28,463 bases of DNA, from the IMG/VR virus record IMGVR_UViG_3300031707_003304, positions 1-28,463 of that record. One strand, given 5' to 3'. The translations under genes and the position numbers were made by a program. Positions 1 to 28,463 of the stretch are shown one piece after another. The number at the start of each line of letters is the position of its first letter. Positions within the stretch are counted from its first letter, which is position 1. The notes under the pieces are model-generated. The model did not search any database and was not told the DNA's origin. It was given only the letters and a program-made list of their open reading frames with translations. Source of the DNA: a virus.

Positions 1-1224
1 ACTCCCAATCCATGTCCCCGTGTCCCAGTGCTGTTCCTCGGCGACTCCGTACTTCTCGGCGAGAGCAGTCTCGTAGGAGGCGCGGGTCTCCTCCCATATC
101 TTCTGGTGCTCCTCGGATAATCCACCCTCGCCCGGCTCCCCAGTGGACAATCCGCCGCGCGCCATCGCTTCGGCGATAGCCTGATGCGCAAGTGGGTAGT
201 GCTCCAACAACCAATCGGGGTCGAGTTTCCATACAGCATAGGCCTCGGCTACGTTCTCGCCCGGAGTAAGTTGTCCGTTGATTCCATCAACCGTCTCGTC
301 GCCGAATTTTCCCGTGAATGCACCTTGGTCTTGAAGCGCGAACGCCCGCCCATCGGCCAGCATTTGGTCGCTCAGGGCGTGACCTTCCTCGTGCGCCATG
401 ACTTGCGCCCGTCCCGCATCGTCGAGTTCGTAAAACTTCGGCCCGACGGCAATAACTCCGTTCCGGTATTCGGCCTCGGTTGTTAGGTGCTCGTCATAAA
501 CTACAGAGAGTTTTCCGCCGGGCAGACTGCCGCCGACCTCGCCCGGCCTACCCTCGTGGCCGAAGTGCCCGGAGCCGGGGCCGCCGCTGGTCACGAGCGG
601 CCCGCGCTCGCGCACGAGCGGTAGTCGTACATCCAACTGTACGTCGTAGTCGTGGCGCGTGATTGAAAATCCGCGGACCCACAACTCGAACGGCTCGATG
701 CTGGTCGGTACGTCCTTCTGCTCAAGGGTGCTATACCCAAGGGTGACATGGGGACTGTAGATTGTCGGGTCCGCGAAGTCGCCCAGTTTCAGGTCCATCG
801 AGAGTGCCCGATTGATAATCTCCGATTGCAGGCGCAGGAGGGCGGGCGTTGCGGTCACGTCCAACACGACGGCGCTCAGGCCCTCGCCATTGGGCGGAAA
901 GACCTTTATCCCGCGCGCGGTCACGATGAACGGAATCGGAAGCGACAGGTTCTCTTTCAGAGCCGCTATCTGTTCGTCGGTCGCGTCGGGGAAGTAGGCC
1001 AGCGAGATGTGGAAGGTGCCCGGCTCCTGCGGCTCGAACGGGCGCTTGAGAACACCGGCAATGCCGGAGACACGGCGCTGGTAGGCGGCAATCTTCGCAA
1101 GCGCCGCCTCGTCAACATCGTCGTCGCCGTAGCGCGACAGGAACGCGCAGGCATAGGCGGCGCGATTGGCTTCCGCTAACGCCGCCCTGTTGATAATCTG
1201 CGCCGCCCACGAGGGCATGTGCAT
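1..1224 (-). CDS. 2H phosphoesterase fused to HExxH metallopeptidase (3' end outside window)
   Basis: The frame is open from ATG 1224, preceded by a GAGGCGG ribosome site, to the window edge: 408 residues with no stop. The N-terminal part has the two HxS/T motifs of 2H phosphoesterases (LigT/CPDase-like), H72-I-S74 in FHISLAYF and H159-V-T161 in HVTLGY. This fold hydrolyses 2',3'-cyclic phosphates or 2'-5' bonds, and also includes phage Acb1, which cleaves CBASS cyclic nucleotides. Residues 214-232 are a GGPGSGHFGHEGRPGE linker of a kind seen in phage head-associated proteins. The C-terminal part has a zinc-protease motif H278-E-E-G-H282, with E327 in ENVAEAYAVW a likely third ligand. It follows the portal and terminase genes in the same transcript direction, so it could be virion-associated. 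Domain calls rest on motifs; the substrate is unknown. Confidence 0.85.
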   Translation of the reverse strand, partial: MHMPSWAAQIINRAALAEANRAAYACAFLSRYGDDDVDEAALAKIAAYQRRVSGIAGVLKRPFEPQEPGTFHISLAYFPDATDEQIAALKENLSLPIPFIVTARGIKVFPPNGEGLSAVVLDVTATPALLRLQSEIINRALSMDLKLGDFADPTIYSPHVTLGYSTLEQKDVPTSIEPFELWVRGFSITRHDYDVQLDVRLPLVRERGPLVTSGGPGSGHFGHEGRPGEVGGSLPGGKLSVVYDEHLTTEAEYRNGVIAVGPKFYELDDAGRAQVMAHEEGHALSDQMLADGRAFALQDQGAFTGKFGDETVDGINGQLTPGENVAEAYAVWKLDPDWLLEHYPLAHQAIAEAMARGGLSTGEPGEGGLSEEHQKIWEETRASYETALAEKYGVAEEQHWDTGTWIGS

Positions 1225-1236
1225 GGCCGCCTCTTT

Positions 1237-1533
1237 CTAGCGCAACTCGACCACTCCCCACTTCATTTGCCACCCGGCCGATGCGAGGTGGGCAATGAAA
1301 CTCGCCACAACGCCCGTGACGAACTCACTGAGCACAGGCACGTAGATGGGCGCAAGCCAGTTCTGCCCGAACAGAAAGGCCAGCGCGAAGTACACCCAAC
1401 AGCCGGTGCAAAAGTCGCACTCCGCTTGCTCAGTGAGAAACGGATGCAACTTCCAGATGCGAGTCGTGGGGCCGGATGTCTGCCAGAGCCATATCAGGAG
1501 CCGCCCCACGACCGCATAGGCGATAAGGTTCAT
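1237..1533 (-). CDS. small membrane protein with CxFCxGCW motif
   Basis: 98 residues starting MNLIAYAVV. The start is chosen at ATG 1533 because it forms a 4-base ATGA overlap with the stop of the upstream gene; a longer in-frame start at 1548 is less likely. Three hydrophobic stretches are visible: near the N terminus, after the Cys motif (WVYFALAFLFG) and at VLSEFVTGVVASFIAHLA. A Cys-rich loop E-C-D-F-C-T-G-C-W sits between the first two, reminiscent of phage membrane proteins with CxxC near a Trp. It lies between the portal module and the 2H/metallopeptidase gene. Its function is not recognised. Confidence 0.75.
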   Translation of the reverse strand: MNLIAYAVVGRLLIWLWQTSGPTTRIWKLHPFLTEQAECDFCTGCWVYFALAFLFGQNWLAPIYVPVLSEFVTGVVASFIAHLASAGWQMKWGVVELR

Positions 1534-2036
1534 CGCACGAGCATCCACGCCATGTTGATGCCGTTGGTGTCGAAGCCGATGTTGCGCACGAACTCAAGCC
1601 GCCAGCCGTCCGACAGGTAGCCCGACAGCACGGCATCGGCCTGAAAGCCCGTGACCGTGCCAAGTTGGCCGCCGCCCGACAACGTGCGGACGATGTGCTT
1701 GGCTTCCGACAGCCCCGCTCCCTCTTCCGAGCGGGTCAGAATCCACAGCGCGAGTACACCTTCCGGGTTGATGCCAAGGATTTGAAAATCCTTGACGCCC
1801 CAACCCTCTTTGAGCATCTTACCTATTCCCTCGTCGGCGTCCGGTCCAGTCCACGCGCCCGCGGCAGGGTTGCTCGCGCGCGCTAGGGTGCGCCGGATGT
1901 GGTAAATCTCCGTCGCGTGTTCCGGCGGTACCTTCGACGGCCCATCGTCGGGCAGGACCTTCGTGGTGTCCGTCGCCTTCGGTTCCGTCGCGTCCTTCGC
2001 CGCCTTGCTTGTTGCTGTTGCTGTTGCCCTTGGCAT
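1530..2036 (-). CDS. hypothetical protein in head module
   Basis: 168 residues. The start ATG 2036 has a strong GGGAGGTT site and follows the stop of the zinc-ribbon gene at 2038. The first ~45 residues are low-complexity, rich in Ala, Thr and Lys (MPRATATATSKAAKDATEP), and look disordered. The rest is a compact globular sequence with GWGVKDFQILGINPEGVLALWILTR and an Ala/Gly-rich middle. No family is recognised. Position between portal and fusion protein suggests a head-completion, decoration or scaffolding-like role, but this is inference from order only. Confidence 0.75.
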   Translation of the reverse strand: MPRATATATSKAAKDATEPKATDTTKVLPDDGPSKVPPEHATEIYHIRRTLARASNPAAGAWTGPDADEGIGKMLKEGWGVKDFQILGINPEGVLALWILTRSEEGAGLSEAKHIVRTLSGGGQLGTVTGFQADAVLSGYLSDGWRLEFVRNIGFDTNGINMAWMLVR

Positions 2037-2037
2037 G

Positions 2038-2340
2038 CTAACCTCCCGTCAGATTTGTTGGCGCGCTGGCCAACTGGGCTGGCCGTCCCTCGCTAACGCC
2101 TCCCTCGGCGCTCGCCTCCCAGCCTGAAAGGCGAATCATGTCATCGAAACCGCACTGACAAACCAGCCGCGTCCTCACGGTTCCGTCGTGCTCGACCTCT
2201 CCCTCTCGCAATCCATACACCCGCCCGCACGGGCAGGTTACGCTCGCCGTTCGCTCAGTCTGCCGACCGCGCGGCGACCTGAACTTCACATCCCGCCATG
2301 ACGCAGGTTGATAATCCCTGCTCTCCGTGAAAGTCCGCAT
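2038..2340 (-). CDS. small zinc-ribbon protein
   Basis: 100 residues starting MRTFTESRDYQPAS. It has a probable zinc ribbon made of CPCGRVYGL and, about 30 residues later, CQCGFDDMIRL, the usual pattern of short phage CxC/CxxC ribbons. The start lies a few bases after the portal stop at 2344, so translation is probably coupled to portal; the ribosome site is weak. The D-Y-Q-P segment is encoded by one of the repeated GATTATCAA motifs. Confidence 0.7.
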   Translation of the reverse strand: MRTFTESRDYQPASWRDVKFRSPRGRQTERTASVTCPCGRVYGLREGEVEHDGTVRTRLVCQCGFDDMIRLSGWEASAEGGVSEGRPAQLASAPTNLTGG

Positions 2341-2343
2341 GTG

Positions 2344-4770
2344 CTACCGCCCGTTCCACGGACGGTATTCGTTCGTCCCCACCTTGGCCAGAAGTTCGGC
2401 CTCGTTGAACATGATGTCGCAGTGGCACACGCTCGGATGCGCGGGCGGCACGGGCGACGGTTCATTGCGGAACACGGTCGGGTACGCAAAGTCAATCGGC
2501 ACAAAACCCATGGCCTCGTTGCCCGCGCACAGGGGACATGGGTGCACGTTGCCCTTGGCTGTTACGCCGCGTTTGCCGCGGTGGACCCACGCCTTCGTGG
2601 TCAGGCCGGACATCTTGAACTGCACGAGTCGCCCGGTCGTTTCGGCGTGCGCGATTTCGGTATTGACAATCGAGTTGCTCCGCGCCTCGCTCATCTCCAC
2701 GAGTCCCTCGCGGATGAGTTTCGTGACATCGCCGATGAAGCCATCTACTTGCAGGATGTGTTCGGCGGTCGCGCCGTCACGAATGGCCTGCGCAATCTCC
2801 GGCGAACTCAAACCCTGCCGCACACCGGCTACCACGACACGCCGGATGAAGGTCTTGGTCGCTTCGTCCACCCAGCGCACGAGATTAGCCGCGCGCTCCT
2901 CAAGCAAGGCGATGGTCGCCCTGTTCCTGAGGTTGAATGAATATCCCGTCATGGCGTAGTCACGCCGCTGGCCCGCCTCGTACAGCGCGTGCACGATGGC
3001 ATAGCCCGCGTTCACCGCCCCGGCCTCCGCCGCCGCGCGCATCACGACCATGATTTCGTCCTTGCGGGCGTCGGTGGCTGTTCTCCACCACGGGTCATCG
3101 GCCAGATGCTTTTCGACCTCGACCCGCAGTTCGTCGGCCTCACTTCGCAACACGGCGTTCTCGACCTCGTTCGGCTCGTCGAAGTCGAAGGCCAGCATCT
3201 CGGGGAGCCACGTTTCCTCGATTTGTTCATCGGTGAGGTCGAGGAAAGTTCGCTCCACCTTGGGGACCATGGCCGTTGTTACCGCGCGCACAAGCCTGCG
3301 CAATCGCGGTTCCTCGGCGCGCTCGACCACGAGGGTGAGCGCCGGTTTGATAATCCGCGCCATCTCGGCTTGCAGTTGCTCTGTGGTTCGCGTTCCGGCA
3401 ATACCGCGCTGTGTCAGCAGTCCACTATCGCCTCGCCCGCCCTGACTCACGGGGACCCCGCCCAACTCCGCGGATGACGTGCCGCTGGCCGCCGCCTCAA
3501 GAGGATTCGGCGGCATGATGGGAAGGCCGGTCGCCGGGTCAATAGCGCCGGGCATCGCCGGAGGCGGAGGCAAAGCCTCGGGGTCAATCTCGACCTTGAG
3601 CACGCCGGTCGCGACCAATTCGCGCCGCCCTTCCGCCGCGTCAATGAAACCCGCTTCCTTGGCGGCCGTCAGCCCTTGCACGTATGTCATCACGGCGCGG
3701 CCCTTGCCGAGCGTCACTTCGTCATCGTCTATCTTCCAGATGAATTTGAGTTTGTCTCCAACAACGCGGTCCATGGCGTTCTCAAGTTTGGTTCGGACAA
3801 GTGCCTGTCCACTGCGCCTCGATTGCCGCTCTCCCCGGATAACGCCCGCAAGAGTTTTCTCGCCGCCCATGTCCTCCATGCCGATGTCAGAGAGTCGCAT
3901 CCCGTAAGCCGCGGCAAGGATTTGCGCGTACTTGATGGTTGTCTTGTCGTATAGCAGGTCGGTGGGAGGGCGGTTGAAAGGAATCCACACGGCGGGTTTT
4001 GTGTGCTGATAGAGAACGGGCACCTTGAATCCGTCGATTCCAGTGAACAGAGCCTTGGCATTGGCAATCCACTCCTCGGCATCCTGTTCCTCCATGTCAA
4101 TCAGGTCGAGGATGCCCGCCTCGGGCGTGTCGAGCAAGAGATTCGCGTAATAGCGGTCGCCGCGGAACAGCATCTCAATGGCGAGGTACGCCTTCTCAGG
4201 CGGGGCCATGCCCCATCCCTTGCGGTCAATCTCCGGGCGCGGCGTCACGTACAACCGCTCGATGGCATACTTTGGAAATCTGACGGTGCGCGTGGGCATC
4301 TGCTTGACCCGTTGTTCAACCGGGTCATCCGGGTCGCCAGTGGGCAGAAGTGTCGCACCGTCAATGTGTTCTATCCACAGCACATCGCCGTCGGGCGAGT
4401 CGTCCTCGCGGCCCACCTCGAACGCGCCGCCGAACGGAATGTCGAGCATGTCCTGCAATACGAGTTCGCAGAATGTGTCGAAGTCGCCCTCGGCGTCCTC
4501 GAGGACTTTCTTGATTCGGTCAATGGACTTCTTGAGGCTGGGGCTTTGCTTGTCGCCGGGGTCCTTCGCCACGACATCCCACGGGGTTGATAATACGTTC
4601 TGAATGAGTGTGTCGCGACAGACGAGGCAGAGCGCCTGATTGCGCACGAACGAGCGCCACCGCTCGGCCATGAGCCAGCCCGGATGCCCCCAGTAGGGGA
4701 CCACGCGGTTGAGGTACGCGGGCAGATGCAGGGCGCGCGCGTTATCGGTTGGGTCAGTAGGCTTTGCCAT
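2344..4770 (-). CDS. portal protein fused to MuF-like minor head protein
   Basis: 808 residues. The N-terminal ~430 residues read as a portal (connector) protein: MAERWRSFVRNQALC, the WDVVAKDP segment, and the FKVPVLYQHTKPAVWIPF region typical of portals that interact with terminase. A Pro/Gly/Ala linker follows around residues 400-450. From about residue 600 the sequence matches Mu F-type minor head proteins: ARSNSIVNTEIAHAETTGR, then C745-P-L-C748 and HPSVCHC near 778-784. Portals and MuF proteins are normally separate adjacent genes, so this single frame is a natural fusion. The ATG at 4770 has GGAG 7 bases upstream. It lies directly downstream of the large terminase, as expected for a head module. 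Confidence 0.92.
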   Translation of the reverse strand: MAKPTDPTDNARALHLPAYLNRVVPYWGHPGWLMAERWRSFVRNQALCLVCRDTLIQNVLSTPWDVVAKDPGDKQSPSLKKSIDRIKKVLEDAEGDFDTFCELVLQDMLDIPFGGAFEVGREDDSPDGDVLWIEHIDGATLLPTGDPDDPVEQRVKQMPTRTVRFPKYAIERLYVTPRPEIDRKGWGMAPPEKAYLAIEMLFRGDRYYANLLLDTPEAGILDLIDMEEQDAEEWIANAKALFTGIDGFKVPVLYQHTKPAVWIPFNRPPTDLLYDKTTIKYAQILAAAYGMRLSDIGMEDMGGEKTLAGVIRGERQSRRSGQALVRTKLENAMDRVVGDKLKFIWKIDDDEVTLGKGRAVMTYVQGLTAAKEAGFIDAAEGRRELVATGVLKVEIDPEALPPPPAMPGAIDPATGLPIMPPNPLEAAASGTSSAELGGVPVSQGGRGDSGLLTQRGIAGTRTTEQLQAEMARIIKPALTLVVERAEEPRLRRLVRAVTTAMVPKVERTFLDLTDEQIEETWLPEMLAFDFDEPNEVENAVLRSEADELRVEVEKHLADDPWWRTATDARKDEIMVVMRAAAEAGAVNAGYAIVHALYEAGQRRDYAMTGYSFNLRNRATIALLEERAANLVRWVDEATKTFIRRVVVAGVRQGLSSPEIAQAIRDGATAEHILQVDGFIGDVTKLIREGLVEMSEARSNSIVNTEIAHAETTGRLVQFKMSGLTTKAWVHRGKRGVTAKGNVHPCPLCAGNEAMGFVPIDFAYPTVFRNEPSPVPPAHPSVCHCDIMFNEAELLAKVGTNEYRPWNGR

Positions 4771-4918
4771 GTGGATTCTCCAACCTCGCTGTGCGAGGAT
4801 TTAGGCTAACGACCGTGCGCCCGCCGTAGGCGGGCTTGCGCGAGCACCCCGAATCCGGGGGGCCAAGGAACTGCCTGTCGAGAAAAGCATACCAGTGCAG
4901 GAATGATTGATAAAGCAT
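4754..4918 (-). CDS. possible 54-residue ORF overlapping portal start
   Basis: ATG 4918 is preceded by AAGGTG, and the frame overlaps the first 17 bases of portal. The peptide begins MLYQSFLHWYAFLDRQFL. Its second half is only the translation of three strong hairpins (see next entry) and looks unlike a folded protein. It is listed because the ribosome site is reasonable and genes here are dense, but a non-coding leader is at least as likely. Confidence 0.25.
   Translation of the reverse strand: MLYQSFLHWYAFLDRQFLGPPDSGCSRKPAYGGRTVVSLNPRTARLENPHGKAY
4784..4860 (-). promoter_or_regulatory. three consecutive hairpins in the terminase-portal gap
   Basis: Three perfect short hairpins lie in the 167-base gap between the large terminase stop and the portal start. 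They are CCTCGC/GCGAGG with a 3-base loop (4784-4798), GCCCGCC/GGCGGGC with a 3-base loop (4819-4835) and CCCCG/CGGGG with a 4-base loop (4847-4860). The one nearest portal sits just upstream of its ribosome site. None is followed by a run of U on the minus strand, so a classical terminator is unlikely. mRNA stabilisation or translational control is plausible. Confidence 0.5.
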
Positions 4919-4937
4919 GTTTGCACCTTGCGATAGG

Positions 4938-6527
4938 CTATCTTGGCCCCGAAATTGCCTTGAATCCAATCTTGCGCCACTTCGGCTGGCCGGTCTCGAT
5001 GTTGAACGCTCCGTCGGCACTGTCCACTTGGTCATCGTGCTTGCCGTGGTCAAACTCGGCAAGTTCGGCCATGAACTGCTTGTTCCATGGTCCGCGGAGC
5101 AGGAACACGTTGCCAGCGTTCACCTGAGCGGCGAGCGGCATGGCGCGTACCCGCTTGTCGCCGCTTGGCAGGTCGCCGTCAACGTCGAATCCTTGGAGGA
5201 AGCCAATGTAGTCCTGCACCTGCGCCTTGCCCGCCTGCCCACCTTCTTGCTCGATGCGGACCCGCACCCTGCGTCCATCCGTCTGCGCCGTCAACCCGAT
5301 GGTCGCGCGCACGCCCTCGGGTGACGCGCGCATGCGCACCACATCCCAAATGAACGACTTGGCCTCGAACGTTGTCAGACCTGTACCTACGGTCCAGTCC
5401 GGGTCGCTCTTGGATGTCTTGGCCTCTGTACCCGCGAGGTCCCAGTAGCGTGTGCCCTTGTGGACTTCGACTATGCGCGGAGGTTTGCCCGGCTCGTCAG
5501 GGGCATCAACTTCGGCGACCTCCGCAGGCAGTGCGTCCACAATCTGAAGCCGGGCGATATTGAAAACGTCGCCGGTGCTGGCAATCGGGTGCTGTTGGTA
5601 TTCAGCATTCCAGACGAACGGGCTGGCCTTCTCTTTGAGGTCGAGCAAGAACGTCTTTGAAAATCGCTTGGGGGCCAAAGGCGCTTCAATCTCGCGCCCG
5701 AGAATGTCGCCTTCCTCTGCGAGCGCCGGATAGCGCAGGACAGTCCACTCCCCGCCCTCTGTTACCTCGCCCTCGGATTCGAGCAGGCGGCCCGCGAGGT
5801 CGTCGAGATGCCAGCGCGTCATCATAAAGATGACCGCGCTGTTCTCCCACATGCGGGTGCGGAACGTGCCGTCGTACCAACTCCACGCCCCCTCGCGCAT
5901 GGTCTCCGATTGCGCGTCCGCCCAACTTTCGAACGGGTCATCAATGATGCCAAGGCCGAACCCGTGGCCGGTGATAGGGCCGCCGAGGCCCGCGGCCAGC
6001 GCATAGCCCTTGCGCCCGAGGATGTGCCAATCTGTGACGCGCCGGTTGTTCGGGTCCCCGTTGATGTACGGGAAGATGTCGCGGTAGGCGTCGGACTCAA
6101 GGACACTGCGCGCGCGTCGGCTGTTGTCGTAGGCTTTGGCCGCCGCGTAGGAAATGAGCGCAACGGGCAAGTCCGGGTTGTGCGCCAGCCAGAAGGGCGG
6201 CGTGCGGATGCTCACCAGTTCCGACTTGCCGTGCTGGGGCGGCGCGAAAATCATCAGTTTGGGAATCTCGCGCGTGCCGTCCGCGCGCGGGATGACGACC
6301 TTCTGCAACGCCCCGGCAAGGTGCCGATGAAACTCCTCGGTCTTGTAGGTCGGGTAGGTATGCTCGGTGAAATCAATGAGCGACGTGCGGGCGGCACGCA
6401 TCTTGGCCGCCACTGCCGGGTCGTTCGGTTCCGGCGGGTCGGCGGCTTGCGCGATTCCAACCGCCCTGTCGCTTATCCAGTCCTCGGGCGGGATGCGGAA
6501 TTTGTACTGCGTGTCGCGGACAACCAC
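4938..6527 (-). CDS. terminase large subunit
   Basis: 529 residues; the packaging motor ATPase and headful or site-specific nuclease. Walker A is APPQHGKS (residues 95-102), Walker B is GLGIIDD (192-197), and the MTRWH segment near 236-240 matches the region after Walker B. The C-terminal RNase H-like nuclease shows YWDLAG (first Asp ~363) and HDDQVDSADG (497-506). Start is GTG 6527 with GGAGG 7 bases upstream. The length is typical for the family. It lies upstream of portal and downstream of a zinc-binding candidate small terminase. Confidence 0.95.
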   Translation of the reverse strand: MVVRDTQYKFRIPPEDWISDRAVGIAQAADPPEPNDPAVAAKMRAARTSLIDFTEHTYPTYKTEEFHRHLAGALQKVVIPRADGTREIPKLMIFAPPQHGKSELVSIRTPPFWLAHNPDLPVALISYAAAKAYDNSRRARSVLESDAYRDIFPYINGDPNNRRVTDWHILGRKGYALAAGLGGPITGHGFGLGIIDDPFESWADAQSETMREGAWSWYDGTFRTRMWENSAVIFMMTRWHLDDLAGRLLESEGEVTEGGEWTVLRYPALAEEGDILGREIEAPLAPKRFSKTFLLDLKEKASPFVWNAEYQQHPIASTGDVFNIARLQIVDALPAEVAEVDAPDEPGKPPRIVEVHKGTRYWDLAGTEAKTSKSDPDWTVGTGLTTFEAKSFIWDVVRMRASPEGVRATIGLTAQTDGRRVRVRIEQEGGQAGKAQVQDYIGFLQGFDVDGDLPSGDKRVRAMPLAAQVNAGNVFLLRGPWNKQFMAELAEFDHGKHDDQVDSADGAFNIETGQPKWRKIGFKAISGPR

Positions 6528-6530
6528 GGG

Positions 6531-6683
6531 CTAACCTCCGACGTACTCGCCGCAGTGATAGCAGAAACCCAATCCGATTCCGGTTGGGTTGGAGCGGATG
6601 ATGTAGACGTGGCGATTGAAAAAGCACAACAGACGGGCGATGGGCCACTTGGCCCACCACGGCCTAATCTCTCTTGACGACAT
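6531..6683 (-). CDS. 50-residue zinc-ribbon-like peptide
   Basis: A short gene between the candidate small and large terminase genes. ATG 6683 has a strong AGGAGG 8 bases upstream and overlaps the 3' end of the upstream gene by 20 bases; the stop at 6531 is four bases before the terminase GTG. The peptide is basic and aromatic (MSSREIRPWWAKWPIARLLC), then FNRHVYIIRSN, and ends FCYHCGEYVGG with one CxxC pair. The spacing on both sides and the ribosome site make it a believable gene despite its size. Function unknown. Confidence 0.65.
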   Translation of the reverse strand: MSSREIRPWWAKWPIARLLCFFNRHVYIIRSNPTGIGLGFCYHCGEYVGG

Positions 6684-7614
6684 CTACGATGCCTCCTGTG
6701 CGTATCCCGGCGGCCTCGGCGGCGGCTACGGGGAACACTGAGCGGATTTCGCGCGCGAACGCGCCTCGGTCTACGGGGTTGGGGATGTACTTGAGCACCA
6801 ACTGCTGAAGCCACACGGTGAATTCGAGGACCTGATTGATGGGGACCGCCTGCTTGTTGGCGAAACCCCACTTACGTTCCGTCTCACTCAAGCGCCGGAT
6901 GAGTTCGGTGTTCTCGCGGAACTCCTCCCACAGCCGCTTAGTGATAAAGGCCGGGTCGAGCGCGGCGCGCAACAGAGCCATGCCCGCTCGTACCTGCGAG
7001 TCCTGATGCGTGACAATGCCGACCTCAATCATGTTGGCGGCCTGCATGATGACATCCACGCTGGCCGCCGGGTTGTTGTCGTTCATCATCTCCATGATTT
7101 GGTCGGTGCGCGTGGCCGCGAGGGCAATCTCTTGGCTGAGTTCGAGGAGCGACGGGTGCGCTATGATGCGGTTGAATGCCGCACTGATTTGGGACGAAAC
7201 CATATATTTAGCAGATTTGATACCTTTCGGATTCGCCCCGTGCATGCGACATACACTGAAACCCGGCGCAACGTGGTTCTTGCACCGGCGCGGAAATCCG
7301 CACACGGGGCATACTGTCGAGGGGTCGCCACGCGGGTAGCGGTACTCGCACCCGGTCGCGGGATTGCGGCACACCTTGCGCCGAGCCGTACATCGCTCGG
7401 AATCGCTCGATGCAATCTCTGATTGAAAATCGGGGGGACGAATGCCGGGCAGTGGCGCGGGGGGAGGCGAGGGGTAGTCCAGCCGCTCTTTGACGGTAGC
7501 GGCTACCTCCCGGCGCGTGCGCGTTGGCTTGGTTGGTCTACGGTTGGATGCCGCGCCCGTCAGGGGCGCGCGACTCTTGGCCGTCTTGCGAGACTTCGGC
7601 TTCCGTTGTGCCAT
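6664..7614 (-). CDS. zinc-binding protein, candidate terminase small subunit
   Basis: 316 residues from ATG 7614 (MAQRKPKSRKTAKSR); a GTG three codons upstream is also possible. The N-terminal ~60 residues are very basic and disordered. A Cys/His-rich segment CPVCGFPRRCKNHV...CRMHGANPKG (roughly 105-140) resembles the CRMHG-type N termini of some phage small terminases and terminase-linked proteins. The rest is largely helical, including LLELSQEIALAATRTDQIMEM and RLSETERKWGFANKQ. Location immediately upstream of the large terminase supports a DNA-recognition role in packaging. The family assignment is inference. Confidence 0.6.
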   Translation of the reverse strand: MAQRKPKSRKTAKSRAPLTGAASNRRPTKPTRTRREVAATVKERLDYPSPPPAPLPGIRPPDFQSEIASSDSERCTARRKVCRNPATGCEYRYPRGDPSTVCPVCGFPRRCKNHVAPGFSVCRMHGANPKGIKSAKYMVSSQISAAFNRIIAHPSLLELSQEIALAATRTDQIMEMMNDNNPAASVDVIMQAANMIEVGIVTHQDSQVRAGMALLRAALDPAFITKRLWEEFRENTELIRRLSETERKWGFANKQAVPINQVLEFTVWLQQLVLKYIPNPVDRGAFAREIRSVFPVAAAEAAGIRTGGIVDVVKRD

Positions 7615-7804
7615 TGGCACCACTCAGGTTGGAGTCAGGGCGCTCCATGCCATTTGGCACCGGGTATCCGAGTTCACTGCAACGGGCGCACCGCAGGCGT
7701 TTGATGCCTTCGGTGATTGTTTCGTCTTTCCAGTCGTGGCCTACAACTGAGCAAAGGACCGGTTTCAGGACCGGCTTCAGGACAGGCAACAGCGGGATGC
7801 TCAT
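7538..7804 (-). CDS. small zinc-ribbon protein, DUF1660-like
   Basis: 88 residues; ATG 7804 forms an ATGA overlap with the upstream stop at 7801. The sequence has LCSVVGHDW...RLRCARCSELGY, the GH-x-W plus CxxC layout of small prophage proteins in the DUF1660 group. The N terminus has a threefold 12-base repeat encoding P-V-L-K-P-V-L-K-P-V-L. The C terminus overlaps the next gene by about 77 bases and is probably disordered. Function unknown. Confidence 0.65.
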   Translation of the reverse strand: MSIPLLPVLKPVLKPVLCSVVGHDWKDETITEGIKRLRCARCSELGYPVPNGMERPDSNLSGANGTTEAEVSQDGQESRAPDGRGIQP

Positions 7805-8376
7805 TCTGCGCCTCCATCTGTGTAGTCGCGCGCCGGTTCGTAGCGGGGCGTGGGCAGGTCGAAAGCATCCGCGCTCGACACGCCCGGAATGATAATCCCT
7901 GCGGCCCGGACGTATTCCAACAGCGGCTTCACCTCGTGCCAGTACAGGTGACGCACGGGCGGCTTGCCGCTGGGTAGTTGAAAGTCAAGTTGCAGTAGCG
8001 TCCAGCACGAGTAGGGGGTCCTGAGTACGGTACGGTCGAGCACGGTGCCGACCACGGCGTTCCGCAGGAACGCATCCATCCCAATCCATCGGTAGAGTTG
8101 GAGCGGCCCGTAGTTGACCTCGATGAGATTGGTAATCCCGCGCCCGACCAGATAGCCGAGCACGGCGAGGTCGTAGAACGAACTCACCTGCGTGACCACT
8201 TCCATCTCCGGCTCGCGTATGCGCAGGTAGACCCACTGGCCGAAGAATCGCGTGCTCTCGCTCGGGGGAATGACAATCCCCGCGTAGGCAAAGACAACAG
8301 GCTCCCCGCCCTCAAGACTAGGACGCGGGACCGTCAGCGTCAGAGCGCCCCGTGGCTCCCTCGCCATTCTTGGCAT
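7801..8376 (-). CDS. hypothetical protein
   Basis: 191 residues starting MPRMAREPRGALT; a second ATG at 8367 is equally plausible. The sequence is of mixed alpha/beta character: VVFAYAGIVIPPSESTRFFGQWVYLRI, SSFYDLAVLGYLVGRG, CWTLLQLDFQLPSGK and YWHEVKPLLEYVRAAG. No motif is recognised. The 5' end overlaps the upstream gene by about 60 bases, and the stop overlaps the next start by ATGA, so it is part of the same translational chain. Confidence 0.65.
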   Translation of the reverse strand: MPRMAREPRGALTLTVPRPSLEGGEPVVFAYAGIVIPPSESTRFFGQWVYLRIREPEMEVVTQVSSFYDLAVLGYLVGRGITNLIEVNYGPLQLYRWIGMDAFLRNAVVGTVLDRTVLRTPYSCWTLLQLDFQLPSGKPPVRHLYWHEVKPLLEYVRAAGIIIPGVSSADAFDLPTPRYEPARDYTDGGAE

Positions 8377-8689
8377 CCTGCCCGTCTCTCCCGCCCGCCA
8401 TGATTTCTACTACGCGCCTGAACAGGTCGAACCAACTGCCAGACCCGATGCTCGTGGTCAGTACGCCGAATATCACGATGGGTCTGTGCTCGCACGCTGG
8501 GTGATAAAAGGGCCGCTCGAACATCGCCACCACTTCGCCTTTGGCGGTGATGTAGTGATAGCCGGTGCCTTGGCACGGAGCGTTCAGGTCCGTGACATCG
8601 CCGCAGTCCGGGCAGACGAGTGCCGTATGGACTTGGTAGGTCCGCCCGCGCTCGTTGTCGGATTCCGCGTACTGACGGTCAATGGTCAT
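8318..8689 (-). CDS. small zinc-ribbon hypothetical protein
   Basis: 123 residues starting MTIDRQYAESDNERGRTYQV. It has CPDCGDV near residue 26 and further single Cys at APCQG and HPACEHRP, compatible with a metal site. The last ~30 residues are hydrophilic (GGRDGQDAKNGEG) and overlap the next gene. ATG 8689 is coupled by ATGA overlap to a tiny membrane-protein gene. Function unknown. Confidence 0.65.
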   Translation of the reverse strand: MTIDRQYAESDNERGRTYQVHTALVCPDCGDVTDLNAPCQGTGYHYITAKGEVVAMFERPFYHPACEHRPIVIFGVLTTSIGSGSWFDLFRRVVEIMAGGRDGQDAKNGEGATGRSDADGPAS

Positions 8690-8781
8690 CCATGGCCTTT
8701 CAGGTTGCGCCGACGCCGCTCATTCAGCCAGCCAACCGCTCCGGCAATGATAAACAGGACCCCGACAATCAGCCACGCCAT
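8686..8781 (-). CDS. 31-residue single-pass membrane protein
   Basis: The peptide begins MAWLIVGVLFIIAGAVGW, one hydrophobic segment, followed by a basic tail NERRRRNLKGHG, giving an N-out/C-in anchor by the positive-inside rule. ATG 8781 has AGGGGTGG just upstream, and the stop overlaps the next ATG by 4 bases. It is the first gene after a candidate promoter at 8838-8866. The function of such tiny phage membrane peptides is usually unknown. Confidence 0.6.
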   Translation of the reverse strand: MAWLIVGVLFIIAGAVGWLNERRRRNLKGHG

Positions 8782-8837
8782 ACACCACCCCTGCCCAGTC
8801 GGCGCGCTGGGCCGCCAACGCTACGGGCCACCCTTAC

Positions 8838-8866
8838 AGAATACCCCAACTTTGGGATAGACGCAA
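8838..8866 (-). promoter_or_regulatory. candidate sigma70-type promoter
   Basis: On the minus strand TTGCGT (-35) is separated by 17 bases from TATTCT (-10). It lies in the 106-base gap upstream of the 8686-8781 gene. The spacer contains an inverted repeat CCCAA/TTGGG that could be an operator. The -35 match is partial, so this is weaker than the promoters at 12978, 13889 and 16767. Confidence 0.4.
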
Positions 8867-8887
8867 GTAGGCTTGAAAAGTGAAGTC

Positions 8888-9322
8888 CTAACGAGTCGCC
8901 TTCACGGGGGCAAGCCAGCGAAACACCTCCGCCTTGCGTCTCATGCGGTCCGATACCTCGTGTGGCAGTACCTTGTGCGGAAGCGGATTCGCACGGACCC
9001 TAAAGACCTTTTTGGGACTGTCCCCCTCGCATATCAACGACCCCGGCGAAAGGACCCCATCCTTGAGCATCGTATGCAATTCAACAACGCTCATCGGCAA
9101 ACCCGGCGACAGAGGGCAGTCAGCCATTGCGTCCCTCACAAGGAGAAAGTGAAGGGCGCGCTCCGAGAACTTCAGGTTCCGCTCGCGTATCCTTTCGGCG
9201 CTCCTGAGTTCCTCCTCGTACTTCCTACATTTCTTGCACAGGTGCCCGTTGTTTTCCCACACGGGGTCGCCGCAATAGCCACAGTGCAAAGCAACGGCCC
9301 GACCTTCATTCAGTCGGGGCAT
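8888..9322 (-). CDS. small four-Cys zinc-finger protein
   Basis: 144 residues; start chosen at ATG 9322 (MPRLNEGRAVALHCGYCGD) because it has GGGAGGGTG directly upstream and follows the upstream stop by two bases; the longer frame to 9382 lacks this. CGYCGDPVWENNGHLCKKC is a clear CxxC-x12-CxxC zinc finger. A long charged helix follows (KYEEELRSAERIRERNLKFSE). A role as a DNA- or RNA-binding factor is possible but not shown. Confidence 0.7.
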   Translation of the reverse strand: MPRLNEGRAVALHCGYCGDPVWENNGHLCKKCRKYEEELRSAERIRERNLKFSERALHFLLVRDAMADCPLSPGLPMSVVELHTMLKDGVLSPGSLICEGDSPKKVFRVRANPLPHKVLPHEVSDRMRRKAEVFRWLAPVKATR

Positions 9323-9324
9323 CG

Positions 9325-9657
9325 TCACCCTCCCGCCATGCAATGCCCAGCGTCGGCAATCCCGCCGTGGTCGAACAGACAAAGCGGGATGTGTGCTCTC
9401 CCCAACTTCTCATTGATGCGCTCACATGCTTGCCAGCGCACATGCGTAAAGCGTGCCTCGTTCAAAGTTTGGGCGACAATCTTGAGTGCTACCTCCGTTA
9501 TCCTCTCCAACTCCGCTACCTGCGATTCGAGGGCGAGGGCATAGTCTGCAACGTCAATGAGTGCTTGGCGACTCGGGTTGTAGTTGGCACACCTGCGGCT
9601 CAGGTCAACGCTGTCCTGCCACATCACGAGTGCAGTTTGCGGCTTCGCGTCCATCAT
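9325..9657 (-). CDS. MMDAK-family small protein, copy 1
   Basis: 110 residues starting MMDAKPQTALVMWQDSVDL. The GGGAGGGAC ribosome site and ATGATGGACGC start context are nearly identical to those at 10043 and 10396. The upstream gene ends with the TGA inside the same ATGATGG, so termination and initiation share bases. The helix ALALESQVAELERITEVALK matches the LESRVAE helix of the other copies. Three tandem relatives imply local duplication. Function unknown. Confidence 0.7.
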   Translation of the reverse strand: MMDAKPQTALVMWQDSVDLSRRCANYNPSRQALIDVADYALALESQVAELERITEVALKIVAQTLNEARFTHVRWQACERINEKLGRAHIPLCLFDHGGIADAGHCMAGG

Positions 9658-10043
9658 GTCCCTCCCTTATCGGCGGAGCGGAGGGCGGCGCGCACCCGCT
9701 TGGCAATTCCTCGAGGCCAATTCACCCAATTGTCGGCGTCGCGCAGAAGTGTCTCCAACTCCGCCACCCGCGATTGCGCATCCTCATAGGCAACTAGATT
9801 GGCCGCGTTGACGCCCTCGGCATACGCCACCCGCGATTCGAGGGAGGACTTGGCGGTTTCGAGGCCACGAATGTATGCGACAATTTCCCCATAATCGCCG
9901 AGATGAAAAGCACAGCCCTCTTGGGTACACATCAGGAATGCGGCCTGCCTTGGTTGAGGAGGCCCGTCATCCGTTTCAACAACGGCTGTGTCCATGAAGT
10001 AACGTGGCTCGGCGCAACTGTGCTTATCCTTCGCGTCCATCAT
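9654..10043 (-). CDS. MMDAK-family small protein, copy 2
   Basis: 129 residues starting MMDAKDKHSCAEPRYFMDTA. It contains a coiled-coil-like part with two related repeats, SSLESRVAYAEG and DAQSRVAELETLL, and ends RVRAALRSADKGGT, like the end of copy 3 (DAALRSAAEVTP). ATG 10043 overlaps the stop of copy 3 by ATGA. Repeated elements in both DNA and protein point to tandem duplication rather than convergence. Confidence 0.7.
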   Translation of the reverse strand: MMDAKDKHSCAEPRYFMDTAVVETDDGPPQPRQAAFLMCTQEGCAFHLGDYGEIVAYIRGLETAKSSLESRVAYAEGVNAANLVAYEDAQSRVAELETLLRDADNWVNWPRGIAKRVRAALRSADKGGT

Positions 10044-10939
10044 GGCGTCACCTCGGCGGCGGAGCGGAGGGCGGCATCTCTGTTGTGTGGGTCAAGAATT
10101 GCGCGGGCATATAAGTCCCAGCCTGCGTCGCCATTCAACGCATGCCGAATGGCCTTCTCCAAAAGCCCGAGGTGGCCGTGCAGGCGCTCGTTGTCTTTTA
10201 TGCGCGCCTCTGTTGACTCCGCTACCCGCGATTCGAGGGCAGTCTTGGCGGTGATGGTATCGGAGAGGGCGTTCCACAACCGCGTTTCCTCTCGGGTTGC
10301 GTGCTCAAAGCCCACGCCGTTCTTGCGGTAGAGCCTGCCAGTACCCCCGCCTGCGCCCATTTCGTATTGCTCCAACACTTCCTTCGCGTCCATCATGTCC
10401 CTCCTCGCGGCTTTCTCAAGCATCTCGCGCCACTCTTGACATTCACTCGCCATCGCGCCGTGCGTCCGGGGGCGCAGGGCGGCGCGTAGTGCATACAGCG
10501 CCGCGTTGGTTATCACTACGCCGGTCTGATTGAAGATGGCACCGGCCACGAGATTTGCCGCCGCCTCCCTCAGCGCCGCGTTCTCGGTTATCAAAGGCTC
10601 CAATGCCTGAATGCGGGCGAGGGCATTCGTCAACCTACCGCTGAGGCCATCCCGTTCTACTGTCACGGCCAAGGCCATGTCGCACTCTGCCACCAGCGCC
10701 GCGTTCTCCGCCTTGAGGTCAACGACGGTGCCCGCCAGTGTGTCTACCATTCTTTCGAGGCGGTCGGCCCGTTCCTCTTCACTCATGGGGGCATCCGGCT
10801 TCTCGCTCATCTCATCCTCCCGCCGCTTTGCGCCATGTGGCATACTCCGCCCCCAACGCGCGACGGTGTGCGCCCTCAATGCGATGTATCTTTTCAATTC
10901 AAGCGGTGTTTCGCCCGGCGGCTTCGGTTGGTTGGTCAT
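10040..10939 (-). CDS. MMDAK-family copy 3 fused in frame to two upstream small ORFs
   Basis: A single frame open from ATG 10939 (MTNQPKPPGETPLELKRY), which makes an ATGA overlap with the gene upstream, to TGA 10040: 299 residues. Two internal ATGs in the same frame have strong ribosome sites: 10810 (MSEKPDAPMSEEERAD, after GGGAGGATGAG) and 10396 (MMDAKEVLEQYEMG, after GAGGAGGGAC). The middle part is a long coiled coil (TVVDLKAENAALVAECDMAL; LITENAALREAAANL). The pattern suggests three once-separate genes whose stop codons have been lost, so the cell may make the full-length fusion and shorter in-frame products. Confidence 0.6.
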   Translation of the reverse strand: MTNQPKPPGETPLELKRYIALRAHTVARWGRSMPHGAKRREDEMSEKPDAPMSEEERADRLERMVDTLAGTVVDLKAENAALVAECDMALAVTVERDGLSGRLTNALARIQALEPLITENAALREAAANLVAGAIFNQTGVVITNAALYALRAALRPRTHGAMASECQEWREMLEKAARRDMMDAKEVLEQYEMGAGGGTGRLYRKNGVGFEHATREETRLWNALSDTITAKTALESRVAESTEARIKDNERLHGHLGLLEKAIRHALNGDAGWDLYARAILDPHNRDAALRSAAEVTP

Positions 10940-11211
10940 CCTCGCCCCTCCACAATCCTCAACTCGCAGTCTCCACCGCAGTAGCAATGCACATCGCGGC
11001 CGTCCTTGGTGCGCACTACTTGGCGCATCGCCTTGCCCCCGAACACCGCGTTGTTGCACCTGAGGCACCACCATTGGCGCAGTGTCGGTGGCGGGTCCGG
11101 CGGCGGCGGCGCGGCCTTTGGCGCAGGCGGCTGGTTGCGGGCCGCGATGCGTTCGGCGCGACGATGCCACTTGTAATCCTCAAACTCCGAGTTCGGAATC
11201 CAACGGCGCAT
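10936..11211 (-). CDS. small zinc-ribbon protein
   Basis: 91 residues from ATG 11211 (MRRWIPNSEFEDYKWHRRAE). A Pro-rich linker (PPAPKAAPPPPDPPPT) leads to WWCLRCNNAVFGG and then HCYCGGDC, a likely four-Cys zinc ribbon. The ribosome site (AGAGGGGAG) is 14-15 bases from this ATG, farther than usual, so the true start is uncertain; the longer frame to 11355 overlaps the upstream gene and looks unreal. Function unknown. Confidence 0.6.
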   Translation of the reverse strand: MRRWIPNSEFEDYKWHRRAERIAARNQPPAPKAAPPPPDPPPTLRQWWCLRCNNAVFGGKAMRQVVRTKDGRDVHCYCGGDCELRIVEGRG

Positions 11212-11234
11212 GGGATTCGTTTTGTTCTCCCCTC

Positions 11235-11477
11235 TTACTTTCGGTAGAGGGCCGCGGGCAGGTCGAGGAACAGGGCCGCCCCGACATTCGGCGGTTGCTT
11301 CATGCCGTAGGCCGCAATGTGCTCGTCGCTCCCGGTGCCGATATAGACTCCCCAATCGAACGGCATGCCGTCAATGAGGTTTATCGCCGCGACGGCCCTG
11401 ATGCGCTGGACCCCCATGCCATCGCCCTCCGTCATGCCAAGAGTAACCGAGCGATAGTCTCGTGTGTGTTCGCTCAT
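11235..11477 (-). CDS. hypothetical small protein
   Basis: 80 residues, starting MSEHTRDYRSVTLGMTEGDG, with GGAGGTGAAGCA immediately upstream and an ATGA overlap with the upstream stop at 11474. The middle is INLIDGMPFDWGVYIGTGSDEHIAAYG, and no motif is recognised. A longer frame extending to 11837 is an artefact in which the upstream part translates the neighbour out of frame. Confidence 0.65.
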   Translation of the reverse strand: MSEHTRDYRSVTLGMTEGDGMGVQRIRAVAAINLIDGMPFDWGVYIGTGSDEHIAAYGMKQPPNVGAALFLDLPAALYRK

Positions 11478-11695
11478 TGCTTCACCTCCAACTGAGAGAC
11501 GTACACGTATTTCTTGACGCACCGCTCGCACTCGACAAGGTACAGACCGAAGGCCACGTCGTGTGCGCACCACTGGAACTCGGAGTGCGGCACGAACGTG
11601 TCGCCGCAGAGCGCCTTGTGCGCGCTCGCGGAGATGTGGACCTGCGTGCCATCCCGGTGTGAGCCGGGAACGCCCCACCACCCGACCTGCATCAT
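11474..11695 (-). CDS. small Cys-pair protein
   Basis: 73 residues starting MMQVGWWGVPGSHRDGTQVH. ATG 11695 overlaps the upstream stop by ATGA, with GGAG nearby. It contains His and Cys groups (HKALCGDTFVPH, WCAHDV, VECERCVKKY), consistent with zinc binding: H-x3-C, then C-A-H-D, then CxxC. This arrangement recurs in small actinophage-type proteins. Function unknown. Confidence 0.6.
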   Translation of the reverse strand: MMQVGWWGVPGSHRDGTQVHISASAHKALCGDTFVPHSEFQWCAHDVAFGLYLVECERCVKKYVYVSQLEVKQ

Positions 11696-12030
11696 TGTCG
11701 TGGCTCCGGCCATTGCTCTTGGGGATTCTCGCGCGCCCACTTGTCCATACCCAGCCATCCGGCGCGCCACTCGTAGAACTCGTAGGTATCCTCGGGGAAC
11801 GGGTTGGACCGCTTAGGCTCCCCGCCCTTGCGCGCACCGCTACCTTTGTGATAACACTTGCTCACGCGCTTGCCGCGGCCCTTCTGTTTGTGGCGTGGGA
11901 TGTAGTCCTCTTCGGGAATCGGACCGTCCGGGTCGAGGCCGTCAAATCGGTTCCAGTCGCGGAACTGGTCCTCGCCATAGTTGCCGGTGATGTGCCGGTC
12001 GAGTTCCTCGCTCTCGCGTCTAGTTAGCAT
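11692..12030 (-). CDS. hypothetical protein with HITGNYGEDQF motif
   Basis: 112 residues starting MLTRRESEELDRHITGNYGE. ATG 12030 follows GGAGGGGCCG by a short spacing, better supported than the longer start at 12069. The HITGNYGEDQF stretch recurs at the start of short conserved phage proteins of unknown role. The rest is very hydrophilic (HKQKGRGKRVSKCYHKGSGAR). Its 5' end overlaps the upstream gene by 11 bases. Confidence 0.6.
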   Translation of the reverse strand: MLTRRESEELDRHITGNYGEDQFRDWNRFDGLDPDGPIPEEDYIPRHKQKGRGKRVSKCYHKGSGARKGGEPKRSNPFPEDTYEFYEWRAGWLGMDKWARENPQEQWPEPRQ

Positions 12031-12301
12031 CGGCCCCTCCATCCGGCAGAATCCAATCCGGGCCACCAATCATAGCGCGCATCCTCTCGACGGCGCGAAA
12101 GTTTGTGTTGCCGAGACCCCGCCACGCCTTGCCATCGAGGTACAACCATCTGCCGGACATACCGTATAGGCCGTCGCGCTTGACCTGAAGGCCCAACTCG
12201 CGCGCGCGGTCGAGTACGTCCTGTCTCGTCACGCGCGGCGCGCCCTCCGGGTTTTCCTTTCGCCGCCCTCCCCAATCCTGACTGCCCTTAGCGAAACTCA
12301 T
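12020..12301 (-). CDS. hypothetical basic protein
   Basis: 93 residues starting MSFAKGSQDWGGRRKENPEG. The start shares one base with the upstream stop (TGATG at 12301-12303). TRQDVLDRARELGLQVKRDG followed by GRWLYLDGKAWRGLG could be a small helix-loop plus beta hairpin. No family recognised. Confidence 0.6.
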   Translation of the reverse strand: MSFAKGSQDWGGRRKENPEGAPRVTRQDVLDRARELGLQVKRDGLYGMSGRWLYLDGKAWRGLGNTNFRAVERMRAMIGGPDWILPDGGADAN

Positions 12302-12510
12302 CACTTTGCTCCGTCGTTCATGGCGCGCAGGTGTGCCTCGCAGTAGATGCGCCCGTTCACGGCAATGCGCGCGCACTGCTTCTGGCTCAGACCGGTCGCC
12401 GTGGTGCGCGTGACCATGCCCTCGCACCGATGCGGAAAGTTGGCGTTCGCCAGCATCAGGCAGGCAATGCCCGCAAGAACGCACAGGGCGACAATCATCG
12501 GTACAGTCAT
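12301..12510 (-). CDS. small membrane-anchored Cys protein
   Basis: 69 residues. The N terminus MTVPMIVALCVLAGIACLML is one hydrophobic helix. The rest carries HRCEG, KQCARIAVNGRIYCEAH, a probable zinc-binding or disulphide motif. ATG 12510 has AAGGGG upstream. It could be an anchored peptide or a secreted Cys-knot-like protein. Confidence 0.6.
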   Translation of the reverse strand: MTVPMIVALCVLAGIACLMLANANFPHRCEGMVTRTTATGLSQKQCARIAVNGRIYCEAHLRAMNDGAK

Positions 12511-12540
12511 GGTTTGCCCCTTATCACGAAGCGCGGGCCG

Positions 12541-12942
12541 TCAGTCTATCCTCGACATGGGGTAGGCTTTGACTCCGCCATCAGCCAGCACGCGCGCGTA
12601 AGCCTGCGCGTAAGCCTCTTTGATTTGCATGGACTGGCCGAAGTCGCTGACCCAAATGCTCACGCCGCCGTAGTACGAGTCGGGGCGAGCGCCGCAGTTC
12701 TTGACCGCGTAGTGAGCCGCCGGACCATTGGCGGGCTTGATACTCACCCACGCAAAGCCGCACACGCCGCCCGGAACATACCATTGCTTGACAACCGGCG
12801 AGGCGTCATCGAGCATACTCCGGTGCTCCTCGACAACCATCGGCACCGGCTGAGTGAGAAACGCCGCGGCCGTCCCGGCCTCGTGCGCCTTCTCAAACAA
12901 ATCCTTGAACATCGCTTCTTGACGTTCCTTTTTGGTAGTCAT
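12541..12942 (-). CDS. conserved-type phage hypothetical protein
   Basis: 133 residues starting MTTKKERQEAMFKDLFEKAH. It contains YVPGGVCGFAWVSIKPANG, a stretch I associate with a widespread small phage protein family that has G-x-C-G-F-A-W-V, and later SYYGGVSIWVSDFGQSMQIKEAYAQAYARVL. ATG 12942 follows GGGAGGGCGG. It is the first gene after a strong promoter at 12978-13005, with a leader of about 30 bases. Confidence 0.7.
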   Translation of the reverse strand: MTTKKERQEAMFKDLFEKAHEAGTAAAFLTQPVPMVVEEHRSMLDDASPVVKQWYVPGGVCGFAWVSIKPANGPAAHYAVKNCGARPDSYYGGVSIWVSDFGQSMQIKEAYAQAYARVLADGGVKAYPMSRID

Positions 12943-12977
12943 TCCGCCCTCCCGTCGGTAGGCTTTAGACTGACCTT

Positions 12978-13005
12978 ATTATACCACAGGCGGAATAGTT
13001 GTCAA
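12978..13005 (-). promoter_or_regulatory. strong sigma70-type promoter P1
   Basis: Minus strand: TTGACA, 16-base spacer, TATAAT. The bases before the -10 read CCGCCTGTGG, so TGG-TATAAT also makes an extended -10. The -35 overlaps the TGA stop of the 13002-13292 gene. The CCGC..GTGG block recurs at 13889 and 16767, and its GTGG end at 24135. Transcription would begin near 12971, leading into 12541-12942. Confidence 0.85.
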
Positions 13006-13292
13006 GGCTTGGGACGACGCAGGAATTCGGCAATCTTCTGACGAATTGACCGCCTGTAGGCGCTCTCGGAACGGTAGGTTTTGATAATGTCGGGGCCGAG
13101 GAGTGTGAGGGAAACGAGGACGAGCGCGACGGTGATGACGGGGATAATCCACACCGGCGCGGTAACGACCCACCACGACACATTGATAATCCCCGCAAAG
13201 TTGAGCGCGGCGAGCACGGAGGTTAGGCCGATGGCCATAAGCGCGAGCACGGAAACCGCTGTGATGCGCATGCCGCCGTCGGGTTGCTTCAT
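13002..13292 (-). CDS. two-pass membrane protein
   Basis: 96 residues starting MKQPDGGMRITAVSVLALMA. Two hydrophobic helices are visible: about 10-35 (ITAVSVLALMAIGLTSVLAAL) and 42-66 (VVTAPVWIIPVITVALVLVSL), followed by a basic tail RRSIRQKIAEFLRRPKP. ATG 13292 overlaps the upstream stop by ATGA with GGAGGGACTGCC upstream. Two short hydrophobic helices and a cytoplasmic basic tail could suit a holin-like or membrane-stress protein, but no lysis gene is adjacent. Confidence 0.7.
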   Translation of the reverse strand: MKQPDGGMRITAVSVLALMAIGLTSVLAALNFAGIINVSWWVVTAPVWIIPVITVALVLVSLTLLGPDIIKTYRSESAYRRSIRQKIAEFLRRPKP

Positions 13293-13852
13293 GGCAGTCC
13301 CTCCGCGAGGAGCAGGTCAATCGGGTCGCGCAGGTCCCCGAACGGAACCTGCCAGCACGGCTTCGCGCAACCATCGTTCCAGTATTTCTCTGTCCGCGCC
13401 TCCGCCGCCCGCATCCACCCCGTTACCTTGTAGCGGCGGCCGACGCACTGGACAACCAAGTAGATGTCGCACCAGCCGTCGCGCGTGTGTGGCGGAATGG
13501 ACAGCGCCTTGGCCCGAACGTGCGGACGCTTCACGTCAATCTTCAGGCCACGAAACAGCAGGTCGAACTTCAGGGCTTTGCGCGGGTCGGTGTTCTCGTC
13601 GAATGGCACCTTGAGCCACATCGCCGCCGCCATCTCCGCGCCGTAGTTGGTGGCTGTTTCGTCGGGGTCGAGACAAATCTCCGGGTGAGTGGCGAGTTCC
13701 ACGATACCCTCCTCCCGGTCGCGGTCCCTGCGCTCGATGCCAATGCGGCGCGCATTCTCCCAGTCATCGCGCCCGAGTTGCACATAGAAATTGGCAATAA
13801 CTCGGCTTGCCGAATCGCACGGGGTGATTGTGTTCTCAAGGACCTCGTTCAT
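13289..13852 (-). CDS. PD-(D/E)XK nuclease-like protein
   Basis: 187 residues. YGAEMAAAMWLKVPF (E73), KFDLLFRGLKIDVKRP (D97, D106-V-K108) and YLVVQCVGRRYKVTGWMRAAEA match the layout of small phage PD-(D/E)XK proteins: a conserved Glu helix, the D...DVK strands and a GW-I/M-x-A-A-E element. These can be recombination nucleases or inactive relatives. ATG 13852 has a near-perfect GGAGGTGA site, and promoter P2 lies 37 bases upstream. Confidence 0.7.
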   Translation of the reverse strand: MNEVLENTITPCDSASRVIANFYVQLGRDDWENARRIGIERRDRDREEGIVELATHPEICLDPDETATNYGAEMAAAMWLKVPFDENTDPRKALKFDLLFRGLKIDVKRPHVRAKALSIPPHTRDGWCDIYLVVQCVGRRYKVTGWMRAAEARTEKYWNDGCAKPCWQVPFGDLRDPIDLLLAEGLP

Positions 13853-13888
13853 CGCATCACCTCCGCTCGCTAGTCTGTGAGCATCCCT

Positions 13889-13917
13889 ATCATACCACGT
13901 GCGGAATAGTTTGTCAA
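13889..13917 (-). promoter_or_regulatory. strong sigma70-type promoter P2
   Basis: Minus strand: TTGACA, 17-base spacer, TATGAT. The spacer ends CTATTCCGCACGTGG, closely related to P1 (CTATTCCGCCTGTGG). It drives the 13289-13852 gene through a leader of about 30 bases and stands right after the structured RNA 13925-14057. Confidence 0.85.
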
Positions 13918-13924
13918 ATCAGAA

Positions 13925-14057
13925 AGCGGGGCGGCAAGGTTGGCGTTCTTGTGGCCTCACCCCGAGACGGCGGCCACCGCCGCTTGTGCCGGGATTGAGT
14001 GTTCCCCTCACCCCGACAATCATCACCCACGCCAGCCTTTGGATTTGCCGCCCCGCT
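13925..14057. ncRNA. structured element with 13-bp closing stem
   Basis: A perfect 13-base inverted repeat AGCGGGGCGGCAA (13925-13937) pairs with 14045-14057. It continues into GGTTGGCGT (13938-13946) with ACGCCAGCC (14029-14037), one U-G pair if read as plus-strand RNA but a mismatch on minus. A 7-base bulge separates the two stems. Inside are GTGGCC/GGCCAC (13951-13956/13972-13977) and two copies of CTCACCCCGA. No coding frame fits. It starts 2 bases after the tRNA 3' end on the minus strand. It could be a separate small RNA, a processing element or part of a larger RNA. Confidence 0.6.
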
Positions 14058-14059
14058 AG

Positions 14060-14143
14060 TGGAGAGAGGACGATTCGAACGCCCGAGGGGCTTACGCCCA
14101 CCCGCGTATCAGACGGGTGCCTTCGCCGCTTGGCTATCTCTCC
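14060..14143 (-). tRNA. class II tRNA with GAU anticodon
   Basis: The cloverleaf is complete: acceptor GGAGAGA/TCTCTCC, discriminator A, 3-bp D stem with G18-G19, anticodon stem CCCGT/GCGGG with loop CTGATAC (U33, anticodon GAU), long variable arm with GGGC/GCCC closed by a GTAA tetraloop, and T arm GGGCG-TTCGAAT-CGTCC. CCA is not encoded. GAU would read Ile codons AUC/AUU, but a long variable arm is normal only for Ser, Leu and (bacterial) Tyr tRNAs; the body resembles tRNA-Ser except for A at position 73. The charged amino acid is therefore uncertain. Confidence 0.9.
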
Positions 14144-14145
14144 GT

Positions 14146-14229
14146 AGGGGCTAGGCTCCCCCGCTCGCGCGGCTTAGGTCGCAAGGCGACCACCGGAGTC
14201 GCTCGTTAGGCGACTCCTACCTAGCCCCT
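14146..14229. ncRNA. 84-base tRNA-sized four-arm RNA fold
   Basis: A perfect 10-bp stem AGGGGCTAGG/CCTAGCCCCT (14146-14155/14220-14229) encloses three perfect hairpins. They are CCGC/GCGG (14161-14172), GGTCGC/GCGACC with a 3-base loop (14177-14191), and GGAGTCGC/GCGACTCC with a 7-base loop (14195-14217). The result is a cloverleaf of the same length as the neighbouring tRNA, separated from it by two bases. There is no TTCGANT T-loop, so it is not a functional tRNA. Read on the minus strand, the 7-base loop is CTAACGA, resembling an anticodon loop with U33. A tRNA mimic or decoy is possible. Confidence 0.65.
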
Positions 14230-14232
14230 CGG

Positions 14233-14417
14233 GCCGGGCGCTTATCGGAGCGACCGTCCGGCGTCTTTACCTCGTAACATGCTACGAGAGCCGTCGCCGT
14301 TTGCGCCCAGCCCGGTCATACTGGGGTCGAGTGCCTACCGTGAGGGACAGTAGTCCCTTGCGCCGAAGCGCGCCCTCGGCCCCATGTGCCCCGCCACGTC
14401 TGAGGTGGACGGGGCCG
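14233..14417. ncRNA. array of hairpins, probable structured non-coding RNA
   Basis: Hairpins tile the whole stretch: GCCGG/CCGGC enclosing CGCT/AGCG (14233-14262), CTCGTA/TACGAG (14271-14288), CCCGGT/ACTGGG (14311-14325, one G-U pair if plus-strand), GGGAC/GTCCC with loop AGTA (14344-14357), GCGC/GCGC with loop CGAA (14360-14371), and CGGCCCC/GGGGCCG enclosing CCAC/GTGG (14377-14417). No plausible gene is present on either strand. The array ends exactly where the GIY-YIG stop codon begins. It may form one long RNA with 14146-14229 and 13925-14057. Confidence 0.55.
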
Positions 14418-15023
14418 TCATTCTACGTCGCGCCTTGCGCGATACCGCGCCCATTGAGCACTTGCGGCCCTGCTAAGGCGCGCGTGGTATTCTGGATTCT
14501 CGTATGCCTCACGTAGTGCGGCACTCATTTTCGCGCGAGCCTCTGACGTATGATGGTACCCCAAGCCATGCTTATTTCCTATCTTGGACGCAGACAACTT
14601 CGCGCGAGTTTCGGCGCTACATGAATGCCCCAGTAGACCAACACTTATCGCCGCCTTGTGCTCTCTGGTCAATCTGCGTCCGCGTTTGGGTGCACCCATG
14701 CGCTCACACATGTCGGGCGGTCGGACGAGACCGCGACTCGTCTCCACGCACTCCTCTTGGAGGTTGTAGTGACGGCGGGAATTCACTAGGCCCTGCTCGT
14801 ATCGGGTAAGTTCGTGGACCTCGCATCGAACAAGCACGCCTGCCGTGAAGGCTTGTGCGCCATAGACATTCCACGCCGCCTGTAGATGCGCATTCGGATG
14901 TATGCCCCGCCGCAGGCGGCGAATGTGGCGAGCCAGTCGATTTTTCGTGTCCGTCGATTGCCCGATGTATTCCCTCCCGTTGACTGTATTGCAAATGGCG
15001 TAGACGCCAGCAATGCGTTTCAA
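14418..15023 (-). CDS. GIY-YIG endonuclease with NUMOD3-like repeats
   Basis: 201 residues from TTG 15023, which makes a TTGA overlap with the upstream stop; an ATG at 15098 lies inside the upstream gene and would add 25 unlike residues. G6-V-Y-A-I...Y19-I-G21 is the GIY-YIG core, with R29, E76 and N87 in the expected catalytic spacing. The C-terminal half has NUMOD3-type DNA-binding repeats (REHKAAISVGLLG, SAETRAKLSASKIGNKHG, SEARAKMSAAL). This is the architecture of SegA-like free-standing or intron-borne homing endonucleases. It is followed directly by structured RNA and a tRNA. Confidence 0.9.
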   Translation of the reverse strand: MKRIAGVYAICNTVNGREYIGQSTDTKNRLARHIRRLRRGIHPNAHLQAAWNVYGAQAFTAGVLVRCEVHELTRYEQGLVNSRRHYNLQEECVETSRGLVRPPDMCERMGAPKRGRRLTREHKAAISVGLLGHSCSAETRAKLSASKIGNKHGLGYHHTSEARAKMSAALREAYENPEYHARLSRAASAQWARYRARRDVE

Positions 15024-15553
15024 TTGCAGTCCACGGTAATAGTGGCTACACGAGTGACGAGTGGCAACGGGTACGTTATCACAAGCATCACCCGCCACTT
15101 GCTTTGGTACGGGAACGACTCCTGAAAGGACTTGACCAACTTGCCGTCCGACTCGACGGTATTGATAAAGTCCTTCGACCGGTAGACCTTATCGCCCGCC
15201 GAATCGTAGTGATTGATGTGGTAGGTCACATCCAGCCCCGGCTTGCCTTCGAGCACCATTTTGAAGGCGACGCCCTGATTGATGCAGATACGAGGAACCT
15301 TCGCGTCGCGCGTCCATGTGATGTCGGTGAATTGCACGACCGGCTCGGTCGCCATGTAGGTCGGAAGGACGGTCGGCGCGACGGTCGCCGGGAGCGGGGT
15401 CGCCGGGACCACGCGCGTGACTTGTACCTCCCGCGTCACCTCGATGGGCGGCGACGTGATGACCACGACATTCGGCGTGGCCACGAGCACTGGCGAAGGC
15501 AGACAGCCAACCATCAGTACGAGCAATGCGGCAATCAGTGCTATTCGCTTCAT
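15020..15553 (-). CDS. secreted lipoprotein
   Basis: 177 residues. The N terminus MKRIALIAALLVLMVGC is a lipoprotein signal with Cys17 as likely lipidated residue. A Pro/Thr/Val stalk follows (EVTREVQVTRVVPATPLPAT), very like the stalks of Chloroflexota solute-binding and cell-surface proteins. The C-terminal domain is beta-rich (FTDITWTRDAKVPRICINQG; FPYQSKWRVMLVITYPL). ATG 15553 has AGGAGATAGC upstream. Phage lipoproteins often alter the host surface, for example in superinfection exclusion; this role is inference. Confidence 0.75.
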   Translation of the reverse strand: MKRIALIAALLVLMVGCLPSPVLVATPNVVVITSPPIEVTREVQVTRVVPATPLPATVAPTVLPTYMATEPVVQFTDITWTRDAKVPRICINQGVAFKMVLEGKPGLDVTYHINHYDSAGDKVYRSKDFINTVESDGKLVKSFQESFPYQSKWRVMLVITYPLPLVTRVATITVDCN

Positions 15554-15581
15554 GTGCTATCTCCTATTGAAAATGTTTGCG

Positions 15582-15818
15582 CTACTCCGGCTCGACTTGC
15601 ATCGCCGCGCGGATATTCACGTCCACGGTGATGTGCCGGATTTCAGCCAACTGGTAGACCCCTACAAGGCATTCCGTGCCCGGCTTTATGTCCTCGACCT
15701 CAACCATCTTCGAGAATGCCGGGACATACGCACCGTCCTCGTCCGAGTCGGGAATGCCCGCATAGATGGTCTTGGGGAACTGCGCTTCCTTGCCTTCCCA
15801 ACTAAACTCGTCTGCCAT
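15582..15818 (-). CDS. hypothetical acidic small protein
   Basis: 78 residues starting MADEFSWEGKEAQFPKTIYA. ATG 15818 has a strong AGGAGG site. The sequence is acidic with AFSKMVEVEDIKPGTECLVG, resembling a small beta-barrel. No family is recognised, and nearby genes give no clue. Confidence 0.65.
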   Translation of the reverse strand: MADEFSWEGKEAQFPKTIYAGIPDSDEDGAYVPAFSKMVEVEDIKPGTECLVGVYQLAEIRHITVDVNIRAAMQVEPE

Positions 15819-15826
15819 GTTGCCTC

Positions 15827-16012
15827 CTAGTGAATCAATTGTCCAATTTCGCGAATCGTGTACCACAGGCCATAGAGCGTGACGGTCGCCACGAGGCCAA
15901 TGATAATCAGGGCCAGCACATCCACGCATCCGAGCATCACCCCGTAGTCGAGATGCTCGCCCGACTCGGGGTCGGGCAGTCTGTTGGGGCCGCCGGGGTA
16001 GAAGGCTCTCAC
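15827..16012 (-). CDS. single-pass membrane protein
   Basis: 61 residues from GTG 16012, in a GTGA overlap with the upstream stop and with AGGAG upstream. The start is MRAFYPGGPNRLPDPESG; one hydrophobic helix follows (VDVLALIIIGLVATVTLYGL). Function unknown. Confidence 0.65.
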   Translation of the reverse strand: MRAFYPGGPNRLPDPESGEHLDYGVMLGCVDVLALIIIGLVATVTLYGLWYTIREIGQLIH

Positions 16013-16239
16013 TTGATTCTCCTGAGCGCGCGCAGGCTCGTAGTCATGCGCGCGCCGTCGCCGATTCGCTCAATGAGCGCCGTCTGCTTCCGGCCAACGG
16101 CAAGCACCCGCACGACCGCACCCATCCACGCCTTGCACACCTCGTTGTTGCCCCAGCCGTACCGGTAGAGATTGTATTTTCGGTTGAGGCCCTGTCCCCT
16201 CACCTCGGGAGCCGCGCTCGGCTTGTTTCCTGACAGCAT
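16009..16239 (-). CDS. hypothetical basic protein
   Basis: 76 residues starting MLSGNKPSAAPEVRGQGLNR. ATG 16239 follows AAAGGA. The body has NLYRYGWGNNEVCKAWMGAV and VRVLAVGRKQTALIERIGDG, a beta-rich basic sequence that could be a small SH3-like or nucleic-acid-binding fold. Not recognised. Confidence 0.6.
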   Translation of the reverse strand: MLSGNKPSAAPEVRGQGLNRKYNLYRYGWGNNEVCKAWMGAVVRVLAVGRKQTALIERIGDGARMTTSLRALRRIK

Positions 16240-16253
16240 CTATTATGGTTCCT

Positions 16254-16676
16254 TTATGAAACTATTGTAGGCAGGCCCGGTCGGCCAGTTTCCGCCAGAA
16301 TGTTGTCCATCGCCAGTTGCTTGAGCGGGTACTTGCGTTGGACGGTCCGCATCACGGCGTTGACCGTGCGGAACATATCACGCGCGCTGGGGAGCATCTT
16401 GTGCTCGGCCCACGCAATCGCCTCGGCCGCACTGCCCGCCATGCAGTAGCCGTCGCCCGCCGGATTGGTAATGATGTCGTGCCCTTGGTTGCGGAGGTCA
16501 TGGATAGCAATGCGCATTTTGCGGTCGAGGTCTACGGTCGTGTAGCCGCGCGCCATCAATCGCGTGAGCAGGTCTGCGCGCCCTATGGTATTGTCAAAGC
16601 CTACGTGGGGAAGGACCGTCGCAAGGACAGCCGCGGCGAAGTCATCGCTTACACTCAGGTCATCGCGTCGGTCCAT
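16254..16676 (-). CDS. winged-helix-like putative DNA-binding protein
   Basis: 140 residues. DLLTRLMARGYTTVDLDRKM, RIAIHDLRNQGHDIITNPAG and DGYCMAGSAAEAIAWAEH read as a helix-turn-helix followed by a beta wing, as in small phage wHTH proteins where the pattern R-x-x-I-x-x-L-R-x-x-G precedes the wing. The C-terminal helix is RDMFRTVNAVMRTVQRKYPL. ATG 16676 has GGAGGCTTC. It is the first gene after promoter P3 and a hairpin-bearing leader, so it may be a regulated early regulator. Confidence 0.55.
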   Translation of the reverse strand: MDRRDDLSVSDDFAAAVLATVLPHVGFDNTIGRADLLTRLMARGYTTVDLDRKMRIAIHDLRNQGHDIITNPAGDGYCMAGSAAEAIAWAEHKMLPSARDMFRTVNAVMRTVQRKYPLKQLAMDNILAETGRPGLPTIVS

Positions 16677-16689
16677 GAAGCCTCCGCGC

Positions 16690-16744
16690 TAGGCGGTGCA
16701 AGGGGCCACGTGAAAGGATTAGAAGCCGTGACCCCTTGCGCCTA
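16690..16744 (-). promoter_or_regulatory. 5' leader hairpin between P3 and the wHTH gene
   Basis: Stem TAGGC/GCCTA and GCAAGGGG/CCCCTTGC (16698-16705/16732-16739), with a 3-base bulge between them, then CACG/CGTG closing a 16-base loop. It is placed between the expected transcription start (about 16760) and the start codon at 16676. No U-run follows, so an attenuator or RNA-binding site is likelier than a terminator. Confidence 0.55.
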
Positions 16745-16766
16745 CACCTAGAGGACACACGCAGTT

Positions 16767-16794
16767 ATTGTACCACGGGCGGTCTACTTGTCAA
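16767..16794 (-). promoter_or_regulatory. strong sigma70-type promoter P3
   Basis: Minus strand: TTGACA, 16-base spacer ending GACCGCCCGTGG, TACAAT. It shares the CCGC-CGTGG block with P1 and P2. It overlaps the 3' end of the 16784-17125 gene (its TAG is in the spacer) and points to 16254-16676. Confidence 0.85.
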
Positions 16795-17125
16795 CTCTCT
16801 CGTCCGCTTCCTTGGCATCAACGGGCGCAGAGTGTTTCTCGGCCATGCGGGCCTCGGATGCCTTGCCGTAGACCGCGACTCCGTCCTCGCCGGTGCCAAG
16901 GTAGCCGAGGAAGTCGTCACCGCCCTCGGGGCAGTATATCTCCTCGCCCAGCACGTAGCCGACCACGCCGAACTCGTGCTCGCTTTCGCCGGGGCCGTAC
17001 TGGACGAGGGCGAAGCATGCCAGAGGAATGCTGACGACTCCGGCCTCGGGTTTCTTGCCCGTGGTCATGCTTGCGAACGCGGCCATCTGACCACTTGCCG
17101 GGATAATTGTAATCGGTTTAGCCAT
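16784..17125 (-). CDS. hypothetical acidic protein
   Basis: 113 residues starting MAKPITIIPASGQMAAFASM. ATG 17125 follows GAGGAGGACGT. It contains VVSIPLACFALVQYGPGESEHEFG and VVGYVLGEEIYCPEGGDDFLGY, beta-rich, then a charged tail KASEARMAEKHSAPVDAKEADE. No family recognised. Confidence 0.65.
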   Translation of the reverse strand: MAKPITIIPASGQMAAFASMTTGKKPEAGVVSIPLACFALVQYGPGESEHEFGVVGYVLGEEIYCPEGGDDFLGYLGTGEDGVAVYGKASEARMAEKHSAPVDAKEADERVDK

Positions 17126-17134
17126 ACGTCCTCC

Positions 17135-17860
17135 TCACTCGTATTTTTTCGTCCAGTCCATTCGGTCTGCGAAGTCCTTGACCATGAGGGCCTCTTGCGC
17201 CTCAGCCATCTCGCCCGTCTGTTTCTCGGCGAGGCGCTTTGCCCACACGCGCAACAACCCCAGCCCGCGGATTGCATTACGCATCACCTGCCGTTCCTTG
17301 AGCCGGTCATCCAGTTCCTTGCGCTGATTCTCTATACGCAGGCGCAGGCGCGCCGCATCGTCCACGCCAACGCGCATGATTGCCGCGACTGTTTCGCGTT
17401 CCCACCGAAGTCGCATCACCTGCGCCCTGAGTTTGAAAACCGCCGCCGCGGCCCGGCGGTAGCGCCGCATCAAGAGAGAGAGATTCCCGACAGGATTGGT
17501 CACGGGGTGCTTGTAGCCGGTCACGTCGCCCAGTATCTCCGACAAGTGCGACAGGCATTCGAGCGCATCGCGCTCCGACATGAATCCCCACGAACCGGGC
17601 GACTGGGTGTAGACCGACATGAGCAGGGCGACCGCGAGGTTGCGCGCAACGCCGAGGGGTACCGTACCGAGGCCGGTTGATAATCCCTCGCCGCGGACAA
17701 CATCGCCCAGCACACGTTTGTGCCGGTCCCACAGCGCGCGTATCTCGACCGCCAGCCCGTAGTTGGCGCGCAGGGTGTCTAGCACGAACGCGCCATAGCC
17801 CGGCCCGTTGACCGGAAACTCGACAACGACCCGATTGATAATGCTGTCGTCAGTGGGCAT
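17135..17860 (-). CDS. hypothetical helical protein
   Basis: 241 residues starting MPTDDSIINRVVVEFPVNGP. The middle has a Gly/Leu region (GVARNLAVALLMSVYTQSPG), and the C-terminal half is strongly helical with coiled-coil character (LRLRIENQRKELDDRLKERQ; RVWAKRLAEKQTGEMAEAQE). The 5' end overlaps the upstream gene by 11 bases. A TTA Leu codon followed by TCA, unusual here, lies in one of the repeated motifs (17677). Not recognised. Confidence 0.65.
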   Translation of the reverse strand: MPTDDSIINRVVVEFPVNGPGYGAFVLDTLRANYGLAVEIRALWDRHKRVLGDVVRGEGLSTGLGTVPLGVARNLAVALLMSVYTQSPGSWGFMSERDALECLSHLSEILGDVTGYKHPVTNPVGNLSLLMRRYRRAAAAVFKLRAQVMRLRWERETVAAIMRVGVDDAARLRLRIENQRKELDDRLKERQVMRNAIRGLGLLRVWAKRLAEKQTGEMAEAQEALMVKDFADRMDWTKKYE

Positions 17861-18338
17861 AATCGAAACTCCCGGTGGGCGCGAACGACTCGATGACCGC
17901 GGACCCGGTGATGACGGTCACGGGCGAGTAGTGTCCTTGGAGGAGGCGCGCCGCTCCCATGAGTCCGCGCTCATCGTCCGATAGGGTGTACCGGTGTTCG
18001 GCAATCAGCGCACCCACGAGGTTCACCATGTTACGCAACAGCACCTCGCAGGCGTTCGGTGCGCTCGCATAGCGCGCGAGCCACGCCTCGGAGGCGGCTT
18101 CTCTGCGGCTCTTGACCCAACCTTTGATAAACCCGAGTTCCGCCTGTTTCATGCGCAGTGCGATACGGGCACGCTTGCGCCACGCGAAGTAGTCCTCGCC
18201 GTCCAATCGCTCGCCGTCCAAACCCCGCCGGTCACGGTCGCCGAGTTGCATCTCGATGTCCGCAATCGCCTCGCGCAGAATGCGCGCGCGCTCCTCGGCG
18301 TCATCCATGTGAAGCGGAGTTTGAAAAACGTAGGGCAT
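17850..18338 (-). CDS. hypothetical helical protein
   Basis: 162 residues starting MPYVFQTPLHMDDAEERARI, with a strong AGGAGGAG site. The first part is charged helices (ARILREAIADIEMQLGDRDR; RKRARIALRMKQAELGF), then LARYASAPNACEVLLRNMVN and SVAVI-type beta content at the end. It overlaps 17135-17860. No family recognised; with its neighbour it may form a two-protein unit. Confidence 0.65.
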   Translation of the reverse strand: MPYVFQTPLHMDDAEERARILREAIADIEMQLGDRDRRGLDGERLDGEDYFAWRKRARIALRMKQAELGFIKGWVKSRREAASEAWLARYASAPNACEVLLRNMVNLVGALIAEHRYTLSDDERGLMGAARLLQGHYSPVTVITGSAVIESFAPTGSFDYAH

Positions 18339-18347
18339 AGGCTCCTC

Positions 18348-19010
18348 CTACCTCCCAGTCGCTATCTGTTCCTCGATACCGCCGAACTGCCCCGCGGCCT
18401 CAAGGGACTTGGCCTCGTGGGGAAAGAGTGCGTGCTCAAGTCGCCGCTCAAGTTGACTGGCCGCATCCTCGACCTCGGCCTGATACTGGGCCAGCCGCTT
18501 GCGAACATTCGCGGGCAAGGTATCGAAGTAGTCGGCGGCGGCATTGAGAATGTCGGGCGGCACGCGCTGGTGCGGCTTGACCCCCGGATTGCCCCGCCCA
18601 CTCCACTTCATGGGCACGGGGAGCCGGAAGGGATGCGCCACCCGGATGCTGTAGGTCCCTGCGTAATTATAGCCGAACACGTCTTGGAAATACTCCGCGT
18701 CGGCAAGGGGCATGACCGTCGCCGTGGGGCCAACCTCCGTCACAAGGGCGAAGCCCGCAACAGCGCCCCGCACGAGTTTGCGCATGTCGAGGGGATTGCG
18801 GAGCATGAAGGTCAGGTCGCCTGCGCCGACCCATGCCCTTGTACTCGCGTACAGCACGACAATCGAGCCGGGGTACGGGAGTGGGCGCGGGTAGTCGCGG
18901 GTCTTGGTCGTGATGGCGCTCCGCAGGATAAGTTCTACCCATGGTTGCCTATTAGGGAAATACCAAACGGGAACGGGTGGCATTTTATTCGCGCCCTGAA
19001 TGCTATTCAT
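18348..19010 (-). CDS. ASCH/PUA-like domain protein
   Basis: 220 residues. N20-R-Q-P-W-V-E-L-I-L-R followed by TTKTRDYPRPLPYPGSIVVLYAS matches the ASCH signature (PW-a-x-x-I at the start, K-T-x-R, then G-x-x-x-x-h-A-S), and GAVAGFALVTEVGP fits the next strand pair. ASCH is a PUA-fold RNA-binding domain; bacterial members include nucleotide or acetylcytidine hydrolases and RNases. The C-terminal ~60 residues are helical. ATG 19010 follows GGAGGTCGTGA. The RNA link fits its neighbours RtcB and the structured RNA. Confidence 0.7.
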   Translation of the reverse strand: MNSIQGANKMPPVPVWYFPNRQPWVELILRSAITTKTRDYPRPLPYPGSIVVLYASTRAWVGAGDLTFMLRNPLDMRKLVRGAVAGFALVTEVGPTATVMPLADAEYFQDVFGYNYAGTYSIRVAHPFRLPVPMKWSGRGNPGVKPHQRVPPDILNAAADYFDTLPANVRKRLAQYQAEVEDAASQLERRLEHALFPHEAKSLEAAGQFGGIEEQIATGR

Positions 19011-19268
19011 TCACGACCTCCAAATAGCAAGGCCCACCACCGCACCGACGCCGCTCCCTAGTCCCCATGCGGCGACGTTCACGACAGTGAGATTGAGAAT
19101 CGTCATCGCGCTCGGCAGGATGCCCAGCAACGCGATGGTCGTGGCAAAAACAAAGACGCGGACGTAGCCACGCCTATCGCGCAGGGAATGGGCAACGGTG
19201 CGAGTGTAGAGTATAGCCAATGTCTCCCAGCACACACAAAGGAGGAATATTCCTATGGCTTTTTCCAC
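19011..19268 (-). CDS. membrane protein
   Basis: 85 residues from GTG 19268, with AAGGTGG upstream and a 1-base TAGTG overlap with the preceding gene. Hydrophobic helices are IGIFLLCVCWETLAILYT, YVRVFVFATTIALLGILPSAM and VVNVAAWGLGSGVGAVVGLA. The longer frame to 19346 would swallow the upstream gene. Function unknown. Confidence 0.65.
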   Translation of the reverse strand: MEKAIGIFLLCVCWETLAILYTRTVAHSLRDRRGYVRVFVFATTIALLGILPSAMTILNLTVVNVAAWGLGSGVGAVVGLAIWRS

Positions 19269-19411
19269 TAGCCACCTTGATTCAGATGCAGGACAAGACC
19301 CAAAATCCAGTGCCGCCATTCTACGCCGAGGGCCTCTAGGCTCCACGGCTGTCGGTCGCCCGGCACCGTCCCGAGCATTCCCTCTCGCATGATAAGACTC
19401 CGACGCTTCAT
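19268..19411 (-). CDS. 47-residue hypothetical protein
   Basis: Starts MKRRSLIMREGMLGTVPGDR and ends in WRHWILGLVLHLNQGG. ATG 19411 follows AGGAGG (5-base spacing), and the stop TAG shares a base with the next GTG. It fills the only gap between the glycosyltransferase and the membrane protein. Reading frame and ribosome site support a gene; no function recognised. Confidence 0.5.
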   Translation of the reverse strand: MKRRSLIMREGMLGTVPGDRQPWSLEALGVEWRHWILGLVLHLNQGG

Positions 19412-19419
19412 TGGGCCTC

Positions 19420-20139
19420 CTAAATGTGCGCCCAGTCCGGCAAGGGCGCGAGCGGGCCGCCGAACTTGAGCGGGTGCATCGCGTTCGGTTGCTCGCCGCT
19501 CACGTGGCGCAGGAAGTCAAGTTTGCGCTGAACCTCGGCTATGTCCGGCCACGTGTAGTGGAGCGTGCACAGTGGCGGCGTAAAGCGTTCGCATTGCTCA
19601 GGCTCGGGCAAGTTGCGGTAATGAATCTCGCGCTCTATAAAGTCAAAGGGGCCAAGGTCCCAGTCGGCGCGCCATGCCCACAACGTCGGGAACCAGTGCG
19701 TGTGTTGCGCATGGTCCCACGGGGTGGAGAGATTCGGGAACCATTGGTCCTCGCCCCACAGGTAGATGCGTTGCGCCAGCATGACAGGTCGGGTCGCGGC
19801 CTCGATACGCTGGCGCGCTTCGTTCCGCAACAGCCCGTTGGGCACGCAGTCCACGTCCTCGTAGACGAGGAAGTCGGGTTGATAATCGCTGGCCCAGCCA
19901 ATGAGGGTCTCAAGGCACTTGCCCTGCGGCGTGCGCCAGCCGGTCGCGCCGGGCAGGTGAACACGCACTTGGAACGGGCGCACCTCTACGTTCTCGTAGC
20001 ACATGGCGCGCTGTACAGTGTCATCCTCGCACCCGCAGTCGGCAATGATAATCCGGTCCGCCCACTGGTAGGACCGGCAGAAGCGGTCTATGTTCCGCGC
20101 TTCATTGCGCGCGTTGGCCAGTGCAATGATGCGGCTCAC
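19420..20139 (-). CDS. family 2-type (GT-A) glycosyltransferase
   Basis: 239 residues from GTG 20139, in a GTGA overlap. The N terminus IIALANARNEARNIDRFCRS followed by WADRIIIADCGCEDDT is the nucleotide-sugar-binding strand of GT-A enzymes, and FLVYEDVDCVPN (E94-D-V-D97) is the DxD metal motif. The rest resembles the acceptor side, with many Trp/His (YLWGEDQWFPNLSTPWDHAQ). Phage glycosyltransferases glycosylate DNA, virion proteins or host surface polymers; the target is unknown. Confidence 0.85.
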   Translation of the reverse strand: MSRIIALANARNEARNIDRFCRSYQWADRIIIADCGCEDDTVQRAMCYENVEVRPFQVRVHLPGATGWRTPQGKCLETLIGWASDYQPDFLVYEDVDCVPNGLLRNEARQRIEAATRPVMLAQRIYLWGEDQWFPNLSTPWDHAQHTHWFPTLWAWRADWDLGPFDFIEREIHYRNLPEPEQCERFTPPLCTLHYTWPDIAEVQRKLDFLRHVSGEQPNAMHPLKFGGPLAPLPDWAHI

Positions 20140-20363
20140 TTCGTCATCTCGCGCGGGCAGGCCATGGCGCGCATCTCGCGGTTACAGCATGTGCACGTCG
20201 GCCAGCCCGACTTGAGGTAGTGGGCGGCCTGCTCGACCGTGAACGCCTTTTCGTCTCCGCACAACTCACAGACGACAACGCCGCCTTTTGGAAATGTCTG
20301 CACTGCCATCTTCTGGTAGACGCCGGAGAGCCGAACGAGCCGCTGTGTCAGACTGTCGGGCAT
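20136..20363 (-). CDS. small zinc-ribbon protein
   Basis: 75 residues starting MPDSLTQRLVRLSGVYQKMA. CELCGDEKAFTVEQAAHYLK and later CTCCNREMR form a CxxC-x(n)-CxxC zinc ribbon. Its stop overlaps the glycosyltransferase start. Function unknown. Confidence 0.65.
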   Translation of the reverse strand: MPDSLTQRLVRLSGVYQKMAVQTFPKGGVVVCELCGDEKAFTVEQAAHYLKSGWPTCTCCNREMRAMACPREMTK

Positions 20364-20369
20364 TGGATG

Positions 20370-20723
20370 TCATCCTTCCTCACCGGGACCGGGCGCGATG
20401 GCGGCGCGGTATTGCGCCATTTCCTCCTCGGTGTAGGCCGTCGCCGCCGCCTTGTGCAAGTCCGCCAGCATGTTCGTCCAAGTGAGTGCGAGTGGGTCGC
20501 GCGTAGAACGCAGGTGCCGGAGCAACTCGGGCGTCGCGCGGGCTACGTCCGATTCCGCCCACCGAATTCTCTGGAAAGGCTCAAACTGCTTATCCAGTTC
20601 GAGGATGCAGTTGTAGACTTCGATAAGCGCCGCCTGCGATTCCGTCAGTTCTTCGCCGCGCGACCGCCTCATCTCTGCCGCGTTCACCTGCGGCAACCAT
20701 TTCTCCCACGGCTTGTCTGGCAT
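20370..20723 (-). CDS. hypothetical helical protein
   Basis: 117 residues starting MPDKPWEKWLPQVNAAEMRR, with GGAGGG upstream. Predominantly charged helices (EELTESQAALIEVYNCILEL; RSTRDPLALTWTNMLADLHK). The ribosome site sits directly after a 24-base perfect palindrome. No family recognised. Confidence 0.65.
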   Translation of the reverse strand: MPDKPWEKWLPQVNAAEMRRSRGEELTESQAALIEVYNCILELDKQFEPFQRIRWAESDVARATPELLRHLRSTRDPLALTWTNMLADLHKAAATAYTEEEMAQYRAAIAPGPGEEG

Positions 20724-20735
20724 TGGTCCCTCCGA

Positions 20736-20759
20736 GGGCCGGGTATATATACCCGGCCC
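20736..20759. promoter_or_regulatory. 24-base perfect palindrome
   Basis: GGGCCGGGTATA followed by its exact complement. As RNA it is a strong hairpin just upstream of the 20723 start and its GGAGGG site; as DNA it is a symmetric protein-binding site with an AT centre. No U-run follows on the minus strand, so a simple terminator is unlikely. It could control translation or be an operator. Confidence 0.55.
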
Positions 20760-20780
20760 CATTCACGAGGCGAATGACAA

Positions 20781-21728
20781 TCATTCACCGAGATTGAGCA
20801 TCGGTATCAGACCGTCACTTGGAATCATCAGCCACTTGGCCGTGGCAAGGTTGTGCACAAACTCCCATTTGATGATGTCCGGGTTGTCGGCCAGCGCCTT
20901 ACCGCGAACCGTGATGCTGTAGGCTTCCGCGTCCGCGCCCAACTTGGTTGACTGGGCATTCGCCTCTGCGTCTCGAATCTTCTGTTGCTTCTGGTATTCG
21001 GCGGCCTCGGCCTTGTGCTTTTCGGTCGTGACCGCTTCGAGGGCAATCTGCTTTTGCTCCATCGCGGTCACGTAGTCGGCGTCGAAGGATACCTTGCGCA
21101 CGAGGAAACTGTCGAGAATCACGCCGTAGCGGCCATATTCGAATTCGAGGGCCTTGCCCACCTCGGCCTCATACTCTGCAATGCCCACGCCGCTGTAGAG
21201 GTCGCCCGCCTTGTAGTTCTGAGCAAGGATGCGCACGAGGTTGCGACTGTGCGCCTTCACCACGTTCTCCACGACCATCTTCATCGGCCCGACATTGCGC
21301 ACGATTTCAATGGCGCGGTCCGCCGGGATGCGGAACAGGACCGTGTAACTGACGGTGATTTGCTGGCCGTCCGAGGTCTGCGCATCCACGGTGTAGTCCG
21401 GGTAGTTCGCTTGCGTGCTTTCGGGATGGTCGCTGGTCTCGTAGGAGCGGACCATGATAGGCACCTCGACTGTCCCTTGGATGAACGGCGTTTTCCAGTT
21501 CATCCCTTCGTGGAACACCGTGCCGGTCAGCGCGCCGAACTGCGTGACGAGCCGGACGTTGCCGTACTCGACCGGACTGCACGACCCCAGCACCAGTAGA
21601 ATTGCGAGAAACGCTACGACGCCGAGCGTAATGGAAATAACGGTCCCTGCTTGACCCTTGGCTTTCACTGTGTCCTCCGAAGGAACGCCGCGCGCCCTTG
21701 GCGACGCACGGCCAGCGTACTTGCTCAT
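20781..21728 (-). CDS. SPFH/Band 7 (stomatin/prohibitin-like) protein
   Basis: 315 residues. After 28 basic residues a membrane helix (TVISITLGVVAFLAILLVLG, 29-49) leads into the SPFH domain: VEYGNVRLVTQFGALTGTVF, EGMNWKTPFIQGTVEVPIMV, TSDGQQITVSYTVLFRIPAD and GRYGVILDSFLVRKVSFDAD. A coiled coil (KHKAEAAEYQKQQKIRDAEA) and the conserved end with YSITVRGKALADNPDIIKWE follow. Such proteins form membrane rings and scaffolds. ATG 21728 overlaps the phosphoesterase stop. An RtcB gene lies two genes further upstream; bacterial RNA-repair operons sometimes include slipin-like proteins. Confidence 0.9.
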   Translation of the reverse strand: MSKYAGRASPRARGVPSEDTVKAKGQAGTVISITLGVVAFLAILLVLGSCSPVEYGNVRLVTQFGALTGTVFHEGMNWKTPFIQGTVEVPIMVRSYETSDHPESTQANYPDYTVDAQTSDGQQITVSYTVLFRIPADRAIEIVRNVGPMKMVVENVVKAHSRNLVRILAQNYKAGDLYSGVGIAEYEAEVGKALEFEYGRYGVILDSFLVRKVSFDADYVTAMEQKQIALEAVTTEKHKAEAAEYQKQQKIRDAEANAQSTKLGADAEAYSITVRGKALADNPDIIKWEFVHNLATAKWLMIPSDGLIPMLNLGE

Positions 21729-22279
21729 GGCACAATCCCTGCGAGTTGTTCTGCGGATACGGGGTAGTAGTCCCAACAGTCCACGCCAACATCCACGCGC
21801 ACACCGCGATGATTCTCTGGCGGCAAGAGTCTGTCGGCGCTGACGTTCGAGATTCCGATGGTCCCGTGGCAGTGACCGTGGAGGTGCCACGCCCCGTAGT
21901 GTGAGCGCGGCCAACTGGCCAACGGGTAATGACAAAGCGTGACCCGACCCAGCAGTTCGTGCTCCACTTCGACCAGCGCCGGAAGGATGACCACCTGCGC
22001 TCCGCACCCGCTGGTCATGGGCGTATCAATCCAGCGGCGGTCGTGGCCGCCGGGAACGACGAGGATGTGGCCATTGAGCCGCGCGAAGTAGGCCGCCGCG
22101 AGTTGCGGGCCGCCCAACGTGAAGTCGCCGAGGAGGTAGACCGTATCATCGTTCGACACGCGCTCATTGAAGTTGGCGATGAGCGCGTTGTCCATCGTCT
22201 CCGGGGTGAACGGGCGACTGCAATACCGGACGATATTGGCATGCCCGAGGTGGGGGTCCGCGGTGAAGAACGTGTGCAT
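21725..22279 (-). CDS. calcineurin-like metallophosphoesterase with altered GNHD motif
   Basis: 184 residues starting MHTFFTADPHLGHANIVRYC. D8-x-H10, G51-D52 (LLGDF), H117 (LCHYP) and G135-H-C-H138 (HLHGHCHG) are all present. The GNH(D/E) motif reads G77-G-H-D80, so the usual metal-ligand Asn is Gly. This may reduce or change activity. Family members hydrolyse phosphomonoesters or diesters, including cyclic nucleotides. ATG 22279 shares bases with the upstream stop (TGATG). It sits between RtcB and SPFH genes. Confidence 0.85.
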   Translation of the reverse strand: MHTFFTADPHLGHANIVRYCSRPFTPETMDNALIANFNERVSNDDTVYLLGDFTLGGPQLAAAYFARLNGHILVVPGGHDRRWIDTPMTSGCGAQVVILPALVEVEHELLGRVTLCHYPLASWPRSHYGAWHLHGHCHGTIGISNVSADRLLPPENHRGVRVDVGVDCWDYYPVSAEQLAGIVP

Positions 22280-22644
22280 CACAAGACCCTCGCCTTGAGA
22301 TTGCCGAGGACCTTCGCGACCCACGCCCAGCGGGCCGGATGCTTCACGTTGTCGCGCACGCGCTGGTCCTTGGCAATCCTCACCAACTCCGCACAGTTGC
22401 CGCCAGCGCCGCACTCGCCTCCGAGGACAATCCTGCCGTCCGGGTCGCGGTACTCTGCGCCGCACATGCAACACACACTCATCCCGCGCGCGTGCGCCTC
22501 GCGCGTATCACGCAGTTGCCGCGCGACCTGAAGCGCGCTACCGAACGGGTAACAGGTCCCATTCCACAGGATGAACTCTACCAGTTCCTCTGGCATGTCG
22601 GGCTTGCGCATGATTCGGCGAACGAGGTCGTAGTAGGTAGCCAT
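22279..22644 (-). CDS. zinc-binding hypothetical protein
   Basis: 121 residues starting MATYYDLVRRIMRKPDMPEE. The middle has CCMCGAEYRDPDGRIVLGGE followed by CGAGGNC, a probable Cys-rich zinc site, flanked by helices (ALQVARQLRDTREAHARG; AELVRIAKDQRVRDNV). It lies between RtcB and the phosphoesterase in an unbroken chain. Not recognised. Confidence 0.65.
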   Translation of the reverse strand: MATYYDLVRRIMRKPDMPEELVEFILWNGTCYPFGSALQVARQLRDTREAHARGMSVCCMCGAEYRDPDGRIVLGGECGAGGNCAELVRIAKDQRVRDNVKHPARWAWVAKVLGNLKARVL

Positions 22645-22647
22645 CCG

Positions 22648-23808
22648 TTACCCCTTTATGCTTGCCAGCGGGCGCAGTTTGACCATCGCGGATACGAGGT
22701 CGGCCTGCGCCGCCATCACTTCGTCTATCGGCTTGTACGCGCCGGGCGCTTCGTCGAGGTCGCCCGCTGTACGCAGGCCGTGAACGATGCCCTTCATGCG
22801 CTCGATTTCGATGTCGAGGTTGAGTTCGCGCTTGGCCTGCCCGCGCCCCATGCGCCGCCCTGCCCCGTGACTGCATGACATGAGGCTGTCGGGGTTGCCC
22901 AGCCCGTGCGCAATGTAACTCGGGGACCCCATGCTCCCCGGAATGATAACCGTGGCCTGCGGCCCGGCAAACACTGCGCCCTTCCGGTGCACCCACAGGG
23001 TCTCGTCTCCAAACGCCTGCATGGCTGCGTAGTTGTGGCGCACGTCCAGTGAGAATTGCGCCTTACCGCCCGTTTGCTCCGCGAGGTCGGCTAGGATGAC
23101 GCGCATCATCGCCGCACGGTTAGCCTCGGCGAACTCGACCGCATAGGTCATGGCGGCCAGATACTCTTGGCCCAGTACCGAATCAATGGGCAGGTAGGCG
23201 AGTTGCTCGTTCGGCAACTCTAGCGAGAGGCGCTTGCAGACCGCCTGCGCGCCGGTGTGATACTCGGTGGCAATGCGCAGGCCAAAGTTGCGGCTCCCGC
23301 TGTGGAGCATGAGCCAGATAACCCCCGCCTCGTCCGCCTGAATCTCGATGAAGTGGTTGCCGCCGCCCAGTGTGCCAAGGGACACGCGCGCGTTCTGTAG
23401 TTCGCGTTGTATAACCCCGATGTCGGGCGCTCGTTCGAAGCCGTCCCACGCCTGAGGGTCCTTGTGCTTTGCGAAGCCAACCGGCACGGCCTTGCGAATC
23501 TCGCCCATGAGGCGCTTGAGCGCGTCATCGTCCTCTGGATAGTCGCGCAGGTCGCTCACGGCGAGGTTCGTGCGCACCGCGAGCATGCCGCACCCGATGT
23601 CCACGCCGACGGCGTTAGGAATGATGGCGTCTTTCACAGCCAGCACGCCTCCGATGGGCATGCCATAGCCCACGTGCGCGTCGGGCATAATGGCGACCGC
23701 GCGCGAGACGCTCAGATTGGCAATGTCGCGTATCTGGCGCTCCGTCCCCTCGTCGAGGCCAGTCACCCAACGCTTCACGGGGATGCGAGTGTCGGTGGTC
23801 TCAATCAT
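22648..23808 (-). CDS. rtcB: RNA ligase RtcB
   Basis: 386 residues. Ligates RNA 3'-phosphate or 2',3'-cyclic phosphate ends to 5'-OH ends, using GTP and Mn. Motifs: IMPDAHVGYGMPIGGVLA (D43, H45), VGVDIGCGM (C73), LGGGNHFIE (N151, H152), MLHSGSR (H169), VRHNYA (H258), WVHRKGA (H274), IIPGSMGSPSYI, and SCSHGAGRRM with H314 as the guanylated His. Length fits the family (~400). ATG 23808 overlaps the upstream stop by ATGA. A phage copy could repair tRNA cut by host anticodon nucleases, or process phage RNA. It is the second gene after promoter P4. Confidence 0.95.
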   Translation of the reverse strand: MIETTDTRIPVKRWVTGLDEGTERQIRDIANLSVSRAVAIMPDAHVGYGMPIGGVLAVKDAIIPNAVGVDIGCGMLAVRTNLAVSDLRDYPEDDDALKRLMGEIRKAVPVGFAKHKDPQAWDGFERAPDIGVIQRELQNARVSLGTLGGGNHFIEIQADEAGVIWLMLHSGSRNFGLRIATEYHTGAQAVCKRLSLELPNEQLAYLPIDSVLGQEYLAAMTYAVEFAEANRAAMMRVILADLAEQTGGKAQFSLDVRHNYAAMQAFGDETLWVHRKGAVFAGPQATVIIPGSMGSPSYIAHGLGNPDSLMSCSHGAGRRMGRGQAKRELNLDIEIERMKGIVHGLRTAGDLDEAPGAYKPIDEVMAAQADLVSAMVKLRPLASIKG

Positions 23809-24065
23809 GGTCCGACCTTCCGTATCGGCTTTACGGTCGCGTTCCAACCCTTCACAAAAAGGTGGCCGACGCCCCAAAAGACAACGGCAACGCATATCGC
23901 CATGCTAAACGCTCCAATGGCGCACAGCACGGCACCCCAGCCCCGCAACGTGGGCGTCAGCACCACGAGCAGGCTAGTCAAGTAGAGAACCATGGCGTAG
24001 TAGAACAGAATGACAATGCCGATGAGGAATCTTCCGAGGACCTGCCACAGCGCACGCCAAAACAT
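23805..24065 (-). CDS. two-pass membrane protein
   Basis: 86 residues starting MFWRALWQVLGRFLIGIVIL. Helices about 8-36 and 43-66 (GAVLCAIGAFSMAICVAVVF), then a basic tail FVKGWNATVKPIRKVGP. ATG 24065 follows AAGGGAGGCG. It is first in the P4 transcript and overlaps RtcB, so it may be a membrane partner of the RtcB/SPFH set. Confidence 0.7.
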   Translation of the reverse strand: MFWRALWQVLGRFLIGIVILFYYAMVLYLTSLLVVLTPTLRGWGAVLCAIGAFSMAICVAVVFWGVGHLFVKGWNATVKPIRKVGP

Positions 24066-24088
24066 AGTCGCCTCCCTTGCGTCAAGCG

Positions 24089-24118
24089 AGCCGGGCGGTG
24101 GCTTCCCACATCCCGGCT
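24089..24118 (-). promoter_or_regulatory. 5' leader hairpin of the RtcB operon
   Basis: AGCCGGG/CCCGGCT 7-bp stem (24089-24095/24112-24118), a 2-base internal loop, then GTGG/CCAC with a 4-base loop. It is located between P4 and the first gene of the operon. No U-run follows. It parallels the leader hairpin downstream of P3. Confidence 0.55.
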
Positions 24119-24134
24119 TGTGTCTACTGCGCTA

Positions 24135-24140
24135 ATTATA
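24135..24140 (-). promoter_or_regulatory. extended -10 promoter P4
   Basis: Minus strand ACGTGG-TATAAT, with TGG-TATAAT as extended -10. No TTGACA-like -35 is visible at 15-18 bases. The CGTGG block matches P1-P3. It lies 6 bases after the stop of 24146-25189 and drives the membrane protein/RtcB genes. Confidence 0.65.
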
Positions 24141-24145
24141 CCACG

Positions 24146-25189
24146 TCAGTATACTCCCCAGCGAATCAGGGTCTCGCGCGCCTCGCCGCATGCGCGGTCC
24201 GTCGGCAGGCACACCTCGCCCGGCGTGAGCGGGCCGGGTACGACGGGGTGAGGCGTCACCGTGTCCGGGTCCGTCACGATGAAGGGGGTATTGACCCATA
24301 GGCCGTCCACAACATGGCGATAGGGTTGCCGCCACTGGCCGTCGCCCATGTAGAGAGGCGGCGCTTCGTAGCCCCATACCCACTCGACTCGCGGTATCCA
24401 GTATTGGCGCAGGTCTAGTGGCTGGCCGCCGTCCTCGGGCGGGTGTCTGCCCTTCCACACCTCCACGCCGTCCATGCGATAGGAGATGCGCTTGTAGGTT
24501 GTCGGATTGACCATGCCCCAGCGAATGGCAGTATGAAAATCTACCTCGACCACTTCGCCGCGGTAGTAGACAACGCCCCACATATCCGAACGCCGCGCAC
24601 AGTCCACGACGAGGAATGGACCTTCCCAGTCTTCGGTCTGTCTGCGCAGATACACAGTCTGGCCGATGTCGGCCGGACTGATAAGAGATACGCCGCCCAC
24701 AAAGCCGCTGAGACTCATGCCGCGCGACCGCGCCGTTGCCTCCATGACGCCATTGGCGTAGTAGGTCGCCGCGCCGATAGTGTGCTGTGGGCTGGCAAGG
24801 AACCAACTGCGATTGGAAATCATGCCCGGTATCCATGACCCCTTTTCGAGCACCCAGTAGTAACCGTTGTAGACACTCGAATCATCCTCGCCGAGTTCGA
24901 AACGCATGTCGAAGTTGGTCAGAAGGAAGGGGTCATCGGCCGAGCCGGGCAGGGCGGGGACTTGCGCGCGCGGCCGCCATGTCGAAGGCGCGACCGGCGG
25001 CGCAATGGCCGGGGCGATTGACAATGCCGGGGCGGGCAGTTCGGTAGCCGCGGGCGTCGGCCGCACCTGCGCCGCGGGCGCTGTGGTCTCGACCGGCACA
25101 ACGGCAGATTGCGCGAGCGCGAGCGCGAGCAACAGTAGCGCAAGCAAGCAGACCGCGAGCGTTTCGTGCCGTCTGATTGGACGCATCAT
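24146..25189 (-). CDS. secreted protein, putative cell-wall or barrel domain
   Basis: 347 residues from ATG 25189. The N terminus MMRPIRRHETLAVCLLALLL plus ALALAQS is a signal peptide; an Ala/Pro-rich linker follows to about residue 70. The mature domain contains WFLASPQHTIGAATYYANGV, then GPFLVVDCARRSDMWGVVYY and RGEVVEVDFHTAIRWGMV, which resembles a double-psi or 3D-type barrel (G-x-F-x-x-V-D-C-A ... V-V-E-V-D), possibly a muralytic or envelope protein. This is tentative. There is no ribosome site; a promoter -10 sits 7 bases before the ATG, so the mRNA may be leaderless. Confidence 0.65.
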   Translation of the reverse strand: MMRPIRRHETLAVCLLALLLLALALAQSAVVPVETTAPAAQVRPTPAATELPAPALSIAPAIAPPVAPSTWRPRAQVPALPGSADDPFLLTNFDMRFELGEDDSSVYNGYYWVLEKGSWIPGMISNRSWFLASPQHTIGAATYYANGVMEATARSRGMSLSGFVGGVSLISPADIGQTVYLRRQTEDWEGPFLVVDCARRSDMWGVVYYRGEVVEVDFHTAIRWGMVNPTTYKRISYRMDGVEVWKGRHPPEDGGQPLDLRQYWIPRVEWVWGYEAPPLYMGDGQWRQPYRHVVDGLWVNTPFIVTDPDTVTPHPVVPGPLTPGEVCLPTDRACGEARETLIRWGVY

Positions 25190-25195
25190 GGCCGC

Positions 25196-25225
25196 AGAAT
25201 AGCAGTCATTCGTTTGGCGTGTCAA
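25196..25225 (-). promoter_or_regulatory. promoter P5, giving a leaderless start
   Basis: Minus strand TTGACA, 18-base spacer, TATTCT. The expected start of transcription is at or next to the A of ATG 25189. It drives 24146-25189. Confidence 0.6.
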
Positions 25226-25304
25226 GGCGAAATGCACTCCCGCGGCCACGATGCGCTTGAAAAAGGCCGAATCGAGATTCTTGCGTCCACTCAAAACACG
25301 CCAA

Positions 25305-25340
25305 TGTCGCGACAAGTGTCAAGACAAGTGTCGCGACACA
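25305..25340. repeat. three tandem 12-base palindromic repeats
   Basis: TGTCGCGACAAG, TGTCAAGACAAG and TGTCGCGACACA follow each other with exactly 12-base spacing. Each contains the dyad TGTC-NN-GACA. Located between the stop of 25346-26149 and promoter P5, about 80 bases upstream of its -35, it looks like a tandem operator for a dimeric regulator. A minisatellite is the alternative. Confidence 0.6.
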
Positions 25341-25345
25341 AAGCC

Positions 25346-26149
25346 CTACGGGGCCGTGATAGCCCTGAGCAGTGCGATGCTCGCCGGGTCAGTTACGATT
25401 GTGGGCGCAAGATTCCCGAAGTAAATGGTTGCCTTCTGTGCGCCGTCCTCCCCGGTCGCGAAGGCGACCGATACGATATGGCGGACCGCCACCTCGGCCC
25501 TGCGCGCCACCGGGCCAATGGCCGTGTAGGAGATTATGGTCAGGTCAACGGCCGGGCAAGCGGGCACTGAGTTGATTGCGTTCTGGACCAACACCACGGC
25601 TTGCGGCCCATCGGCGACATTCTCTTTACCGCCGACCATGCCCACGAAAGCGAATGGGTGGCCGTTGGCATCCTCTGCGTACTCGACAATGGCAATGTCT
25701 GCGACGCGCGCCCTGACAGTCGTGCCCTCGAGGCCAGTGTCGAACTCGACCCAGCCTGCCTCGCAACACGCACACGCGCAAGGCGCAGGCGCGCGCGTAG
25801 GCGTGGCCGTCGGGCGAGGAGTGCGCGTTGGATAACGCGGTGGAGGGGGTGGAGGGGGCGGCGGCGGCGGCGTGAAGGTTGGAGTCGACTCAGGTGGCGG
25901 CTGTGTGTCGGTGGCTGTCGGTGGAGGAGGAGGCGGCGGCTGTGTGTCGGTCGCCGTTGGCGGAGGCGGGGGTTGCGTAAATGTGGCCGTAGGCGGGGGT
26001 GGAATGGGCGTGAATGTGGCCGGAGGGTCACACGCCGCAACGCCAGCGCAGGCCGAAGGCGCAGGCACCCCAATCACGACAAGGATGAGCGCGATGGCCG
26101 CCGCAACTGCGGCCCCGAATAGTAGTTTGAAAATCCCTTGGTGGTTCAT
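25346..26149 (-). CDS. membrane-anchored protein with Pro/Thr-rich stalk
   Basis: 267 residues. The first ~33 residues are a signal anchor (FKLLFGAAVAAAIALILVVI). Residues ~40-125 form a low-complexity stalk with repeats of P-P-P-P-T-A-T-D-T-Q, coded by GC-rich tandem repeats at about 25840-26010. The C-terminal domain starts with ACACCEAGWVEFDTGLEGTT and continues with ADIAIVEYAEDANGHPFAFV. Stalks of this kind are typical of Chloroflexota surface proteins. ATG 26149 has AAGGAGAG. It may be exposed on the host cell or phage surface; the function is unknown. Confidence 0.75.
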   Translation of the reverse strand: MNHQGIFKLLFGAAVAAAIALILVVIGVPAPSACAGVAACDPPATFTPIPPPPTATFTQPPPPPTATDTQPPPPPPPTATDTQPPPESTPTFTPPPPPPPPPPPRYPTRTPRPTATPTRAPAPCACACCEAGWVEFDTGLEGTTVRARVADIAIVEYAEDANGHPFAFVGMVGGKENVADGPQAVVLVQNAINSVPACPAVDLTIISYTAIGPVARRAEVAVRHIVSVAFATGEDGAQKATIYFGNLAPTIVTDPASIALLRAITAP

Positions 26150-26436
26150 CTATCACTCTCCTTACGTTTGGTTTCCACGGGCACCGGGGTCACGCGAATC
26201 AGGCCCATGACCCCGTGGCCACCGCATCGCGGGCATCCCTGCCTCACGCGCCAGTCGGGGCGCTCGGGCTGGGGATGCGGCACCTGTATCCAGCGGTCGC
26301 CGTGACACCGTGAGCACAGAAAAAGCCCGCGCTCCGCCAACGTCTCCTTGGTCATGCAATTCGCTGGCGCAGGTAGGGTCGCCACCACAGTGCTGTATTT
26401 CGGAAGCGGCGCGAGTTCGAAGTAACTGTCGCTCAT
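26146..26436 (-). CDS. DnaJ-type zinc-finger-like small protein
   Basis: 96 residues starting MSDSYFELAPLPKYSTVVAT. LCSRCHGDRW and CPRCGGHGVMG form a C-x-x-C-x-G pair like the DnaJ central zinc region. Start and stop both overlap neighbours by ATGA. The start itself has no good ribosome site, so it probably depends on coupling from the tiny ORF upstream. Function unknown. Confidence 0.65.
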   Translation of the reverse strand: MSDSYFELAPLPKYSTVVATLPAPANCMTKETLAERGLFLCSRCHGDRWIQVPHPQPERPDWRVRQGCPRCGGHGVMGLIRVTPVPVETKRKESDR

Positions 26437-26498
26437 GGGTCAATCGCCAAAAGTAGCAGGAAAAAGACAATGATACCCACGAGAATGAGGGGCAACAT
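26433..26498 (-). CDS. 21-residue membrane peptide
   Basis: Starts MLPLILVGIIVFFLLLLA and ends in an acidic turn; essentially one membrane helix. The stop forms ATGA with the next start. The ribosome site is weak (GGATGACGG), so this rests on coupling and composition. Confidence 0.4.
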   Translation of the reverse strand: MLPLILVGIIVFFLLLLAIDP

Positions 26499-26507
26499 AG
26501 ACAACCG

Positions 26508-26864
26508 TCATCCGCCGTTCAACTTCAGGATAGCGCGCAGAAACAGCACCTCGGCCTCAGCGTGACGGAGTTCGGGGCGCTGGCGGAAGGGCGTACTCAA
26601 GCACTTGTTGATGTGCGTTACCTTGAAAATCGGGCAGTGATAGCACGGGTCAATCAGGAGAATGTCGAGGTAGGAATGGCAGAGGGCGCAACCGCCCCCC
26701 GCCTTCACCAGCACCGCACTGTTGTTGGCCGTGAGGAACCGCACGATGGCTCGCCACTTGGCGATGCTCTCGCGGATGCTTGGGCAGAGAATCTTGCCCG
26801 GCCACATGCCCGAGACCTCTATCTCGTAGGTGTTGCCCTTGTTCTTTTTGAAGGTGTACCTCAT
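26508..26864 (-). CDS. Cys-rich zinc-binding protein
   Basis: 118 residues starting MRYTFKKNKGNTYEIEVSGM. CALCHSYLDILLIDPCYHCP followed by KCLSTPF shows the C-x-x-C ... C-x-x-C-P ... C-x-x-T-P pattern of a small virus/phage zinc family I cannot name. ATG 26864 overlaps the methyltransferase stop and has AAAGAGG. Function unknown. Confidence 0.65.
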   Translation of the reverse strand: MRYTFKKNKGNTYEIEVSGMWPGKILCPSIRESIAKWRAIVRFLTANNSAVLVKAGGGCALCHSYLDILLIDPCYHCPIFKVTHINKCLSTPFRQRPELRHAEAEVLFLRAILKLNGG

Positions 26865-27499
26865 GTCAGCCTCTTTTCTGTTACGAACAGGTTTGCCTTG
26901 AGGAGCCGGTCCACGGCGAATTGATAAACGTCCTCGTCCTTCTCGACTCCGATGACATCAACTCCGTGCTGGCCTGCTACGAGGGGCAGGGTGCCGACGC
27001 CCATCATGGGGTCCACGACCAACTCGCCGGGCTTGACAAACCTCATCATGTGCTCGGCCCAGTTCAGCGATTGCATCCACTCGAAGGGCTGGCCGCGCAC
27101 GGCGAGGAGTTCGCCCTTCGTCACAGACTCAAATCCGTCTTTCACAAAGCCGCGCCCACGCGGGAAGTTTCCCTTGACGTACCAGAGAATCGGCTTCCAC
27201 GTGACCTCGACTCCCATGGCCATGCGCGGGTGCGGTCCGGCCTCTTGGTCCATCTTGAGAATCCAGCGGTACTTCAGCCCGGCCTCGCCCCACTGTTGGA
27301 TGACCCAAGGCAACAGGTAGTGCGGGGTGATAGCAAGCAGGCTCCCGCCGGGCTTGAGCACGCGCTGTGCGAACACGGCGAGGTCCGGCCACAGGCCCCG
27401 GTAGGGTTTCGGGTAGGGCGGGTCGGTGGCGATGACATCCACTGACTCGGGCTGAATGTCCGCGGTCTGGAATTCACCATGATGCAATTCGATGGTCAT
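26861..27499 (-). CDS. DNA N6-adenine or N4-cytosine methyltransferase
   Basis: 212 residues starting MTIELHHGEFQTADIQPESV. The catalytic D26-P-P-Y motif precedes the SAM-binding D163-P-M-M-G-V-G-T, so the order is that of beta-class enzymes. VFAQRVLKPGGSLLAITPHY and GVDVIGVEKDEDVYQFAVDR support the fold. It transfers methyl groups from SAM to A or C in DNA, probably protecting phage DNA from host restriction. No restriction enzyme is adjacent. ATG 27499 overlaps the upstream stop by ATGA. Confidence 0.9.
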   Translation of the reverse strand: MTIELHHGEFQTADIQPESVDVIATDPPYPKPYRGLWPDLAVFAQRVLKPGGSLLAITPHYLLPWVIQQWGEAGLKYRWILKMDQEAGPHPRMAMGVEVTWKPILWYVKGNFPRGRGFVKDGFESVTKGELLAVRGQPFEWMQSLNWAEHMMRFVKPGELVVDPMMGVGTLPLVAGQHGVDVIGVEKDEDVYQFAVDRLLKANLFVTEKRLT

Positions 27500-27834
27500 A
27501 TCGGCACCGCGGCTTCGCTCGCCTTGCACCACACCTCGCACGTTTCTCCAAAGAACGGGTCCCACTCATCGAGCCTAACGAATCCCTTGTGGCGCAGGAT
27601 AGCCGTCATCCGAACCGACGGCACAGGAACCTTCACCGTGTAGCCCAGAGACGCGATGCGGTCGAACAGTCCCGACACGTGGCCCTTGCCCTCCTCCAAG
27701 GATATGATAAGGGATACAAAGATACTATCTCCCGTGCGCCAGAGATAGCCGCTGAACCTGTCTGCCGTGAAGCCCAAGGTCAGGGCCGCGTCGGAGCCGA
27801 TACGGATTTCGCCTTCGGGGATGGACTCGTTCAT
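27496..27834 (-). CDS. GNAT-like protein
   Basis: 112 residues starting MNESIPEGEIRIGSDAALTL. YLWRTGDSIFVSLIISLEEG, then KGHVSGLFDRIASLGYTVKV and SVRMTAILRHKGFVRL match the G-K-G-x-x-S/L loop and following helix of GNAT acetyltransferase-type small phage proteins. The acceptor is unknown. Overlap with the methyltransferase by ATGA suggests co-translation. Confidence 0.6.
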   Translation of the reverse strand: MNESIPEGEIRIGSDAALTLGFTADRFSGYLWRTGDSIFVSLIISLEEGKGHVSGLFDRIASLGYTVKVPVPSVRMTAILRHKGFVRLDEWDPFFGETCEVWCKASEAAVPI

Positions 27835-28199
27835 GTCATTTCCCTCCTCGCTGGCGGCGACTTCACGGACGGCGACATCACTGGCCCGTGCTCGTCGGCG
27901 CGCATCAGGTCGGCTACCCTATGCAATTCGGTCATCTCTAACAAGAGTGCCATCGCCGCCTGATGCCCCTCGTGATAACCGCGCCTGCGACCGGCGCTGT
28001 ATTGCTCCGACATGGCACGTTCGAGGCGCGTCGGCGGTAGCATGGTCAGCCATCGGTAGGCGGCAATGCCCACCCATGCGAGCAGGTTGAGAGGGATGGG
28101 CATGACCGCCGCGCGCTGGCACGTCCAGTCGCGCCATGCCAATCCCCACCCAGTCGGGATGCGTTCGCATTCGTTCACGTAGCGGATTAGGTTAGGCAT
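27831..28199 (-). CDS. hypothetical membrane-associated protein
   Basis: 122 residues starting MPNLIRYVNECERIPTGWGL. A possible membrane segment is VMPIPLNLLAWVGIAAYRWL; a charged helix follows (RRRGYHEGHQAAMALLLEMT). ATG 28199 has GGGAG upstream. Not recognised. Confidence 0.6.
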   Translation of the reverse strand: MPNLIRYVNECERIPTGWGLAWRDWTCQRAAVMPIPLNLLAWVGIAAYRWLTMLPPTRLERAMSEQYSAGRRRGYHEGHQAAMALLLEMTELHRVADLMRADEHGPVMSPSVKSPPARREMT

Positions 28200-28202
28200 G
28201 GA

Positions 28203-28313
28203 CTACTCCCACGGCTCGAAAGGAAGTTCCATATACGCGCCCGGCCTGAAGTAATCTCCCCAACAGGTGCGCACAAACCATCGCAACCACTTCCAAATCT
28301 TCATCATCTTCAT
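28203..28313 (-). CDS. 36-residue aromatic basic peptide
   Basis: Begins MKMMKIWKWLRWFVRTCWGD and ends YMELPFEPWE. ATG 28313 follows GAGGTGAAGCG and makes an ATGA overlap with the upstream stop. The amphipathic W/K/R-rich N terminus suggests membrane association. Function unknown. Confidence 0.5.
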   Translation of the reverse strand: MKMMKIWKWLRWFVRTCWGDYFRPGAYMELPFEPWE

Positions 28314-28462
28314 CGCTTCACCTCTGGTTGTCCTGTGCTCAGACTGGTTAGTTTCTCGAAGTCAATGTCGAAGTACGAGCACCTGAGCACAGACACGCGC
28401 GGGATTTTGATGAGATTGGCATGCTCTTTCCGGCCATCCTGCCACTCTGCGCTCGCTGATTG
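28310..28462 (-). CDS. C-terminal end of a hypothetical protein (5' end outside window)
   Basis: 50 in-frame residues before TGA 28310, containing WQDGRKEHANLIKIPRVSVL and CSYFDIDFEKLTSLST. Frame and coupling to the next gene support it; no family can be called from this fragment. Confidence 0.55.
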   Translation of the reverse strand, partial: QSASAEWQDGRKEHANLIKIPRVSVLRCSYFDIDFEKLTSLSTGQPEVKR

Positions 28463-28463
28463 A

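Follow-up and report, generated by a model that had tools for sequence, protein, structure and literature searches.

The window that we analyzed (IMGVR_UViG_3300031707_003304; 28,463 nt) begins with a minus-strand frame at 1-1224 that encodes 408 aa from an ATG start codon and is truncated by the left contig end, such that the C-terminus of the protein is absent from the window. The frame is preceded on this strand by three small ORFs, among them ORFs of 103 aa (1237..1548, between the frame and the portal gene) and 168 aa (1530..2036) with no assigned function, as well as the genes for an 808-aa portal protein with a MuF-like/head-morphogenesis C-terminus (2344..4770; phrog_2662, E 1e-15; phrog_2468, E 4e-9) and for the 529-aa terminase large subunit (4938..6527; Pfam and phrog_38, E 4e-82), all on the minus strand. 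The gene is thus a late one, downstream of terminase and portal, in agreement with the head-module position assigned to it in a preliminary description of this DNA. A scan of viral contigs identified a near-identical phage contig (IMGVR_UViG_3300032156_000002, G001; 96,396 bases) that shares 99-100% identity with the window over most of the compared stretch, with a few rearranged stretches. The arrangement differs at window positions 9776-10835 and 14394-15023, amid blocks that are 99-100% identical.

Extension to the left, as the preliminary description had proposed, was possible with G001, which supplies the entire protein (1,939 aa; full copy at L002:6001-11820). This complete copy contains seven modules and six copies of a glycine-rich tag, whose second Gly lies at residues 215, 544, 831, 1119, 1354 and 1643. 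When compared with one another, the modules proved mutually dissimilar, apart from the tag and a short GLSTGEPG stretch, a second, phage-specific linker without the tag core that occurs at the end of the zincin-like domain (130..156, minus strand; module 2 residues 143-151 versus module 3 residues 23-31). Module 1 is a 2H phosphoesterase, modules 2, 4 and 7 carry HExxH, module 6 has a JAMM motif (HNHPTGAVLSDSD) and is RadC-like, and modules 3 and 5 received no family assignment. With several disparate catalytic domains in one chain (2H, three HExxH modules and the JAMM motif) and a gene set among the portal-terminase packaging genes, the full-length protein is a phage polyvalent protein, one that is probably packaged in the virion and injected at infection. 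Ten further tags reside in the genes next to it, giving 16 tags in about 17 kb of this phage; these adjoining tagged genes include a P-loop gene that is zeta-toxin-like by eye and a gene whose 1,683-aa product adds two further HExxH modules. The window frame had originally been described as a 2H phosphoesterase joined to an HExxH metallopeptidase by a linker. Both domains and the GGPGSG segment between them are present, yet they make up the first 408 of 1,939 residues of a seven-module protein rather than a two-domain fusion, and the segment is a conserved, phage-wide 20-aa tag rather than a linker. The two-domain observation was right, yet it captured the edge of something larger, the five further modules having been missed because the contig ends there. 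The new part is the portable tag with its phage-specific junction residue.

The 2H domain (aa about 20-205; 610..1167, minus strand) is supported by Pfam, alignment, modeling and PDB matches. Its two motifs, HISL (aa 72-75; 1000..1011) and HVTL (aa 159-162; 739..750), arise together in only 0.06% of 5,000 shuffles of the same residues, and the first 205 residues match 2_5_RNA_ligase2 (E 1e-7) and LigT_PEase (E 2.5e-5) above the Pfam cut-offs. Both histidines are invariant across seven 2H sequences with 22-31% identity to that of the window, most of which lie inside or beside tagged proteins, several of them opening a tagged polyprotein. An AlphaFold model (pLDDT 76) displays the bilobed 2H fold, here LigT-like, and the nearest structures are of the LigT type (LigT, Z 16.6; TT0787, Z 16.7; drCPDase, Z about 16.6), followed by Acb1 (7t26) with Z 12.9. 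LigT/ThpR, TT0787 and drCPDase share the two HxS/T motifs and the fold (Z 16-17) with the window's domain, which differs from them in being the first module of a phage cargo polyprotein and has about 15-22% identity to them. The 2H fold and paired histidines put forward in the preliminary description thus hold, in the model and in the homologues, respectively, whereas a specific link to Acb1 is not favored. Indeed, that the domain is a dedicated anti-CBASS nuclease like Acb1 strikes us as quite unlikely: Acb1 has the fold in common and polyvalent 2H domains have been proposed as degraders of defense nucleotides (PMC5512222), but the LigT/cyclic phosphodiesterase structures are clearly nearer and PADLOC returned no match. 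The fold is settled by the model and its structural matches; the domain would most likely hydrolyze a 2',3'-cyclic phosphate or a 2'-5'/cyclic-nucleotide signal, with host takeover or counter-defense as the outcome. The delivery of counter-defense and a protease with the virion, as previously suggested, agrees with the polyvalent-protein concept (PMC5512222).

The second module contains a zincin-like metallopeptidase domain (aa about 234-356; 157..525, minus strand), in keeping with the metallopeptidase described earlier. It carries HEEGH (aa 278-282; 379..393), replaced by HEVGH, HERAH and HEMAH in homologues, and has relatives in two other tagged loci (L019 and L012), in one of which (L019) the two halves of the module occur as separate tagged modules. 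At pLDDT 57 the model is a weak one; the structures that it matches best, weakly as well, are nonetheless zincins (Foldseek E 0.03, Z 9.1). By inspection and alignment, the Glu of GENVAEAY (aa 322-329; 238..261) is a candidate third zinc ligand, a role to which it is suited, with both alignment and model being weak here. Among all tagged modules, HExxH-type sites occur in 28 of 357, versus 0.2 expected.

The first copy of the tag, GGPGSGHFGHEGRPGEVGGS, spans aa 214-233 (526..585, minus strand) and conforms to a 20-aa consensus, GGPGSG[NH]FGHxGRPGxxGGS. Scans of viral and genome contigs retrieved at least 391 distinct copies from well over 100 phage contigs. While the fixed positions are set by the search expression, R12, P13, G8, V16 and the choice of N or H at position 6 were left free and are nonetheless strongly preferred. 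Tags of one locus agree at 87% of residues; where they share a degenerate residue, the third base is the same in just 37%, which argues that the protein sequence is under selection and that the copies are old. The tag, predicted to be disordered (pLDDT 30-35), behaves as a module prefix: it lies within 12 aa of any possible start in 21 of 250 ORFs, in some as MGG, and within 30 aa of the C-terminus in only 3 of 236. In all 11 records with a terminase above the cut-off, tags are found on the terminase strand and downstream of it. They join portals to effectors, in arrangements such as portal-tag-ART, portal-2H-tag and portal-NUDIX-tag-MuF, and the tagged cargo families include ART, zeta toxin, PARP, GNAT and topoisomerase IB, with a module order that varies between phages. 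Since 123 of 168 module clusters in our first sample are singletons, most of the tagged cargo is undescribed. Six bacterial or archaeal genomes contain the tag once or twice per 2-6 Mb, and it is present in 3 of 295 genomes of one family. At one locus (L065:5743-10911) four adjacent genes each bear an N-terminal tag, the first matching ADP-ribosyltransferase families; a contig of a Methanothrix sp. MAG (L102) has two tagged ORFs on opposite strands, for which an archaeal virus or a binning error are both possible.

Searches for relatives of the tag were negative within their scope. BLAST with the tag against cultured phages and plasmids gave no match, the low-complexity filter masking most of the tag and the near-random codons defeating a DNA search. 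The tag alone matched no PHROG family, and no family of Pfam, PHROG or NCBIfam matched more than a minority of the tagged proteins. A cultured phage with a related portal-NUDIX protein (FP_Brigit) carries no tag in the region read, and a tag with a phage-specific junction residue had no counterpart in the family libraries or the literature searched. The only PDB match, a ribosomal protein, is due to chance. An AT-hook reading of the GRP core was dismissed by eye, as R is replaced by V or I in some copies and the flanks are not basic, and a ubiquitin-tail reading (LRxRGG) was discarded because it fits just 21 of 234 tags and the -1 residue varies from phage to phage.

Immediately before GG, the tags of one phage nearly always have one and the same residue, which differs between phages: R, K, D, L/A, E or N. 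This position was absent from every regular expression and DNA pattern used for the tag, the one mild bias (to R) stemming from the sequence that confirmed matches in the first scan, which had VER before GG. Within-phage identity at -1 is 0.88, compared to a maximum of 0.29 in 2,000 shuffles; position -3 comes next and is weaker (0.38, shuffle maximum 0.28). Because identity at -2 and from -4 to -12 barely exceeds background, the phage-specific -1 residue is not explained by simple copying of the flanks. Overall, 129 of 135 modules match the dialect of their own phage, and when the nearest homologue of a module is encoded by a phage of another dialect, the module follows its own phage in 24 of 25 cases and the other phage in none. 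A second, unrelated tag, H[YF]GPGxHPGTGTxQxxHAG (core HYGPGxHPGTGT), occurs in the polyproteins of a few related R-dialect phages (L040, L031 and L128; contigs IMGVR_UViG_3300037714_000333, 3300037722_001562 and 3300037751_000591, respectively) and is preceded by R in 7 of 7 copies, with V, I or T at -3. Together, the shuffles, the homologue comparison and the second tag imply that something encoded by the phage reads the junction. If the substrates of a prohead protease are recognized by a P1/P3 specificity common to those of one phage, the tags conform to this at P1 and more weakly at P3. In the phage of the window, R precedes GG in 15 of 16 tags, the sole exception being the Ser at the 2H/HEEGH junction (P3-x-P1 is V-T-S; aa 211-213, 586..594, minus strand). 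If our model is right, this site may be cut poorly or not at all, and the 2H and HEEGH domains may stay together.

We then considered which protease might read the junction. The dialect tracks the subfamily of the head protease, with one DUF2213 subfamily accompanying D, another L/A, and an unassigned family of 603-aa proteins R. It also tracks portal families, with terminase, MuF and ART families being mixed, and lineage is consequently a confounder, such that this test by itself does not single out the protease. As an independent hint, the protease/scaffold proteins are enriched in sites of their own dialect (R, 22 versus 7.1 expected; L/A, 49 versus 26.4; D, 25 versus 5.8), each at 0 of 1,000 shuffles, a significance that is overstated because the protein families are small and their members related. 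They are not enriched in the sites of the other two dialects. The L/A enrichment is only 1.9-fold, and family A9 has an excess of E-motif sites as well (2.0-fold; 5 of 1,000 shuffles). All 7 of the 7 D proteins conserve RLD|S and R[LM]D|G, in line with self-processing, and the D family matches Pa193 gp24 (PDB 9b40), a putative scaffold (PMC11042391). DUF2213 (PF09979) lies near tags in D and L/A phages; as a universal partner it was rejected, being found in only 9 of 24 records, and PF09979 was not found in G001. The candidate in the phage of the window is instead the 603-aa protein encoded directly after the last tagged gene (L082:1399-3210; G001 79398-81209). This R-phage candidate (A8) matched no Pfam or protease family, profile comparison with the other two families was not significant, and its H...S...H order is protease-like by eye only. 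Its N-terminus has a four-Cys stretch resembling small high-potential iron-sulfur proteins (PioC, E 0.004). No capsid gene was recognizable just downstream of the cargo block in G001; beyond the block (L082:4743-11933) lie an endonuclease VII-like ORF, two nucleotide-sugar epimerase-like ORFs and a glycosyltransferase-like ORF.

Several known systems resemble parts of this arrangement. The prohead protease gp245 of SPN3US cuts after AXE (PMC10052503), and its sites, like the tag junctions, have P3 and P1 specified, P2 free and a small residue preferred at P1'. Unlike those sites, the junctions vary at P1 and P3 from phage to phage and are then followed by an invariant GG tag. The T4 internal proteins lose a short N-terminal propeptide, which is removed by the prohead protease gp21 (PMC9026906). 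T4 IPI-III and Alt are head-packaged, injected effectors that include an ADP-ribosyltransferase, as the tagged cargo would be if it is packaged likewise. In T4 the targeting signal resides in the leader that is removed, whereas in tagged proteins the conserved sequence follows the proposed cut, many modules are fused in one chain, and the leaders vary or may be missing, the tag directly following the start Met in some proteins. The polyvalent proteins of Iyer et al. 2017 (PMC5512222) share with the polyprotein many disparate domains, including 2H, zincin, JAB/RadC-like and ART, and with the tagged loci the MuF/portal fusions and the terminase-portal context. The main text of that study uses neither linker nor glycine as a word and attributes processing chiefly to zincins, whereas the polyprotein has a recurrent tag with a phage-specific junction residue before its modules. 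It also lists RadC only in polyvalent proteins of conjugative elements and 2H only in phages, in contrast to the 2H domain and RadC-like JAMM motif within one protein here.

We hypothesize, as the somewhat likelier state of affairs, that the tagged proteins are virion cargo cut at P3-x-P1|GG by the head-maturation protease of the phage, with cleavage, packaging and protease all deduced from sequence patterns. Enzymes strung together would be expressed alongside the head genes, enter the virion and reach the host at infection, the disordered 20-residue tag before each module after the first serving as a portable processing cassette. The phage's own protease would cut just before GG, reading P3 and P1 in a dialect of its own ([VIT]xR|GG in R phages, [RK]x[LA]|GG in L/A phages, often RxD|GG in D phages and [LI]xE|GG in E phages), and thereby free single modules that begin with the tag. 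The conserved 20 residues on the prime side exceed what a protease usually needs, and cleavage would explain only part of what the tag does; it may be kept on the freed modules to serve again, for instance in docking in the head or in ejection. The tag could instead be an uncut head-targeting or ejection signal that a structural protein (portal, scaffold or MuF) recognizes, with the -1 residue as part of the docking motif. Such a signal would account for a tag that prefixes modules, that can be extreme N-terminal, that occurs on single-domain proteins and almost never at C-termini, and for a dialect that also follows portal families. Against it, the phage-specific -1 combined with -3 corresponds to the P1/P3 selectivity of prohead proteases, the unrelated second tag has an equal upstream pattern and the protease/scaffold proteins carry matching sites, and we thus regard it as unlikely.

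Still less probable in our estimation is a polyvalent protein of the classical type, whose own zincin modules would process it at tags that act as zincin sites. While zincin self-processing has been proposed by Iyer et al. (PMC5512222), and the three HExxH modules of the polyprotein as well as the excess of HExxH-type sites among all modules speak for it, several phages with 5-12 tags (e.g. L009, L021 and L037) have no HExxH in the tagged modules seen, their loci being partial, and the dialect follows the phage across many without a visible zincin. A tag that merely serves as a flexible spacer, or as a patch of DNA homology through which modules are shuffled, would suit its glycine-rich composition and predicted disorder and the differing module order of the phages. 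Yet Arg, Pro, Val and other residues are preferred beyond Gly and spacers are not expected at N-termini, while the near-random third bases within a locus (0.37) leave little DNA homology to recombine. The codon and N-terminal data already contradict both readings, which we consider highly implausible.

Whether the proposed cleavage extends to a general principle is, in our judgment, evenly balanced: the portable prefix tag with its phage-specific code (P3-x-P1|GG) would mark virion cargo generally, across many unrelated phages, allowing them to collect effectors from each other, to tune the junction to the head protease that they encode and to fuse or split modules freely. If true, phage proteins delivered at infection, so far mostly found by proteomics phage by phage, would become recognizable by a sequence signature, and scanning for the tag would bring up hundreds of injected effectors that are as yet undescribed. 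The way in which large polyvalent proteins are divided into working units becomes testable, and the substrate specificities of uncharacterized head proteases are predicted from their sequences alone. It also suggests a way for cargo to move between phages with different proteases.
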